From the NCBI RefSeq assembly GCF_947500325.1, contig NZ_CANMRQ010000004.1:62001-126000 (forward strand): a DNA stretch of 64,000 nt. The letters run 5' to 3'. How positions within the stretch are numbered: position 1 is the first letter of the stretch; the number at the start of each line of letters is the position of its first letter. Source of the stretch: an uncultured Lacinutrix sp. GTDB lineage: Bacteria > Bacteroidota > Bacteroidia > Flavobacteriales > Flavobacteriaceae. Shown here piece after piece: positions 1-64,000 of this stretch. The notes below the pieces were generated by a model that ran no database searches, was not told the DNA's origin, and saw only the letters and a program-made list of their open reading frames with translations. A program made the position numbers and the translations under genes.

Positions 1-251
1 GCATTAGTTTTCATGTCTTCATCTAACATATTAGATTCTACTATTGGAGAAATAATACGCATTCTATTGTGATTTGTATCTGTTACACAAATAATTTGAA
101 CATCATTAATAAAAAACTGCCATTGTCCATTTTGACCCTGTATTGTATCACTAACGGTTTTTAAAATAACATTTAATTTCTCATTTTTCATGTCTTGAGA
201 GAAAGAAAAACTCACAAAGAAAAACAGAAGTAAATTGACGATTTTTTTCAA
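1..251 (-). CDS. Secreted conserved protein of unknown function, 3' part cut off by window edge
   Basis: The minus-strand reading frame is open from a TTG at 251-249 to the window edge. It starts MKKIVNLLLFFFVSFSFSQ, a typical Bacteroidota signal peptide ending at a Gln, which is the main reason for accepting the TTG start. The mature part contains the segments GQWQFFINDVQIICVTD and NRMRIISPIVE. This reminds me of a family of small secreted proteins with a YbjN/type III chaperone-like fold, but that recall is weak. About 84 residues are visible and the C-terminus lies outside the window. No function is assigned. Confidence 0.6.
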   Translation of the reverse strand, partial: MKKIVNLLLFFFVSFSFSQDMKNEKLNVILKTVSDTIQGQNGQWQFFINDVQIICVTDTNHNRMRIISPIVESNMLDEDMKTN

Positions 252-430
252 AATAATAAGGTTTTGGTTCTTTTCTTAGACGAAGAATACTGAAAAACAT
301 AACAATATATTATGTAATAATATTACCAGGTAATTATACCTGTAGCTATAAAACAAGTATTTATACTCTAGTAAGAATTTTAATATTGTAAGACATTTAT
401 ACTATAGGTAAATAATTTTAAAATAGTATT

Positions 431-2200
431 ATGAAAAAAAATGGAATTGAGTCTAATAGTGATGAACAAATGATAATGCATAAACACTTTAATGTGAGAA
501 GTGGTTGGTTGCCAGAAAATGGTAGCCCAAGTATGCAGAAATATTTTAAAAAACTTTTAAATGCTGAACGTACAGAATTAGCTCCATGTATTAAGAAATT
601 AGATGAATTTATTGAAGGAAACCCCGTAATAAAATATCTTGTAGACAATGCATGTAAAGAAAATGAAAATATTTTAGCTTCAAAATTACCTCAAATAAAA
701 TCAGACAAAGTTCCAAGAATTAAGGATAAAGAAACATTGTTACATACGTTTAACGCTATTTTAAAAGAAGCACCACAATTTATTAATTATGATTTGGTCG
801 GATTACCTTTTTCCGCTTTTGTAGTTGGTATAGATCCAACGCTAAGTGGTAGCACTTTATTTAGATTACCAATGTTTAATGAAAAGATGTCTGCTATTTT
901 AAAAGAATGGAACACGTTTTTAGCATCAGAACAATCAAATGTTGGATTTAGAAAAGACCACGAACAATGGCTTTCTACGGCAGCAAAAGAACAATATGAT
1001 TTTGAGATATGGAAAAAAGATTCAGAAACGCTTCCATATTGGAAATCTTGGAACTCATTTTTTACAAGACAATTTAAAGATAAAGAAATCTCAAGGCCAA
1101 TAAGTGATCCGCAATCTAATAGAACAGTGATTTGCCCAAATGATGGTTCTATGTACAGATGGGAATCTAATGTAGCAAGGAAAGATGTTTTTTGGTTTAA
1201 AGACATGAAATACTCTTTGTCTGATATTCTAAGTTCTTCTAAACCAGAACAACAAGCAGTTATAGACGAATATAATTTATTAGATATTTTTAGTGGAGGA
1301 TATATTTTTCAAACGTATCTAAATCCTTATAATTTTCACAGATGGTGGTGTCCAGTAAATGCAGAAGTGCTATTTACGCCTTTTTCAATTCCTGGATGTT
1401 TCTTTAGTAAGTTGATTTTACCCGATTTTGGTGGCGCTACTACTGCATCTTTACCATATTTAGCAGAAGTAAACGCTCGTGGATTAATTGTTTTTAAAAC
1501 AGAAGAATATGGCCATGTGTGTTGTATTCCTTTAGGGATGAGTGAAGTATCATCTGTAGAGTTTAACAAAGATCTAAAAAAAGGAACAAAAGTAACAAAA
1601 GGACAAGAGATGGGAATGTTCAATTATGGCGGGTCTTCTTTTGCTATTATTTATGAAAGGTTACCAGGAAAGAAATTAATTTTTGAAAATAGCCAAGGTG
1701 TTCCTTATCAGAAAGACCCTGTTTTACCTAGTGGTAGTTCTGGAACTGGAGGAGAAGTAACATCAATAGGATCTAAAATAGGAGTATGGCAAACTGTTGT
1801 GCCAACACAGTCTATTGATTTAAGTGTAGCAAATCCTAATTCTACACAACAACTTTCAATGACAAAGAATGAATATGTTGAATATAACGAAACGTATAAA
1901 ACATGGGCCTTATATAATAAAGGTATAATCGATTTTCAATTATCTATAGACGAATTGGTTGATGTAGAATTAAAATTAGACATCTGTTCTGCATTGGTAG
2001 GAGGAAAGGCTAATTCTCCTGCTTCAATTAGGGTAAATGGGATTAAAGTAGGTACATTAAATCCACAAAGTGGCAATTTCAAAACTGTTAAAAAGCTAAT
2101 TAACGAATCGTTACTTAATATTGGTCAAAATATTATTTCAATTAATTTAGAAGATTCAGCTACTGGCCAACTCTTCATTAATAAAGCTACAATTAATTAA
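431..2200 (+). CDS. Phosphatidylserine decarboxylase-like (PLP-independent, pyruvoyl) enzyme with extra C-terminal domain
   Basis: 589 residues. The N-terminal part (about 40-180) resembles the helical domain that precedes the decarboxylase in the PSD subfamily containing fungal tryptophan decarboxylase. Residues about 200-425 form the PS decarboxylase core: NPYNFHRWWCPV carries the catalytic His (H303), and FNYGGSSFAIIY around 398-407 is the GGSS variant of the LGST self-cleavage site, where the Ser would become the pyruvoyl group. No signal peptide or membrane anchor is visible, so a soluble enzyme is likely. The substrate may be a free amino acid rather than phosphatidylserine; this is inferred from the subfamily. 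After a Gly/Ser linker at 434-441 comes a beta-rich segment to 589 that this family does not usually have. The gene stands alone with its own terminator. Confidence 0.8.
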   Translation: MKKNGIESNSDEQMIMHKHFNVRSGWLPENGSPSMQKYFKKLLNAERTELAPCIKKLDEFIEGNPVIKYLVDNACKENENILASKLPQIKSDKVPRIKDKETLLHTFNAILKEAPQFINYDLVGLPFSAFVVGIDPTLSGSTLFRLPMFNEKMSAILKEWNTFLASEQSNVGFRKDHEQWLSTAAKEQYDFEIWKKDSETLPYWKSWNSFFTRQFKDKEISRPISDPQSNRTVICPNDGSMYRWESNVARKDVFWFKDMKYSLSDILSSSKPEQQAVIDEYNLLDIFSGGYIFQTYLNPYNFHRWWCPVNAEVLFTPFSIPGCFFSKLILPDFGGATTASLPYLAEVNARGLIVFKTEEYGHVCCIPLGMSEVSSVEFNKDLKKGTKVTKGQEMGMFNYGGSSFAIIYERLPGKKLIFENSQGVPYQKDPVLPSGSSGTGGEVTSIGSKIGVWQTVVPTQSIDLSVANPNSTQQLSMTKNEYVEYNETYKTWALYNKGIIDFQLSIDELVDVELKLDICSALVGGKANSPASIRVNGIKVGTLNPQSGNFKTVKKLINESLLNIGQNIISINLEDSATGQLFINKATIN

Positions 2201-2234
2201 TATCCCTATTATGCTAACAATAGTGTAATTAAGC

Positions 2235-2271
2235 AAAGAAAGAATCCTATTCTGGATTCTTTCTTTTTTAT
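2235..2271 (+). terminator. Rho-independent terminator of the decarboxylase gene
   Basis: A perfect 13-bp stem (AAAGAAAGAATCC pairing with GGATTCTTTCTTT) with a 6-nt loop is followed by a T-rich run. It lies 34 bp after the stop codon. Confidence 0.85.
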
Positions 2272-2294
2272 TTTAAGAATAAAAGTTATAAAAA

Positions 2295-2316
2295 GGCTGA
2301 ATAGTTACATTCAGCC
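2295..2316 (-). terminator. Hairpin GGCTGAAT/ATTCAGCC, likely minus-strand terminator
   Basis: An 8-bp perfect stem with a 6-nt loop. Read on the minus strand it is followed by TTTTTATAAC. It is the second of two hairpins in the convergent gap between the decarboxylase and the M57 protease. Confidence 0.5.
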
Positions 2317-2372
2317 TCTTAACCACAATTAAAGACACGTTTATTAATTGTTTCATTGATAATTATATTTTT

Positions 2373-2407
2373 AAAAGAGGCTGGATGAGTATTCAACCTC
2401 TTTTTTA
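2373..2407. terminator. Bidirectional terminator hairpin at the convergent junction
   Basis: The arms AAAAGAGGCTG and CAACCTCTTTT pair with one internal mismatch, and there is a T-run on both strands. It lies about 65 bp downstream of the M57 protease stop and probably ends that transcript. Confidence 0.6.
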
Positions 2408-2472
2408 AGAAATTAAAACTGACTTTTACTTTTTAATCTTTAACCTTATCATTAATTTCTTTATTATTTGTT

Positions 2473-3426
2473 TTACCATGCAGGTATTGCAGGATATAAT
2501 TCTCGTAAAGCAAACCTGTCAAAAGTATTTAATTCACCAGTAACCTCTGGTATTATAAAACATGCATTCATAATAGAATCTTCTTGGTAAAAAAATGTTG
2601 GTAAAGTACCAGGAATGTAATTGGCATCATTTTCAGAAACTTCTTCATCTGCTACACCAGCTTCTACACATGATCGTCTTGTATCCCAATCTGTATGTCT
2701 AAACCCAATTGTATGCCCTAATTCATGGGTAATTAAATGCTCAATGGCATCTGGTACATTTCCTGCAAATTGATTAGCATCTGGACTTATAAAAAGAAAA
2801 TTTCCAGGAGAATTGTCAGATTGTGGAAACTGAGCAAAACCGCCAAAACCTGTTGATTGCGGGTCTACGGCAATAGATGTTTCAAAAATAGTATTATCGA
2901 AATTTGGGTTAGTACCAATAGTAATATCAAATTTTATATTTGATGTAAAGGGAAAGCTATTATTCCAGTTGTCTACTGCATCTCTAACACCTTGAACAGC
3001 ATCTGGACTTAAACCAAAACCTGCTGGTTGTGAGCCTACAAAAACATATAGGTTTATAACATCAAATTCTTCAGTATCTACTAGAAATTCTGTAGAGTAT
3101 TGTCTTGACTGTTCTTCTTCATTAATAGTAATCATGTCAACAAAATCGGCCTTAGAAAAAGCCATATCTCCATTAGTTACGATAACTGGATATTTTATAT
3201 TCTCGTGTAAACCAACTTCAGTATATTTATAATCATTAGCATTTAATCCTTTCAGGCTAATAGCATCTTTTACGTCTCCAGGAAGTTCTAATCTTGAATT
3301 TAAATCAAAAGCCTCAAATGTAGGATCATTATTAACATTTGAAATAGCGTCACTATCTTGTGAGCAAGAAGTAATAATTGATATACCTAAAATGGCATAA
3401 AAAAAGTTTTTTGTTGTAGTTTTCAT
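2473..3426 (-). CDS. M57-type zinc metallopeptidase lipoprotein (HEIGH-type)
   Basis: 317 residues. A lipoprotein signal ends at the lipobox SIITSC (C21), so the protein is anchored to a membrane and probably surface or periplasmic. The catalytic motif HELGHTIGFRH (H234, E235, H238, H244) is a full HExxHxxGxxH zinc site, and SIMNAC near residue 286 fits the Met-turn of metzincins. The family match is peptidase M57 (dual-action HEIGH metallopeptidase). The N-terminal 120 residues have no recognised domain and may act as a propeptide; this is inference. The gene is monocistronic, convergent with the upstream decarboxylase and divergent from the next gene. Confidence 0.85.
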   Translation of the reverse strand: MKTTTKNFFYAILGISIITSCSQDSDAISNVNNDPTFEAFDLNSRLELPGDVKDAISLKGLNANDYKYTEVGLHENIKYPVIVTNGDMAFSKADFVDMITINEEEQSRQYSTEFLVDTEEFDVINLYVFVGSQPAGFGLSPDAVQGVRDAVDNWNNSFPFTSNIKFDITIGTNPNFDNTIFETSIAVDPQSTGFGGFAQFPQSDNSPGNFLFISPDANQFAGNVPDAIEHLITHELGHTIGFRHTDWDTRRSCVEAGVADEEVSENDANYIPGTLPTFFYQEDSIMNACFIIPEVTGELNTFDRFALRELYPAIPAW

Positions 3427-3517
3427 GAATTAATTTTTAATGTTTCGCTCAAATATCTCAACTAATGGAGTAATCAAAAAATTAATTTCAATCATAAAAT
3501 TTTGTTAATTTGATACT

Positions 3518-3555
3518 AAAAAAACAAATCAAATAAATTCAACTATTTGATTTGT
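3518..3555 (-). terminator. Perfect hairpin plus T7 on the minus strand, upstream of the M57 protease gene
   Basis: The arms ACAAATCAAATA (3524-3535) and TATTTGATTTGT (3544-3555) are perfect 12-bp complements around an 8-nt loop. Read on the minus strand the stem is followed by seven T residues, which is the form of an intrinsic terminator. No minus-strand gene lies upstream of it, so it may be a leader attenuator of the protease gene, the end of a small RNA, or a protein-binding palindrome. Confidence 0.45.
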
Positions 3556-3678
3556 AAGGCTTTATCTGTGTTAAAAAAAAAGAGTAAATTTATTTGTTTT
3601 ATGATTTAGGCTACCTTTTCCATGGAGTATTAACAAGTAAAATGTTATATTATAAAATTTTATTACAAATAATAATCA

Positions 3679-5163
3679 ATGTCTAAATTAGAAGAAAACG
3701 ATTTATTTATTTTTATTCAGTCATTAAGAAATTCAGAGTACAAGTCTTTTAAGCGTTATCTTCAATCATTAAATAAAAAAGATAGTGTATTAAAATATAA
3801 GTTGTTTGAGGCTATATCTAAAAAAAGAAAATTAGATAAAGCTAAGCTTATAAAAAAATATGCGCTATCTGATAAAAAATATAGTGTATTAAAGTTTGAA
3901 TTATTTCAAGAATTAATAAGTTTTTTAAAAACCAATTATGATACTTATTCAGATATTGCCTTGCAAAATTTAGTTATAGAATTCGAACTATTATTAAATA
4001 GCGGTCTATATATTAAGGCAAATAGAAGGCTAAAAAAAATAAAAGAAATAGCGTTAGAGAAATGCGATTTTAATACCTGTTGTGTAGTACAAAGTAAAGC
4101 TATTAATCATCGTCTATATGTACAAACCAATCCACCAAGTAATTTAGCTAAAGAATCTACTAAGCTTCGGAAATATCAAGAATTATCAGATAATTTAAAT
4201 ACTTACAGATTATTATCTGATGAAGTATTAAATGCGCATTATGAGTATATGGATAAAAGAGTTCACGATAGAGAAACTTTTTTAGATTACTTAAATGATC
4301 CGCATCTTCAAGATATAAATATGGCTTCTTCAGTTATGGCTAAATATTATTTTTATAGGATTAAATCTTTAGTATACTTTGGAGATAATAATTATGAAGA
4401 AAATAAAAAATACTCCTTAATAGCTTATAATTATTTAAAATCACACCCATCAAAATACCGAGATGATTATGTACACTATTTAATTTGTTTGAATAACTAT
4501 TTAGATTCTAGTATTCGTCTACTGGAAACAGAGCCTTTTATGGAGGTCTATCCTAAGATTATTGAGTTAGTAAATAGTAACACAAAAAACAATAGTATTG
4601 ATATTAATACCCAAACATTTCAAGTACTTTGCTCATTAAAACTAAATTATTTTTGGCTTACAAAAGATGTAGATTCATTTTTAAAAGAAGAGCAAGAGTT
4701 TGAAGAAAAATACAAAAAATATGAAGGCACTTTTAGACCTAATTTTAAAATAGAAATTATATTATGCTTAGCAAAAATGTATTTTATTTCTGGAAGCTTA
4801 AAAAAAGCAAATAATTATTGTAAAATGATTAATAATGAAAAAACAAATCCTACATCCTTATTTATTTCCTGTGTTACTTTATTAAGAATTATGATTAATT
4901 ATGATATGGAAAATTATAGACTTATACCACATTTAATTAGTACAAGTAAATATTCGTTAAAAAAGCGAAGCCGCTTATTTAATTTAGAACTTCAATTTTT
5001 AAATGGCTTACATAAAATAAAGTTTTATTATTCTGAAGATGAAAAGTCAAAACTATTTTCTGAACTATATGTAAAAATAAAAACGCTTTTAGAAAATTCT
5101 GAAGAGATTATTGTAGATAAAGAAATTAGAATCTTAGAATGGTTGCAAGAAAAGATTCAATAA
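3679..5163 (+). CDS. Conserved alpha-helical protein of unknown function
   Basis: 494 residues, with no signal peptide or membrane segment. The sequence is Lys/Leu/Tyr rich and almost entirely predicted helix, with repeated helical pairs that suggest a TPR-like solenoid. The N-terminus (FIQSLRNSEYKSFKRYLQSL) resembles a Bacteroidota family of cytoplasmic helical proteins, but I know of no function. It is a single gene with about 250 bp of AT-rich DNA before it. The start at 3679 is the first Met of the frame and reads well (MSKLEENDLFIFIQ). Confidence 0.7.
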   Translation: MSKLEENDLFIFIQSLRNSEYKSFKRYLQSLNKKDSVLKYKLFEAISKKRKLDKAKLIKKYALSDKKYSVLKFELFQELISFLKTNYDTYSDIALQNLVIEFELLLNSGLYIKANRRLKKIKEIALEKCDFNTCCVVQSKAINHRLYVQTNPPSNLAKESTKLRKYQELSDNLNTYRLLSDEVLNAHYEYMDKRVHDRETFLDYLNDPHLQDINMASSVMAKYYFYRIKSLVYFGDNNYEENKKYSLIAYNYLKSHPSKYRDDYVHYLICLNNYLDSSIRLLETEPFMEVYPKIIELVNSNTKNNSIDINTQTFQVLCSLKLNYFWLTKDVDSFLKEEQEFEEKYKKYEGTFRPNFKIEIILCLAKMYFISGSLKKANNYCKMINNEKTNPTSLFISCVTLLRIMINYDMENYRLIPHLISTSKYSLKKRSRLFNLELQFLNGLHKIKFYYSEDEKSKLFSELYVKIKTLLENSEEIIVDKEIRILEWLQEKIQ

Positions 5164-5307
5164 CTACTCTTTCAATAATAATAAAACGAGCCCTATATTA
5201 CTAAGGCTATGTATAAAAGCGTGTAAGTTTCTCTATTTTATAACCTCACATCTATAACAAGACACTTGTTAATCTATATTGCATTCTGTAAGATAACTGG
5301 TATGTAG

Positions 5308-6759
5308 TTATCCTTTATTCTGTACTTCTTCAGTTTCACAACCAAATAAGCTTTTTTGCATAATTAAATTCGAAACACCTTCTGGTAACATAGTTTGCCA
5401 TCCATCTTCACCTTTGGCAATCATACTTAATACTTTTCTAGAAAAGACATTAAGAGTAGCAGGATCATAATCTGTAATATCTACTACTTTACCATTATAT
5501 TTAAAGAATTTATATAATTCTTTCATTCTAGGATGAACTTTTAAGTTGTCGCTAGTAGTAAGTGTACCATCTTCATTTTCCATTGGGTATAGATAGACAC
5601 GTAAATCTTTAAAAAATAATTTACCAAATGCCTCAAGAATTCCACCACTAAGATGGCGGTAATATTTCTCATCAAAAATATCAATTAAGTTATTTACACC
5701 CATTGCTAACCCCATTCTAGCTTTAGAGTATTGAGAGAAATATTCTACTAATTTATAATACTCTTGGAAATTAGAAATCAACACAGTTTGCCCTAATGAA
5801 CATAGCAACCTTGCACGATCCATAAAATCCTGCTCATCTATTTCTCCTTCCGCACGCAAGTTCGATAAAGTAATTTCAAAAATAACTTGCGTTTTACTTT
5901 CATCTACTTTATTCTCTTTTAAAAACATGCCCAAAGATTTTTGAAACATGTCCATATTTACTTTTGTTACTGGTCTAAAACTACCACGTAACGCTAAAAT
6001 ATTTTTCTTATATAAAACTCTTGCAGGTAATACGTTGTTTCCATCAGGCGCAAACATAATAGCATCTGTCATGCCGTTTTTAACGAGCTGTAAGCTCATT
6101 AAACGATTATCTACATCTTTAAAAACTGGACCAGAAAAATTAATAGTATCAATTTCTAATTGGTCTTTATCTAAATGATCATATAAATAGCGTAATAATT
6201 TTCTTGGTTCATTATATTTATAAAAAGCACCATATATAAGATTAGTACCTAATTTCCCTAAGGTCTCTTGCTGTAAACGTGCATCATTTTCTTTAAAACG
6301 AATATGCAATACAATTTCATTATATTCTTGTTCAGCATCAACTTGGTATTTAATACCAACCCAACCATGGCCTTTATATTTTTTAGCAAAATCTATTGTT
6401 GCTACTGTATTTGCATAGCTAAAGAACATCTTATTTGGATGTTTATCTCTAGTAATACGTTGTTCTATCAAGCTAATTTCATGATCTAACATTTTACGCA
6501 AACGTGCTTCAGTCACATAACGCTTATCATTTTCAATACCATATATGGCGTCACTAAAATCTTTGTCGTATGCAGACATTGCTTTTGCAATAGTTCCTGA
6601 ACCACCACCAGCTCTGAAAAATTGTCTAACAGTTTCTTGTCCAGCTCCAATCTCGGCAAATGTGCCATAAATATTCTGGTTTAAATTGATACGTAATGCT
6701 TTGTCTTTAAGAGACGGAATGCTTTCTATATTAGTATCTCCTTTCAGCGTAATTTCCAT
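5308..6759 (-). CDS. Conserved cytoplasmic protein of unknown function
   Basis: 483 residues, with no signal peptide or membrane helix. The conserved-looking N-terminal block INLNQNIYGTFAEIGAGQE is followed by a Gly-rich FFRAGGGSGTIAK and by MFFSYANTVATIDF. I recognise this as a protein widespread in Bacteroidota whose database names (nicotinate-nucleotide adenylyltransferase, TonB-dependent receptor) do not fit: there is no HxGH nucleotidyltransferase motif and no beta-barrel signature. The function is left open. It is transcribed from its own promoter at 6787-6817, divergent from the MBL hydrolase. Confidence 0.75.
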   Translation of the reverse strand: MEITLKGDTNIESIPSLKDKALRINLNQNIYGTFAEIGAGQETVRQFFRAGGGSGTIAKAMSAYDKDFSDAIYGIENDKRYVTEARLRKMLDHEISLIEQRITRDKHPNKMFFSYANTVATIDFAKKYKGHGWVGIKYQVDAEQEYNEIVLHIRFKENDARLQQETLGKLGTNLIYGAFYKYNEPRKLLRYLYDHLDKDQLEIDTINFSGPVFKDVDNRLMSLQLVKNGMTDAIMFAPDGNNVLPARVLYKKNILALRGSFRPVTKVNMDMFQKSLGMFLKENKVDESKTQVIFEITLSNLRAEGEIDEQDFMDRARLLCSLGQTVLISNFQEYYKLVEYFSQYSKARMGLAMGVNNLIDIFDEKYYRHLSGGILEAFGKLFFKDLRVYLYPMENEDGTLTTSDNLKVHPRMKELYKFFKYNGKVVDITDYDPATLNVFSRKVLSMIAKGEDGWQTMLPEGVSNLIMQKSLFGCETEEVQNKG

Positions 6760-6786
6760 AGTAGATTTAAGATTTTAATGCTATTA

Positions 6787-6817
6787 CAAAGGTATCAAAT
6801 TACTATAGCAAACAAAA
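6787..6817 (-). promoter_or_regulatory. Bacteroidota-type promoter for the 483-residue protein
   Basis: The minus strand reads TTTTG, 18 bp, then TACCTTTG. This matches the Bacteroidota primary-sigma pattern (TTG, about 19 bp, TAnnTTTG). The expected start of transcription is about 20 nt before the ATG at 6759. Confidence 0.5.
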
Positions 6818-6826
6818 AAAATAACC

Positions 6827-6834
6827 TATTTTTG
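6827..6834 (+). promoter_or_regulatory. -7 box TATTTTTG for the MBL hydrolase
   Basis: A full match to TAnnTTTG, 30 bp before the TTG start at 6865. It sits back to back with the minus-strand promoter, so the two genes share one short divergent control region. Confidence 0.45.
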
Positions 6835-6864
6835 TGATAGTAGTATTTTATAACTATTTCTCAT

Positions 6865-7632
6865 TTGAAAATTACTTTTTTAGGCACAGGAACTTCGCAA
6901 GGTATTCCAGTTATTGGAAGTACACATCCTGTTTGTTTAAGTAATAATCCTAAAGATAAACGTTTACGTGTTTCTGTTTTAATAGAATGGGATAGTTATA
7001 CTTATGTTATAGATTGTGGGCCAGATTTTAGGCAACAAATGCTTCGTTCAAATTGCTCAAAAATTGATGGAATCTTATTTACACATGAACATGCAGACCA
7101 TACTGCTGGATTGGATGATATTCGTCCATTTTTCTTTCGTCAGGGAGACATTAATTTATATGCACATGAACGTGTTTTTGGTGAATTAAAAAAGCGTTTT
7201 GATTATATTTTTACTCTAGAAGATAAGTATCCTGGAGCTCCAAACGTTATTGAGAATATTGTAAGAAACCATTCTTTTCAACTTAAAAATATAAACGTTG
7301 TACCTATTGAAGGATTGCACCATAAACTACAAGTTTTCGGTTATAGATTTAGAAATTTTGCTTACCTAACAGATTTTAAGACTATTGAAGATGAAGAATT
7401 AAATAAGCTTCAAGACCTTGATGTTTTAGTAATTAATGCTTTACGTGAAGAAGAACATATGTCTCACTTTAGTTTATCTGAATCGTTAACTATTATAGCT
7501 AAACTAAAACCTAAATTCGCTTACCTTACTCATATTAGTAGCTTGTTAGGTTTTCATGATAAAGTACAACAAAACTTACCAGAAAACGTTTTTTTAGCTT
7601 ATGATGAGCTTACAATTCAAATTCCAGATTAA
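6865..7632 (+). CDS. MBL-fold metallo-hydrolase (PhnP/tRNase Z-like)
   Basis: 255 residues starting at TTG. The start is fixed by the beta-strand MKITFLGTGTSQGIPVIG, which opens this family. The metallo-beta-lactamase signature HEHADH (H74, H76, D78, H79) binds two metal ions, and later residues DF (in YLTDF) and the His in THISSLLGFH fit the remaining ligands. Its form is close to PhnP-like phosphodiesterases, and the in vivo substrate cannot be read from sequence. It is cytoplasmic. The next gene follows 21 bp later and is probably co-transcribed. Confidence 0.85.
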   Translation: MKITFLGTGTSQGIPVIGSTHPVCLSNNPKDKRLRVSVLIEWDSYTYVIDCGPDFRQQMLRSNCSKIDGILFTHEHADHTAGLDDIRPFFFRQGDINLYAHERVFGELKKRFDYIFTLEDKYPGAPNVIENIVRNHSFQLKNINVVPIEGLHHKLQVFGYRFRNFAYLTDFKTIEDEELNKLQDLDVLVINALREEEHMSHFSLSESLTIIAKLKPKFAYLTHISSLLGFHDKVQQNLPENVFLAYDELTIQIPD

Positions 7633-7653
7633 TAAATTCCAAATTTCAATATA

Positions 7654-8157
7654 ATGAAGAACCGCATTTTTATGTACCTGTTTATTTTTTCACTATTACT
7701 AATTTTGTTTCAATACATGAACTCAAAAAATATCTTTGATGATAGTAATCGCAAAGTTGAAAATAGTAAGATTCAAATAAAAAAATACCAGGATTCTATT
7801 TTAGTATTAAATGATAAAATAGCAGATTTGTCTTATTTCACTTTCGATAGTAATGATAAATCTTATTTCTATTTTCAGGATAAAGGTTTTAATGTTGAAG
7901 AGCTATTAAGAGCTATTCAAGATGGATTATATTCTCAAAATGTCTATGAAGGAGAAGAACACCCTATAGTGCCTTATGGCTCAAGTGAAGGTAATAAAAT
8001 GCAAATAAATATTGTGAGAATTTTAAATCATAAATGGATTATTGCCGATTTTGCAGATGGACAATTTGAAGGGGAATTATTTATAACTTATAACATTAAT
8101 GAAAAAGGGGAGTTAAAATACAATTTAGCCGAATCATTTTTGTATCCTTTAGACTAA
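7654..8157 (+). CDS. Membrane-anchored protein of unknown function
   Basis: 167 residues. One hydrophobic helix at about 5-22 (MYLFIFSLLLILFQYM) is followed by a short coiled-coil-like stretch (SNRKVENSKIQIKKYQDSIL) and a compact C-terminal domain ending FLYPLD. This is a single-span envelope protein, probably facing the periplasm. I do not recognise the family. It follows the MBL hydrolase at 21 bp, and its end overlaps the convergent esterase by 4 bp. Confidence 0.65.
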   Translation: MKNRIFMYLFIFSLLLILFQYMNSKNIFDDSNRKVENSKIQIKKYQDSILVLNDKIADLSYFTFDSNDKSYFYFQDKGFNVEELLRAIQDGLYSQNVYEGEEHPIVPYGSSEGNKMQINIVRILNHKWIIADFADGQFEGELFITYNINEKGELKYNLAESFLYPLD

Positions 8158-8801
8158 ATCTTGGTTTTTAACCAATCTTTAAACTCATAAAAATTTTGAG
8201 GAGCCACACCATGTCCAACTGGAAACTCATTGTATTTATGAACTATTTTTAGTTCTGAAAGAAATTTTGGAGCTTGTCTAGCCCAATCTACTGGAATAAC
8301 TTGATCAACACTTCCATGAGAACAATAGAAGCTTAAATGATTATAGTCTTCTGTAGTTTTAGTATCAAATAAATCTGTATTAATATAGCCACTTAAAGCT
8401 ATGATGTTTTTAATTTTTTCTGGGTAAGTGAAAGCTACAGCATAACTTAAAATAGTTCCTTGACTAAAGCCTAATAAGGATACATTATCTTTGTTTACTG
8501 GATATGTAGCTATAACTTCATCAATAAATTTTGCAATTAAATCTCGAGACTGTATAGCTTGTTCATTATCACTCCATTTACCTTTTTCTGCATCAAAGTT
8601 AATAGCATACCATGCATTACCATAAGGTTGCATTGCATATGGAGCTCGAGCAGATACTATAAATAATTCTTCTGGTAATTCTGAAGCAAATGAAAACAAA
8701 TCATTTTCATCACTGCCATAACCATGAAATAAAATAAGTAAAGGTGCATTATCTTTTAAAGATGATTCACGAACAACATGATGTAATTTAAGTCCAGACA
8801 T
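8154..8801 (-). CDS. Alpha/beta hydrolase, phospholipase/carboxylesterase family
   Basis: 215 residues from the chosen ATG at 8801. The reading frame is open further upstream to 8825, but the ATG at 8801 overlaps the upstream gene's TAA as TAATG and gives the family's normal N-terminus, so coupling favours it. The oxyanion segment LFHGYG (about 24-29), the nucleophile GFSQG (S113), Asp166 in GSVDQVIP and H197 in PVGHG form the complete triad. There is no signal peptide, so it is cytoplasmic. It resembles YpfH and carboxylesterase types acting on short-chain esters; the substrate is unknown. Confidence 0.85.
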   Translation of the reverse strand: MSGLKLHHVVRESSLKDNAPLLILFHGYGSDENDLFSFASELPEELFIVSARAPYAMQPYGNAWYAINFDAEKGKWSDNEQAIQSRDLIAKFIDEVIATYPVNKDNVSLLGFSQGTILSYAVAFTYPEKIKNIIALSGYINTDLFDTKTTEDYNHLSFYCSHGSVDQVIPVDWARQAPKFLSELKIVHKYNEFPVGHGVAPQNFYEFKDWLKTKI

Positions 8802-9130
8802 TATTCCCCTAATTTTGCAAACCATTCTTGAAATTTCTCGCCTATAAATGGAATTAATTTTGCTTCTCCTTTAATAGCATATATAATAGAATACAACCAT
8901 GAACCAAATGTAAAAAACCAAAGAATAGTGCCTAACCAACTATGAATAAATTTTTCTACTACATTAGAAACAATAAGCATAAGAATAAGTCCAATCATTT
9001 GACGAATATGAAAGTTAGTGAAAGGATTCTTTTTTTCAAGATTCATAAAAAGAGCAATTAAAGTACCTATAAAAGTAAGATAACTTGCAATTGCTAAACT
9101 TTTTCCTTCTTCAATTGTGTGTTGATTCAT
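8801..9130 (-). CDS. DUF4870/Tic20-like small membrane protein
   Basis: 109 residues with hydrophobic segments at about 13-29, 44-62 and 66-87. The sequence LEKKNPFTNFHIRQMIGL between the first two is the conserved region of the DUF4870 (Tic20-like) family. It is an inner-membrane protein and the role is not established. It sits between the dihydroorotase homologue (3-bp gap) and the esterase (1-bp overlap), so it is translated from the same minus-strand message. Confidence 0.75.
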   Translation of the reverse strand: MNQHTIEEGKSLAIASYLTFIGTLIALFMNLEKKNPFTNFHIRQMIGLILMLIVSNVVEKFIHSWLGTILWFFTFGSWLYSIIYAIKGEAKLIPFIGEKFQEWFAKLGE

Positions 9131-9133
9131 AAA

Positions 9134-10384
9134 TTATAATGCTATAGTATTATTGGCAATTATGCCGTAAACTGTTCCTTTTAATTCTTTATCTAAAAAC
9201 AGACTATTTTTAGATTTTGATTGAATGTTTTCTTCAGTAAAAGTATATTTCTTATCTGGATTAAATAGTGTTAAATTGGCAATTTCAGTCTCATTAATGG
9301 CGTAGCTTTCTATTCCAAAATTCTTTTTACCTGCGGTCAATAATTTTACTGTTTTTTTTGTTGAGAAGAGTGTTTGTAACACTCCAAAAGCGCTTTCTAA
9401 ACCAATAGTTCCATAAGCAGCATAATCAAATTCGACTTTTTTGTCCTCAATAGTTATAGGGTTATGGTCGCTAGTTACCATATCTATGGTACCATCTTTA
9501 ACACCATTAATTAAAGCCTCTATGTCTTGTTGTGTTCGTAATGGAGGTAATACTTTATAATGTGTATTAAAATCGGTTAAAACACTATCGTTTATAGATA
9601 AATTGTGTATAGCAACACTACAAGTTACATTTAGTTTTTTCTTTTTGGCGGTTCTAATTAAATCTACAGCTTCTATTGTAGATATTGTTGGGATATGTAA
9701 TTTACCACCAGTGTATTCTAAAATATATAAGTCTCTAGCTATTTGTAACGCTTCAGAGAGATTAGGGTTACCTTTTAAACCTATAGTTGTACTGGTAATG
9801 TTTTCATTCATTACACCATTGCCAGTAATTTTATTTTCTTGTGGGTAAGAACAAACTAAGCCATCAAAATTACTAGCATATTGTAATGCTATTTTTAATA
9901 GATTAGGATTAGTTATAGGTTTTTTATAATCTGAAAACGCAACAGCACCAGCATTTTTCATATCAAAAAGCTCAGCTAAATCAATACCTTCACTATTAAC
10001 GGTTAAAGCACCAATTGGAGCTAACTCTACAGCGTTATTTAGTGATTTAGATTTTACAAAAGCTACATTAGCATTAGTATCAATTATAGGATTTGTATTA
10101 GCTTGTAACGCCACTGTAGTAAAGCCAGATTTTGCAGCTGTTTTTAGTCCGTTTTCTATAGTTTCTCTATCCTCGAACCCTGGCTCACCAAAACACACAC
10201 TGCTATCAAACCATCCTTGAGAAACATGTAAATTCTCTAACTTGACTTCTTTACAATTGTTTGGTTTTTTTATTTTTTTTGCGATTTTACTAATACGTCC
10301 TTTCTCAATTAAAATATCTTGAGTTGTATTATGAAAATCACTCTTAGAGTCAATTATTGTTGCAGATTTTATAAGTACGTTCAT
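9134..10384 (-). CDS. Dihydroorotase homologue lacking catalytic metal ligands
   Basis: 416 residues, the full length of the class I (multifunctional-complex type) dihydroorotase family. In active enzymes the first strand ends D-x-H-x-H-F-R-E-P-G. Here residues 60-69 read DSSVCFGEPG, so both metal-binding His and the substrate-binding Arg are gone. Later sites are also changed: the H-I-x-H-V-S-T segment reads HIPTIST, and the PHHL segment reads IHNL. The Asp in TSDHNP remains. It cannot be a normal zinc dihydroorotase. A structural partner role, like the inactive PyrC-type subunit bound to aspartate transcarbamoylase in Pseudomonas, is an inference. It overlaps the BatA-like gene by 4 bp. Confidence 0.8.
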   Translation of the reverse strand: MNVLIKSATIIDSKSDFHNTTQDILIEKGRISKIAKKIKKPNNCKEVKLENLHVSQGWFDSSVCFGEPGFEDRETIENGLKTAAKSGFTTVALQANTNPIIDTNANVAFVKSKSLNNAVELAPIGALTVNSEGIDLAELFDMKNAGAVAFSDYKKPITNPNLLKIALQYASNFDGLVCSYPQENKITGNGVMNENITSTTIGLKGNPNLSEALQIARDLYILEYTGGKLHIPTISTIEAVDLIRTAKKKKLNVTCSVAIHNLSINDSVLTDFNTHYKVLPPLRTQQDIEALINGVKDGTIDMVTSDHNPITIEDKKVEFDYAAYGTIGLESAFGVLQTLFSTKKTVKLLTAGKKNFGIESYAINETEIANLTLFNPDKKYTFTEENIQSKSKNSLFLDKELKGTVYGIIANNTIAL

Positions 10385-12312
10385 TTAAAATATTTTAAGA
10401 TGAGCATTTCAATAATTAATAACAATAGCGCAAAAATAACAAACCATTTCCATAGTGCATTAACTTTATTATCACTTTTTATAGTATCAAATACTTGAGA
10501 AATAGAATTGCTAATAGATACATTATCGTTGTTAGAAAATTGATGATATATTAAATTGCTTTCATCTCTTTTATAATTGTAACTAACATTTTCTATAATT
10601 TCAGTTTTGTTTTTTAAATTATATATATTAGCCTCATTTGGTGTCTCTATGGTTGTAATTGCTACTTTATTATTAAAGTATTGTTGCTGTGGTATTATTT
10701 TATTTTCCCCACTCACCAATGTCAATACAGCGTCTTGTTGTAAATTGGTAGCTACATCATATTTATTTTCTTTACCTATAGTATAATAAAGGTTTGGCAA
10801 TTTTAAACTTCGCTTCGCGATATTATAAAAAGTAGGAACGATTAAGTTTATGTTTTTAAAATTACTATTCTTTATGTTTAAAGCAGCTGAGAAAACAAAA
10901 ACGTTATTATTTTCTAACAAGAATGGTTTACCATCTTCATATTGAAGCACAGGAGAAGCATTGTTTATGTTTTGTGAATAAAATGAATTTACTTTTGGAT
11001 ATTGAAAATTAGTAACTTGTTTTTCAAAAACACCATTACTATATAAAGGATGAGAATAATTAATATTTGTTAATCGTTTTTCTGTTTTTGAGAGTTTAGA
11101 AAAACTACTTAAGTTATAGTTTAAAAGAAGTGAGTTATATGTTTGTATATTAATGTTTTCTGATGGAATCACAACTAAAACACCTCCATTTTTTGTAAAT
11201 GCTTTTAAAGCAGTAGCAAGTGCATTTGGGGTTTGAGTTAATTCGTTTAGAATAATCAAATTTTGATTACTAATATCGCTATAGTTTAAATCTTTAAAAG
11301 CTGAAGATTTATAATTAAATTCTGGCTCTGTATAGATTCGTTTTAAGAAAGAATCATCACTTTCATTTACAGTTAAGACATTAATTTTGGAAGCAATATT
11401 TAAGTTAAAATAGAGTTTGTTGTCAAATTGAAGGTTTGTATCATCAATAATAACTTCTCCATTAATAACTTCATTTGCTGGCAATGTAAAAACAGCATTT
11501 GCTTTATCCTTTATTGAGACAGAACTTTTAGTTAGTAAATTACCATCACTATATAATGATACAGGTAAATTATCTATTAGATCTCCATTATTTTTTATAA
11601 TAGCAGTTAACTCAATATTACTAGTACTGCGTTTAGATATATATAAGCTATCTACTGAAACATTATTATCATTTACTGGTTTTAACTGCACTAAGTTTAA
11701 ATTAATATCATCTTGTTTTTTTGTATTAAATACCACAGTGCCTTTTTGTTGAAAATCACTAATAAAAACTAGATTTTTAACTGTATTTTCTTTTTTAGAG
11801 AAGTACTTCTTACTTTTTAAAAGTGCAGCATCATAATCTAATTGATTTGCAGAATAATTTAAAGTTAACAAATCATTAGTAATTGCTTTAACAGTTGTAT
11901 TTCTATAGCTATCATTATTCGTTATTAGTGAAATAATCTCGTCTTCAGAGACAAGACCTATAATATCGTTTACAGCTCGCTTTAATAATTCACCTTTATC
12001 ACCTTTAGCTTGCATACTAAAAGAATTATCTAAGTAGATAACTGTTTCCGTCTTCGTATTAAATGCTTTATTTTTTGATATGAATGGTTGGGCAAAGGCA
12101 ATAACTATAGCCGCTATAATTCCCATTCTTGTTAATAACACTAACCATTTTTTTATTTGAGAACTTTTGCGAGTTTGTAGTGTAATTTGCTTTAAAAAAG
12201 CCACATTTGTAAAAGATTCCTTTTGGAATTTACGCAGTTGAAATAAATGAATAATGACGGGAATTAGCAGTAAGAAAAGTGCGTAAAGAAGTTCTGGGTG
12301 TTTAAACTGCAT
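10381..12312 (-). CDS. BatA-type membrane protein with von Willebrand A-like domain
   Basis: 643 residues. The N-terminus (PELLYALFLLLIPVIIHLFQLRKFQKESF) is the aerotolerance-regulator N-terminal domain, with a second helix at about 57-76. VIYLDNSFSM (D95, S97, S99) is the DxSxS start of a VWA-type metal-ion-dependent adhesion site. A long beta-rich middle region follows, and one last helix lies at about 622-640. It is therefore an inner-membrane protein with a large periplasmic part. Relatives occur with Bat operons and in isolation. Here it is coupled (ATGA overlap) to the dihydroorotase homologue. The function is unknown. Confidence 0.8.
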   Translation of the reverse strand: MQFKHPELLYALFLLLIPVIIHLFQLRKFQKESFTNVAFLKQITLQTRKSSQIKKWLVLLTRMGIIAAIVIAFAQPFISKNKAFNTKTETVIYLDNSFSMQAKGDKGELLKRAVNDIIGLVSEDEIISLITNNDSYRNTTVKAITNDLLTLNYSANQLDYDAALLKSKKYFSKKENTVKNLVFISDFQQKGTVVFNTKKQDDINLNLVQLKPVNDNNVSVDSLYISKRSTSNIELTAIIKNNGDLIDNLPVSLYSDGNLLTKSSVSIKDKANAVFTLPANEVINGEVIIDDTNLQFDNKLYFNLNIASKINVLTVNESDDSFLKRIYTEPEFNYKSSAFKDLNYSDISNQNLIILNELTQTPNALATALKAFTKNGGVLVVIPSENINIQTYNSLLLNYNLSSFSKLSKTEKRLTNINYSHPLYSNGVFEKQVTNFQYPKVNSFYSQNINNASPVLQYEDGKPFLLENNNVFVFSAALNIKNSNFKNINLIVPTFYNIAKRSLKLPNLYYTIGKENKYDVATNLQQDAVLTLVSGENKIIPQQQYFNNKVAITTIETPNEANIYNLKNKTEIIENVSYNYKRDESNLIYHQFSNNDNVSISNSISQVFDTIKSDNKVNALWKWFVIFALLLLIIEMLILKYFK

Positions 12313-12364
12313 TGCTAATTTTGATTAGACAAATATAAAAACTAAAACTGAATTAATACAGGCT

Positions 12365-13372
12365 TTAACAAAAGAAAAAATAATCATTCATTGATTCCAT
12401 ATTTTGAGACCTAAAATAATGTTTAATAATTTCTTGTTCTCCTGCGTTTGCAACACTAACAATACTTTGAGGACTTTCTAATCTTTCTAAATACTGAAAT
12501 GGTTTCATTTCTATATTATAAATATGTTTTCCAATTTTTTTTGGATTATCGCAAATCCAATGAAATTTAATATTTAATTCATTAAGTTTCTTAGCTATTG
12601 TTTTGCCTTTTTTTCCTGCACCCCAAATTACTAATGGCCTTTTTGTATTATAATTTAATTTTAAAAAGTAATGCAATTTTATATCTATAAAACTATTTTC
12701 AGCATAATTATTATCTGTTCGTGATGCTCTAGTGCCATAATCTCTCCAATAATGTAATATTTCATTACATGGAATAACTTTATAGCTAGCTTCATAGAAC
12801 CTAAAGGTTAAATCATAATCCTCAGGATAACGCTTAGAATTAAAAGCATCAATTTCTATTAAATCATCTCGATATAACATCCAACAAGGGGAAGGAATGA
12901 CACATTCCTTATAAATCTCGGTATAATTATTTCCTTTTATAGTCAATTTATTTAGCCAGTTTTCATATTTGCGATAGCCATCACTTATACCTTCTTTAGA
13001 AAAGTAACTCACTAATCCCGTTGCAACATGTCGCTTCCCGTATTTTAGTAAATTATTTGATAATATTTTTAGCTTATCTACAGGCATAATATCATCACTA
13101 TCCATTCTTGTTATAAAATGCCCTGTACTTTTAGAAAACGCAAGTTTTAAAGCATTAATAATTCCAGAACCATCATTTTTAAGTAAGATTATTCTTGAAT
13201 CTTTTTTTGAAAATGAACTTACAATATTGTAGCTTTCATCATTAGAATGATCATCTACTATTAATAACTCCCAGTTAGTATAAGATTGATATATTATGGA
13301 ATTGATACACTCTTCAAGAAACTCTTGAGTATTTTTAAATGGGATAAGGATGCTAATTAGTGGTTGTTGCAT
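12365..13372 (-). CDS. Family 2 glycosyltransferase with C-terminal Rossmann-like domain
   Basis: 335 residues. Residues 1-225 are a GT-A fold family 2 enzyme: SILIPFKNTQEFLEECINSI at the start, the metal-binding MDSDD (90-94), and YPEDYDLTFR near 184 supplying the ED catalytic pair. Residues 245-335 start LVIWGAGKKGKTIAKKL, a Gly-rich nucleotide-binding loop like that of PglD-type or other Rossmann domains, and then ICDNPKKIG. There is no signal peptide. It probably makes a cell-surface glycan, with donor and acceptor unknown. It is separated from the BatA-like gene by 52 bp and no terminator is visible between them. Confidence 0.82.
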   Translation of the reverse strand: MQQPLISILIPFKNTQEFLEECINSIIYQSYTNWELLIVDDHSNDESYNIVSSFSKKDSRIILLKNDGSGIINALKLAFSKSTGHFITRMDSDDIMPVDKLKILSNNLLKYGKRHVATGLVSYFSKEGISDGYRKYENWLNKLTIKGNNYTEIYKECVIPSPCWMLYRDDLIEIDAFNSKRYPEDYDLTFRFYEASYKVIPCNEILHYWRDYGTRASRTDNNYAENSFIDIKLHYFLKLNYNTKRPLVIWGAGKKGKTIAKKLNELNIKFHWICDNPKKIGKHIYNIEMKPFQYLERLESPQSIVSVANAGEQEIIKHYFRSQNMESMNDYFFFC

Positions 13373-13449
13373 AAGCGAATATAATAAGTAGAAAAGAGCT
13401 ACTTAACACTAATTAACATAATTTTTAAATAAAATAGAGTAACATCTTC

Positions 13450-13457
13450 TATTTTTG
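13450..13457 (+). promoter_or_regulatory. -7 box TATTTTTG for the M61 peptidase
   Basis: A full TAnnTTTG match placed 41 bp before the ATG at 13499. No clear TTG box is visible at the usual distance upstream. Confidence 0.35.
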
Positions 13458-13498
13458 AGCGTCTTAATATTATTGAGACTAGAACAAAACTAATAAAC

Positions 13499-15406
13499 AT
13501 GAAAAAACACATTTTTACCGCTGCATTTGCTGGTATTCTTTTGGTGGGTTGTAACTCTACTAAAACAGCAGGAAGTAAATCTACTAATGATTTAGCGACT
13601 TTAAACCCAATTGAAACTACTTTAGATTTAACAAAAGTGGTTGACGATAAAGCTCCTGTGGTTATAAACCCTGGACGTTTTACAACACAAACAGTGACTT
13701 ATAGATTACCACGAGTTGTTCAAGGAACATATTCTGTAAGTGATTTTGGAAAGTATATTGATGATTTTAAAGCAATTGATTACAAAGGAAATGAATTAGT
13801 TGTAACTAAAACAGATACCAATACTTGGACTATTGATAATGCCAGTGAATTAGATAAAATCATGTATAACGTTAATGATACGTTTGATATGGAAGCACAA
13901 GGTGGTGGTATTGGACTTGAAGTACCGTTTTCTCCAGCTGGAACAAATATCGAAACGACAAATTATGTTTTAAATCTTCATGGTTTTATTGGATATTTTG
14001 ATTCTTTAAAGAATGCACAATATAAATTAGATGTTACCGCTCCAAAGACAATGAAAAAAACGTCTGCTTTACAGGAAACTGGTACAGTAATGAATAAAGA
14101 TGGAGTCTCTATGACTTCTAGCTATTTTGCGCCTAGATACTTTGATATTACTGATAATCCAATGTTTTATGGAAACCTTGATGTTGAAGAATTTAAAGTA
14201 GGTGATATTAAAATTGTTTTAAGTGTATACTCGCCTAACAAAGTACATTCTGCTGCTAAAGTTAGAGAAACAATGGAAAAAATGATGCAAGCGCAAAAGA
14301 CATATTTAGGAGATATAAATAGCACGCCTAGATATGATATATACTTGTATTTATCTGAAGGAAAGCCAGAATCACCTAAAGGCTTTGGGGCATTAGAACA
14401 CCATACATCTACTGTAGTGGTATTACCTGAGTCTATGCCAGATGAAGCACTAGCAGAAAGTATGATTGATGTCGTGTCACACGAATTTTTTCATATTGTA
14501 ACACCATTAAGTGTACATTCTGAAGATGTACATTACTTTGATTATAATCAGCCAACATTCTCTAAGCATTTATGGATGTATGAAGGCGTAACCGAATATT
14601 TTGCAACTTTATTTCAAGTAGATCAAGGCTTAGTAGACGAAAAAGAATTCTATTCAAAAATCGCTGGTAAAATACAATCATCGCTAAGTATGAATGATGC
14701 TATGAGTTTTACTAAAATGAGTGAAAATATTTTAGAGCAACCATATGCACCTCAATATGTTAATGTATATCAAAAAGGAGCATTAATAGGAATGTGTATT
14801 GATATTTTAATGAGAGAAGAAAGTAATGGAAATCGTGGTATATTATCATTAATGAAAGAGTTATCACTTAAATATGGTAAAAACAAACCTTTTGAAGATG
14901 ACAACCTTATTTCTGAAATAACTCAAATGACTTACCCAAGTGTTGGTGAGTTTTTACAAACACATGTTGTAGGTAATACGCCAATTAACTATAATGACTT
15001 CTTTGCAAAAACAGGGTTAGAGTTTATAGAAGGAAAAGTACCAACAAATTATATCCAAAACGATGGTCAATTAATTTTTGCTCCAGATATGGCTACTGGG
15101 ACTATTCCATTTTCTGAAGCTGTAAAAAACAATAGTTTCTGGGCAGATAATGGTGTGTTACCAGGCGATGTTATTAAGACTATAGATGGTAAAAAACTAA
15201 CTCTAGCTACAGCTCAAGAAATGTTAACAGAAGCATTTATGTGGAAGCCAGGTAGAGAAGTAGATGTTCGTATTGATAGAAAGGGAGAAGAAGTTGTAGT
15301 AAAAACAACTTTAACACAATCATATACTACAGGAAGAACATTACAAGCTAATCCAAAAGCTACTGCAAAACAAAAAGCACTACGTGAAGCTTGGTTAAAA
15401 GGTTAA
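13499..15406 (+). CDS. M61 family peptidase (glycyl aminopeptidase-like) lipoprotein with PDZ domain
   Basis: 635 residues. The lipobox LLVGC (C18) makes it a lipoprotein. The M61 signature FGALEHHTS at about 296-304 is followed by the zinc motif HEFFH (H328, E329, H332), and YEGVTEYF at about 361-368 provides the third ligand. The C-terminal part (about 520-610), containing NGVLPGDVIKTIDGKKL, is a PDZ domain, the usual architecture of the family. It acts in the periplasm or on the surface on peptides. The gene is monocistronic, with its own promoter and terminator. Confidence 0.9.
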   Translation: MKKHIFTAAFAGILLVGCNSTKTAGSKSTNDLATLNPIETTLDLTKVVDDKAPVVINPGRFTTQTVTYRLPRVVQGTYSVSDFGKYIDDFKAIDYKGNELVVTKTDTNTWTIDNASELDKIMYNVNDTFDMEAQGGGIGLEVPFSPAGTNIETTNYVLNLHGFIGYFDSLKNAQYKLDVTAPKTMKKTSALQETGTVMNKDGVSMTSSYFAPRYFDITDNPMFYGNLDVEEFKVGDIKIVLSVYSPNKVHSAAKVRETMEKMMQAQKTYLGDINSTPRYDIYLYLSEGKPESPKGFGALEHHTSTVVVLPESMPDEALAESMIDVVSHEFFHIVTPLSVHSEDVHYFDYNQPTFSKHLWMYEGVTEYFATLFQVDQGLVDEKEFYSKIAGKIQSSLSMNDAMSFTKMSENILEQPYAPQYVNVYQKGALIGMCIDILMREESNGNRGILSLMKELSLKYGKNKPFEDDNLISEITQMTYPSVGEFLQTHVVGNTPINYNDFFAKTGLEFIEGKVPTNYIQNDGQLIFAPDMATGTIPFSEAVKNNSFWADNGVLPGDVIKTIDGKKLTLATAQEMLTEAFMWKPGREVDVRIDRKGEEVVVKTTLTQSYTTGRTLQANPKATAKQKALREAWLKG

Positions 15407-15425
15407 AAAAGACAAATACTATTTT

Positions 15426-15457
15426 AAAGCCTGATGTAATGCATCGGGCTTTTTTTG
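15426..15457 (+). terminator. Terminator of the M61 peptidase gene
   Basis: GCCTGATG pairs with CATCGGGC (one G-T pair), with a 5-nt loop, followed by TTTTTTT. Confidence 0.85.
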
Positions 15458-15548
15458 TATGTCATAGTTTAATAAAAGGTATAATTGATAACAATAGATT
15501 GTAAGTTATTGTATTTAATAATGACTAACCTTTACATATTATGTTTTT

Positions 15549-17174
15549 ATGAAAAAGTTTAATGTATCGCTTTTACTTTTCTTGCTGCCATTTTTTTTAA
15601 TAGCCCAAAATACTGTAGGGATTATCCTTAATCCAACAGATACAGAACAAGGCTATACTTTATTTAGTGTCCATACTAAAACGTTTTTAATTAATGATTG
15701 TGGAGAAGTCATAAATGAATGGCAAAGTGTATATCCTCCAGGAAATGCAGTGTATTTATTAGAAAATGGAACATTGCTAAGAGCAGGAAAAACAGATACT
15801 ACGTCTATAACTTTAGGTGGAGTAGGTGGAGCGATTGAGCTCTTTGATTGGGATGGTAATATATTATGGTCAATAGAATATGATAGTCCAAGCTTTAGGC
15901 AGCATCATGATATATTTCCTATGCCTAACGGAAATGTTTTAGTTCTTGCAGCAACTATTATGTCTGAAACAGAAGCTATTCAAGAAGGTAGAGATCCCAA
16001 TTTAATTAATAATGGACAACTTTATAACGAGCAAATTGTAGAAATAGAACCAGTTGGTATAAATCAATATAATGTTGTTTGGGAATGGAACGTTAAAGAT
16101 CATTTAATTCAAGATTTTGATCCTAATAAAAATAATTACGGTACAGTGAGTCTGGAACCAGGAAAATTAAATATTAATTTTTTAAACAATTTAAATTTAT
16201 CTCCTAATTGGCTTCATTTCAATTCCATTCAATATAATGAACAATTAGATCAAATTCTTATAAGCTCTCGTAAGATGAGTGAAATATATATTATAGATCA
16301 TTCTACAACTACTACTGAAGCTGCTACAAGTTCTGGAGGTATATATAATAGAGGTGGTGATTTTTTATACCGTTGGGGAAATCCTCAAGCTTATAATGTA
16401 GGAACTGAGGTAGATAGAAAGCTGTATGGTCAACATTATCCACATTGGATTCCAGATGGTTTTAATGATGCAGGAAAAATTATTTTATTTAATAATGGAG
16501 CTGGAAGAACTCCTGAATTTTCAGAAGTATTTGTATTAAATCCTCCAATTGATTCTAATGGTAATTATAATTATACAAGTTTAACATCATATTTGCCTAA
16601 TGCCCCAGATTATATATATACAAACTCAGATAATTTTTATTCTGCAATATTAAGTAGTGCTCAACGATTACCAAATGGAAACACATTAATATGTGAAGGA
16701 AGAACAGGTGAAATTATTGAAATAAATGCTAACAACGATATATTATGGAAATATATAGTACCAGTTAATAATACTACAGGACAAATATTTTCAACTTCTG
16801 AAGCTCCAGTACAAAATTCTATATTTAGAGCTATTAAGTACACCTCAGATTATAGTGCGTTTATTGGTAAAGATTTAACACCAAATGCTCCTATAGAAAT
16901 TAATCCATCATCTACATGTAGTATATTAGGGATTACAAGTTTTAATAATGAGTTTTTTAAGGTTAAGGTTTTACCAAATCCTACTAAAAATGTAGTAATT
17001 ATTGAGTCTTCGATAGCTATAGAAAAAACGACTCTATTTTCTATAACTGGACAAAAACTTCTTGAAAAAGAAAGAAGTAATGTTTTAAATTTATCTAATT
17101 ATAAATCTGGAATTTATATTCTTAAAATTCATTCTGAAAAAGGAAGTGTAGTTAAACAATTAGTTAAAAATTAA
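15549..17174 (+). CDS. Aryl-sulfotransferase-like beta-propeller protein with T9SS sorting domain
   Basis: 541 residues. A Sec signal ends at about LIAQ (residues 1-19). The body has repeated propeller strands such as LFDWDGNILWSIEYD, HHDIFPMPNGNVLVL, HYPHWIPDGF and AQRLPNGNTLICEGRTGEIIEI. These match the arylsulfotransferase (ASST) family, and QHHDI and QHYPHW supply candidate catalytic His. Residues about 470-541 (KVLPNPTKNVVIIES ... GIYILKIHSEKGSVVKQLVKN) are a type A type IX secretion signal, so the protein is exported across the outer membrane. Whether it transfers sulfate is unproven. Confidence 0.8.
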   Translation: MKKFNVSLLLFLLPFFLIAQNTVGIILNPTDTEQGYTLFSVHTKTFLINDCGEVINEWQSVYPPGNAVYLLENGTLLRAGKTDTTSITLGGVGGAIELFDWDGNILWSIEYDSPSFRQHHDIFPMPNGNVLVLAATIMSETEAIQEGRDPNLINNGQLYNEQIVEIEPVGINQYNVVWEWNVKDHLIQDFDPNKNNYGTVSLEPGKLNINFLNNLNLSPNWLHFNSIQYNEQLDQILISSRKMSEIYIIDHSTTTTEAATSSGGIYNRGGDFLYRWGNPQAYNVGTEVDRKLYGQHYPHWIPDGFNDAGKIILFNNGAGRTPEFSEVFVLNPPIDSNGNYNYTSLTSYLPNAPDYIYTNSDNFYSAILSSAQRLPNGNTLICEGRTGEIIEINANNDILWKYIVPVNNTTGQIFSTSEAPVQNSIFRAIKYTSDYSAFIGKDLTPNAPIEINPSSTCSILGITSFNNEFFKVKVLPNPTKNVVIIESSIAIEKTTLFSITGQKLLEKERSNVLNLSNYKSGIYILKIHSEKGSVVKQLVKN

Positions 17175-17303
17175 CTTCTAAATTATTTAATTAATAATGT
17201 TACTTGAATTTTGGCATAGAAATTGAAATTGAGTAGTTAAGAAGAATTATTTTAATATCTTTATTAAATAATAATAAAAATTTTAACCTAAAAATATATA
17301 AAA

Positions 17304-17633
17304 ATGAAGAAGTTTATTTTAATGAGTTTTATTTTTTTATTGAGCATTGGTACAGCAATGGCACAAGAAAAACAAGACAAACAATTAGAAGATAGTAATT
17401 ATGTTATTTTGCTTGATGGCAAAGTGTTTCATTATACTTTTGAAGGAGTAAAACCTTTAGCTGAAAAATTAACTCTTAATAATGGCACTGTTGTTAATAA
17501 AGATGGAACTTATATGGTTGGAGATAAAAAAATGACTTTAAAAGATGGAGAATGTTTAGGATTAAGTGGGAAGAAATATAAAAATCAAATGGATTTAGCT
17601 AAGAGACTTAAGAAAAAAATGAGAAAAAAATAA
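17304..17633 (+). CDS. Small secreted DUF6799-like protein
   Basis: 109 residues. The signal peptide ends at about AMAQ (residue 21). The mature part contains a duplicated short motif: LNNGTVVNKDGTYMVGD and the preceding LLDGKVFHYTFEG both have the pattern of DUF6799. The C-terminus is very basic (KKYKNQMDLAKRLKKKMRKK). The function is unknown and the protein is probably periplasmic. The stop is followed by a strong terminator. Confidence 0.65.
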   Translation: MKKFILMSFIFLLSIGTAMAQEKQDKQLEDSNYVILLDGKVFHYTFEGVKPLAEKLTLNNGTVVNKDGTYMVGDKKMTLKDGECLGLSGKKYKNQMDLAKRLKKKMRKK

Positions 17634-17660
17634 AAGATACCAACTTTTAATCTAGTTTAT

Positions 17661-17691
17661 AAAATCGATGTGTATTCATCGATTTTTTTTT
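17661..17691 (+). terminator. Terminator after the DUF6799-like gene
   Basis: A 10-bp perfect stem AAAATCGATG/CATCGATTTT with a 6-nt loop, followed by a T-run. It lies at the convergent junction with the TIGR02757 gene. Confidence 0.85.
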
Positions 17692-17692
17692 G

Positions 17693-18457
17693 CTAAAAAC
17701 CTTCAAAAACGCCTAATCCAAATAAAGCAAAGTCATATTTTACAGGATCGTCTTTATCAAATTTGCGCAAGTTTGTATCTAACTCCATTAATGCTTTACC
17801 ATCGTTTTGTTTTCGTTCTAAAAGCGTTAGTTTTCTTGCAACATTACCAGAATGAACATCTAAAGGGCAAGATAAAACTGAAGGAGAAATACTTTTCCAA
17901 ATACCAAAGTCTACACCTGTGTTATCATTTCTAACCATCCAACGTAAAAACATATTAATACGTTTTGCAGCTGAATTTTTTAAAGGATCACTTACATGTT
18001 TTTGGGTGCGTTGTATATGTTCTATCTTAAAAAATAGTTGTTTAAATTCATGTATCGCATATTGAATAGAATTATTTTTTACATGTTTTGAAAATATACT
18101 TTCTAAACCATTATGATTTATATAAATATTTTGAAGTGCTTTTATAAACGTTATAAAATCTATACCGTTAAATGTTCTATGAACAAAAGATTCTAACTGA
18201 ATTAAATCACTATCTTGATGATTTATAACAAAATCATAAGGTGATTGTTGCAGCATGATCATCATTTTATTTGCATTATTAATAATGCTTTTTCTATTTC
18301 CCCAAGCTATTGTTGCTGTTAAAAAACCTGCGATTTCAATATCTTCTTTTTTGCTAAATTGATGGGGTATTTGGATAGGGTCTGTATCAATAAAATCTAA
18401 TCTATTGTATTGCTCTACTTTAGAGTCTAAAAATTCTTTTAGCTCATTTGTTTTCAT
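17693..18457 (-). CDS. TIGR02757 family protein (DUF2400)
   Basis: 254 residues, the usual length for the family. Recognisable blocks are EIAGFLTATIAWGNRKSIINNANKMM, HRTFNGIDFITFIKAL and the C-terminal SCPLDVHSGNVARKL with FGLGVFEGF. The fold is related to helix-hairpin-helix DNA glycosylases, but no activity is established to my knowledge. There is no signal peptide. It is the last gene of a minus-strand run with the CPBP protease (18-bp gap) and LolD-like ATPase. Confidence 0.85.
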   Translation of the reverse strand: MKTNELKEFLDSKVEQYNRLDFIDTDPIQIPHQFSKKEDIEIAGFLTATIAWGNRKSIINNANKMMIMLQQSPYDFVINHQDSDLIQLESFVHRTFNGIDFITFIKALQNIYINHNGLESIFSKHVKNNSIQYAIHEFKQLFFKIEHIQRTQKHVSDPLKNSAAKRINMFLRWMVRNDNTGVDFGIWKSISPSVLSCPLDVHSGNVARKLTLLERKQNDGKALMELDTNLRKFDKDDPVKYDFALFGLGVFEGF

Positions 18458-18475
18458 TTGTATTACATTTTAAAG

Positions 18476-19039
18476 TTAAACACCTAACATATCTCCAAAT
18501 AACAATATAGGAGCAGATAAAATGCCATTATATAAACCATGTAATAAAATAGAATATGGTAAACCTAATTTTATTCGTATATAGCCTAAAAACATACCGA
18601 GTATTATTTGGGGTAAAACTAAAATAGGAGATAGGAGAATAATTAAAGCGTGTATTTCAAAATTAAAAAGATGTACATATCCAAAAGCTATAGCAAAGGC
18701 ATAAAATATGTATTTAAATTGACGGTTATATTTACAAAATAATGTTATGGGTGCTCTAAAAATAAGCTCTTCTAGAACAGGAGCTACAATAGCAACTAAA
18801 AATAACACCTTTATTGGAGAAAAGTTTTCAAACAATTCAGAATTTGCATGTTTGTTCATGTCTATAATTTCTAAATGATCAAAAACAGAAATCAACATTC
18901 CTAAACTAATGGCAACTATAAAAGAAAAACATAGCGTGTATAAAACAACAATTAGTTTTTGTTTTATAGGTAAACTCTCTCTTGACTCACAATTTGGTGC
19001 CTTAAGAAATGTAATAATATCAATAAATGTTTTATTCAT
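18476..19039 (-). CDS. CPBP family intramembrane metalloprotease
   Basis: 187 residues with about five membrane helices. The motif EELIFR (E90, E91, R95), a His in FGYVHLFNF and a His in LLHGLYNG form the EExxxR...H...H site of CAAX-protease/bacteriocin-processing enzymes. The substrate is unknown. It lies 9 bp after the LolD-like ATPase gene on the same strand. Confidence 0.85.
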   Translation of the reverse strand: MNKTFIDIITFLKAPNCESRESLPIKQKLIVVLYTLCFSFIVAISLGMLISVFDHLEIIDMNKHANSELFENFSPIKVLFLVAIVAPVLEELIFRAPITLFCKYNRQFKYIFYAFAIAFGYVHLFNFEIHALIILLSPILVLPQIILGMFLGYIRIKLGLPYSILLHGLYNGILSAPILLFGDMLGV

Positions 19040-19048
19040 GTTATGTTT

Positions 19049-19711
19049 TTAACCTAATATTTTACCATCAACCATTGTTAACTTCCTATCTGCTAAATTT
19101 GCTAATTCTTCATTATGTGTTACTATAACAAAGGTTTGTCCAAATTCATCACGAAGCTTAAAAAATAAATTGTGAAGATTCTCTGCACTTTCGCTATCGA
19201 GATTACCAGATGGTTCGTCTGCAAAAATAAGACTAGGGTTATTTATTAAAGCACGAGCTACAGCAACACGTTGTTGCTCTCCTCCAGATAATTCATTAGG
19301 TTTATGGTCATAACGATGAGATAAACCTAAAAAATCTAATAATTCTTTTGCTCGTTTTGTTGCTTCAGCTTTTGGTGTCTTTTTTATAAATGCAGGAATA
19401 CAAACGTTCTCTATAGCTGTAAATTCTGGTAATAATTGATGGAACTGAAAAATGAATCCAATATGTTCATTTCTAAATTTAGCTAGTCCTTTTTCAGAAA
19501 GCGATCCAATGTTTTGCTCATTAATAACTAGTGAAGAGTTATTCTTTTTAGAAATAACATCTAAAGTCCCTAAGATTTGTAGCAATGTGGTTTTTCCAGC
19601 TCCAGATGCACCAACAATAGAAACAACTTCCCCTTTTTTTATATGGACATTTACGCCTTTTAAAACGTGTAAGTCATCATAGTATTTGTGAATATTCTCA
19701 GCTTTAATCAT
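19049..19711 (-). CDS. lolD: ABC transporter ATP-binding protein, LolD/MacB type
   Basis: 220 residues, a complete nucleotide-binding domain: Walker [10 protein letters not shown] (34-42), Q-loop in [12 protein letters not shown], signature LSGGEQQR (141-148), Walker [13 protein letters not shown] (161-172) and switch His199 in VTHN. The FxFQ.HxLLPEF segment is typical of LolD, which powers release of lipoproteins from the inner membrane. No LolC/E permease is adjacent; lolD is often unlinked in Bacteroidota. MacB- or FtsE-like function is the alternative. Confidence 0.8.
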
Positions 19712-19762
19712 AGTGCAATTTTAAAAGTTGAAAATAGCACTTTGTAAAGAACTGTACAAGGT

Positions 19763-22243
19763 TTATATGGTTTTAGATTTTCCTTGAAATACGTTTTTAA
19801 TATTGTTGTAGTCAATAAAGTATACCATTTTTAAAGAAACAGTATTTCCTTTTGGGTTACTAAATAATTCATCTAAACTACTATTAAAACTCTGAGCTCC
19901 ATTATTATTAAAGTTAGCAATTCTATTTCTATATTGAGCCGTTAAAAAACTACCAGGTGCAAATTGCCAAGAATATGTAAGGTTTAAGTTCCATGAACTA
20001 AAGTTTACATCAGGATCGGCAATATCTTCTTTTGTGTAATTGTCATCTCTGTTTAAACGACCATTTTCTCCTAAAGCAAATAAATTATTTTCATATTGCA
20101 CGGCACTCCAATAGTTTCTAAAACTTAGAGTTAAACCATGAAAAGGATTGAAGTTATAGTTAGCAGAAACACTATTCTCAATAGTTATTTGATCGCGTTG
20201 TCCATAAATTATGTCGTCATCAATAAAATCAACCCAACCACGTTCACGTAATTCTTGATCCCATTGAAATTCATATACTACTATAAATTTTTCGTTTACT
20301 TTTACTCTAGGCTCTAAGCCAAAGAATACACTTTCATAGTTACGCCCATTTTCAAAGAGCGTCTCATATCCTATGTTAGCATCAAGTGCAAATGTTTTGT
20401 TATAATTTGAAGATAAAAACGCGCGCATATTTAACCAATCTTCACTTATAAAATAACGACCAGCAACTCTTGGTCCAAAATAATCAAATTGTTTACCTGG
20501 TTGTACATTAAAGTTGCCTCCATATGCCATAAGACTTTCTTTTCCAACAGCAAATACACGTGCACCAAAGTTTTTGCCAGTGTAAGTATTTGGTTCGAAT
20601 AATTGCCTGTAGTTAAACCAAGCATTTATACTAAAGTTATTATGTTTTTCTGTAGGTTCGAAAATTCTATATGAAACATCAGCACCATAATTACTAAAAT
20701 TATTTCTAAACTGTATTCCCATGTCATTAATATCATATTTAGTATCCGCAAAGCTATAATCTGCACTAAAACGATATTGACCACTTGTTTTTCCAAAAAA
20801 GGCGCTACCACTTAAACCTGTTTCTATACCATTTGTTAAATTAACATTACTCATTTTTGCCTGAGCATTCAAACTATAAGTATTGCTTTTGTTAGCAAGA
20901 TTTGCAATAAGACCAGTAACATTAGCGTCTCTAAAACCAGAACCATTTCTTGTAACATTTGTATTAATTAAACTTACAGAAGAATTTTTATTAAATTGTT
21001 GGTCAACAACTAGTATGTTATAGTTAGCTATAGGTTCTACAATTTCATCTCTAAATGAAAATACTTCTTCATTTTGTGTTGTATTTGGATCATCTTCTAT
21101 TTCAGTTTTTTTAATTCTCACTTTAGTTTTTTCGGTAATAGCATTAAAAAAACCAATACCTAAACCGCCTTTTGTACGACCAGAAATTTTTATAGCATTT
21201 AATAAATTCGTTTTCAAAGGAAAATCTTCATCTAAAACTTCATTTTCTTCCAAATTTGGTCTACCAATTGGGGCACTTCCTATTCGTCTAGAAAAGAATA
21301 AATTACCTTTTCTAAATAAATCGAGTCCTTCTGTAAAGAATTGTCTTTGCTCAGAAAATTGTTGCTCAAATGGACCTAAATTGAGTTCTACATTATCAAA
21401 ACCTGCTTGACTAAAATCTGGAATTAAAGTAGCGTCTAAAGTGAAGTTTTCTGTAATACCATATTTAATATCTAAACCAACATTTAAATCTTTATTAAAT
21501 TCTCCATCAAAATCATCAAATACAGCAGAGGCAAATGGATAAAAATTTAGTCTTGTGGGTGGTTTTAAATTTTTTAACCCTTTTAGTTCTGCATTATAAA
21601 AACCAATTTGAGCACCACTTGTTACATCAAATGCATTCCAAGTAGATTGTTCTCTTGTATTTCTATAATGTCTATGAAATTGTATTCCCCAAGTAGGGTT
21701 TTCTTGTTGTGTAAAACGCAATGCGCGATACGGTATTTTCATTTCAACAATCCAGCTATCATCTAAGGTTTTAGTAGCACTTTCCCATACTGCATTCCAA
21801 CCAAAATCTTCACCACTTGAATTTTGTACAGCATCTGCTTGAGTACCAGAACTAAATACAAAAAATTCAGTGTTATTTTGAGCATCATTATTTGGATTAA
21901 AAACGGCAGCAAAAAAATCGGACTGGCCAAAGTTATCACGTTGCGTAAATTGACGCATCATATCTTCTTTTAAATCATATAATCTTGCAGCAATGTAAAT
22001 ACCCGAATCATCGTAAGTCATTTTAACCTCAGTGCGCTTGTTTTCTGGAGCTGTTTTTCCTACAGTAGGTCTAAATTGAATAAAATCTGTAGCAAGTTGT
22101 GCAGTTTCCCATACAGCATCATCTAAAATACCATCTATTTTTGGTGGAGTGTCTGTTCGATTTATGTTATATGTTTTTTTGTCTTGAGCAAAAATATTCA
22201 ATGTGATTAGCAATGAAAAAGCGAAAACTGAAAAATGTTTCAT
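19763..22243 (-). CDS. DUF5916 outer-membrane protein with N-terminal CBM9-like domain
   Basis: 826 residues. The signal peptide ends at about IFAQ (residue 19). Residues about 30-230 form the CBM9-like domain (PPKIDGILDDAVWETAQ, WIVEMKIPYRALRF), and the rest is DUF5916, a predicted beta-barrel of alternating aromatic strands ending FIDYNNIKNVFQGKSKTI. The protein sits in the outer membrane. The function is unknown, although family members are often near transport or peptidase genes. It is a single minus-strand gene with a long 5' leader. Confidence 0.85.
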   Translation of the reverse strand: MKHFSVFAFSLLITLNIFAQDKKTYNINRTDTPPKIDGILDDAVWETAQLATDFIQFRPTVGKTAPENKRTEVKMTYDDSGIYIAARLYDLKEDMMRQFTQRDNFGQSDFFAAVFNPNNDAQNNTEFFVFSSGTQADAVQNSSGEDFGWNAVWESATKTLDDSWIVEMKIPYRALRFTQQENPTWGIQFHRHYRNTREQSTWNAFDVTSGAQIGFYNAELKGLKNLKPPTRLNFYPFASAVFDDFDGEFNKDLNVGLDIKYGITENFTLDATLIPDFSQAGFDNVELNLGPFEQQFSEQRQFFTEGLDLFRKGNLFFSRRIGSAPIGRPNLEENEVLDEDFPLKTNLLNAIKISGRTKGGLGIGFFNAITEKTKVRIKKTEIEDDPNTTQNEEVFSFRDEIVEPIANYNILVVDQQFNKNSSVSLINTNVTRNGSGFRDANVTGLIANLANKSNTYSLNAQAKMSNVNLTNGIETGLSGSAFFGKTSGQYRFSADYSFADTKYDINDMGIQFRNNFSNYGADVSYRIFEPTEKHNNFSINAWFNYRQLFEPNTYTGKNFGARVFAVGKESLMAYGGNFNVQPGKQFDYFGPRVAGRYFISEDWLNMRAFLSSNYNKTFALDANIGYETLFENGRNYESVFFGLEPRVKVNEKFIVVYEFQWDQELRERGWVDFIDDDIIYGQRDQITIENSVSANYNFNPFHGLTLSFRNYWSAVQYENNLFALGENGRLNRDDNYTKEDIADPDVNFSSWNLNLTYSWQFAPGSFLTAQYRNRIANFNNNGAQSFNSSLDELFSNPKGNTVSLKMVYFIDYNNIKNVFQGKSKTI

Positions 22244-22313
22244 TATGTAGGATTAGGTTTTTGATTGATGTACTAAAGACATCTTTTATATATAATTGTT
22301 ACAGTTTGTTAGG

Positions 22314-22321
22314 CAAAACTA
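22314..22321 (-). promoter_or_regulatory. -7 box TAGTTTTG for the DUF5916 gene
   Basis: A full TAnnTTTG match on the minus strand, 71 bp before the ATG at 22243. No good TTG box is seen upstream of it. Confidence 0.3.
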
Positions 22322-22420
22322 CTTTTACCATATTTTTTATTTCATAATTAAAAGTTAAAAAAGAATACGTTTTGCGACTGATACTGTTAAAGTCATTAGA
22401 TTTTTATTTAAATTGAAACA

Positions 22421-22975
22421 ATGGAAGAAAAAAACACACAAATAGCTACTTTTGCTAATGGATGCTTTTGGTGTACAGAAGCTGTATTTAATAGAGTAGA
22501 AGGTGTTATAAATGTTGTTTCAGGCTATACTGGCGGCTTTATAAAAAATCCAGCCTACCGTGAAATTTGTACAGGTAATACTGGGCATGCTGAAGGCATT
22601 CAAATTTATTTTGATAATACTAAAATTAGTTTTCTTGAACTGTTAGAAATATTTTTTGCTACTCACGACCCAACAACTCTAAATAGACAAGGACATGATG
22701 TAGGAAGTCAATATAGATCTGCTATATTTTATAATACTGAAATACAGAAAAATGAAGCAGAGGCATTTATAGCACATTTAAATATGGAAAATGTTTTTAA
22801 TGCACCAATAGTTACAGAAGTAACTGCTTTAGATGTTTTTTATAATGCGGGAATTGAACACCAACAATACTATGAACGTAATAAAGAAAATTCTTATTGT
22901 CAATTTGTAATACATCCAAAAATTAAAAAAATAAATACTTATTATAAAGATAAACTTAAAGTAAAAATAATTTAA
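22421..22975 (+). CDS. msrA: Peptide-methionine (S)-S-oxide reductase
   Basis: 184 residues, normal for MsrA. The catalytic GCFWC (residues 14-18, nucleophile C15) is near the N-terminus. [48 protein letters not shown] and the C-terminal HQQYYERN are all family blocks. It is cytoplasmic and reduces the S-epimer of methionine sulfoxide in proteins. The next gene, folE, starts 5 bp after the stop, so the two are co-transcribed. Confidence 0.95.
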
Positions 22976-22979
22976 TAAA

Positions 22980-23576
22980 ATGCCGTACAGAAAATTTGAA
23001 GAATATAATATAAAAGTAACAGATGATGTTAAAGAGCGTTATAAAAGTATTATTGAAGAGTTAGGAGAAGACACTTCTCGAGATGGTTTGTTAAAAACTC
23101 CAGAACGTGCTGCTAAAGCGATGCAGTTTTTAACTCAAGGTTACGAACAAAATGCTGCCGAAATATTGAGTGGAGCTATGTTTAAAGAAGAGTATAATGA
23201 TATGGTTATAGTAAAAGACATTGAGTTTTACTCCCTTTGCGAACATCATATATTGCCTTTCTTTGGTAAAGCACATATAGCTTATATTCCTAATGGACAT
23301 ATTGTTGGTCTAAGTAAATTGCCTAGAATTGTAGATGTTTTTTCAAGACGACTACAAGTACAAGAGCGCTTAACTCATCAAATTTTAGATTGTATTAACG
23401 ATACATTAAAGCCTGAAGGTGTTGCAGTAGTAATAGAAGCTAGCCATATGTGTATGCAAATGCGAGGTGTACAAAAACAGAATTCTGTAACCACAACTTC
23501 TGGTTTTAGAGGTGCTTTTCAAAACATAGAAACACGTACAGAGTTTTTAAATTTAATTAGTTCAAAATTGAGCTAA
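22980..23576 (+). CDS. folE: GTP cyclohydrolase I
   Basis: 198 residues. The zinc ligands are C87 and H90 in [20 protein letters not shown] plus the Cys of [11 protein letters not shown]. The substrate motifs [24 protein letters not shown] and [12 protein letters not shown] are present. It catalyses the first step of tetrahydrofolate and pterin synthesis. It is directly downstream of msrA with a 4-bp gap. Confidence 0.95.
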
Positions 23577-23648
23577 AGAAATAAAATCTGACATTTATTT
23601 TTTTGGAACACTATTTGCAATCTGTTTAGTATTAATACAATACAAACA

Positions 23649-23951
23649 ATGACTTTACACAACACAAACAAATATAAAAAATTAGCTTTAAGTATTCTTT
23701 TTGATGCTATGGGATATGCTAGTTTTTTGGTTCCTGTTTTAGGAGAATTTTTCGATTTATTCTGGGCACCAGCATCTTCTTGGTTAATGACTAAAATGTA
23801 TAAAGGAAAAAAGGGTAAAATTGCAGCAGCAGTAACCTTTGTTGAGGAAATTCTACCAGGATTAGATGTTATACCTACATTTACTATTATGTGGTTTTAC
23901 ACTTATGTAATAACAAGCCCAAATGAAGAAACAATTATTGAGGTAAAGTAA
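23649..23951 (+). CDS. Small membrane protein of unknown function
   Basis: 100 residues with two hydrophobic stretches (about 15-40, FDAMGYASFLVPVLGEFFDLFW, and 70-90, FTIMWFYTYVIT). GEFFDLFWAPASSWLMTKMYKG and FVEEILPGLDVIPTFT look conserved, and the acidic EE/D pattern within helices is notable. It follows folE by 72 bp and ends before a terminator. I know of no function. Confidence 0.65.
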   Translation: MTLHNTNKYKKLALSILFDAMGYASFLVPVLGEFFDLFWAPASSWLMTKMYKGKKGKIAAAVTFVEEILPGLDVIPTFTIMWFYTYVITSPNEETIIEVK

Positions 23952-23969
23952 TTTATATAAAACAAAAAG

Positions 23970-24009
23970 AAGCTCTTAATGTAAATTAATATTAAGAGCT
24001 TTATCTTTT
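23970..24009. terminator. Bidirectional terminator, AGCTCTTAAT hairpin
   Basis: AGCTCTTAAT pairs with ATTAAGAGCT around a 10-nt loop. A-rich DNA before it and TTTATCTTTT after it suit both the 100-residue protein gene and the convergent 182-residue protein gene. Confidence 0.7.
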
Positions 24010-24556
24010 AATTATTATTTGCAATTGCTGTAGTTTTTTTGATAGTATATACTTTATATAAGTTATCTGTAATATCATTATACTCCTTTTTTAATGCTCT
24101 TTGTTTATTCATGCACTTGTTATAATTACTTACAGCTTTTGTCTGTTTATCGTTAAGCGAATTGTATTTTTTAATTTGGTCATTTAATTTTATTAATTCA
24201 GATCTAGAACTGTTATTACTTTCAGCCTTTTTTTTAAGTGCTAGAACTTCTTTATATAGTTTTTCTACATATTCTCTATTTTTTTCTTTAGCAATGTAAG
24301 TTGATACACAAGCTTTAGTAATTTTTCGTCCTTCCACATTTGCAGTTAAAAATAAGCTATTGTTTAAATCCAATAGTTTTATAGCAGCATTTTGCTTACC
24401 ACTTTTGACAATTTCTTCTTTTACAATTTGTACATCTTCATCCGAGTATTGTTCTCCAACAACAATTTTGGTTACTTCTTGATAATTTATTTCTTGACTA
24501 AAAGTGGTTTGAGTAAAAAGAAATATTACTAACGTTAGGTGCAGGATAGTTCTCAT
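24008..24556 (-). CDS. Secreted coiled-coil protein of unknown function
   Basis: 182 residues. The signal peptide (LHLTLVIFLFTQTTFSQ) ends at about residue 21. Residues 85-170 are strongly charged and helical (NREYVEKLYKEVLALKKKAE, LIKLNDQIKKYNSLNDKQ), consistent with a coiled coil. Two Cys, in KACVSTY and YNKCMNK, could form a disulfide. It is a single gene. I do not recognise the family. Confidence 0.65.
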   Translation of the reverse strand: MRTILHLTLVIFLFTQTTFSQEINYQEVTKIVVGEQYSDEDVQIVKEEIVKSGKQNAAIKLLDLNNSLFLTANVEGRKITKACVSTYIAKEKNREYVEKLYKEVLALKKKAESNNSSRSELIKLNDQIKKYNSLNDKQTKAVSNYNKCMNKQRALKKEYNDITDNLYKVYTIKKTTAIANNN

Positions 24557-24816
24557 TTTAAGTAGGCGTTTAGGGGTTAATACTAAATATAAGCGGCTTA
24601 TATTTTATTAAAGTAATATTTTTTTTTGAATTACGCAAATTTAATTAATTGAAAATGAGTTGCTTAATTGTTTTGCTAATGATGATAATTGATTTTAGTA
24701 TTGGTGTTTTGTTATATATACATAAAGGTTTGTTTTAAGAAACGTGTGGAATTAATAGCGCATATAATCCTAAAACATAAAATGCTATAGAGAGTAATTG
24801 TAGTAAATAAATAAAT

Positions 24817-26109
24817 TTAATTTTTTAAAAGAAACTCTTTTAATTCGCTATAGTTATTAATTTTAATCGAAACTTTTTCTTTACCCATAACAGCTTCTAT
24901 TTGCTTTGGCAAAGGCTGCTTTTCTTTAATAACATCTTCTACAACGTCTAAAAACTTTGTTGGATGTGCAGTTTCTAAAAATACACAATGGGCGTTAGGG
25001 TTCTTTGCTAAATAGGCTTTGCAACCTAAATAACCAACTGCTCCATGTGGATCTGCAACATAGTTATAGTTGTCGTATATTTCTTTAACAGCATCACTTG
25101 TGGCTTGATCTGTAAAGCTAAATGAAGACATGTTAGCTTTTAAATCTAAGAAATTACTGTAAATTTCTTGAATTCTAACCAAATTACTTGGGTTACCTAC
25201 ATCCATTGCATTACTAATAGTTTGTATGGATTTCTTTGGTTTGTATTCTTGAGTTTCTAGATAATCTGTTACACTATTATTAAGATTGTTTGCAGCAATA
25301 AAATGTTTTATTGGCAAACCTAGTTGTTGAGCCATCATGCCTGCACAAATATTCCCGAAATTGCCACTAGGTACTGAAAACACTATATCATTGTATGTGT
25401 TATGCAGTTCTTTATAAGCAAATATAAAATAGAACAGTTGAGGCAACCAACGCGCTACATTTATAGAATTAGCAGATGTTAATTGTTTATAATGGTTTAA
25501 CTCAGGATCTAAAAAGGCTTGCTTTACCATATCTTGGCAATCATCGAAAACACCATCTACTTCAAGTGCAGTAATATTTTTTCCAAGTGTTGTTAATTGC
25601 TTTTCTTGTATTTCGCTAACTTTTCCGCTAGGGTAGAGGATAACTACATTTACTCCCTTTACATCTAAAAATCCATTAGCAACTGCTCCGCCAGTATCTC
25701 CAGAGGTTGCTACTAATACTGTTACTTCATTAGAGTTATCTTTATTAAAATAACCTAAACAACGTGCCATAAATCTGGCACCAACATCTTTAAAAGCCAT
25801 TGTTGGTCCATGAAAGAGTTCTAGAGTAGATATATTGTTATTTAAGTTTACTACTGGGAAGTTAAACGACAGTGTTTCTTCTACAATTGTTTTTAAAACA
25901 GCTTCAGGAATATCTGGAGAAACAAATTGTTTAATAGCTTCAAAAGCAATTTCGTTATAACTTAATTGATCAATATTTTTAAAAAAATCTACAGGTAAAG
26001 GAGTAATGCTTTCAGGGAAATACAAACCTTTATCTGGCGCTAATCCTTTTATTACAGCTTCTTTAAATGTAGTATTGGGAGCTTCTCGGTTAAGTGAGTA
26101 ATAGTTCAT
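24817..26109 (-). CDS. thrC: Threonine synthase
   Basis: 430 residues. The N-terminus MNYYSLNREAPNTTFKEAV is typical. The PLP lysine lies in FHGPTMAFKDVGARF (K107), and ATSGDTGGAVANGF is the phosphate-binding loop. VPSGNFGNICAGMMA and ADPHGAVGY follow. It converts O-phosphohomoserine to threonine, the last step of the pathway. It is the final gene of the thrABC operon, with 1 bp between it and thrB. Confidence 0.95.
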   Translation of the reverse strand: MNYYSLNREAPNTTFKEAVIKGLAPDKGLYFPESITPLPVDFFKNIDQLSYNEIAFEAIKQFVSPDIPEAVLKTIVEETLSFNFPVVNLNNNISTLELFHGPTMAFKDVGARFMARCLGYFNKDNSNEVTVLVATSGDTGGAVANGFLDVKGVNVVILYPSGKVSEIQEKQLTTLGKNITALEVDGVFDDCQDMVKQAFLDPELNHYKQLTSANSINVARWLPQLFYFIFAYKELHNTYNDIVFSVPSGNFGNICAGMMAQQLGLPIKHFIAANNLNNSVTDYLETQEYKPKKSIQTISNAMDVGNPSNLVRIQEIYSNFLDLKANMSSFSFTDQATSDAVKEIYDNYNYVADPHGAVGYLGCKAYLAKNPNAHCVFLETAHPTKFLDVVEDVIKEKQPLPKQIEAVMGKEKVSIKINNYSELKEFLLKN

Positions 26110-26110
26110 T

Positions 26111-27031
26111 TTATATGATTTTTATGCCTTGGGTATTAATTTTAGAAATATATAAATTATAATTTATATTGGTTTTTGAGTATACTTTTTTCATAGCTTC
26201 AGCAACTACACTAGCATTTTCTTTGCCTTTACTTAAAGTGAAAATTGATGGTCCAGAACCAGAAATACCAGCACCGAGCGCACCAGCTTTTATACTTTCG
26301 TTTTTAACAGCATTAAAATGAGGTATTAATTTACTGCGGTGTGGCTCAACAATAGCATCATGTAAAGAGGCTTTAATTAAATCGTAATCATTACTATGCA
26401 TAGCATGAATAAGACTACCTACATTTGCCCATTGGGTGATTGCTTTAGAAAGCTGTATTTCTGTGGGTAAAACTGCACGTGCTTCAGATGTTTTTATTTC
26501 AATTTCAGGATGTATAATTGTAGCATATAATTCAACTGGTGTTGGAATTTCTAATACTTTAAGAGGTGCTATAGACTTTACCAATGTAAAGCCTCCAAAA
26601 ATGGCAGGAGCAATATTATCTGCATGTTCGCATCCACTAGCTAAGGCTTCACCTTTCATTGCAAATGCAGTAATTTCAGTTTTATTATATGGCCTTCCTA
26701 ATAACTCATTCATAGCCCAAACACTTCCAGCTGCACTAGCTGAGCTACTTCCAATACCACTTCCAGGCTTAATTTTCTTATAAATTTCTATTTCAAAACC
26801 AAAATCTGGTTTTGCATCATTAAGCATAGCTAAAGCAGATACACCAGCAACATTTTTTTCTGCCTCATAAGGTAAATCGTAGCCTTCAATTTTGGTTATA
26901 TGTATTCCTTTTTTATTAGTTTTTCTAATAACCATCTCATCACCTATGGACTCTAAGCAAAACCCTAAAACATCAAAGCCGCATGATACATTTGCAACAG
27001 TAGCAGGCGATAGTATTTTTATTTCTTTCAT
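26111..27031 (-). CDS. thrB: Homoserine kinase
   Basis: 306 residues of the GHMP kinase family. The ATP loop KPGSGIGSSSASAAGS (about 88-103) and the C-terminal GAGISGSGPSIFTL are both intact, and the start SPATVANVSCGFDVLGF is the homoserine-kinase form. It phosphorylates homoserine. It lies 6 bp after thrA and 1 bp before thrC. Confidence 0.95.
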   Translation of the reverse strand: MKEIKILSPATVANVSCGFDVLGFCLESIGDEMVIRKTNKKGIHITKIEGYDLPYEAEKNVAGVSALAMLNDAKPDFGFEIEIYKKIKPGSGIGSSSASAAGSVWAMNELLGRPYNKTEITAFAMKGEALASGCEHADNIAPAIFGGFTLVKSIAPLKVLEIPTPVELYATIIHPEIEIKTSEARAVLPTEIQLSKAITQWANVGSLIHAMHSNDYDLIKASLHDAIVEPHRSKLIPHFNAVKNESIKAGALGAGISGSGPSIFTLSKGKENASVVAEAMKKVYSKTNINYNLYISKINTQGIKII

Positions 27032-27037
27032 AACATT

Positions 27038-29482
27038 TTATAAGTTTCCAATACGGATAATATCTGCAAATAAACCAGAAGCAGTTACATCTGCTCCAGC
27101 TCCAGCTCCTTTAATAATCATAGGTTGTTCTGGATAACGTTGTGTATAAAACATAACAATATTGTCTTTGCCTTCTAAATTATAAAATGGGTGACCTTCT
27201 GGAATTTCTTTAAGTCCAACTTTTGCTTTTCCATCATTAAATTCTGCAACATATTTAAGTTGACAATCTTTAGATTTAGCAGAAGCATATAATTTTTGAA
27301 AATGTGATTCATCTGCAATTAATGAGTCATAAAAGTCATCAACAGAATCACTTTCTAGATTTGCTTTGGTTAAGAAAGATTCATTTACAATATCGTCTAT
27401 ATTTAAGTCTGTTCCATTTTCTCTAGCTAATATCAATACTTTTCTAGCTACGTCAATACCACTTAAATCAATTCTAGGATCTGGTTCTGTATAGCCTTCA
27501 AATTGTGCTTGTTTAACTGTGTCATGAAAATTCTTTCTATCATTAAAGTTGTTAAATATAAAATTTAAACTTCCAGATAAAACTGCTTGTATAGAAATGA
27601 CTTTATCGCCAGATGCCACTAAATTATTTAAAGTATTTATAACCGGTAGTCCAGCACCAACATTAGTTTCAAATAAGAAAGGAGTATTATATTTGCGAGA
27701 AAGATGTTTTAAATTACTATAGCTTTCAAAATCACTAGAACAAGCAATTTTATTACACGCAACCACTGCAATACTATTTTTTAAATAGTCAGAATACAAA
27801 CCAGATAGTTCTTTATTAGCAGTAATATCTATAAAAATACTATTACGTAAGTTTAATGCTATTGTTTTTTCTATAAAACCATTTAAACTAGATTTCGTTC
27901 CTTGTTGTAATTTTCTAGGCCAAGAGTCAAATGGAATGCCCTCTGGATTAAAAACCATAGTTCTAGAGTTAGAAAGCCCAACAATTTTTAAGTTAATTTT
28001 TAAGTTTTTATTTAAAAATTGATTTTGCTGTTCTATTTGATCTATTAGTTTTTCTCCAACATTACCAACACCAGTAATAAATAAATTAAGCTGCTTAATA
28101 TTACCCTCAAAAAAACGTTCATGCAACGTATTTAAAGCTTTTTCAACATCTTTTTCTGTTATTACAGCAGAAATACTTCTTTCTGATGCTCCTTGAGCAA
28201 TAGCTCTAATATTGATGTTATTTTTACCTAGAGTACTAAACATCTTTCCACTAATCCCTTGATGGCTTTTCATCTTATCACCAATTAACGCGATAATGGA
28301 CAAACCTCTTTCAACGATTATTGGATCGATTTTGTGCATTGAAATTTCATACTCAAAAGTTTCATTAATTGAAACTTCAGCTAAATCAGCATCATCCTCT
28401 AAAATACCAAAACAAATGGAATGCTCTGATGAAGCTTGAGTAATTAGAATTATATTTATTTTTTTCTGAGCTAAAGTTTCAAATAAACGTTTTGAAAAGC
28501 CTGGAACGCCAACCATACCATTACCTTGCAAAGTTAACAATGCAATATTGTTAATGTTTGTAATGCCTGTAACTGCAGAAGTTTTATTATTACCTTCATT
28601 AGATATAATTGTCCCATCTGCTTCTGGATCTAAAGTATTTTTTATATGAATAGGTATTTCCAAATCTAATACTGGTTGAACAGTTGGAGGATATAGTACT
28701 TTAGCACCAAAATGCGACAATTCCATAGCTTCTTGATAACTTATACGCTTTATAGGATAGGCTTGCTTAACTAATTTTGGATTAGTAGTGTACATGCCAC
28801 TAACATCTGTCCATATTTCTAGTTTTTTGATGTGTAAAGCAGCAGCTATAATGGCAGCAGTATAATCTGAACCTCCACGTCCTAAAGTTGTGATTTCTCC
28901 AGAATCTGATTTTGAGATAAATCCAGGTAAAACTGTAATATTTTGATTAGCATTATTAAAATACTCTCTAATATTTATATTAGTAGATTTAAATTTAACT
29001 TCTGCTTTTGTGAAATTTGAATTTGTAACAATTAAATCTTGAGAATTCTTTTGCTTTGCATTACTATTTCTAGCAATTAAAGTCTCAGCAATTATGTATG
29101 AAGATAATAATTCGCCAAAACTAACTAATCTATCTGAGGTTTGAGGAGAAAGCTCATTAATTAAAGAAATACCATCTAATAGGTCTTTTAAATCATTTAA
29201 TTTCTTTTCCAATATCTCAAAAACTGACTGGTTTTTATTTGGAATTAATTCATTTAAAATAGTGATGTGTTTTTGTCTAATAAAATCATATTCAGATATA
29301 TAATCTTCATTTTTGTTTTTTGCTAAATGGCCAGCTTTAAGTAATTTATCTGTTATTCCGCCTACAGCAGAAACGACGCAAATTACATTGTTACTTTTAG
29401 AATAATCTTCTAAAATTGTAATGACTTTATTTATGTTTTCTGAAGAACCTACAGATGTTCCTCCAAATTTTAATACTTGCAT
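27038..29482 (-). CDS. thrA: Bifunctional aspartate kinase / homoserine dehydrogenase I
   Basis: 814 residues. Residues 1-290 are the aspartokinase (KFGGTSVGSSENI at 5-17, GRGGSDYTAA near 210). Two ACT-type regulatory segments follow (LTLQGNGMVGVPGFSKRLF, ALIGDKMKSHQGISGKMF). From about 463 is homoserine dehydrogenase (LNLFITGVGNVGEKLI, EGYTEPDPRIDLSGIDVARKVLIL). It catalyses the first and third steps from aspartate, and feedback control by threonine is expected from the ACT domains. It heads thrABC and is preceded by a Thr/Ile-rich leader peptide. Confidence 0.95.
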   Translation of the reverse strand: MQVLKFGGTSVGSSENINKVITILEDYSKSNNVICVVSAVGGITDKLLKAGHLAKNKNEDYISEYDFIRQKHITILNELIPNKNQSVFEILEKKLNDLKDLLDGISLINELSPQTSDRLVSFGELLSSYIIAETLIARNSNAKQKNSQDLIVTNSNFTKAEVKFKSTNINIREYFNNANQNITVLPGFISKSDSGEITTLGRGGSDYTAAIIAAALHIKKLEIWTDVSGMYTTNPKLVKQAYPIKRISYQEAMELSHFGAKVLYPPTVQPVLDLEIPIHIKNTLDPEADGTIISNEGNNKTSAVTGITNINNIALLTLQGNGMVGVPGFSKRLFETLAQKKINIILITQASSEHSICFGILEDDADLAEVSINETFEYEISMHKIDPIIVERGLSIIALIGDKMKSHQGISGKMFSTLGKNNINIRAIAQGASERSISAVITEKDVEKALNTLHERFFEGNIKQLNLFITGVGNVGEKLIDQIEQQNQFLNKNLKINLKIVGLSNSRTMVFNPEGIPFDSWPRKLQQGTKSSLNGFIEKTIALNLRNSIFIDITANKELSGLYSDYLKNSIAVVACNKIACSSDFESYSNLKHLSRKYNTPFLFETNVGAGLPVINTLNNLVASGDKVISIQAVLSGSLNFIFNNFNDRKNFHDTVKQAQFEGYTEPDPRIDLSGIDVARKVLILARENGTDLNIDDIVNESFLTKANLESDSVDDFYDSLIADESHFQKLYASAKSKDCQLKYVAEFNDGKAKVGLKEIPEGHPFYNLEGKDNIVMFYTQRYPEQPMIIKGAGAGADVTASGLFADIIRIGNL

Positions 29483-29519
29483 TTGTATTTAATTATAATG
29501 TTGTGATTTGTTAAATTAG

Positions 29520-29537
29520 GTAGTAGTGTACTACTAC
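29520..29537 (-). promoter_or_regulatory. Hairpin GTAGTAGT/ACTACTAC between thr leader and thrA
   Basis: The palindrome has 8-nt arms around two bases and lies 38 bp upstream of the thrA ATG. In the minus-strand RNA the arm GUAGUAGU can instead pair with ACUACUAU, formed by the Thr-Thr-Ile codons of the leader at 29594-29587. This gives two exclusive folds. No U-run follows, so it is not itself a standard terminator. Confidence 0.45.
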
Positions 29538-29558
29538 AAAGGTCGGAGGTATATATAA

Positions 29559-29606
29559 TTAAGCACCCAAAAGGGTAATCGTAATAATAGTAGTAAATGT
29601 GAACAT
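29559..29606 (-). CDS. thrL: Threonine operon leader peptide
   Basis: A 15-codon open frame encodes MFTFTTIITITLLGA: five Thr and three Ile in its ten central residues, the regulatory amino acids expected for a threonine operon leader, as in enterobacterial ThrL. An AGAGG sequence lies 11 nt before this ATG. The same frame is open to an upstream ATG at 29669, giving a 36-residue version with more Thr (INTINYTSTLE); I prefer the short form because of the AGAGG and its size, but both are possible. The stop is 76 bp before thrA. Ribosome stalling at the Thr/Ile codons would alter folding of the GTAGTAGT arm. Confidence 0.65.
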   Translation of the reverse strand: MFTFTTIITITLLGA

Positions 29607-29689
29607 AGCAAAAACAACCTCTAGAGTAGAAGTGTAGTTAATTGTGTTTATTTGCGAGTTGTTATACATTTTTTCTGTGCAATACTTGG

Positions 29690-29720
29690 TAAATGTATTA
29701 CATTTACGCTAATAACAAAA
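29690..29720 (-). promoter_or_regulatory. Promoter of the thr operon
   Basis: The minus strand reads TTTTG, 18 bp, TACATTTA. This is one base off the Bacteroidota -7 consensus TAnnTTTG, with correct spacing to the upstream TTG. Transcription would begin near 29684, so the leader peptide lies fully inside the message. Confidence 0.45.
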
Positions 29721-29820
29721 CAAAAATCACATTTTTATAAAATTCTGAAATTAAAACCAATTTATTTCATTTTTTGAAACTATAAACGGTTAAAAGTTAA
29801 AAATTATTAATTTTTTTTAA

Positions 29821-31380
29821 ATGAAAATATTCTCAAAAGAACAAATTTATGCTGGTGATAAATTAACAGCAGAAAAACAAAATATATCTTCGACAGATTT
29901 AATGGAACGAGCTGGAACGCAAATTTTTAATTGGTTGCATATGCGTATGCAGGGCGCTCAAGTACCAATTCATGTGTTCTGCGGGATAGGAAATAATGGT
30001 GGAGATGGTTTAGTAGTTGCTAGGCATTTAATTACTCATGGTTATAATGTAAAAACTTATGTAATTAATTGTAGTGATAAACGTTCTAAAGATTTTCTTA
30101 TTAATTATGATCGTATTAAAAACGTGACTAAAGAATGGCCAACATTATTAAGTTGTGCTGAAGATTTTAGTGAAATATTAATAGATGAAAAAGATATAAT
30201 TGTAGATGCTATTTTTGGTATTGGTATTAATAGACCTGTAGATGATTGGGTAAAAGCCCTATTCAATCATTTTAGAATTACCAAAGCCTTTACATTATCT
30301 ATAGATGTCCCATCAGGACTCTATACAGATAGAGTAGTGGATGATCCTGAAGCAGTAGTTAACGCAGGATATACACTTAGTTTTCAAACCCCTAAATTAG
30401 TTTTCTTTTTACCGGAAACTGCAAAATATACTGTGCAATGGGAAGTATTAGATATTGGTATAGATCCAGAATATTTATTTACAACGCCAACTGAAGCTGA
30501 CTTAATTGGCAAAAACGAAGTGCTGCCAATATATAAACCAAGAGAAAAATATAGTCATAAAGGAACTTATGGGCATAGTTTAATTATAGGAGGAAGTTAT
30601 GGTAAAATTGGAGCCGTAACTTTAGCAAGTAGAGCGGCATTAGCTGTTGGAGCAGGAAAAGTCACAGCATATGTTCCAAAATGTGGATATACTGCTTTAC
30701 AGGCCTCTTTCCCTGAAGCTATGGTTATAACAGATACTGATGAGGATAAAATTACAAAAATTGATTTTGATATAGAACCTACAGTAATAGGTTTAGGTGT
30801 AGGTATTGGTACAAATACTAAAACGGTTTCTGCTTTAGAAGATTTCTTAAAAACGAATATAACTCCTTTGGTTATAGATGCAGATGGTTTAAATATTTTA
30901 GGTAAGAAGAAAGCACTATTAAAACTACTACCAGAACAAACTGTTTTAACACCGCATCCAAATGAATTAGAACGATTAATAGGTAAATGGAAAGATGATT
31001 TTGATAAGCTAAAGAAAACCAAAGCTTTAGCAAAAAAATATAATTTAATTATTGTTATAAAAGGAGCAAATTCTATAGTTGTTACTGCTGAAAAATTGTA
31101 TGTAAATACTACTGGCAACCCTGGTTTAGCAACAGCTGGAACAGGAGATGTTTTAACAGGTATGATTACTGGTTTAATTTCCCAAGGATATGAGGCTATA
31201 GCAGCAACAATTTTTGCTGTTTATTTGCATGGTAAATCTGCCGATTTATTAATAGAAGATTTTGGTTACCAAAGCTTAATAGCTAGTCATGTTATTGAAG
31301 GTATTGGTGAAGCTTATTTGGATTTATTTAGGCAACCTGAGCAGCCTCAAGTTGAACAAGCGGATGATGGAGAAGAGTAG
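29821..31380 (+). CDS. nnr: Bifunctional NAD(P)H-hydrate epimerase/dehydratase
   Basis: 519 residues. Residues 1-215 are the YjeF N-terminal epimerase (DLMERAGTQIFNWL, FCGIGNNGGDGLVVARHL, IVDAIFGIGINRPV). From about 230 to 500 is the ADP-dependent dehydratase of the ribokinase superfamily (YSHKGTYGHSLIIGGSYGKIGAVTLASRAAL, LTPHPNELERL, NTTGNPGLATAGTGDVLTGMI). It repairs hydrated NADH and NADPH. It is a single gene, divergent from the thr operon, with a strong terminator. Confidence 0.95.
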   Translation: MKIFSKEQIYAGDKLTAEKQNISSTDLMERAGTQIFNWLHMRMQGAQVPIHVFCGIGNNGGDGLVVARHLITHGYNVKTYVINCSDKRSKDFLINYDRIKNVTKEWPTLLSCAEDFSEILIDEKDIIVDAIFGIGINRPVDDWVKALFNHFRITKAFTLSIDVPSGLYTDRVVDDPEAVVNAGYTLSFQTPKLVFFLPETAKYTVQWEVLDIGIDPEYLFTTPTEADLIGKNEVLPIYKPREKYSHKGTYGHSLIIGGSYGKIGAVTLASRAALAVGAGKVTAYVPKCGYTALQASFPEAMVITDTDEDKITKIDFDIEPTVIGLGVGIGTNTKTVSALEDFLKTNITPLVIDADGLNILGKKKALLKLLPEQTVLTPHPNELERLIGKWKDDFDKLKKTKALAKKYNLIIVIKGANSIVVTAEKLYVNTTGNPGLATAGTGDVLTGMITGLISQGYEAIAATIFAVYLHGKSADLLIEDFGYQSLIASHVIEGIGEAYLDLFRQPEQPQVEQADDGEE

Positions 31381-31401
31381 ATAAATACAATGTAGTTATA
31401 T

Positions 31402-31437
31402 AAAAAGCGACCGTAAGTACATACGGTCGCTTTTTTA
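31402..31437 (+). terminator. Terminator of nnr, bidirectional
   Basis: A 14-bp stem AAAAAGCGACCGTA/TACGGTCGCTTTTT with a 6-nt loop. A-rich and T-rich flanks allow use from both sides. Confidence 0.9.
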
Positions 31438-31455
31438 TTCTAGATTAAATAAATA

Positions 31456-32502
31456 TTATATATTTTCTAATCCATTTAATAATTCTCTTAATTTAGAACT
31501 AGAAGGTCTAGGAGCATCGGCATTTACAACATTCCCAGCTGGATCTATTAATATAAACCTAGGAATTCCATTAATTTTGTAACCTTGAACAAAATCAGAT
31601 TTCCATCCTTTGTCAGATAATATTTGAATACCACCTAATTCTTTTTCTTTAATCATTTTTTTCCAACCTTCTTTTGCTGCTGCTGCATCACCTTTAAAGC
31701 CTCTACCATCATCAACAGAAAGGCTTACGAACTCTATGTTTTTATCATGAAAATCTTTTTCAATTTCCTTTAAAGAAGGAATTTCTCTTATACATGGACC
31801 ACACCAAGTTGCCCATACATCTATATAAACATATTTCCCTTTTAAATCGGCTAAAGAGGTTGTGCCTCCTTTTACGTTTTCATAATTAACAAAATCTGGA
31901 GAAGGTTTACCTATAAAATCTGCAAATTGGGTTGCTCTAGCTTTTTGCTGTTTATATGCTCCAGATATACCTTTATTAAATTGGCTAATTTGTAGTTTTT
32001 CGTTAGCAACCAACATAGAATCTAAACCGTTATTGTTGTTTTCTAAAAAGCCATTCATTTCTGTTTCAATTTCTGCTACTTTCTTTTTGAACTCATCTTC
32101 ATCTAAATCAAAAATGCTAGGGTTTATTAGGTTTTCCTGCATTAATGCTTTTTTTACTAAATAGTTGTTTGATTCTGCTCCATTACCAGAAAATTTAATG
32201 GATTCATCAAATTCTTTAGTATCAAGAGTTAAGTTTAAATCATAACCATTTTTTAAAAAAACATTTGTTGACTCATTACCATCATATATACCATACATAC
32301 CTTTTACAACTTTTAAAGTATCGCTAAAGGTTCCATCTTCATTAACTTTTATAGTTTTAGAAAACTGCCTTCCTTGATATACAAATAATGAATCACTATT
32401 CTTGTTAGCAATTTTGCCGGCTAGTGTTACGTAATCTTTAGGTTCTTCTTTACAAGCTATTACTGCTATTGCAGACAAGCATATTAATAATTTTTTCATC
32501 AT
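31456..32502 (-). CDS. TlpA-type thiol-disulfide oxidoreductase lipoprotein (DUF4369 N-terminus)
   Basis: 348 residues. The lipobox is AVIAC (C17). Residues about 25-130 form a beta-rich DUF4369 domain, and about 195-345 a TlpA-like thioredoxin fold with WATWCGPC (C234, C237) and the cis-Pro segment GIPRFILIDPAGNVV. It is periplasmic and reduces or exchanges protein disulfides, with targets unknown. It is a tandem paralogue of the 453-residue gene 16 bp upstream. It lacks most of the helical middle region of that protein. The start could also be the second Met at 32499. Confidence 0.9.
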   Translation of the reverse strand: MMKKLLICLSAIAVIACKEEPKDYVTLAGKIANKNSDSLFVYQGRQFSKTIKVNEDGTFSDTLKVVKGMYGIYDGNESTNVFLKNGYDLNLTLDTKEFDESIKFSGNGAESNNYLVKKALMQENLINPSIFDLDEDEFKKKVAEIETEMNGFLENNNNGLDSMLVANEKLQISQFNKGISGAYKQQKARATQFADFIGKPSPDFVNYENVKGGTTSLADLKGKYVYIDVWATWCGPCIREIPSLKEIEKDFHDKNIEFVSLSVDDGRGFKGDAAAAKEGWKKMIKEKELGGIQILSDKGWKSDFVQGYKINGIPRFILIDPAGNVVNADAPRPSSSKLRELLNGLENI

Positions 32503-32518
32503 GAGTTTTTTTATGGAA

Positions 32519-33880
32519 TTATATATTAAGACTATTAAATAGTTCTTTTAATTTTGGATTAGATGGTCTTGGAGCATCAGCATTAACTATATTTCCTTGA
32601 GGATCTATTAAGATAAATCGTGGTATTCCATTAATACCATAATCAACTACAAATTTTGATTTCCAATCATTATCTGCCATTAGTTGTACACCACCAAGTT
32701 CTTCTTTATTAACCATGTCTACCCATTTTTGGTGAGAATCTGCAACATCAATAGATGTGCTTACAAATGCAATGTTTTTATCGTGGTATTCTTTTTCTAT
32801 TTTTTTAAGAGAAGGAATTTCTGCTTTACATGGTCCACACCAAGTAGCCCAAACATCGACATAAACATATTTACCTTTTAAATCTGAAAGAGAAGTAGTG
32901 CCTCCTTTATGGTTTTCATAATTTACAAATACAGGAGACGGTTTTCCTTTTACTAAATTCTCTGCTCTTTCTAGACCCTTCTTTAATTCTTTCTTTACTT
33001 TTTCGTCTGTTGTATTGTTATTTAAAAATGCATAAGTTTCAGTTAAACTAGCATTAGCAGGAGACAAAGCCATACCTGCCAAATATTGAACAATTTTATT
33101 TTTTAATTCAGGAATTTCTATAGTGCTAATAGTACTTAAATCTGAAGGAGTAATACTATTATAATCCTCTAAACCTTCATAAATAGGGTCCATAACACTC
33201 TTAAATGCAAGTCGTTGATATGATGAAGATGTTTTGTAAGCATTAACATCATTATATATTAAATCTTTAAAAGCTTTAGGTAAAAAATTATCAGAGGTTT
33301 TAAAAGTATCATTCTTGGTAAAATAAGAATGTGCATTTTCATACTGATCTAAAGCTGCGTAAGAATCATATTCAAGATTTTTTAATTCAGTGTTAATAAA
33401 GTTTTTATCCAATCCTTCAGTTATATCTAAAGTCGATTTATGGCTTTCTTTTATTTCATTTACTTTTTCTTTAAATGCAGCTTCGTCAAGTGTATAAAAT
33501 GATTGAGCATTACCTTTAAATTTCTTGTTATTTGAATTCTTAGATGCTAAATATGAACTTTCTTTTGCTCCAACACCAGAAAAACTAAAACCTAATGAGT
33601 CTTTTGTAATAGCAATATTAGCACCAGCTTTAAGGTATAAATTAGCACGTTCTCTACCCAAGCTTAAAGTATAAAATCCATTTTCTTTTATTGTTAAAGT
33701 ATCTAAAAACTTACCTTCTGCATCAATAGCTATTTTTTCTTCAACATCACCGCCAATTAAAGTTATTTCTTTAGCTTTAGTATCTCCAAATTCACCAGAT
33801 AGTATAGTATAGTCAATTTTTGGATCTTCTTTACAAGCTACAATTGCTATCGCGGAAATGCATATTAATAATTTTTTCAT
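32519..33880 (-). CDS. TlpA-type thiol-disulfide oxidoreductase lipoprotein, longer paralogue
   Basis: 453 residues. The lipobox is AIVAC (C16). It has an N-terminal DUF4369-like domain (25-105), a longer helical middle (about 120-310) and a C-terminal TlpA thioredoxin domain with WATWCGPC (C348, C351) and GIPRFILIDPQGNIVNADAP. The first and last parts are very similar to the neighbouring 348-residue protein, including LLICxSAIA and NADAPRPSxxKLxEL, so the pair arose by duplication. It is the first gene of a two-gene operon. Confidence 0.9.
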   Translation of the reverse strand: MKKLLICISAIAIVACKEDPKIDYTILSGEFGDTKAKEITLIGGDVEEKIAIDAEGKFLDTLTIKENGFYTLSLGRERANLYLKAGANIAITKDSLGFSFSGVGAKESSYLASKNSNNKKFKGNAQSFYTLDEAAFKEKVNEIKESHKSTLDITEGLDKNFINTELKNLEYDSYAALDQYENAHSYFTKNDTFKTSDNFLPKAFKDLIYNDVNAYKTSSSYQRLAFKSVMDPIYEGLEDYNSITPSDLSTISTIEIPELKNKIVQYLAGMALSPANASLTETYAFLNNNTTDEKVKKELKKGLERAENLVKGKPSPVFVNYENHKGGTTSLSDLKGKYVYVDVWATWCGPCKAEIPSLKKIEKEYHDKNIAFVSTSIDVADSHQKWVDMVNKEELGGVQLMADNDWKSKFVVDYGINGIPRFILIDPQGNIVNADAPRPSNPKLKELFNSLNI

Positions 33881-34005
33881 AACACAAAATTTATTTAATC
33901 AAAAGTAATGGATTATTCTTATTTTTTATCATTTTCATAAATTATTAACATTTCTTGCATATCAACTTCTGATTGTTGACTTTTGATGCTCTATAAATTA
34001 ACTTT

Positions 34006-35517
34006 ATGAGTACAGTACATTATATATCATCTAAAACATTAGATTTAACTACTATAAATGCTATTATAAACGAAAAAAAGCAAATAGCATTATCAGAAGA
34101 AGCAGCAATACGTATTAAAAACTGCCGCCTTTTTTTAGATAAAAAATTACAAGGAGAAACTAAACCGATTTATGGTATAAATACGGGGTTTGGCTCTTTA
34201 TATAATGTTAAAATATCTAAGGAGAATTTAACGAAGCTTCAAGAAAATCTAATGATGTCTCATGCCTGTGGAACAGGAGAAGAAGTGCCGCAGGAAGTTG
34301 TAAAATTAATGTTGTTATTAAAAATTCAATCTCTTAATTATGGGCATTCTGGAAGTCAAATTGAAACGGTAGAGCGTTTAGTTGATTTTTATAATAATGA
34401 TATTTTACCAATTGTTTATACTCAAGGCTCACTTGGAGCATCAGGTGATTTAGCGCCTTTAGCTCATTTGTCTTTACCATTAATAGGAAAAGGTAAAGTA
34501 AATTATAAAGGAAACGTTGTTTCTTCAGAAGTGGTTCTTAAAGAATTTAACTGGGAACCAATTCAATTACAATCTAAAGAAGGTTTGGCCTTGTTAAATG
34601 GTACACAATTTATGAGTGCTTATGGTGTGTATTTACTATTAAAATCATACAAACTTTCTTATTTGGCAGATTTAATAGGAAGTGTTTCTATAGAAGCTTT
34701 TGATGGCAGAATAGAACCTTTTAATGAACTAATCCATATAGTGAGACCACATAATGGACAATTAAAAACCGCTGGCCGTGTTCGTGAGTTTTTAGACGGC
34801 AGCGAGATTATTGGTCAAGCAAAACAGCACGTTCAAGATCCATACTCATTTCGTTGCATTCCTCAAGTACATGGGGCTACAAAGGATACTCTATCTTTTG
34901 TAGAGAAAACATTTACAATAGAAATAAATTCTGTTACAGATAATCCAAATATTTTTTCAAAAGAAGACGAAATTATTTCTGGTGGTAATTTTCATGGGCA
35001 GCCATTAGCTTTAGCTTTAGATTATTTAAAAATTGCTATGGCAGAATTAGGAAACATTTCTGAAAGAAGAATATTTCAACTTGTATCTGGATTAAGAGGT
35101 TTGCCTGCCTTTTTGGTTAATAATCCTGGATTAAATTCTGGATTTATGATACCGCAATATACAGCAGCAAGTATTGTGAGTGCTAATAAACAATTAGCAT
35201 CTCCTGCTTCTATAGATTCAATTGTGTCATCAAATGGTCAAGAAGATCATGTAAGTATGGGAGCAAACGCTGCAACTCAAGCCTATACTTTAATAGATAA
35301 TGTAGAACGTGTTTTAGCTATAGAACTCTTTAACGCTTCACAGGCATTACAATTTAGATCTCCTTTAAAGTCTAGTGATTTTATTGAATTGTTTTTACAA
35401 AGTTATAGGGTAGAAGTGCCTTTTATAGAAGAAGATGAAGTGCTTCATGACGATATTGCTGCATCAATTCAATTTATTCAAACTATAAATATTGATTCAA
35501 GTGAATTGTTTTCTTAA
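34006..35517 (+). CDS. hutH: Histidine ammonia-lyase
   Basis: 503 residues. The MIO cofactor forms from A145-S146-G147 in TQGSLGASGDLAPLAHL. YGINTGFGSLYNV, NGTQFMSAYGVYLL, QDPYSFRCIPQVHG, SVTDNPNIF and FHGQPLALALDYL are all family blocks. It deaminates L-histidine to urocanate. No other hut gene is nearby. The last 75 bp of the gene, up to the first base of the final Ser codon, recur exactly at 39818-39892. The stop codon itself lies in the adjoining block, and the gene overlaps the convergent TonB receptor gene by 4 bp. Confidence 0.93.
   Translation: MSTVHYISSKTLDLTTINAIINEKKQIALSEEAAIRIKNCRLFLDKKLQGETKPIYGINTGFGSLYNVKISKENLTKLQENLMMSHACGTGEEVPQEVVKLMLLLKIQSLNYGHSGSQIETVERLVDFYNNDILPIVYTQGSLGASGDLAPLAHLSLPLIGKGKVNYKGNVVSSEVVLKEFNWEPIQLQSKEGLALLNGTQFMSAYGVYLLLKSYKLSYLADLIGSVSIEAFDGRIEPFNELIHIVRPHNGQLKTAGRVREFLDGSEIIGQAKQHVQDPYSFRCIPQVHGATKDTLSFVEKTFTIEINSVTDNPNIFSKEDEIISGGNFHGQPLALALDYLKIAMAELGNISERRIFQLVSGLRGLPAFLVNNPGLNSGFMIPQYTAASIVSANKQLASPASIDSIVSSNGQEDHVSMGANAATQAYTLIDNVERVLAIELFNASQALQFRSPLKSSDFIELFLQSYRVEVPFIEEDEVLHDDIAASIQFIQTINIDSSELFS
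35438..35512. repeat. 75-bp direct repeat, left copy (hutH 3' end)
   Basis: It is identical base for base to 39818-39892, with an offset of 4380 bp. The left copy encodes the C-terminal residues from VLHDDIAAS to SSELF of HutH. The match stops at 35513 (C here, A in the right copy), just before the hutH stop codon. Confidence 0.95.
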
Positions 35518-38159
35518 AGTTTATAATAAACATTAAATAAAACATACCTAGGAAAAACAAATGTTTCATCTAGCTCTAATACAATACCATTAAAAGATGA
35601 AGTATTGTTTGATTGGTTGTTTAAAATATTTTTTGCTTTCAATTCAAAACTCCAAGGATTATCTTCTTTATGATATAATATTGAAAAATTAAATGTATTA
35701 AAATCGCTATTTCTATCTATGGCGTTTTTACTTTTAAAATAAGTTTGAGAACCATCAATTTTAAAAGTCCATTTTTCTAATTCATGGGATAGCCCTAAAT
35801 ATATATTAGTAGAATTTACTATACTTTTAAAAGTATCACTATTGTTTATTCTGTTGTTGTAATTAATAGAAAAATCGTAATTTATATTTTCTTCAAAATT
35901 AGTTTTAAAATCTAAATACGTAGAAAATGTGTGATTCTTATTATTTGTAATAACATTATTAATAATAGATTTAAAATTAAATATTTCGTAACTAGGTGTC
36001 AAGCTAATATTAAAATATTTTCTATTATATTTTGTTCTTAGTCTTAAATGATAGCTTTCATTTGGAGTGTTTAAGGTTGTCGGAGAAGTTACATTATATA
36101 TATTATTTAATACTGTCTGGTTTATCACTTCTTTAGATCTCTTTCTGTAAGTAAATGATGGATAATAACTAATGCTGTAAGATTTGTAATTTTTATAGTT
36201 TATAGAAAATACTTCGTATTTACTTAAAGGTAAATTCTCATCACCCAAGAATAAAGAATTAAAATTGCGTATTTGATTGCTAACAACACTATTTCTAAAG
36301 TGAAAAAAACGACTTTCGTTTCTATAACTTATTTTTAATTTTTTTTTATTTGTAGGCTCCCAACTTAAGATTGCATTTGGTAAAATAAAAGATTTGTTTT
36401 TGTTAAAGTTTATAGTAGATTGATCACTTTTCCAGTTGTTTTGTTCTAGAGTTATTTTTGTTTCTAGTAAAAAATTGCCAAAAACCTTTTTAGTTTCTAT
36501 ATAAAACTCAAATTTGTTATAATTGCTTTTTGTTTCATTTAAAAAATCTTGAAAAACATTTTGATTACCGTTATTTAGTTCTTGATAAGTAGAGTAATCA
36601 AAATTATTATGTAAATACTCATTTTTTATACCAAAATTTAAATGTGTTTTGCGGTTAACTATCCAATAATATTTTAATGTGGCATCTAGAATATTGTCTA
36701 TATAATTATTTGGATTAACAATAGTATAAAAGTTAGAATTTTGAATTGGGATAGCATCGTTAAATAAATTATCTTGACTTAACCAATTATTTAAACCGTT
36801 ACGTGTTTTGTTAGTATAACTAGTATTGAAAGTAAAGGTGTGTGTTTTGTTAATTTTATTTTTGTAATCTACAGCTAATGAAAATTTAGTTTCATCTAAT
36901 ATAGTATTGGTGTTATAATTAAAATTGTTATTTAAAAATTGAGTAGTATTTATAAAAGCACTTTTTAGGTCAGAAATATCTAAGCGACTCTCCATTTTTA
37001 ATTCTGTATTATTATCACCTTTGTATTTATAATGAAGTTTTGAGAATAAAGCATGTAAATTGTCTTGAGTATTTGTTTTTCTAATTTGTTTACTATTATT
37101 ATCTGTTACATAAGTATTTGAATACCTATTTTTGTATTTAGATTTATCTAACATACCAATAGCAAATATTCTAAACTCATTTTTTGTATTAGGGTTAAGT
37201 TGAAAATTTAAAGCACCAAATTTATGTTTGTTCTCATTAAAATCTTGTACACGAAAAGATTGTGCTAAACTCGAGCTATAAATATTTGTAATATTGTCTT
37301 TATCAAAACCGCCTTCAAAATCTATTAAATCTTTAATAGTAAAAGATTTTTCGTCTGTATTATTTAAATCACCAATTAAGTTATAAGTTGCTTTTGTTCC
37401 ATATTTAAAAAACGTAGGATGTACTTTATATTTTTTATCTATACCAATACCAGCTTCTAAATCTCCAAAAATAAAATTTTTCTTATCATCTTGTAAATTG
37501 ATATTTAAGGCAATTTCCTCACTATTCTCAATGCCTTTCATAAAAGCAGTTTCGTGGTAGTCATCAATTATCTCTACTTCTTTTACGACATCAGCAGGAA
37601 TATTATTAACAGCTACATTAGTATTACCATTAAAAAATTTTTTATTTTCTACTAATACTTGTGTTACTTTTTTTCCTTGAGATTCCACATTACCTTTTTT
37701 ATCTACTGTAACACCAGGTAATTTTTTTAAAACTTCTCTTAATTTACGTTCATTACCGTTTACGAAAGCAGATACATTGTAGGTAATAGTATCTTTTCTT
37801 ACGTTAATATCTGGTTTGTATTCTAGTATAACTTCTTTAAGTTCGTTTGGATCTAGTTGTAGTGTGAAATTTTTTTTTAAGTTGTTTTTTTTAACAGTTA
37901 AGGTATCATTGTAAGTAATATAACCGATATGGCTTAATGTTAATTTGTAAGTAGTATTATCTTTTAGTTCTATGGAATAACTACCATTAGCTTTAGAAGT
38001 AGAAAAAGACATATTAGCTTCTTTATCTAAAGGAAAAGCTAAAATATTAACATTTTGTAAAGTATTATTATCTGACCCTGAAATATTACCATATAAAGTA
38101 GATTGAGAAAAACAAACAGTATTATAAAAAAACAATACTATTAGTATAATGTATCTCAT
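35514..38159 (-). CDS. TonB-dependent outer-membrane receptor with carboxypeptidase-like N-terminal domain
   Basis: 881 residues. The signal peptide ends at about VCFS (residues 1-18). Residues 20-105 are a carboxypeptidase-regulatory-like beta-sandwich (LYGNISGSDNNTLQNVNILAFP, GSYSIELKDNTTYKLTLSHIGY). Residues about 115-225 are a plug (REVLKKLPGVTVDKKGNVESQGKKVTQVLVENKKFF), and the rest is a barrel with aromatic strands ending FVFPRYVLFNVYYKL. It is probably an importer of an unknown ligand. It is coupled 5 bp after a GLPGLI protein gene, a common pairing in Bacteroidota. It lies inside the 75-bp repeat-flanked block. Confidence 0.85.
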   Translation of the reverse strand: MRYIILIVLFFYNTVCFSQSTLYGNISGSDNNTLQNVNILAFPLDKEANMSFSTSKANGSYSIELKDNTTYKLTLSHIGYITYNDTLTVKKNNLKKNFTLQLDPNELKEVILEYKPDINVRKDTITYNVSAFVNGNERKLREVLKKLPGVTVDKKGNVESQGKKVTQVLVENKKFFNGNTNVAVNNIPADVVKEVEIIDDYHETAFMKGIENSEEIALNINLQDDKKNFIFGDLEAGIGIDKKYKVHPTFFKYGTKATYNLIGDLNNTDEKSFTIKDLIDFEGGFDKDNITNIYSSSLAQSFRVQDFNENKHKFGALNFQLNPNTKNEFRIFAIGMLDKSKYKNRYSNTYVTDNNSKQIRKTNTQDNLHALFSKLHYKYKGDNNTELKMESRLDISDLKSAFINTTQFLNNNFNYNTNTILDETKFSLAVDYKNKINKTHTFTFNTSYTNKTRNGLNNWLSQDNLFNDAIPIQNSNFYTIVNPNNYIDNILDATLKYYWIVNRKTHLNFGIKNEYLHNNFDYSTYQELNNGNQNVFQDFLNETKSNYNKFEFYIETKKVFGNFLLETKITLEQNNWKSDQSTINFNKNKSFILPNAILSWEPTNKKKLKISYRNESRFFHFRNSVVSNQIRNFNSLFLGDENLPLSKYEVFSINYKNYKSYSISYYPSFTYRKRSKEVINQTVLNNIYNVTSPTTLNTPNESYHLRLRTKYNRKYFNISLTPSYEIFNFKSIINNVITNNKNHTFSTYLDFKTNFEENINYDFSINYNNRINNSDTFKSIVNSTNIYLGLSHELEKWTFKIDGSQTYFKSKNAIDRNSDFNTFNFSILYHKEDNPWSFELKAKNILNNQSNNTSSFNGIVLELDETFVFPRYVLFNVYYKL

Positions 38160-38164
38160 AAATA

Positions 38165-38848
38165 TTAATCTTTAGTTACTTTTCGTTCTTTTTTACGTAG
38201 TATTAATTTTTCTTTTATTGATATTTCTTCAGCATTCTCTAATTTGGGGATTTTAATTTTTTTTAAGTTTAACTTTATACTCTCAGGAGTGTATACAAAA
38301 CCATTTCTGTTTTTTAATTCTAAAATTAGTCCAGGCAAGCCACCATATCCAATGGGGCCAAATGGAACAGGTATTTGGGGTGTATACCAAGCTTCTATAA
38401 TATAATCTTTTTGACTACGTGTGTTAAATAGGGTTAATGTAGCCTTATAACATTCATAATTCTCAATTATTTTAGATTCGTTTGTAAGTTTCCAATTATT
38501 CATTTTAGAAGTATCTACTACTCTATATACTTTACTACTGATTTCAGAAATGTAAATTGTTTTTTTATCATTTACTAATTGATGAATCTCTTCTTTAGAA
38601 CCAGAAGCAATAGATGCCATTATAGATGCTAGCTTTTTTATTGGAACATTTTTGTTTTTTTTAAAAAATGATTTTTCTTTATTATATACTAATTGGAAAG
38701 ACATTAATTCTAACTCATCATGTATATCAGCTCTTTTTTCATTTGATAAATCTACTGTTGGAGTAATTATATATGTTATAACTCCATTTTGACAGTATGT
38801 TGAGTTAGACAAAAGTAATATTGTTATTATTGTAATAATGTTTTTCAT
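38165..38848 (-). CDS. GLPGLI family secreted protein
   Basis: 227 residues. The signal peptide ends at about STYCQ (residue 20). The name-giving motif GLPGLI occupies 170-175 in GYGGLPGLILEL, preceded by EAWYTPQIPVPFGP, which is also typical. The C-terminus is very basic (LILRKKERKVTKD). The biochemical role is not known to me. It is probably translated with the TonB receptor that follows 5 bp later. Confidence 0.92.
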   Translation of the reverse strand: MKNIITIITILLLSNSTYCQNGVITYIITPTVDLSNEKRADIHDELELMSFQLVYNKEKSFFKKNKNVPIKKLASIMASIASGSKEEIHQLVNDKKTIYISEISSKVYRVVDTSKMNNWKLTNESKIIENYECYKATLTLFNTRSQKDYIIEAWYTPQIPVPFGPIGYGGLPGLILELKNRNGFVYTPESIKLNLKKIKIPKLENAEEISIKEKLILRKKERKVTKD

Positions 38849-38912
38849 AATTAAATTTTAATAAAATAAAAATAAGCCATCATAAGTATTTATAAATATG
38901 ACAGCTCTTTTT

Positions 38913-39134
38913 TTAATCATCATTGTAAGTTCCCATGCAAAGCTCGTATCCAACACTATATGCATAATCTACATCTTCTTCTGTTGCTTCTCCAAAAATA
39001 GCTTCATACTGTTCAACCATTTGGCAACCTCTTAAATGACAATCCTTTGTGAACTCATTTTTTTCAAATGTAGTAGCATTTACAAGCGATACAAATAGCA
39101 TTAGTGTAAACACACTACTTAAGACTTTTTTCAT
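38913..39134 (-). CDS. Small secreted acidic cysteine-containing protein, unknown
   Basis: 73 residues. A signal peptide (KKVLSSVFTLMLFVSLVNA) precedes a mature part of about 53 residues with three Cys (C32, C37, C66) and 13 Asp or Glu. CHLRGC is the only close Cys pair. It sits between the thioredoxin-like and GLPGLI genes inside the repeat-flanked block, all on one strand. A secreted peptide or metal-binding partner of the receptor is possible, but that is only an inference from position. Confidence 0.6.
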   Translation of the reverse strand: MKKVLSSVFTLMLFVSLVNATTFEKNEFTKDCHLRGCQMVEQYEAIFGEATEEDVDYAYSVGYELCMGTYNDD

Positions 39135-39255
39135 AATTTAATAAATTTAATTGGTTTATAATCAATCAAATTTAAAAGTAATATTTGTTTAAAAAAAATT
39201 AATATGTTATTATAAAATTTAATTTAAAACAATTTAATAATATGATCACGGATTC

Positions 39256-39780
39256 TTAGTCTAAATAGGTGTGTTTGTAGGTGTTGTTTTTGAGAATTTT
39301 AAGTAAATCTTGTTCTAGAGATTCTATTGGGGTTTCAACAATTCTATTTATTTCTTTCCCTTTTTTATATATAATTATTGTAGGAACATAATTTATAATC
39401 TTACCCAATTCTACCTTATTAGGAGATGTTTTCTTTTTGTCCAAACCAAATAATTTTAAGTTGTTTATATTATAATTAATACTATCTAATATTTTTAAAA
39501 ACCGTGGTACTTGCCTTTGGCTATCGTTACACCAACTACCTAAGTAAATAGAGACAGTATAATCTTTGGGGATTTTTTTTAATTCTTCTAAATAGTTATG
39601 TTTTAGCCTGTATGTGTTATAATTTTTATTAAACCATTCAGTATGTTTTTCATCTTTTAAATCTAGAAGATTTATTTGTCCTATGAACATGGTTTCATTT
39701 TTTGGATTTTGTTTAGTAGTACCACAATTAAAAAAGGAGAATATTATAAGTGTTATTGTTAGTGTTTTTTTTTTGCTCAT
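39256..39780 (-). CDS. Thioredoxin-like lipoprotein with a single-cysteine active site
   Basis: 174 residues from the ATG at 39780. The frame extends upstream to 39828, but those 16 codons run into the copied hutH repeat and spoil the signal peptide, so the downstream Met is preferred. The signal reads KKTLTITLIIFSFFNC, with C19 as a possible lipid site. The thioredoxin fold is visible in YTVSIYLGSWCNDSQRQVPRFLKILD and the cis-Pro INYVPTIIIYKKGKEINRI. The CxxC is replaced by WCNDS (C84 only), so disulfide exchange by the usual two-Cys route is unlikely. Confidence 0.75.
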   Translation of the reverse strand: MSKKKTLTITLIIFSFFNCGTTKQNPKNETMFIGQINLLDLKDEKHTEWFNKNYNTYRLKHNYLEELKKIPKDYTVSIYLGSWCNDSQRQVPRFLKILDSINYNINNLKLFGLDKKKTSPNKVELGKIINYVPTIIIYKKGKEINRIVETPIESLEQDLLKILKNNTYKHTYLD

Positions 39781-39817
39781 TGTAGTTATTTTAATATTTA
39801 AGTACTTTAAAAATATA

Positions 39818-39892
39818 AAGTGCTTCATGACGATATTGCTGCATCAATTCAATTTATTCAAACTATAAATATTGATTCAAGTGAATTGTTTT
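39818..39892. repeat. 75-bp direct repeat, right copy (relic of hutH 3' end)
   Basis: Identical to 35438-35512. Read on the plus strand it keeps the HutH frame and runs straight into a stop (GAA TTG TTT TAA), so it looks like the original end of hutH left behind by an insertion. Confidence 0.95.
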
Positions 39893-39898
39893 AACTGG

Positions 39899-40297
39899 CT
39901 AATTTAACTTGGTGAATTTTTGTGTTGAATAATTAGTTTTAATGAGTGTATTTGCCCAATTAATAGCATCATCATATAGATCAAAACTTTCAAACGGTTT
40001 TTTTAAGAAAAGTTTTTCTATTTCTATATTTTGAAGAGATAATGAGTTATTTGACACTACAGCAAAACCTAATAATTCATTAATTTTTGAAATTGAAAGA
40101 TAGGTTATTGGATCTACAGAATAAGAGTGTAATCTATGTGATATATAGACAAAAGGCTTGTTTTTAATATATTCTTTTATAGTATTTATAATTTCTTTAC
40201 TTACCGCTTCGGTAATATGTATTCCTTCTTTAATAATAGAAATTATTATTTGTCCTTCAATTTTAAGTGAGCAATAAGGGAGTTCAATTTGTTTCAT
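39899..40297 (-). CDS. Small cytoplasmic protein, SpoIIAA/STAS-like, unknown function
   Basis: 132 residues without a signal peptide. The beginning QIELPYCSLKIEGQIIISIIKEGIHI and FVYISHRLHSYSVDPITYL, followed by ELLGFAVVSNN, fits the alternating beta-alpha layout of SpoIIAA/STAS-like domains seen in Bacteroidota. The assignment is by general pattern only. It lies just outside the right repeat, so it was probably the original neighbour of hutH. Confidence 0.6.
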   Translation of the reverse strand: MKQIELPYCSLKIEGQIIISIIKEGIHITEAVSKEIINTIKEYIKNKPFVYISHRLHSYSVDPITYLSISKINELLGFAVVSNNSLSLQNIEIEKLFLKKPFESFDLYDDAINWANTLIKTNYSTQKFTKLN

Positions 40298-40385
40298 TTA
40301 TTAGGGATATAATGAGTCAAATGTATTGAACAAAGTTTAAAAATACATACGTTTTTTAATCAAATTTTAATTAATTAATATTAAA

Positions 40386-40423
40386 AATAAAGCCTACAAA
40401 ATCAATAGGATTTTGTAGGCTTT
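40386..40423 (-). terminator. Terminator of clpC
   Basis: A 15-bp perfect stem AAAGCCTACAAAATC/GATTTTGTAGGCTTT with a 5-nt loop. On the minus strand it is followed by ATTTTTAATATT. It lies 25 bp after the clpC stop. Confidence 0.85.
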
Positions 40424-40447
40424 AACCTCACTACAATAAGCATTTAT

Positions 40448-43018
40448 TTATGACTCTGTAGGTTTTTCAGATTTTTCAATTTTTATAGTTATTTCATCAG
40501 TTTTTTTATCTAAATCCATAATAATTTTGTCTCCATCTTGAATCTGAGATGTTATTATTTCTTCGGCTAAAGCATCTTCAACATATTTTTGAATAGCTCT
40601 TTTTAAAGGACGAGCACCATATTGCTTATCAAAACCTTTGTCTGCAATATAATCTTTAGCAGCTTTGGTTAATTTAAGTGTGTAACCTAAGCCTTTAATT
40701 CTTGCTAATAGCTTATCTAATTCAATATCAATAATTTTGTTAATGTCTTCTTTTTCTAAGGCATTAAAAACTACAACATCATCAATTCTATTTAAAAATT
40801 CAGGAGCAAATGATTTCTTTAATGCATTTTGAATTACAGCTCTTGCGTTTGCATCTTCCTGAGATTTTTGTGAAGATGTACCAAAGCCCATTCCTGTACC
40901 AAAGTCTTTTAATTTACGAGCTCCAATATTTGAAGTCATAATAATAATGGTGTTTCTGAAATCAATTTTTCTTCCTAGAGAATCTGTTAAATATCCATCA
41001 TCTAAAACTTGTAAAAGCATATTAAAAACATCTGGATGAGCTTTCTCAATTTCATCTAAAAGCACAACAGCATATGGTTTGCGTCTTACTTTTTCTGTTA
41101 ATTGTCCACCTTCTTCATAACCTACATAGCCTGGAGGCGCACCAACTAAACGCGAAATAGCAAATTTTTCCATGTATTCACTCATGTCTATTCTAATAAG
41201 CGATTCTTCGCTATCAAACAATTCACGAGAGAGTACTTTTGCTAATTGGGTTTTACCAACGCCTGTTTGACCTAAAAAGATAAATGAACCTATTGGCTTA
41301 TTTGGATCTTTAAGTCCTGCACGATTACGCTGAATAGCTTTTACAACCTTAGCAACTGCTTCGTCTTGGCCAATTACTTTTCCATTAATTAAATCTGGTA
41401 ACTCGGCTAATTTATTACTTTCTGTTTGTGCTATACGATTTACTGGAACTCCAGTCATCATAGATATCACATCTGCTACATTGTCTTCAGTAACTGTAAC
41501 TTTGTGTAGTTTTGTGTCTTCTTCCCATTTTTCTTGAGCAATAGATAGTTCTTTTTCTAAACGTTTTTCGTCATCTCGCAAACGAGCAGCTTCTTCGTAT
41601 TTTTGCTTTTTAACAACAGAATTCTTAGTTGCTTTTACATCTTCAAGCTTCTTTTCTAGTTCAAGAATTTGTTTAGGAACATCTATATTAGTTATATGCA
41701 CTCGAGAACCAGCTTCATCTAAAGCATCAATTGCTTTGTCTGGAAGAAAACGCTCAGTCATATAACGATTAGTTAACTTTACACAAGCTTCTATTGCTTC
41801 ATCTGTATATTCTACATTATGGTGCTCTTCGTATTTTCCTTTTATATTATTTAATATTTCGATGGTTTCATCTACAGTAGTAGGTTCAACAATTACTTTT
41901 TGAAAACGACGTTCTAATGCACCATCCTTTTCTATATATTGTCTATACTCATCTAAAGTAGTTGCTCCAATACATTGTATTTCTCCTCTTGCTAAAGCTG
42001 GCTTAAACATATTTGAAGCATCTAAACTTCCAGTAGCACCACCAGCACCAACAATAGTGTGAATTTCATCTATAAAAAGAATAACATCGTCATTCTTCTC
42101 TAATTCATTCATTACGGCTTTCATTCGCTCTTCAAATTGCCCACGATATTTTGTACCAGCAACTAAACTAGCTAAGTCTAATGTCACAACACGTTTATTA
42201 AATAAAATACGAGAAACCTTTCGTTTTACAATTCTATTTGCTAAACCTTCAGCGATAGCACTTTTACCTACACCTGGTTCTCCTATTAATAAGGGATTGT
42301 TTTTCTTTCTTCTAGATAGAATTTGAGAAACTCGTTCTATTTCTTTTTCACGGCCAACAACAGGATCTAATTTTCCTTCTTCAGCCATGGCTGTAAGATC
42401 TCTTCCAAAATTATCTAAAACAGGTGTCTTAGATTTTTTATTGCCTTTACCGGTTGGTGTATTAAAAATATCTTTAGATTCATTGCCTTCATTAGCTTGA
42501 GCATCATCATCCTGAAAAGACTCAGCCTTTGGCTCTATGTAATTGTCGTCGTTTGTAATCATAGACTTAAATTGTTCTTTAACATTGTCATAATCTACTT
42601 TTAGCTTATTTAAGAGCTTAGTTGTAGGGTCGTTTTCATTTCTTAAAATACACAATAACAAATGTGCAGTATTAATAGAGGTGCTTTGAAAAAGTTTTGC
42701 CTCTAAAAAGGTGGTCTTTAGCGCCCGTTCTGCTTGTCTTGTTAGGTGTAAGTTCTTTTTTTCATTTGAGGTAATAGTTACGTTAGGATTTGCGGGACTC
42801 AATATTTCAACTTTCCGTCTTAGATGATTTAAATCTATATCTAGGGCGTTTAATATATTAATTGCTTTTCCGTTTCCGTCTCTAAGTAAACCAAGCATAA
42901 GGTGTTCGGTCCCAATAAAATCATGACCTAAGCGAAGCGCTTCCTCTTTGCTGTAAGCGATTACATCCTTTACTCTTGGTGAAAAATTGTCATCCATATT
43001 TTGTGTCCTTATCGTCAT
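40448..43018 (-). CDS. clpC: ATP-dependent Clp protease ATP-binding subunit ClpC
   Basis: 856 residues. Two N-terminal Clp repeats lie within 10-155 ([32 protein letters not shown]). The first AAA+ module has GEPGVGKSA, a UVR-type middle region has [22 protein letters not shown], and the second AAA+ module has GQTGVGKTQ and [27 protein letters not shown]. The UVR segment and middle-domain length identify ClpC rather than ClpA or ClpB. It unfolds proteins for ClpP. It is a single gene divergent from gyrA, with a 241-bp AT-rich gap. Confidence 0.93.
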
Positions 43019-43259
43019 TAAAAATACTAAATCATATTACTAATGGCAAAAACTATTCCTTAAATAATATGAATGTAGCTAATAGACAAAAAAAAGTTTA
43101 TTAAATCAAAACAATTAACAATAGAGTTATTAACGAAAACCAAGTGTTAAATTGTTAATAAATACTGTTAAAAAAAAACGTTGTAAAGCTTACTATGACT
43201 AATGAAATAATTATATTAGCACGTTTTGAAATAACTAGAAAATAATAACTTAAATATAT

Positions 43260-45794
43260 ATGGCAGAAGGAGAAAAACTTATCCCGATTAATATTGAAGA
43301 TGAAATGAAATCGGCTTACATTGATTATTCAATGTCAGTCATTGTGTCACGTGCTTTACCAGATGTAAGAGATGGTTTAAAGCCTGTTCATAGACGCGTA
43401 CTTTATGGTATGCATGAACTGGGTGTTAGAGCTAATAGTGCGCATAAAAAATCGGCAAGAATAGTTGGTGAAGTTTTAGGTAAGTATCACCCGCATGGCG
43501 ATACTTCCGTTTATGATGCAATGGTACGTATGGCTCAAGAATGGAGTTTACGCTACATGCTTGTAGATGGTCAAGGTAACTTTGGATCTGTAGATGGAGA
43601 TAGTCCAGCAGCAATGCGTTATACAGAAGCAAGAATGCGTAAGATATCTGAAGACATGTTAGCAGATATTGACAAAGAGACAGTAGACCATAAATTAAAC
43701 TTTGATGATACTTTAGAAGAACCAACAGTATTACCAACGCGTATTCCTGGACTTTTAGTTAATGGTGCCTCTGGTATTGCAGTAGGTATGGCAACTAATA
43801 TGCCACCACATAATTTAACAGAAGTTGTTGACGGTACCATTGCTTATATCGAAAATAATGATATCGAAATTGATGAGTTAATGCAACACATTAAAGCTCC
43901 CGATTTCCCAACAGGTGGTACTATTTATGGTTATGATGGTGTTAAGGAAGCATTTCATACAGGTCGTGGAAGAATTGTAATGCGTGCAAATGCAAATATT
44001 GAAGAAGTACAAGGCAGAGAATGTGTAATTGTAACTGAAATTCCTTATCAGGTGAATAAGGCAGATATGATTAAGAAAACTGCCGATTTAATTAATGATA
44101 AGAAATTAGAAGGTATCTCAACTATTAGGGATGAGTCTGATAGAAATGGTATGCGTATTGTTTATGTTTTAAAACGTGATGCTATACCAAACATCGTTTT
44201 AAATAAACTATATAAATATACAGCTTTACAATCTTCTTTTAGTGTTAATAATATAGCGCTAGTAAATGGTAGACCACAATTATTAAATTTAAAAGAATTA
44301 ATTCACTATTTCGTAGAGCATAGACATGAAGTAGTAGTTAGACGTACAACTTACGAATTGCGTAAAGCAGAAGAAAGGGCACATATATTAGAAGGTTTAA
44401 TTATCGCATCAGATAATATAGATGAAGTTATTAAAATTATTCGTGCGTCTTCTAATGCAGATGAAGCTCGTAATAATTTAATAGAACGCTTTAAATTATC
44501 TGAAATACAAGCGAAAGCTATTGTCGAAATGCGTTTACGTCAATTAACAGGACTAGAACAAGACAAGCTTCGTAATGAGTATGAGCAAATAATGAAGACT
44601 ATTGAAGATTTAAAAGATATTTTAGACAAGAAAGAGCGTCGAATGAATATTATTAAATCTGAATTAGAAGTTGTTAAAGATAAATATGGAGATGAGCGTC
44701 GTTCTAAAATTGAATATGCAGGTGGAGATTTAAGTATTGAAGATATGATTCCAGATGAAAAAGTAGTTATTACTATTTCTCATGCGGGTTATATTAAAAG
44801 GACGTCTTTAACAGAATACAAAACACAAAATAGAGGTGGTGTTGGACAGAAAGCATCTACTACTCGTAATGAAGATTTCTTAGAGCACTTATTTGTAGGT
44901 ACCAATCACCAATACATGTTGTTCTTTACGCAAAAAGGAAAATGCTTCTGGATGCGTGTATATGAAATTCCTGAAGGAAGTAAAACGTCTAAAGGTAGAG
45001 CCATTCAAAATTTAATAAATATTGAACAAGATGATAAAGTGATGGCTTTCATTTGTACTCAAGATTTAAAAGATGAAGATTATATTAATAGCCACTATGT
45101 AATTATGGCTACTAAAAAGGGTCAAGTTAAAAAGACTTCTTTAGAGCAATATTCTAGACCAAGAACTAATGGTATTAATGCAATTACCATTAAAGAAGAC
45201 GATACTTTATTAGAAGCTAAATTAACTACTGGTGAAAGTCAAGTAATGTTAGCGCTAAAATCTGGTAAAGCTATTCGTTTCGAAGAAGCAAAAACAAGAC
45301 CAATGGGACGTGGAGCATCTGGTGTTCGTGGTATTAGATTACAAGACGAAAAAACAGACGAAGTAATAGGCATGATTGCTGTAGATGACATGGAAAGCAA
45401 TGTACTTGTAGTTTCTGAAAATGGTTATGGTAAAAGATCAAGCCTAGAAGATTATAGAATAACCAATAGAGGTGGAAAAGGTGTAAAAACTATATCTATT
45501 ACAGAAAAAACAGGTAACTTAGTGTCTATCAAGAATGTAACAGATGAGGATGATTTAATGATTATTAACAAATCTGGGATTGCAATTAGAATGGCAGTGG
45601 CAGATTTAAGAGTAATGGGTAGAGCTACGCAAGGTGTAAAACTAATTAATCTTAAAGGAAAAGACTCTATCGCTGCAGTTGCAAAAGTAATGCATGAAGA
45701 AGAAGAGGACGTTCTCGACGAAACACTTGAAGGTACTGAGAACACTGAAGGTAAAGATAATGGCACGACTCTTGCTTCTAACGAAGAAGAATAA
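43260..45794 (+). CDS. gyrA: DNA gyrase subunit A
   Basis: 844 residues. The winged-helix/tower core has the catalytic Tyr121 in [12 protein letters not shown], and the quinolone-determining segment reads [12 protein letters not shown]. Six C-terminal beta-pinwheel blades follow, with the GyrA box as QNRGGVGQK, and the protein ends in an acidic tail ([20 protein letters not shown]) typical of gyrase A. It introduces negative supercoils with GyrB. The Thr at the E. coli Ser83 position is the normal flavobacterial residue, as far as I know. A TPR gene follows after 30 bp. Confidence 0.96.
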
Positions 45795-45824
45795 AACTTT
45801 AAATAATAAACAACTACTATTAAA

Positions 45825-47069
45825 ATGAAAAAACAATTAATTCTCTCATTAGCTGTAATGGTAACATTTTTTTCTTTTGCGCAGAAAAAAGAATTGAAGA
45901 TGTTAGAAAAAGCAGTTAAAAATAATAATTATGCAGAAGCTAAAACTGCTGCAAGTGGACTTGAATCTATGGTTGACTCTATGGATGATAAAATGAAAGA
46001 TAAATATTATTTCAATAAAGCAAAAGCTTATTTTGCAAATGGCGCTGGTTCTAATCAAGATGTAATGGAAGCAGTTAAAAGTTTGAAGAATCTAAAAGAG
46101 AACACTAAGTATAAGTCTGAATTAGCTGAATTGAATCAATTAATGCAGAATGATTTTCTTCAAAAAGCAAATACTTTATACACAAATAAAAAATTCAAAG
46201 AAGCTGCTATGGCATTTGAAAATTTACATAGTATAGTGCCTACTGATGATTCATATCTATATTATGCTGCAGTAAGTGCTGTAAATGCTCAAGATTTTGA
46301 TTTAGCATTAAAACACTATTCTAAATTGAAAGAATCTGGATATACAGGAGTTGAGACCGTTTATTATGCTACAAATAAGGAAACAGGAGAAGAAGAAGTA
46401 TTAAGCAAAGCTACTAGAGATTTGTATGTAGGCAAATTAAAGACTCATATTAATCCTGGAACTAGAGAAACTGAATCTCGTACTGCAGAAATAACTAAGA
46501 ATGTTGCACTAATATATGTAAACCAAGGGAAAACAGATAAGGCTTTAGCTGCAATTAAAGATGCTAGAGATGCAGATCCTAATGATACAGCTTTAATAAT
46601 TACTGAGGCTAATGTTCAACTAAAACTAGGTAATAATGAAGCATATAGTAAATTAATTAAAGAGGCAACAGAAAAAGAGCCTAACAATAAAGATTTGTTA
46701 TATAATTTAGGAGTTTTGTCTGCTGAAGCTGGAAATATCGATGAAGCAAAAGCATACTATGAAAAAGTAATAACATTAGATCCTAACTATGCAAATGCAT
46801 TAACAAATATAGCTGCTTTAATTCTTGAAGGTGAAAATAAAATTGTTAAAGAAATGAATGGCCTTGGTAGTTCTGCTAAAGACGATAGACGATATGATGA
46901 ATTAAAAGGTAAGAGACAAGATTTATACAAAAGTGCAATACCTTATTTAGAAAAAGTATTGGATTTAGATAATAAAAATACAGATGTTGTTAAAACATTA
47001 ATGAATATTTATAGTGCAATTAATCAAAATGATAAAGCAAAAGCACTAAAAATAAAATACGGATTATAA
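45825..47069 (+). CDS. Secreted tetratricopeptide-repeat protein
   Basis: 414 residues. The signal peptide (QLILSLAVMVTFFSFA) ends at about residue 20. TPR units are visible at about 115-150 (LYTNKKFKEAAMAFENLHSIVPTDD), 230-260 (YVNQGKTDKALAAIKDARDADPND) and 290-325 (YNLGVLSAEAGNIDEAKAYYEKVITLDPNY). It is probably periplasmic and its partners are unknown. It is 30 bp downstream of gyrA, so co-transcription is likely, and it ends at a strong terminator. Confidence 0.85.
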   Translation: MKKQLILSLAVMVTFFSFAQKKELKMLEKAVKNNNYAEAKTAASGLESMVDSMDDKMKDKYYFNKAKAYFANGAGSNQDVMEAVKSLKNLKENTKYKSELAELNQLMQNDFLQKANTLYTNKKFKEAAMAFENLHSIVPTDDSYLYYAAVSAVNAQDFDLALKHYSKLKESGYTGVETVYYATNKETGEEEVLSKATRDLYVGKLKTHINPGTRETESRTAEITKNVALIYVNQGKTDKALAAIKDARDADPNDTALIITEANVQLKLGNNEAYSKLIKEATEKEPNNKDLLYNLGVLSAEAGNIDEAKAYYEKVITLDPNYANALTNIAALILEGENKIVKEMNGLGSSAKDDRRYDELKGKRQDLYKSAIPYLEKVLDLDNKNTDVVKTLMNIYSAINQNDKAKALKIKYGL

Positions 47070-47082
47070 TAGATTTTAATTC

Positions 47083-47117
47083 TAAAAAAGCCGCTAATTA
47101 ATTAGCGGCTTTTTTTA
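47083..47117. terminator. Bidirectional terminator, gyrA operon end
   Basis: AAAAAAGCCGCTAATT and its complement form a continuous palindrome with T-runs on both strands. It serves the TPR gene and the convergent NlpC/P60 gene, whose stop lies at its edge. Confidence 0.9.
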
Positions 47118-47864
47118 TATGATCTTTTTAATTACTCTGAGTTTATGAGTATGTATTCGTTTGTCTACATTATATATTCCAGAGTGATCTAATCTATCAA
47201 TTCTAACTTTTCCATGTGCGTGAATAATGTAATTGTCTTTCATTATAATACCAACATGTACAATTTGACCTTCAGAATTATCAAAAAAAGCCAAATCACC
47301 CGGTTCACTTTCTTCTATGAAACTTAAAGCATCTCCTTGAGTTGCTTGCTGTGACGCATCACGAAGTAAATTATAACCATTAAGTTTATATACCATTTGG
47401 GTAAACCCAGAGCAATCAATTCCAAAAGGCGTTTTGCCTCCCCATAAATATGGCGCATTTAAATAATTAAATGCGGTTTCAATTATTTCGTTTTTTGCTT
47501 TCTTTTTATTTGAAAAACCACCGTCGAAATGATGTTCTAAAAGCGATAAGCCGTTTAAAGAAGCCCCTAATGGAATAGAGTATAATTGTTGGTTTTTGTC
47601 TTGTACAAATTCAATTAAATCAGTAGATAATTTAGGTTGTTCTCCTTCTAATATTTTATACTCATCAAGAGAGAGTTCTATATATTGCTTATTATCTATC
47701 CAACCTTCATATTTATCAAATGCTAAACGTATTTTACTCCAAGATTTGCGTTGTTCCAAAACTTTAAAAACATCACCATATAATACCTGCGAAACCATTT
47801 CACTAGTATCGGTAGTTTCAAGTCTTAAAGGGACAATGCTTAAGTTACAAATGCCGTATTGCAT
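47115..47864 (-). CDS. NlpC/P60 family (C40) peptidoglycan peptidase with SH3-like domains
   Basis: 249 residues. The N-terminal part (1-110) has SH3-like strands (SIVPLRLETTDTSEMVSQVLYGD, WSKIRLAFDKYEGWID). The catalytic domain has PFGIDCSGFTQMVY (C151), IVHVGIIM (H203) and IIHAHG (H215). It cuts peptide stems of the cell wall. No signal peptide is visible at the start, unlike many relatives, so export is uncertain. It lies 12 bp after the thiolase gene and is probably co-transcribed with it. Confidence 0.9.
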   Translation of the reverse strand: MQYGICNLSIVPLRLETTDTSEMVSQVLYGDVFKVLEQRKSWSKIRLAFDKYEGWIDNKQYIELSLDEYKILEGEQPKLSTDLIEFVQDKNQQLYSIPLGASLNGLSLLEHHFDGGFSNKKKAKNEIIETAFNYLNAPYLWGGKTPFGIDCSGFTQMVYKLNGYNLLRDASQQATQGDALSFIEESEPGDLAFFDNSEGQIVHVGIIMKDNYIIHAHGKVRIDRLDHSGIYNVDKRIHTHKLRVIKKII

Positions 47865-47876
47865 TAAATAAATGTA

Positions 47877-49055
47877 TTAGTTTCTTTCAATAACTACTGC
47901 AGATGCTCCGCCGCCACCATTACAAATAGCTGCAGCACCAATTTTAGCATTATTTTGTTCTAAAACATTTAACAGAGTTATTAATATTCTAACTCCAGAA
48001 CATCCAAGTGGATGACCTAAAGAAACAGCACCTCCATTTACATTAACATTACTATCATTAAGTCCTAAAATTTTCATATTCGCTAAACCAACAACAGAAA
48101 ATGCTTCATTAAACTCGAAAAAATCAACATCTTTTATATTAACCCCAGAACGATCTAAAGCTTTAGGTAAAGCTTTAGCAGGAGCAGTAGTAAACCATTT
48201 TGGCTCGTGTGCGGCATCTGCATACCCTTTAATTGTTGCTAGAGGTTTTAAACCTAATTCTGCTGCTTTTTCTTTGCTCATCAATACCATTGCTCCAGCA
48301 CCATCATTAATAGTAGACGCATTTGCAGCAGTAACAGTTCCATCTTTTGTAAAAGCAGGTCGTAAAGCTGGAATTTTTTCCATTTTCACATTAGTATATT
48401 CCTCATCTTTACTAACAACAATGGCATCTCCACGTCTCTGTGGTACTTCTACAGGAACAACTTCGTTACTAAATTTCCCTGCATCCCATGCAGCAGCAGA
48501 TCTATTATAAGATTGTATAGCAAAAGCATCTTGGTCTTCACGAGAGAATTCATATTCAGTTGCGCATGCATCTGCACAAACACCCATTGCGTTTTGATCA
48601 TAAACATCTACCAAACCATCTTTTTGCATACCATCTACTAAGCTTGTTGGTCCAAACTTTGTAGCACTACGTGCATGAAAATAATGTGGAATTAAACTCA
48701 TGTTTTCCATACCACCAGCAACAATAATATCTGCATCCCCTAAACTAATAGCTTGGGCAGCTTGCATTACAGTTTTCATTCCAGATGCACAAACTTTATT
48801 AATAGTAGTACACGGTACCGTATCTGGAATACCAGCAAATATTGCTGCTTGTCTTGCAGGCGCTTGTCCTGTACCAGCTTGTACTACATTCCCCATTAAA
48901 ACCTCCTGAACTAATTCAGGCTTTAGATTAATTTTATCAAGTGCTCCTTTTATAGCAATTGCACCTAACTTTGGAGCAGGCACAGTAGATAAAGCACCTA
49001 AAAAACTACCTATAGGTGTTCTAGCTGCAGATACAATAACGACTTCTTTATTCAT
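47877..49055 (-). CDS. Acetyl-CoA C-acetyltransferase (thiolase)
   Basis: 392 residues, full length. The acyl-accepting Cys89 is in NKVCASGMKTV, the proton-transfer His is in EFNEAFSVVGLAN and GGAVSLGHPLGCSG, and the second Cys is in AAICNGGGGASAVVIE. It condenses two acetyl-CoA or cleaves acetoacetyl-CoA. Relatives are named AtoB, PhaA or FadA; the short form and sequence favour the biosynthetic, acetoacetyl-CoA-specific group. It is the first gene of a pair with the NlpC/P60 protein. Confidence 0.93.
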   Translation of the reverse strand: MNKEVVIVSAARTPIGSFLGALSTVPAPKLGAIAIKGALDKINLKPELVQEVLMGNVVQAGTGQAPARQAAIFAGIPDTVPCTTINKVCASGMKTVMQAAQAISLGDADIIVAGGMENMSLIPHYFHARSATKFGPTSLVDGMQKDGLVDVYDQNAMGVCADACATEYEFSREDQDAFAIQSYNRSAAAWDAGKFSNEVVPVEVPQRRGDAIVVSKDEEYTNVKMEKIPALRPAFTKDGTVTAANASTINDGAGAMVLMSKEKAAELGLKPLATIKGYADAAHEPKWFTTAPAKALPKALDRSGVNIKDVDFFEFNEAFSVVGLANMKILGLNDSNVNVNGGAVSLGHPLGCSGVRILITLLNVLEQNNAKIGAAAICNGGGGASAVVIERN

Positions 49056-49151
49056 TTGTATGAGTATTTAATTTCCTGCGAAATTAATGATTTTTTAGGA
49101 AAAAGTAGAACCATACTACAATAATAACATGTATTAGAAAACAATATTTAT

Positions 49152-49159
49152 TACATTTG
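49152..49159 (+). promoter_or_regulatory. -7 box TACATTTG for the HD phosphohydrolase gene
   Basis: A full TAnnTTTG match, 30 bp before the ATG at 49189. No TTG box is found at the usual distance. Confidence 0.35.
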
Positions 49160-49188
49160 AAACACATTATAAAAGCATTCGCTTAACT

Positions 49189-51234
49189 ATGAAAGATCTA
49201 ATCAATTCGTTTTACAAAAATCACTCACTAATTTATAAAGTTTTACTTTTTGTATCTACAACATTTCTAATTGTTTATTTATTTCCAAAAAGCGGAAAGT
49301 TTAAGTATAATTTTGAAAAAGGCAAACCATGGCAATCTGAAACTTTATATGCTCCTTTTAATTTTGCTATTCAAAAAACAGATGAAGAGTTATCTATAGA
49401 TAAAGAACAAGTAGAAAAGAACTCAATAAAGTATTTTAATATAAACACTACTGTTTTTCCAGAGGTAAAAAAGGAGTATAATACCCAATTTAAAGTACTA
49501 TTTCCAGATTCAGTTTATAATGCAACCCAATCCATAAGAAAAAAAGGAAACTCTATTTTAAATGAGTTATACTTAAATGGAATTTTAAATCAAAGTTTAT
49601 CTTTATCTGACAATGCAAATATTACTATTCTAGAAGATCGAGTTGAAAAAAAGAAAACGAAGTTCTCTAAATTGTATAAGTTAAATGATGTTCGATCTAA
49701 AATAGATAGCGAATTAAAGAAAGCTAATTTAGAGCAATACATAAACCCATTAACAAATCTTTTTTTCAATATTGTAAAACCTAATTTAGAATTTAATAAA
49801 AACCTTACAGAAAAAGCACTTGCAGAATCTTTAAATTCGTTATCCTATACTCGTGGCAGTATTGATAAGGAGCAACTTATTATATCAAAAGGAGAGGTTG
49901 TAGAAGGTAATAAATATATAATATTAAAATCTTTAGAATATGAATACGAGTCTAAGGTCTGGAATGAATCTAACTACAATTTAATTGTATTTGCATATAC
50001 CTTATTGGTAGCTTTAGCATTATTAATGCTATTACTATTTTTAAGAAAATATAGGTTAGATGTTTTTAATAATAACACTAAAGTTACTTTTATTTTCTTT
50101 AATGTGCTATTAATGGTCTTATTAACGACAATAGTTGTTAATTATAATTCAGCACTTATTTATATTGTTCCTATAGCAATACTTCCTTTAGTTTTAAAAG
50201 CTTTTTTTGATGCGCGATTAGGTTTATTTGCCCATGTAATTACTGTTTTATTATTAGGTTCTATTGTTTCTAATAGTTATGAATATATGTTTTTGCAAAT
50301 TACAGCAGGGATTGTTACTATTTTAACGGTTTCAGAATTATATAAACGTGCTAATTTATTTATTTCTGTTGGACAGATAACTTTGATTTATATTATCGCC
50401 TATTTTGCATTTTTTGTAATTCATGAAGGCAGTGTTGAAACAATGGAATGGAATACTTTTGGGTATTTTGTGCTTTGCGGATTAGCAACCTTATTTGTTC
50501 AACCATTAATATATATATATGAAAAACTTTTTGGATTAGTTTCTGATGTCTCATTATTAGAGTTATCTGATACTAATAGTAATCTTTTAAAACGTTTAGC
50601 AAATGAAGCACCAGGTACCTTTCACCATTCATTAAATGTTGCAAATTTAGCAGAAGCAGCTGCAAACGAAATAGGAGCAAATGCAATGTTGACTAGAGTA
50701 GGAGCTTTATATCATGATATTGGAAAAATGAAAAACCCTACGTATTTCACCGAAAACCAATCATCTGGTTTAAATCCTCATGACGAATTATCATCAAAAG
50801 AAAGTGCTAAAATTATAATTAACCATGTAATTAATGGGATAGAAATTGCAAAGAAAAATAATCTTCCTGATCGTGTAATAGATTTTATAAGAACTCATCA
50901 TGGTACAAGTACTGTTTATTATTTTTACATGAAAGAGAAAGCTTTAAATGAAGAAGTGGATATAAAAGATTTTAGTTATCAAGGACCAAAACCATATAGT
51001 AAGGAAACAGCAATATTAATGATGTGTGATAGTGTAGAAGCAGCTTCAAAAAGTTTAAAAGAACCAACTTCAACCAAAATAGATAATTTTGTAGAAAATA
51101 TTCTAAATAAACAAATGGATGACGGACAATTTCTAAATGCTAATATTACTTTTAAAGAAATTCAGTCTATAAAAAAAGTGCTAAAGCACAAGCTTGCAAA
51201 TATTTACCATTTAAGAATAGAATATCCAGAATAA
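49189..51234 (+). CDS. 7TM-HD phosphohydrolase (PgpH-type)
   Basis: 681 residues. One helix near the N-terminus (about 15-32), an extracytoplasmic domain to about 265, then about seven membrane helices to about 455. The cytoplasmic HD domain contains FHHSLNVANLAEAA, GALYHDIGKMKNP, LDPHDELSSKES-like NPHDELSSKESAKII, and RTHHGTS. This is the 7TMR-HD architecture of PgpH, which hydrolyses cyclic di-AMP in Firmicutes; that substrate is inferred here. It is a single gene immediately before the tRNA cluster. Confidence 0.9.
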   Translation: MKDLINSFYKNHSLIYKVLLFVSTTFLIVYLFPKSGKFKYNFEKGKPWQSETLYAPFNFAIQKTDEELSIDKEQVEKNSIKYFNINTTVFPEVKKEYNTQFKVLFPDSVYNATQSIRKKGNSILNELYLNGILNQSLSLSDNANITILEDRVEKKKTKFSKLYKLNDVRSKIDSELKKANLEQYINPLTNLFFNIVKPNLEFNKNLTEKALAESLNSLSYTRGSIDKEQLIISKGEVVEGNKYIILKSLEYEYESKVWNESNYNLIVFAYTLLVALALLMLLLFLRKYRLDVFNNNTKVTFIFFNVLLMVLLTTIVVNYNSALIYIVPIAILPLVLKAFFDARLGLFAHVITVLLLGSIVSNSYEYMFLQITAGIVTILTVSELYKRANLFISVGQITLIYIIAYFAFFVIHEGSVETMEWNTFGYFVLCGLATLFVQPLIYIYEKLFGLVSDVSLLELSDTNSNLLKRLANEAPGTFHHSLNVANLAEAAANEIGANAMLTRVGALYHDIGKMKNPTYFTENQSSGLNPHDELSSKESAKIIINHVINGIEIAKKNNLPDRVIDFIRTHHGTSTVYYFYMKEKALNEEVDIKDFSYQGPKPYSKETAILMMCDSVEAASKSLKEPTSTKIDNFVENILNKQMDDGQFLNANITFKEIQSIKKVLKHKLANIYHLRIEYPE

Positions 51235-51255
51235 TTATTAAAAAAATTGAATAAA

Positions 51256-51290
51256 TTTGTTGCGTTATATTAGATGTTATCTTACATTTG
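51256..51290 (+). promoter_or_regulatory. Promoter of the tRNA cluster
   Basis: TTTGTTG followed 20 bp later by TACATTTG is a close match to the Bacteroidota promoter pattern. It ends 35 bp before tRNA-Ser. Confidence 0.65.
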
Positions 51291-51325
51291 CATCCGCAAT
51301 TTATTGCAACGTTCATATTACAATT

Positions 51326-51414
51326 GGAGAGGTGCCTGAGTGGCCGAAAGGAGCGGTTTGCTAAATCGTCGTACCTAGAAATAGGTACCCAGGGTTCGAA
51401 TCCCTGTCTCTCCG
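51326..51414 (+). tRNA. tRNA-Ser (GCT)
   Basis: A class II tRNA. The acceptor GGAGAGG pairs with TCTCTCC, the anticodon loop TTGCTAA gives GCT, a long variable arm GTACCTAGAAATAGGTAC is present, and the T arm GGGTTCGAATCCC is normal. The 3' CCA is not encoded. Confidence 0.95.
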
Positions 51415-51432
51415 CAATTTTTGATAGCCTAT

Positions 51433-51507
51433 CGGGGTGTAGCGTAGCCCGGTTATCGCGCCACGTTTGGGACGTGGAGGCCGCAGGTTCGAATCCTGCC
51501 ACCCCGA
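51433..51507 (+). tRNA. tRNA-Pro (TGG)
   Basis: The acceptor CGGGGTG/CACCCCG is perfect. The anticodon stem CCACG/CGTGG encloses loop TTTGGGA, giving TGG. The T arm is CAGGTTCGAATCCTG. The C at position 1 is the usual proline-tRNA feature. Confidence 0.95.
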
Positions 51508-51542
51508 CTTTAAAGTTTTAATATTACTTTATAATTTGCTAA

Positions 51543-51616
51543 GGGCTCTTAGCTCAGCTGGATAGAGCACCTCCCTTCTAAGGAGGCGGTCGAAGGTTCG
51601 AATCCTTCAGGGCTCA
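51543..51616 (+). tRNA. tRNA-Arg (TCT)
   Basis: The acceptor GGGCTCT pairs with AGGGCTC using two G-T pairs. The anticodon stem CCTCC/GGAGG encloses loop CTTCTAA, giving TCT, and the T arm is AAGGTTCGAATCCTT. It is the last of three tRNAs in one transcript. Confidence 0.94.
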
Positions 51617-51618
51617 CA

Positions 51619-51658
51619 GAATCCCTTTCATTTATTTGGAAGGGATTTCTTGTTTTTA
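51619..51658 (+). terminator. Terminator after the tRNA cluster
   Basis: AATCCCTT and AAGGGATT pair around an AT-rich loop and are followed by TCTTGTTTTTA. It may be partial, since the 51-residue gene starts 30 bp later without a clear promoter of its own. Confidence 0.65.
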
Positions 51659-51687
51659 TATTCTTCTAAAATCATTATTTTTATTCT

Positions 51688-51843
51688 ATGGCAAAAAAGG
51701 GCAGTGCTAAAAACACAAAAAACAAAGCGAAACATACTAAGCTGATGAATAGAAAAAAAAATAAAATTCGTCAAGAGAAAATAGCACATAAAGAGAGGTT
51801 AAGAGCTATAGTGACACGTGCGAAAAATAAAAATATTGAATAA
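51688..51843 (+). CDS. 51-residue highly basic protein, unknown function
   Basis: An ATG frame of 51 codons starts MAKKGSAKNTKNKAKHTKLM. It has 14 Lys and 5 Arg, no hydrophobic segment, and a helical second half (KIRQEKIAHKERLRAIVTRA). Composition suggests nucleic-acid or ribosome binding; that is inference. The MAKKGS-type start and the Arg/Lys-rich middle remind me of a small conserved flavobacterial protein, but I could not verify this. It lies immediately after the tRNA cluster and its terminator. Confidence 0.65.
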   Translation: MAKKGSAKNTKNKAKHTKLMNRKKNKIRQEKIAHKERLRAIVTRAKNKNIE

Positions 51844-51990
51844 ATCTTCATTTATTGGTATATTCTTTAATTATTAACATAATTAATAAGAATTAATTAA
51901 TTATTTATTACACAAGTACTTCTGTGTTATTAATATGTTAATATAATATTAAGTTTCAAAGGCTAAATCAAGCGTTGTCAACTCGATAAA

Positions 51991-52020
51991 ATGCATTTAA
52001 ACGATATTATATGCGTTTAA
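51991..52020 (+). repeat. Two 10-bp direct repeats 20 bp apart (ATGCATTTAA, ATGCGTTTAA)
   Basis: The copies begin at 51991 and 52011, differ at one base, and are spaced two helical turns apart. They lie about 110 bp upstream of the twin lipoprotein genes, in a 283-bp gap that otherwise holds only AT-rich DNA, two palindromes and a -7 box. Confidence 0.4.
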
Positions 52021-52055
52021 TAGTGATTTTATTGCTTTTTGTCGAATTCTAATTT

Positions 52056-52104
52056 ATTTCATGAAATTCACTGTATGGATATCCATAAATGAGTACTACT
52101 TTTG
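52056..52104 (+). promoter_or_regulatory. Operator-like promoter of the twin lipoprotein genes
   Basis: Two perfect palindromes, ATTTCATGAAAT (52056-52067) and TATGGATATCCATA (52074-52087), have centres 19 bp apart. They are followed by a full -7 box TACTTTTG at 52097-52104, 22 bp before the ATG at 52127. No TTG box is visible; the second palindrome takes its place, so a regulator may act there. Confidence 0.5.
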
Positions 52105-52126
52105 CGCCCTCAAATTAATTATTATA

Positions 52127-52537
52127 ATGAAAAACCTACTTAACAAAACAGCGCTAGCAATAGTATTATTATCATTAACAAGTTGTTCTATTGAATCAGT
52201 TGAACAAGAATTAACCAATGATAATTCGCTAGAAAGTACTTTTAGTTGTACAAATTCTCACCCAGAAGCACGATTAACAAATAATGGAACAATCAATTTT
52301 TCATTCAAAGTATATGATGAAAATTTCAATCTTATTGTAGAACAGTTAAATGTTGCTCCAGGATCAAGTACAAACTGGTCGTCTTTTCCAGAAGGAAATG
52401 TTATTATCTCACTAGAGAATGATGTAACCGGAGTGTCTGAAATAAAAAAAGAAATACTTATGTCAAACTGTACTGTATACGATGTTACAGTTGCAACAGA
52501 TAACACATTAGGAACAAATCAGCCAATATCTTTATAA
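52127..52537 (+). CDS. Small lipoprotein of unknown function, first of a tandem pair
   Basis: 136 residues from the ATG at 52127. The frame is open further upstream to 52061, but the promoter -7 box lies within that stretch and the downstream Met starts a proper SPII signal, KNLLNKTALAIVLLSLTSC, with C20. The mature domain is beta-rich, with the pattern ARLTNNGTINFSFKVYDEN, NLIVEQLNVAPGSSTNWSS and a second Cys in MSNCTVYDVTV that may pair with the Cys in FSCTNS. The fold is probably a small beta-sandwich. I do not recognise the family. Confidence 0.75.
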   Translation: MKNLLNKTALAIVLLSLTSCSIESVEQELTNDNSLESTFSCTNSHPEARLTNNGTINFSFKVYDENFNLIVEQLNVAPGSSTNWSSFPEGNVIISLENDVTGVSEIKKEILMSNCTVYDVTVATDNTLGTNQPISL

Positions 52538-52563
52538 AAACAAATAATTTACACTAATAAACA

Positions 52564-52968
52564 ATGAAAAAACAATTAAACAAAGCTGTATTAGCATTAG
52601 TATTATCATTATCTCTTACAAATTGCTCAACAGAATCTATTGATCTAGAATCAAATAATAATGCTTCTTCACAAAGCACTGTAGAATGTAATACAAAAGC
52701 AAAAGTGCGTTTTACAAATAATGGAACTAAAGCATTTACTTTTAAAATTTATGATGAAAATCTAAATTTAATTGTTGAAAAAATAAATGTAGCACCTAGC
52801 ACTAGCACGAATTGGTTTTCTTTTTTAGAAGGAGATATTATTTTTTCTTTGAAGAGCGATGAGGCAAATAGCTCTACAATAAGCAGACAAGTTTATGTAC
52901 ATAAATGTAACGAATACAATGTTACTGTTAAACCAGACAACACACTAGATTCAGATTTATCTATCTAA
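52564..52968 (+). CDS. Small lipoprotein of unknown function, second of a tandem pair
   Basis: 134 residues. The SPII signal KKQLNKAVLALVLSLSLTNC ends at C21. It matches the upstream 136-residue protein through the whole mature part: VRFTNNGTKAFTFKIYDEN, NLIVEKINVAPSTSTNWFS, YNVTVKPDNTL, and the same two Cys positions (VECNTK, HKCNEY). It therefore arose by tandem duplication and lies 26 bp downstream in the same operon. Confidence 0.8.
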   Translation: MKKQLNKAVLALVLSLSLTNCSTESIDLESNNNASSQSTVECNTKAKVRFTNNGTKAFTFKIYDENLNLIVEKINVAPSTSTNWFSFLEGDIIFSLKSDEANSSTISRQVYVHKCNEYNVTVKPDNTLDSDLSI

Positions 52969-52988
52969 TTAGAACTAACAATTAAATT

Positions 52989-53021
52989 AAAGCCTGAGAC
53001 ATAATCTCAGGCTTTTTTTTA
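52989..53021 (+). terminator. Terminator of the lipoprotein pair
   Basis: AAAGCCTGAGA/TCTCAGGCTTT with a 5-nt loop and a run of eight T. It lies 20 bp after the stop. Confidence 0.9.
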
Positions 53022-53096
53022 TGCATTAGACTTCGCTTATAAACATGTGTGTTTTCACTACGCCATTAACATAGTATTAAATTAATACCTTAGCTA

Positions 53097-54287
53097 CTAT
53101 TGTGTCTTTGTTTTTTTAGTAACTATAATGATTTTATTATTGTCCATATCTGTAGTAAAAAACAAATAATAATCTCCTCCATCTTTAATACTTAGTCTTT
53201 TTCTAATTTGACTTACGGTTTCTGGAAAGTTTCTAACAGTAATATTTGCTTTATTGATTTTTACATCTTGCTTAAACTGTTTCTTATTATATTTTATCAC
53301 TTTTTCAATTTCAAAAGCACGTCCTGGGAAATCAATTATATCTAATGATGTATATAAGTGCGAATGTTTGTGAAGCTTTTTTAAATTAAGTTTTTCTCCA
53401 ATGTATTCAAAAGCACCAGCTTTTAAAATTGCAGCGTTTGGTTCGTATAAATAATTAAGTGGTTTAGAAAATTCATTAGTAGCTAATGATTCTTCATTTA
53501 AATAGAAATTAAAATGAACTTTGCTTTGCTTTAAGATGTTTACAGTTTTAATTTCAATGTTATTAATAAAATCATGTTCCAAAATCCAAAGCAGCTCTTT
53601 AACTTCATTGTTTACAGCAACTACATGAATGGCTTTTACATGTTTTAATTCTTTAATTCCTGAAGCAATATCAAGTAGAGGAGATGTTTTTACTATCACA
53701 TTTTTTGAATACTTAAAATAAGCATCTAGGAATTTAGGTACATTTGGTAAACAGTCACTTAATAAAAATACTTTTCCTTTTATGTTATCTCGTCTTGAAG
53801 GATCAATATAAATCCAATCAAAAGTCTTATTAGTGTTTTTTAATACATCAATTCCATTTACTGAAATACAATTAATATTTTTAACATTAAGCTGCTTGTA
53901 GTTGTGAGCTACAATATTAGAAAGATTTTCGTTTATCTCGCAGTGAGTAACTTCTTTAATTGATTTAGAAAAATAAAAACAGTCGACTCCAAAACCACCA
54001 GTTAGATCTATCAAGCTACTCCCTGTTACTAAAGTTGCTTTGTGTTTTGCTGTAACCTCTGATGATGTTTGTTCTATATTAAGCTTGTTTGGATAGTAAA
54101 TATTTTTAGCACTAAACCAAGTTGGTAATTTCTTTTTACAACGTTTTTTAGCTTCAATTTGTTCAATAATTTCTGCTGTATCAACTAAACTGTCTGGTGT
54201 TCCTTTTAAGATTAATCTGGTAATTTCAGAATTTATATTTTTATTTATAAACTCTTGATTTTTAGTATTTAAAATTAAGTTATTCAA
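53097..54287 (-). CDS. SAM-dependent methyltransferase with C-terminal THUMP-like domain
   Basis: 396 residues. The SAM-binding loop is SLIDLTGGFGVDCFYFSKS (about 92-110), with CEINENL as the acidic ribose-binding residue. DWIYIDPSRRD is motif IV. The C-terminal part (about 300-396, YEPNAAILKAGAFE) is a THUMP-like domain found in this Bacteroidota family. It is probably a nucleic-acid methyltransferase with unknown target. It is the last gene of a five-gene minus-strand run (DUF4159, 66-residue protein, trmH, AI-2E, this). Confidence 0.85.
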   Translation of the reverse strand: MNNLILNTKNQEFINKNINSEITRLILKGTPDSLVDTAEIIEQIEAKKRCKKKLPTWFSAKNIYYPNKLNIEQTSSEVTAKHKATLVTGSSLIDLTGGFGVDCFYFSKSIKEVTHCEINENLSNIVAHNYKQLNVKNINCISVNGIDVLKNTNKTFDWIYIDPSRRDNIKGKVFLLSDCLPNVPKFLDAYFKYSKNVIVKTSPLLDIASGIKELKHVKAIHVVAVNNEVKELLWILEHDFINNIEIKTVNILKQSKVHFNFYLNEESLATNEFSKPLNYLYEPNAAILKAGAFEYIGEKLNLKKLHKHSHLYTSLDIIDFPGRAFEIEKVIKYNKKQFKQDVKINKANITVRNFPETVSQIRKRLSIKDGGDYYLFFTTDMDNNKIIIVTKKTKTQ

Positions 54288-54295
54288 AGTGTTAC

Positions 54296-55384
54296 TTAAA
54301 TTCCTTTTGTAAGTTTTTTTACAATTTTATTTTCAGATAAAAACTCTTTTAATATTACTTTTATTGCAGTGTAAGCTGGTATAGCAACTATCAAACCTAT
54401 AACACCAAATAATACGCCAGCAATTAGGATTACTAAGAATATTTCTAACGGGTGTGATTTTACACTTTTAGAAAAAATAATTGGTTGACTAAAGAAGTTA
54501 TCTACTAATTGAGCGATAACAAAACCAATCATAACATAAATTGTTTTTGGCAATATAACTTCACTAAAACTTTCTCCTAAATTACTTGTCATACTTAAAA
54601 CAAGCATTAATATAGCACTTACCAATGGGCCAACATATGGTATTAAGTTCAATAGTGCACATAAAAATGCAATGACAACAGCATTTTTAATACCAAAAAT
54701 TAATAAAACTACAGTGTAAATAATAAATAGAATCAATATTTGAAATATTAAACCAACAAAGTATCTAGACAATAAGTCTTTAATTTTTGTAGTAGAATTT
54801 TTCCATCTAGACTCTTTTCCATCTGGTACAAACGTCATAATACCGTTTTCAAACAATTTACTATCCTTTAAAAAGAAAAAAGATATAAATAAAACAGAAA
54901 ACAAGCCTATACTAAAACTACCTAATCCACTGACCAATCCATTTAAAAAATTTGGAATAAGAGAGTAGTCTATTTTTCCAAGTAAATTTGAGTCTTTTAT
55001 AGATTGTTCTACGTCAATTCTTTTAAGATCAAAATAATCAATAATTTCTTTATAAAGTCCTTCTATATTAATTTGTAGTTTATCAATATCTAAAAGAGCT
55101 AAATTTTGACCTTGCTCAACAATTAATGGTATAAATAATAACACTAAGCCAACTAAAAGCCCAATAAGAAGCACCATTGTAACTATAACCGCTAACGTGT
55201 TTCTAAACTTTAAACGACGTCGTAAAAAAAGAACAATCGGTCTTCCTATTAGAGAAATTACTGCTGCAATAGCTATATATACTATTATTGACTGTATTTT
55301 AAATAAAAAGAAAAGCACTAAAAAAGTACCAAGTAGAATACCTATAGCTTTAATAATACCAGTAGAAATAGTGTTAGAGTTCAT
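54296..55384 (-). CDS. AI-2E family transporter (PerM/YdiK-like)
   Basis: 362 residues with about seven to eight membrane helices: two near the N-terminus, a helical periplasmic segment at about 95-150, then the conserved C-terminal block (LNLIPYVGPLVSAILMLVLS, HPLEIFLVILIAGVLFGVIGLIVAIPAY). The family includes proposed autoinducer-2 exporters and Na+/H+ antiporters, and the substrate is unknown. It starts 20 bp after trmH and is 8 bp before the methyltransferase gene. Confidence 0.9.
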   Translation of the reverse strand: MNSNTISTGIIKAIGILLGTFLVLFFLFKIQSIIVYIAIAAVISLIGRPIVLFLRRRLKFRNTLAVIVTMVLLIGLLVGLVLLFIPLIVEQGQNLALLDIDKLQINIEGLYKEIIDYFDLKRIDVEQSIKDSNLLGKIDYSLIPNFLNGLVSGLGSFSIGLFSVLFISFFFLKDSKLFENGIMTFVPDGKESRWKNSTTKIKDLLSRYFVGLIFQILILFIIYTVVLLIFGIKNAVVIAFLCALLNLIPYVGPLVSAILMLVLSMTSNLGESFSEVILPKTIYVMIGFVIAQLVDNFFSQPIIFSKSVKSHPLEIFLVILIAGVLFGVIGLIVAIPAYTAIKVILKEFLSENKIVKKLTKGI

Positions 55385-55404
55385 TTAGTAAATATATAAA
55401 TAAA

Positions 55405-55905
55405 TTAAAGCATTTGTTTTGTAATTTCATAAAGCGCAATAGTCGTTGCTTGTACTACGTTCATGCTACTATTTTGTCCATACATATCTACATGAATTAT
55501 AGCGTCACTTTGATTTAAAATAGCTTCAGATACTCCAAAATTTTCATCACCAATAACTAATATTATTGGTTTTTGTACGGAAAATTCATAATCATGAATA
55601 GATTCGCTTGTATCTGTTATCTCTAATGAGATAATTTGATAATCTTCTGCTTTGTATTCTGTAATAACTTCTAAGGCATTATTTGAAATTGTGTAGTCAA
55701 CAACTTTATCAGTAGCTCTAGACGTTTTTGTCATTTTTCGCCCTAACGGAATAGCATTACCGCAAAATATTACTTTCTCTACACCAAAAGCATCTGCCGT
55801 ACGAAACAAACTACCAATATTTGGTGCATTTGCAACATTTTCGCAAACCAAAACTATTGGGAAGTTTCTTTTTTTGAAATTTGTATTGTAATGATTGAGT
55901 TGCAA
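55405..55905 (-). CDS. TrmH-family RNA methyltransferase (SpoU type)
   Basis: 166 residues, a bare SPOUT domain without an N-terminal extension. The motifs are NAPNIGSLFRTADAFGVEKVIF (motif 1), ILVIGDENFGVSEAIL (motif 2) and HVDMYGQNSSMNVVQATTIALYEI (motif 3, knot). It 2'-O-methylates tRNA or rRNA ribose; the target cannot be told from this. It lies in the operon with AI-2E. Confidence 0.9.
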   Translation of the reverse strand: MQLNHYNTNFKKRNFPIVLVCENVANAPNIGSLFRTADAFGVEKVIFCGNAIPLGRKMTKTSRATDKVVDYTISNNALEVITEYKAEDYQIISLEITDTSESIHDYEFSVQKPIILVIGDENFGVSEAILNQSDAIIHVDMYGQNSSMNVVQATTIALYEITKQML

Positions 55906-55917
55906 GTTTAAATTTTA

Positions 55918-56118
55918 TTAAAAATGAACAGAGTTTTTATTTATACAATTTTGAGATAAATGAGTCTTGAATGCTCCAATATGACAATTAGGCTCATAAT
56001 GATAATTATCAATACCAGTCGTATAAGTATGACTACTTATTGAATGCAACGATAGAGATACAAAAGTAAAGGCTAATATTATTGCTGTAACTTTATATTT
56101 GAGAGAAAATAGCTTCAT
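55918..56118 (-). CDS. 66-residue His/Cys-containing exported or anchored peptide, unknown
   Basis: One hydrophobic helix at about 9-27 (YKVTAIILAFTFVSLSLHS) is followed by a short tail with two Cys (C45, C58) and several His. It lies 5 bp after the DUF4159 gene and 12 bp before trmH, and this tight spacing supports a real gene. No family is recognised. Confidence 0.5.
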   Translation of the reverse strand: MKLFSLKYKVTAIILAFTFVSLSLHSISSHTYTTGIDNYHYEPNCHIGAFKTHLSQNCINKNSVHF

Positions 56119-56123
56119 ACTAA

Positions 56124-56792
56124 TTAATTTTCAAAAGCATATTTAACAATATTTGCTCCCATTTGTAACGCTTTTAGCCTAATATCTTCTGGATCATTAT
56201 GTACTTCTTGATCTTCCCAACCATCTCCTAAATCACTTTCTACAGTTAGTAAAACAACCAAACGAGAATCATGAAATAAACCTAAGGCTTGCGGTCTTTT
56301 ACCATCATGTTCATGAATTTTAGGCAAACCTTTGGCAAATTTAAATGCTGTATTAAAAATGGCATGATTTACAGGTAATTCTTTTAATTCTTGATTTGGA
56401 AATATTTTTTTAAGCTCTTTTACAACATAGTTTTTCATGCCGTAATTATCATCTATATGTAAAAAACCACCACTTTCAAGATAAGTTCTTAAGTTCTCAG
56501 ACTCTTCTTCATTAAAAAACACATTGCCATGCCCAGTCATATGTAATAGTGGGTACTGAAAGATGTCTGTACTACCAACCTCAACTGTTTCAGGTTTTTC
56601 ATTCATTTCGGTTTCAATACTCGCATTACAAAATTTAATCAAATTGGGCAACGCAGTAGGATTAGAATACCAATCACCACCACCTTTATATTTCAAAACT
56701 GCTAGATCTTGTGCTATTACTTTTGATGAAAGTAAACTAAATAGTATGATAAAACTTGTAAGTTTAAATGTGTTTTTAAGACTATAAATCAT
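56124..56792 (-). CDS. DUF4159 secreted protein
   Basis: 222 residues. The signal peptide ends at about VIAQ (residue 28). It has LKYKGGGDWYSNPTALPNLIKF, FQYPLLHMTGHGNVFF and LESGGFLHIDDNYG, the core of DUF4159 with a GATase-like fold. This is the stand-alone secreted version rather than the form fused to BatA-type membrane domains. The function is not established. It heads the minus-strand run that includes trmH. Confidence 0.85.
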   Translation of the reverse strand: MIYSLKNTFKLTSFIILFSLLSSKVIAQDLAVLKYKGGGDWYSNPTALPNLIKFCNASIETEMNEKPETVEVGSTDIFQYPLLHMTGHGNVFFNEEESENLRTYLESGGFLHIDDNYGMKNYVVKELKKIFPNQELKELPVNHAIFNTAFKFAKGLPKIHEHDGKRPQALGLFHDSRLVVLLTVESDLGDGWEDQEVHNDPEDIRLKALQMGANIVKYAFEN

Positions 56793-56816
56793 ATCTCAAA
56801 AATAAAAATTATTGTT

Positions 56817-57539
56817 ATGCAAAACACGCTTTTAGTAATTATTATAATGTTATTTACGTTTCAACCTTCAAAACCTGAAACTTTCGAACCTATTACTGTT
56901 TTAGAATTGTTTACATCCCAAGGTTGTTCTAGTTGCCCTAAAGCTGATGAATTATTAGGTAACGTTAAAAACAAAAGTAATAGAGTGGTGGCTTTGTCAT
57001 ATCATGTAGATTATTGGAATTATATTGGTTGGAATGATCCATTTAGCAATAAATATAATACTGAGAAGCAACGAGAATATGGAGAGAAATTTTACTCTAG
57101 CAGGATATATACGCCGCAACTAGTTATAAATGGTAGAGAGCACTTTGTAGGTTCTAATTCAAGAACCTTGAATGATAAATTAGAAGCTTATGAGAAGCTA
57201 AAAGCTAAAAATAGTGTAACGCTTTCCAATATAAAGCAGATAAATAAAATGATAAATTTTAACTATTCTATAAACGGATCTATTAAAGATAAAAAGATCC
57301 GTTTTATATTAGTAATCGATGAGCGTATTACAAAAGTTAAACGAGGTGAAAATAGAAATAGAGTTATCAAAAATGAAAATATTGTTGTAAATGAAATTAT
57401 TGAAACAATAGAAGATGCAGAAGGAGAAATTTCAATAGAAATTCCTAAAATTGTTGAGCAGCAAGATAATCTTAGAATTGTTGCTATTATTCAAACTAAA
57501 ACATTAGATATAACTGGTGCTACTCAAAAAACGTTATAA
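56817..57539 (+). CDS. DUF1223 thioredoxin-like protein
   Basis: 240 residues. A short hydrophobic N-terminus (NTLLVIIIMLFTF) may be a signal or anchor. The thioredoxin fold carries LELFTSQGCSSCPKADELL with an intact CxxC (C42, C45 by my count), and HVDYWNYIGWNDPFS and YTPQLVINGREHFVGS are DUF1223 blocks. It is probably an envelope redox protein with unknown substrate. Its end overlaps the convergent rsmE by 6 bp. Confidence 0.85.
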   Translation: MQNTLLVIIIMLFTFQPSKPETFEPITVLELFTSQGCSSCPKADELLGNVKNKSNRVVALSYHVDYWNYIGWNDPFSNKYNTEKQREYGEKFYSSRIYTPQLVINGREHFVGSNSRTLNDKLEAYEKLKAKNSVTLSNIKQINKMINFNYSINGSIKDKKIRFILVIDERITKVKRGENRNRVIKNENIVVNEIIETIEDAEGEISIEIPKIVEQQDNLRIVAIIQTKTLDITGATQKTL

Positions 57540-58241
57540 TTCGTTTACAAAAGCTACAGAGTGACAAGCTACAATGGCTGCAGTTTCTGTTCTTAAACGT
57601 GTTGCTCCTAATGTTACAGGAGTAAAATTGCAATGTAATGCCTGCTCAATTTCTTTAGTACTAAAATCACCTTCAGGTCCAATTAAAATTGTAATGTCTT
57701 GCTTTGGTTTTATTTCCTTTTTTAGAGACTTTTTATTAGTTTCTTCACAATGCGCAATAAATAAATCGCCAGAAAACTCTTGTTTTATATAGTTTTTAAA
57801 AGAAATGGCTTCATTCAATTTTGGCAAATAACAGCTTAGAGATTGTTTCATTGCAGATTGCAATATTTTTTCGAGCCTATCAGTTTTTATAACCTTACGT
57901 TCACTGTGATCGCATATAATAGGAGTAACACTAGTAACACCAATTTCTGTAGCTTTTTCTAAAAACCATTCATAGCGATCATTCATTTTTGTAGGAGCTA
58001 CTGCTATATGAAGGTTATACTCTAATGGTTTTTGAGTTTTTGAAGACACTATAGTTACAACACAATTTTTAATGTCTGCAATTATAATTTCAGCAGAAAA
58101 CAAATCGCCTTCTCCATTGGTTATATTCAATATATCTCCAACTTTTTTACGCAATACTTTTACAATATGTTTACTTTCTTCTTTTGTAAAAGTAAATTGT
58201 GGCTGTGAATTTGTTATTTCAGGACTGTAAAATAATTGCAT
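57534..58241 (-). CDS. rsmE: 16S rRNA (uracil-1498-N3)-methyltransferase
   Basis: 235 residues. An N-terminal PUA-like part (KEESKHIVKVLRKKVGDILNITNGEG) is followed by a SPOUT domain with KATEIGVTSVTPIICDHSE, ITILIGPEGDFSTKEIEQAL and VTLGATRLRTETAAIVA, all RsmE signatures. It methylates U1498 of 16S rRNA. It shares one base with the upstream parvulin gene, so the two are translated together. Confidence 0.94.
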   Translation of the reverse strand: MQLFYSPEITNSQPQFTFTKEESKHIVKVLRKKVGDILNITNGEGDLFSAEIIIADIKNCVVTIVSSKTQKPLEYNLHIAVAPTKMNDRYEWFLEKATEIGVTSVTPIICDHSERKVIKTDRLEKILQSAMKQSLSCYLPKLNEAISFKNYIKQEFSGDLFIAHCEETNKKSLKKEIKPKQDITILIGPEGDFSTKEIEQALHCNFTPVTLGATRLRTETAAIVACHSVAFVNEL

Positions 58242-58876
58242 TAATCAATATTTTCTGAGACTTTTAAAACACTAACTTCTTTTATTTCTTGAATGCGATG
58301 TGTTTTTTTTATAATGTAATACCCGTTATCTTTTTCAGTTTTTACGTCATAAATATCATCTAAGTTATGTTTTAAGTCATTGGCTTCATTTTCAATCTCT
58401 ATTGGTAATTCCCCATCCTTAACCCAACCAGAATCACCGCCTTTAAGCGCGTTATCTGCCATAGAATAACGTTTCGCTAAATCTTCAAATTTAACACCTT
58501 TATTATATTTAACCATTATTTTTTTGCGCAGGTCATAAATCTTATCAATTGATAGTTTTGCGCCATCTAAATAAATATAACTTATACGATAATGAGGCAC
58601 ATTAGCTTTACTAATAACTTTATAATGTGTTTTTTTAAACTGTTCTTTTTCGATTTTAGTAAATCCAGTTGGCATTTCTAATAATTCTTTTGCCAATTTA
58701 GATTTGTGTTTTTCGGTATTAAATACTAATAATTTATTTTTTCTAGATTTTTTTGATTCTAGATATTCTTCGGCTTGTGCTTCTGTTTCAATCATTTTAA
58801 GCTCTTTTTTTACAGATGTTTGAGCAGATATGAATACTGTAAAGCATAGCGATATAACAAGTAGTAGTTTGTTCAT
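58241..58876 (-). CDS. Secreted parvulin-type peptidyl-prolyl isomerase
   Basis: 211 residues. The signal peptide ends at about FISAQ (residue 19). The rotamase domain occupies about 115-195 with KGVKFEDLAKRYSMADNALKGGDSGWVKDGELP, the parvulin core, though the first His of the family is not obvious. It probably assists folding of periplasmic proteins. It forms an operon with rsmE (1-bp overlap). Confidence 0.82.
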   Translation of the reverse strand: MNKLLLVISLCFTVFISAQTSVKKELKMIETEAQAEEYLESKKSRKNKLLVFNTEKHKSKLAKELLEMPTGFTKIEKEQFKKTHYKVISKANVPHYRISYIYLDGAKLSIDKIYDLRKKIMVKYNKGVKFEDLAKRYSMADNALKGGDSGWVKDGELPIEIENEANDLKHNLDDIYDVKTEKDNGYYIIKKTHRIQEIKEVSVLKVSENID

Positions 58877-58978
58877 TTATATTAGGAATTATTTAGGTTT
58901 ATTGAACAAAAAAACAAAAAAACAACGTTGATATTTAAATTATTGATAAGGTTATTAACAAGGATTTTAACAACTTGA

Positions 58979-59566
58979 TTATTTATTAGCTCTCAACGAA
59001 ATAAAACGTACTAAAAATACTAATCCACTATAAATTAATAATCTTTCAATTATTCCAAGAAAGAGAATAAAGACAAGGTTATATTCAACACCATCAATTT
59101 CAAAATTATTTGGTGCATAATCACGATGCCAAGACGTAATAAAAATAATATAACGTTCAAGGTTTGGACCTGAAGCTAATACAATTATAAATATTATTAA
59201 TATTAATATAAAGTTTAAAAAGTTTTTTCTTTGAAACCTCTTAAACCAAAACAATTGTATTAATAAACAAAAAATGAAAGGTCTTAATAGCATTATCCAA
59301 TATGCCCACCAATATGGTCCAGTTGCTCTGTTAGAAAAAAATGTATTTTCTTCTGTCGAGTAAAAATATATGGTACTAAAAAGGTAATAAAAGAAATAAA
59401 ATATAGCTATTATACGAATCGTTTTTATAGAGTAATTATAAAAAGAATCATTCAATAATTTTACCTTTTTAGATTTAAATAGTGACAAAATATAGCTTAA
59501 TACTGAGCTATAACAGAAACCGTATACTAGAATATTAAAAAACCATATTATTGTTTCGTTACTCAC
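58979..59566 (-). CDS. Membrane protein of unknown function
   Basis: 195 residues with about five hydrophobic helices (for example IIWFFNILVYGFCYSSVLSYIL, IIAIFYFFYYLFSTIYFY, FLNFILILIIFIIVLAS, LVFILFLGIIERLLIYSGLVFL). It is aromatic rich. The start overlaps the TfoX-like gene by 8 bp, indicating translational coupling. No family is recognised. Confidence 0.65.
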   Translation of the reverse strand: MSNETIIWFFNILVYGFCYSSVLSYILSLFKSKKVKLLNDSFYNYSIKTIRIIAIFYFFYYLFSTIYFYSTEENTFFSNRATGPYWWAYWIMLLRPFIFCLLIQLFWFKRFQRKNFLNFILILIIFIIVLASGPNLERYIIFITSWHRDYAPNNFEIDGVEYNLVFILFLGIIERLLIYSGLVFLVRFISLRANK

Positions 59567-59891
59567 CTAATTTGTATTTAGCATGTTCAAGACCTAATTC
59601 TATATAATGTAATAATTCTAATTCTGTTTTAATACCATCTTGAGAAACATAGATATATTCTTTCATTGGTTTTTTCACAAAATCCATTGGTCTTACATGT
59701 TTTTTAGATAATTCATCATCAATTTTAGCTTCAATAACTCTAACCATTAAATCATTATTGACAGCGCCGATAGTCATTTTTCCTTTATACAAAAAGACTA
59801 AACCTCCAAACATTCTTTTTTCTGTAAGTACATCTGGGAAATAACGAAGTTGTTCTCTAATTCGCGTAGCTACTTGATCGTTGAAGGGCAT
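59559..59891 (-). CDS. TfoX/Sxy N-terminal domain protein
   Basis: 110 residues. RIREQLRYFPDVLTEKRMFGGLVFLYKGKMTIGAVNNDLMVRV is the TfoX N-domain, and the C-terminal HhH domain of TfoX is absent. Relatives in Bacteroidota are single-domain and not shown to control competence. It is cytoplasmic, lies 5 bp after the 223-residue lipoprotein gene and is coupled to the membrane protein gene. Confidence 0.85.
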   Translation of the reverse strand: MPFNDQVATRIREQLRYFPDVLTEKRMFGGLVFLYKGKMTIGAVNNDLMVRVIEAKIDDELSKKHVRPMDFVKKPMKEYIYVSQDGIKTELELLHYIELGLEHAKYKLGE

Positions 59892-59896
59892 AAATA

Positions 59897-60568
59897 TTAT
59901 TCGGCAAAAATAATATCTATTTTTGGAAGCATTGTTTTCATAGGTAAAATATTTAAGCTGGTATATATTGATTCAGAATCATCTAATACACCAGAACCTA
60001 GAATCTTAATGTGCTCATTTTCATATGGTAAAAAATCATAACTAGGGGAATTAAGCATCATGCCTATTGTTTGTTCAATATAAGTAACATTGTTTTGAAT
60101 TCTAAGAATTGAGTATGGAGTATTTGGTTGCAAACAAATATAATCTGATAATGGAGAATAACTTATTGCATTCTGTGAAAATAAATGACTTCCTGAATAC
60201 ACAATAGTATTGGTTATATGATTATATATTTTTATCTCATATTGAATGTTAGGATCACTATGAAAACTTTGGTACCCAATACTACAAATTTGTTTTAATT
60301 CTGAAACTTCAAAACTGTAAGCATGCACTGGAACATCAAAAGTTGATTCTTCAATTATGGCTGAATTACTATTTAATAACTCTTCATATAAATCTTTAAA
60401 AGGGCTATTACTGTCTGTATTGCAAATTATGTCAGAAGTATCTTGACATGGTAACTCAGTAAAGGTTCTTTGCGACTCAGAATTATCATCAAATATATCA
60501 TCATCTAAACATGATAAAAATAGAAGAAAAAGTAGTGAAATTGAAAGGAAAGTAGTTTTGTTTTTCAT
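59897..60568 (-). CDS. Lipoprotein of unknown function
   Basis: 223 residues. The lipobox LLFLSC (C20) is followed by an acidic LDDDIFDDNSES stretch, which in Bacteroidota can direct lipoproteins to the surface. The mature domain is beta-rich (YEIKIYNHITNTIVYSGSH, NTPYSILRIQNNVTYIE), like a DUF4082-type or jelly-roll fold, but no family is certain. It is upstream of the TfoX-like gene. Confidence 0.65.
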   Translation of the reverse strand: MKNKTTFLSISLLFLLFLSCLDDDIFDDNSESQRTFTELPCQDTSDIICNTDSNSPFKDLYEELLNSNSAIIEESTFDVPVHAYSFEVSELKQICSIGYQSFHSDPNIQYEIKIYNHITNTIVYSGSHLFSQNAISYSPLSDYICLQPNTPYSILRIQNNVTYIEQTIGMMLNSPSYDFLPYENEHIKILGSGVLDDSESIYTSLNILPMKTMLPKIDIIFAE

Positions 60569-60636
60569 AGTCTTTATTTTTGATAACTATAAAAAAGATG
60601 CTGAAAAACCGAAATGGTTGCGTTAAAAACAGAGAA

Positions 60637-61659
60637 TTATATCTTCAATCTTGCAGAAGCCATTACATTTTGATCTGCAAAATCACTTTCTAAATACTTT
60701 AAATAACCAACAATAGCAATCATACCTGCATTATCAGTAGTATATTCAAATTTAGGGACATATGTAGTCCATCCAAATTTTTGTTCTCCATCTTTTAAAG
60801 CTTTTCTAATACCAGAATTTGCAGAAACGCCACCGCCAATAGCAATATGACTAATACCTGTTTGTTTTGCAGCTAATTTTAACTTATCTATTAAAATTCC
60901 TATAATAGTATATTGAATTGAAGCGCAAATATCATTTAAGTTTTCCTCAATGAAATTTGCATTCTTTTTTATTTCTCGTTGAATAAAATAGAGTACAGCA
61001 GTTTTAAATCCTGAAAAGCTAAAGTTAAGACCATCAACCTTTGGTTTAGTAAAAGCAAACGCTTTGGGGTTTCCTAATTGCGCTCGTTTATCAATTTCTG
61101 GTCCGGCTGGATAACCCAATCCAAGAATTTTACCACTTTTATCATAAGCTTCACCAACGGCATCGTCAATAGTTTCTCCTATAACTTCCATTTTAAAATA
61201 ATCATCAACTCTTACTATTTGTGTATGTCCTCCAGAAATAGTCATTCCTAAAAAAGGAAAAGTAGGTTGATTAAAACCTTCTTCTTTTATAAAATGAGCT
61301 AGAATATGAGCTTGCATATGGTTAACATCTATTAATGGAATACTTAAACCAAAAGCTAACGATTTCGCAAAAGAAGTACCAACTAATAATGATCCCATTA
61401 AACCTGGGCCACTTGTAAAGGCTATGGCACTTAATTGCGCTTTAGTAATATTAGCTTTTTTTAATGCTTGATGTACAACGGGAACAATGTTTTGTTGGTG
61501 TGCTCGAGAGGCCAATTCAGGTACAACACCACCAAATTCTTCATGTATTTTTTGACTGGCAACAACATTGCTTAAAATAACGTTATTACATATAACGGAC
61601 GCAGATGTATCATCACAAGATGACTCAATACCAAGGATGTAAATATTTTGTGAGGACAT
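60637..61659 (-). CDS. tsaD: tRNA N6-adenosine threonylcarbamoyltransferase
   Basis: 340 residues. ILGIESSCDDTSASVI at the start, the metal-binding HMQAHILAHF, the TISGGHTQIV loop, FSFSGFKTAVLYFIQ and GGVSANSGIRKAL identify the Kae1/TsaD ASKHA fold. It transfers threonylcarbamoyl to A37 of tRNAs reading ANN codons, with TsaB and TsaE. It is divergent from the tamB-like gene, an arrangement I recall as common in Bacteroidota. Confidence 0.96.
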   Translation of the reverse strand: MSSQNIYILGIESSCDDTSASVICNNVILSNVVASQKIHEEFGGVVPELASRAHQQNIVPVVHQALKKANITKAQLSAIAFTSGPGLMGSLLVGTSFAKSLAFGLSIPLIDVNHMQAHILAHFIKEEGFNQPTFPFLGMTISGGHTQIVRVDDYFKMEVIGETIDDAVGEAYDKSGKILGLGYPAGPEIDKRAQLGNPKAFAFTKPKVDGLNFSFSGFKTAVLYFIQREIKKNANFIEENLNDICASIQYTIIGILIDKLKLAAKQTGISHIAIGGGVSANSGIRKALKDGEQKFGWTTYVPKFEYTTDNAGMIAIVGYLKYLESDFADQNVMASARLKI

Positions 61660-61703
61660 TAATAAATATTAGGCATAATAATTGTTAATTTTGATTCCGA
61701 AAT

Positions 61704-61711
61704 CAAATCTA
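61704..61711 (-). promoter_or_regulatory. -7 box TAGATTTG for tsaD
   Basis: A full TAnnTTTG match on the minus strand, 44 bp before the tsaD ATG. A small inverted repeat TTGATT-4-AATCAA overlaps it at 61691-61706. No good TTG box is present at about 19 bp. Confidence 0.3.
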
Positions 61712-61782
61712 TCAAAAGCTTGTATTTCGTGTTTACAAAATTACTATAATTATTTTATAAGCTATTTCAATAGAAATAGTTT

Positions 61783-64000
61783 GTGCTGTATATTGTCATA
61801 ACTTTATATTATATCAAGAAATTTCTTAAAATAGTAGGAAAACTAATAGCAATACTATTGCTAATCTTCATCATTTTGGTGTTGTTACTATCTATACCTG
61901 CTATTCAAACAAAGTTAGGAGCTTATGTTACTAATATTTTAAATGAAGATTACAAAACAAACATTAATGTAGGTAAAGTAGGTCTTCAATTTAATGGCGA
62001 TGTAGAATTAAAAGAAATTTTAATAAAAGACTATAAGAATGATACACTTATAAGTGTTTTAGAATTAAATACTTCTATTCTCAATTTTAAAAACTTATAT
62101 AACAGCAAACTAAATTTTGGAGATATTGATCTAGAAGACTTAATTTTTAATATCAAAACCTATAAAGGAGAAAGAGATACTAATTTAGATATTTTTGTTG
62201 CGCGTTTCGATGAAGAAAACCCAAGTGAGACAAAAAGCAATTTCCTTTTATCTTCAAGCGATGTATCTATCTATAATGGTGTTTTTAGATTAATAGATGA
62301 AAATAAAGAGACACCTCAAATTTTAGAATTCACCAATTTAGATATTAATGCTACTAATTTTCTAATTAATGGTAGTAATGTTAGTGCTAGAATAAATACT
62401 TTAGGCTTTAATGATAGTAGAGGTTTAGAAATGGAAAACCTATCTACTAATTTTGGTTACACATTAACCAAAATGACCTTTGATGATTTAAATATAAAAA
62501 CGAAAAACTCTTCTTTAAAAGGTAATTTAGTGTTTTCATACGATAGAGAAGACTTTTCAGATTTTGAAAATAAAGTACAAGTCAAGGCTAGTTTTAAAAA
62601 CGCAAATGTTTCTCTAAATGAATTAAATACTTTTTATGATGAGTTTGGAGCCAATCAATATGCAAAATTTAATACAGATGTAAGTGGTACTTTAAACGAT
62701 TTAAATCTTGAAAATTTAAGATTAACAACTAGTAATAACACTAAAGTTTATGGTGATATTAGTTTTAAAAACTTACTTAATAGTGAAGAAAACAATTTTG
62801 CTATGCGAGGTGATTTTAAAAACTTAACATCTAACTATCGTGATTTAAAAAAATTACTACCAAATGTTTTAGGAGAAACAATACCATCCATTTTTGATAA
62901 ACTTGGGAACTTTACAATTTATGGAAACACAGATATTACACCAACAAAAATTGATGCAGATTTAGATATAAACACACATCTAGGTTTTGCTAAATCAAAA
63001 TTAAGCCTTTCTAACATTGATGATATAGATTATGCTTCATACACAGGTAATATTATTTTCGATGAGTTTGATATTGGTTCTTTTTTAGAAGATCCAAATC
63101 TTGGAAAAATGTCATCTAATCTTGATGTTAATGGTTTAGGCTTTAAAAAGGAAGATTTAAGTGCCAATTTAAATGGGGAAGTATATTCTATAACTTATAA
63201 TGACTATAGTTATCAAGACATTGTTGTTGATGGAGAGTATAAACAAAATGTTTTTAATGGGAAATTAAAGGCGAACGATAAAAACTTAAAGTTAAACTTT
63301 AATGGTTTAGCAGATTTATCTCAAACTATTTATTCTTTTGATTTTGTGGCCGATGTTGAATATGCAAATTTAAAAGTACTTAACCTTTATACCAGAGATA
63401 AAAAATCTTTGTTTAAAGGGATTATAGATATGAAGATGAAAGGCACAACTATTGATGATGCTGCGGGAACTATTTCATTTAAAAAAACAAATTATAAAAA
63501 TGAAATTGATGACTATTATTTTGAAGATTTTGCTATAACATCATCTTTTAAAGGAAAAGAACATTATATAGATGTTAATTCACCAGATATAGTAAAAGGA
63601 AGACTTAGTGGTGAATTCGAATTTAAAGACATTGCAAGTTTGTTTGAAAATTCAATTAAAAGTATATATACTAACAAGGCACCTAATGTAATTGAAACAA
63701 ATCAATACATAGATTTTAATTTTAAAATATATAATAAAATAGTAGAGGTATTTTATCCAGATTTAAAACTTGGAAAAAATACATTTATAAAAGGTCGTGT
63801 TGAAACAGATGAAAAAGAGTTTAAACTTACTTTTAAATCTCCAAAAATTGAATTACTAGATTATTTTGCAAAAGATATAGAGCTTCAAGTCAATAATAAA
63901 AACCCGCTATTCAATACCTATGTAGAAATTGATAGTATTAAAACTAATTTTTATAGTGCCTCTAAATTTAACTTAATTAATGTAACATTAAATGATACGC
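61783..64000 (+). CDS. TamB-like translocation/assembly protein, 5' part, runs off the window
   Basis: The plus frame is open from a GTG at 61783 to the window edge (739 codons). A signal-anchor helix (KLIAILLLIFIILVLLLS) at about 23-43 is followed by a long run of beta-strand repeats typical of TamB/AsmA proteins: VGKVGLQFNGDVELKEILIKD, DGEYKQNVFNGKLKANDKN and similar. No Met lies near the start; GTG is the first likely initiator after the in-frame TAG at 61777-61779. TamB spans the periplasm and helps outer-membrane protein or lipid transport. The C-terminal DUF490 domain is outside the window. Confidence 0.75.
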   Translation, partial: MLYIVITLYYIKKFLKIVGKLIAILLLIFIILVLLLSIPAIQTKLGAYVTNILNEDYKTNINVGKVGLQFNGDVELKEILIKDYKNDTLISVLELNTSILNFKNLYNSKLNFGDIDLEDLIFNIKTYKGERDTNLDIFVARFDEENPSETKSNFLLSSSDVSIYNGVFRLIDENKETPQILEFTNLDINATNFLINGSNVSARINTLGFNDSRGLEMENLSTNFGYTLTKMTFDDLNIKTKNSSLKGNLVFSYDREDFSDFENKVQVKASFKNANVSLNELNTFYDEFGANQYAKFNTDVSGTLNDLNLENLRLTTSNNTKVYGDISFKNLLNSEENNFAMRGDFKNLTSNYRDLKKLLPNVLGETIPSIFDKLGNFTIYGNTDITPTKIDADLDINTHLGFAKSKLSLSNIDDIDYASYTGNIIFDEFDIGSFLEDPNLGKMSSNLDVNGLGFKKEDLSANLNGEVYSITYNDYSYQDIVVDGEYKQNVFNGKLKANDKNLKLNFNGLADLSQTIYSFDFVADVEYANLKVLNLYTRDKKSLFKGIIDMKMKGTTIDDAAGTISFKKTNYKNEIDDYYFEDFAITSSFKGKEHYIDVNSPDIVKGRLSGEFEFKDIASLFENSIKSIYTNKAPNVIETNQYIDFNFKIYNKIVEVFYPDLKLGKNTFIKGRVETDEKEFKLTFKSPKIELLDYFAKDIELQVNNKNPLFNTYVEIDSIKTNFYSASKFNLINVTLNDT

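Follow-up and report, generated by a model that had tools for sequence, protein, structure and literature searches.

A four-gene operon between hutH and its convergent neighbour in an uncultured Lacinutrix sp., bordered by a second copy of the hutH tail

The minimal mobile elements of Neisseria carry no mobility genes, are located between conserved genes and are exchanged through the flanking core DNA. The locus described here, found in a window (the whole stretch of DNA that was analysed) of 64,000 nucleotides from an uncultured Lacinutrix sp., resembles these elements in that its cargo is framed by conserved genes and includes no mobility gene, and in that relatives have empty sites, but differs from them in that one of its flanks is duplicated, a duplicated gene tail not being, to our knowledge, a feature of the Neisseria elements. 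In cis-mobilizable elements and in islands located at gene 3' ends, the 3' end of a gene is directly repeated on both sides of the insert, as is the case in the window. Such an island, of 10 kb and located at a 53-bp att site, is reported for Riemerella anatipestifer (PMC6764341); the window differs from this island and from cis-mobilizable elements in that no integrase and no further att copy were found and in its class of cargo. Homology-facilitated illegitimate recombination (PMC6382021, PMC8504540) combines one RecA-dependent anchor with an illegitimate joint at short homology. This process likewise needs no integrase, but it is documented for other bacteria transformed in the laboratory, whereas the joints proposed for the window are putative, being read from one sequence. 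Taken alone, the window represents one ordinary gene acquisition, yet it appears to offer a clean and recent snapshot of an operon without a mobility gene entering a chromosome while the host gene is spared.

The locus and its 75-bp direct repeat

The features of the locus are as follows (positions are those of the window):

34006-35517, plus strand: hutH, histidine ammonia-lyase, 503 aa, carrying the left repeat copy (Pfam Lyase_aromatic, E 1.4e-186)
35438-35512, plus strand: left repeat copy, 75 bp, close to where hutH ends (75/75 versus 39818-39892)
35513-39817, no strand: block, almost certainly inserted, 4305 bp (supported by empty sites in relatives and by composition)
35514-38159, minus strand: outer-membrane beta-barrel, TonB-dependent-receptor-like, 881 aa (CarbopepD_reg_2, E 3.9e-8)
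38165-38848, minus strand: GLPGLI family protein, 227 aa (TIGR01200, E 7.8e-36)
38913-39134, minus strand: small peptide, 73 aa, probably secreted, with a DCHxxxC motif (matches in genomes G290 and G235)
39256-39780, minus strand: thioredoxin-like protein, probable lipoprotein, about 174 aa (Thioredoxin_9, E 5.1e-8)
39781-39817, minus strand: operon leader, 37 bp, reaching from the first start codon to the edge of the right repeat
39818-39892, plus strand: right copy of the repeat, probably non-coding, followed by an in-frame TAA (39892-39894)
39899-40297, minus strand: p132, 132 residues, the gene that relatives usually have next to hutH in convergent orientation
40448-43018, minus strand: clpC, conserved right flank

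The initial annotation had reported two identical 75-bp copies, 4380 bp apart, with four opposite-strand genes between them, and direct comparison confirmed this description: the two copies match at 75/75 bases with an offset of 4380 bp and sharp edges, and all four ORFs lie on the minus strand. No run of similarity is found between the copies downstream of the repeat. The two endings are also as had been described, in that the left copy continues as TTTTCTTAAAG, with hutH ending in ...ELFS*, and the right copy continues as TTTTAACTGG, the hutH frame reading ...ELF* with a stop codon (39892-39894) situated 4 bp from that of p132. It is impossible for this repeat to have arisen by chance, the expectation by our own arithmetic being about 1e-30 exact 75-bp pairs per 64 kb at 29.2% G+C. 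The 64-kb window holds no other exact direct repeat of at least 24 bp; a shorter one, about 20 bp in length, is located at 32479/33860. A scan using 32-bp exact seeds and a spacing of 300-40,000 bp returned 43 repeat pairs, the 75-bp pair included, in 755,822 bp of the genome (contig C4 in its entirety and 400 kb of contig C1), and among the four other C4 pairs and the C1 array that were examined no gene tail duplicated around foreign genes was found. The C1 array is palindromic and represents a different phenomenon.

The G+C content of the block is 24.1%, compared to 29.2% for the window. The stop codon of the barrel gene overlaps that of hutH (TTAA), and hutH is probably still functional, because this TTAA provides a stop on both strands. 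For the thioredoxin-like ORF, which is listed from 39828, the likelier start codon is that at 39780 (MSKKKTLTI...), within the block, so that the right repeat probably lies outside the thioredoxin-like protein. A full TAnnTTTG box was absent from the 150 bases scanned upstream of the operon, and a promoter may be located inside the right repeat. The scanned stretch was counted from 39783, 3 bp off the likely start at 39780, a shift that is not expected to alter the outcome.

Empty sites and related operons in other flavobacteria

Comparison with relatives indicates that the four-gene block was almost certainly inserted between hutH and the convergent p132. In 36 of the 72 hutH regions of relatives, the p132 match ends at most 134 bp from the hutH stop codon, which leaves no room for the block, and in 15/72 this distance is 1-20 bp. 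The tight hutH-p132 pair is present in ten of the eleven same-genus genomes that possess hutH, while tblastn detected none of the block proteins in any of the hutH loci checked (32/32). Furthermore, the gene order up to clpC, which is 93-96% identical, is kept in 11 same-genus hutH loci, and hutH itself is 84-85% identical to its same-genus counterparts in G010, G011 and G004; p132 returned no Pfam or NCBIfam match. The insertion at the hutH stop codon that had been proposed is thus supported. Seven of the 72 regions contain 0.8-8.8 kb between hutH and p132 (5.5-8.8 kb in L037, L121, L130 and L151), and the hutH 3' site may have been used repeatedly by insertions. In loci L097, L100 and L101 hutH ends in TTTTAA, as does the right copy, which therefore resembles the original junction; in G010, the nearest by hutH of the ten relatives compared, hutH ends in TTTTCTTAAA (LFS*), like the left copy.

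The block itself is a horizontally acquired foreign operon, composed of genes for the thioredoxin-like protein, the 73-aa peptide, the GLPGLI protein and the outer-membrane barrel. The best full-length match of the barrel protein in 12 other same-genus genomes is 34% identical, compared to 48% in Bizionia argentinensis. The 73-aa peptide has matches in two of the 396 other family genomes (G290 and G235), where its operon position is alike, and the thioredoxin-like protein in 261/397 family genomes, own included. Among the GLPGLI/barrel operons of Flavobacteriaceae, that of G290 has all four genes in identical order, while peptide, GLPGLI and barrel genes occur together in Tenacibaculum and Polaribacter, and thioredoxin, GLPGLI and barrel genes in Bizionia; these operons differ from the block in having neighbours other than hutH and p132. 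No report of the hutH insertion site or of the four-gene operon was noticed in the top-ranked open-licence literature, which is not proof of absence.

Block-like operons were found to adjoin other core genes in other flavobacteria, the gap to the convergent core gene being -4 bp (ychF-like, G290), 0 bp (trkH-like, L213) or 42 bp (L212), while in six Tenacibaculum loci the next convergent ORF is more than 500 bp away. In 12 of 80 barrel-family loci the distance to a convergent ORF is below 15 bp, and in eleven of these twelve neither a peptide gene nor a thioredoxin gene was recognised. The stop-to-stop arrangement of such operons is therefore neither universal nor specific. In stretches of the Lacinutrix genome itself, three of 66 called convergent gene pairs overlap by 4 bases, presumably including the hutH/barrel pair.

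Origin of the second hutH tail and possible routes of insertion

The 75-bp segment shares 46-59/75 bases with ten relatives and is fast-evolving. As the two copies are identical in spite of this, the second tail originated within this lineage rather than in a foreign donor, and the right 75 bp are a duplicate of the resident hutH tail. An imported hutH tail was ruled out by these 46-59/75 matches and by the lack of any mosaic in the identity along hutH to the ten relatives. The contrast between 75/75 within the genome and 59/75 for the best of the ten relatives implies either that the event is recent, a proposal of the initial annotation that is hereby supported, or that conversion keeps the copies alike.

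The reading we favour, with roughly even confidence, is a one-sided, homology-assisted or template-switching recombination in which the hutH tail was copied twice. An empty chromosome without the block would read hutH ...GAATTGTTTTAACTGG..., and the event would comprise one joint at the hutH end, either homologous or stop-to-stop, and one illegitimate joint at 39817/39818, at which the strand would re-enter hutH 75 bp before its end. Possible routes would include template switching during replication, an unequal exchange in which one allele contained the block and the other was empty, and, in the course of transformation, homology-facilitated illegitimate recombination. The block begins one base from the stop codon of the barrel gene, and in view of the stop-to-stop operons found elsewhere the left edge thus looks like a natural gene end; the right edge, 37 bp before the first start codon of the operon, looks like a random break. 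Beside the presumed illegitimate joint, six of the nine bases immediately upstream of the repeat match between the two copies, which may reflect microhomology. With respect to uptake and joining functions, the genome has no match to Ku and has a ComEC-domain match (195 bits), which alone is no proof of competence.

The edges of the insert are also as site-specific integration would leave them, and an integrase-less, cis-mobilizable island moved in trans, with the 75-bp repeats as attL and attR, is an unlikely but still sizeable alternative. It would account for the location of the direct repeat at the 3' end of a gene and for the restored hutH end (the right copy reading ELF* in frame), 14 tyrosine-recombinase matches elsewhere in the genome could act in trans, and both the additional DNA that separates hutH from p132 in seven relatives and the Riemerella island accord with it. 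The absence of an integrase, noted at the outset, was upheld by family searches, which returned no recombinase match among the four block ORFs; the accompanying analogy with integrative elements was not supported. The genome's own integrases (14 queries, taken automatically as longest ORFs, three of them below 200 aa) had no match in the 72 hutH regions in a search run without a positive control, no third repeat copy was found in the draft genome (40/87 candidates scored), and neither significant terminal inverted repeats (p = 0.44) nor a signal of an att-like fold (z = -0.19) was detected at the site. Moreover, at eight other loci with an operon of this type no repeat is found on both sides, and a 30-bp segment taken from the repeat is absent from viral contigs. 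A transposition event that duplicated a 75-bp target site would leave similarly sharp, identical flanks around the insert, but is very improbable: the block ORFs include no transposase, the inverted-repeat result applies here too, and 75 bp far exceeds the target duplications known for bacterial transposons.

A Campbell-type single crossover is about as unlikely as the cis-mobilizable island; here the operon and a hutH tail would have arrived together on a circle or on repeated linear DNA, and RecA would have recombined this tail with the chromosomal one. The hutH-tail duplication of genome G037 (see below) has such a structure, but the repeat in the window measures only 75 bp and has no diverged margin, and a Campbell circle must therefore have carried the species' own hutH tail. 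The plasmid, phage and viral collections yielded no close match: hutH-tail DNA is absent from the plasmid records searched, block or tail DNA from the phage records searched, and barrel matches on plasmids are only distant and partial (17 records). That the assembler made the second copy is scarcely credible; the genome is a draft of 130 contigs, but the repeat lies inside a contig of 355,822 bp, is shorter than common reads and has unique flanks at each copy, while the stop codon and the neighbour of the right copy are its own and look native.

Duplicated hutH tails in other genomes

Genome G037, a member of another family, contains a hutH-tail duplication (locus L045) in which 217 bp are identical and the cargo is different from that of the window. 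Its hutH is diverged upstream of these 217 bp, with 25 differences in 201 bp, 18 of which are at third codon positions (P = 8.8e-5), and a relic of the 3' end of the next gene follows the first tail copy. The G037 duplication is independent of that in the window and bears signs of homologous exchange. It is conceivable, if rather improbable, that flavobacteria share an integrase-free mode of operon addition at core-gene 3' ends, whereby a circle or strand carrying an operon would pair with a gene tail and a single exchange would leave a duplicated tail, which would also permit excision and transfer later, the window and G037 being two snapshots thereof. With the window and the independent G037 case, the idea that operons are inserted at gene ends without an integrase becomes testable in flavobacteria.

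The hutH tail as a general hotspot was considered and rejected. A hutH C-terminal query, which would easily miss fragments of 25 residues in distant genomes, returned matches in 335 of 397 family genomes, own included. Genomes with at least two matches were searched again (78 genomes, and in addition G258 and G325); a second match in G010 was also seen. The extra matches fall in paralogous lyases encoded elsewhere by long reading frames, with the exception of G184, in which a single gene has been broken into two neighbouring parts. When each hutH tail was compared with its own downstream DNA in the 72 regions, G037 alone exhibited a long tail duplication, the six other matches being weak and 16-43 bp in length.

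Duplication of the hutH tail

The operon downstream of the histidine ammonia-lyase gene hutH is a genuine and recent acquisition, accompanied by duplication of the host gene tail and lacking an integrase of its own. The 75-bp perfect duplication described in the initial annotation is real, its copies being identical and spaced 4380 bp apart:

34006-35517 (+): hutH
35438-35512: left repeat copy
35514-38159 (-): outer-membrane barrel protein gene
38165-38848 (-): GLPGLI protein gene
38913-39134 (-): 73-residue peptide gene
39256-39780 (-): thioredoxin-like protein gene
39818-39892: right repeat copy
39899-40297 (-): p132, a convergent 132-residue ORF

Outside the repeat edges, similarity is limited to 6/9 bases immediately upstream. 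The left copy forms the hutH end (ELFS*), and the right copy reads ELF*, with its stop 4 bp away from that of p132. The window, which spans bases 62001-126000 of contig C4, contains no other exact direct repeats of at least 24 bp. A scan of 755,822 bp of the source genome (a 4.57-Mb draft in 130 contigs) listed 43 repeat pairs including that of hutH, with none resembling it among the inspected part of these pairs.

The hutH locus in relatives

The initial annotation had held that relatives in which p132 follows hutH without the block would establish insertion, and this arrangement was indeed recovered when the hutH 3' regions of 72 relatives (365-10,599 bp of downstream sequence each) were compared. 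In 36 regions no more than 134 bp separate the hutH stop from the end of a p132 match (1-20 bp in 15 of these); in seven the match lies 0.8-8.8 kb away, and the other 29 have no match in the 365-10,599 bp available, six of them carrying clpC within 166 bp. Among twelve other same-genus genomes, eleven possess hutH, ten of these with the tight hutH-p132 pair, and none of the 32 relatives' loci searched was positive for the block proteins. The p132 gene is often found next to hutH and clpC. It has no Pfam or NCBIfam match, and two to three copies occur in a row in nine of the 72 regions (L034, L044, L050, L093, L094, L096, L099, L100 and L142).

The hutH genes of three loci (L097, L100 and L101) end in TTTTAA, as does the right copy, which, together with the frequent tight spacing to p132, favours the right copy as the probable native junction. 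Against this, hutH of the same-genus genome G010, the nearest by hutH among ten compared, ends in TTTTCTTAAA, as does the left copy. The 75-bp segment shares 59/75 bases with G010 and 46-53 with the nine others; given the perfect identity within the genome, the duplicate would have been copied recently from the resident hutH itself, or else the copies would have been kept alike by conversion. Sliding identity along hutH gave no sign of an imported 3' part.

Two loci from different genera (L039 and L104) carry ~0.8 kb between hutH and p132. Directly after the hutH stop the two stretches resemble each other at their start (GCGCAAT.AACACAAAA.CGACT.TGAGG), and they may represent a further insertion shared at this position. 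Also beside hutH, two adjoining genes for thioredoxin-domain proteins (window 31456-33880, minus strand), which we take to be TlpA-like, are 80% identical over 206 nt and represent a tandem duplication.

A second, independent hutH-tail duplication was found in a genome of another family (G037), where hutH is followed by ~2.3 kb of other sequence and a second hutH 3' end:

L045 (hutH region of G037), 2158-2575 and 4890-5307: duplicated hutH 3' end

This stretch holds the gene for a membrane protein, presumably CPBP-like, and a small gene, a cargo different from that of the window block. The copies share 217 identical bp spanning the stop and the sequence after it, while their upstream margin shows 25 differences in 201 bp, of which 18 fall on third positions of codons (P = 8.8e-5 versus one third). 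This bias suggests that the diverged part derives from another functional hutH allele, i.e., homologous exchange, although selection on the functional copy could account for some of it. A 73-nt relic (81%) of the next gene's 3' end follows the first copy. The interest of the acquisition in the window is modest, unless the duplicated-tail pattern turns out to be general.

The operon and its mode of entry

All four genes occur in identical order in another genus of the family (G290), where the barrel stop overlaps that of a ychF-like gene; we read the operon's neighbours there as miaA and ychF. In G235, also of this family, transposase-like ORFs separate the peptide, GLPGLI and barrel genes from the thioredoxin gene. 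A barrel-family survey of titled genomes (80 loci) recognised the peptide at nine, including Tenacibaculum and Polaribacter, and placed the closest barrel gene (48%) in Bizionia argentinensis, accompanied by GLPGLI and thioredoxin genes. The small peptides of the window (38913-39134, minus strand), L208 (5257-5484) and L209 (5503-5712) share a DCHxxxC motif and are possibly metal binding, as predicted from this motif. At 12 of the 80 loci, less than 15 bp separate the barrel gene from a convergent ORF; neither the peptide nor a thioredoxin gene was recognised at 11 of these, and close convergent ends are thus not special to the four-gene operon.

Site-specific integration, Campbell-type exchange, transposition and one-sided illegitimate recombination were weighed as mechanisms. 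As the initial annotation stated, no integrase, nor any other recombinase, is present within the block. The rest of the genome holds 14 integrase matches, none of which is matched in the 72 relatives' hutH regions. No third repeat copy was found in the draft genome. The analogy drawn earlier to integrative elements is not supported. The block lacks terminal inverted repeats and the repeat lacks a special fold. The left edge of the block coincides with the barrel gene stop, and at the right edge only 37 bp remain ahead of the operon's probable first start codon. The genome returned a ComEC-domain match and no Ku match, and one paper reports natural competence in Riemerella, which it places in the Flavobacteriaceae, and that competence was not seen in Flavobacterium johnsoniae (PMC7965970). 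Taken together, the lack of an integrase in the block, of a third copy, inverted repeats and fold, the edge shapes, ComEC without Ku and reported competence favour a one-sided event, to which we assign an about even chance, in which recombination helped by homology or template switching would have brought the operon in. Repeats on both operon sides were absent from eight further loci (L208, L209, L212-L214, L217, L222 and L237), with one-sided local repeats at L212, L214 and L237.

Elsewhere in the source genome, contig C1 (~227,400-233,600; L196:7411-13600) carries four 165-nt imperfect palindromic repeats, 94-100% alike, and three more diverged copies, which set apart small ORFs resembling toxin/immunity pairs behind a 740-residue gene and look like putative cassette borders. 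A 1264-residue ORF on contig C4 (279744-285030; L180 and L181) is flanked by short repeats in two pairs, their offsets being nearly equal (4880 and 4936 bp); an integrase match (L154) lies ~5 kb away.
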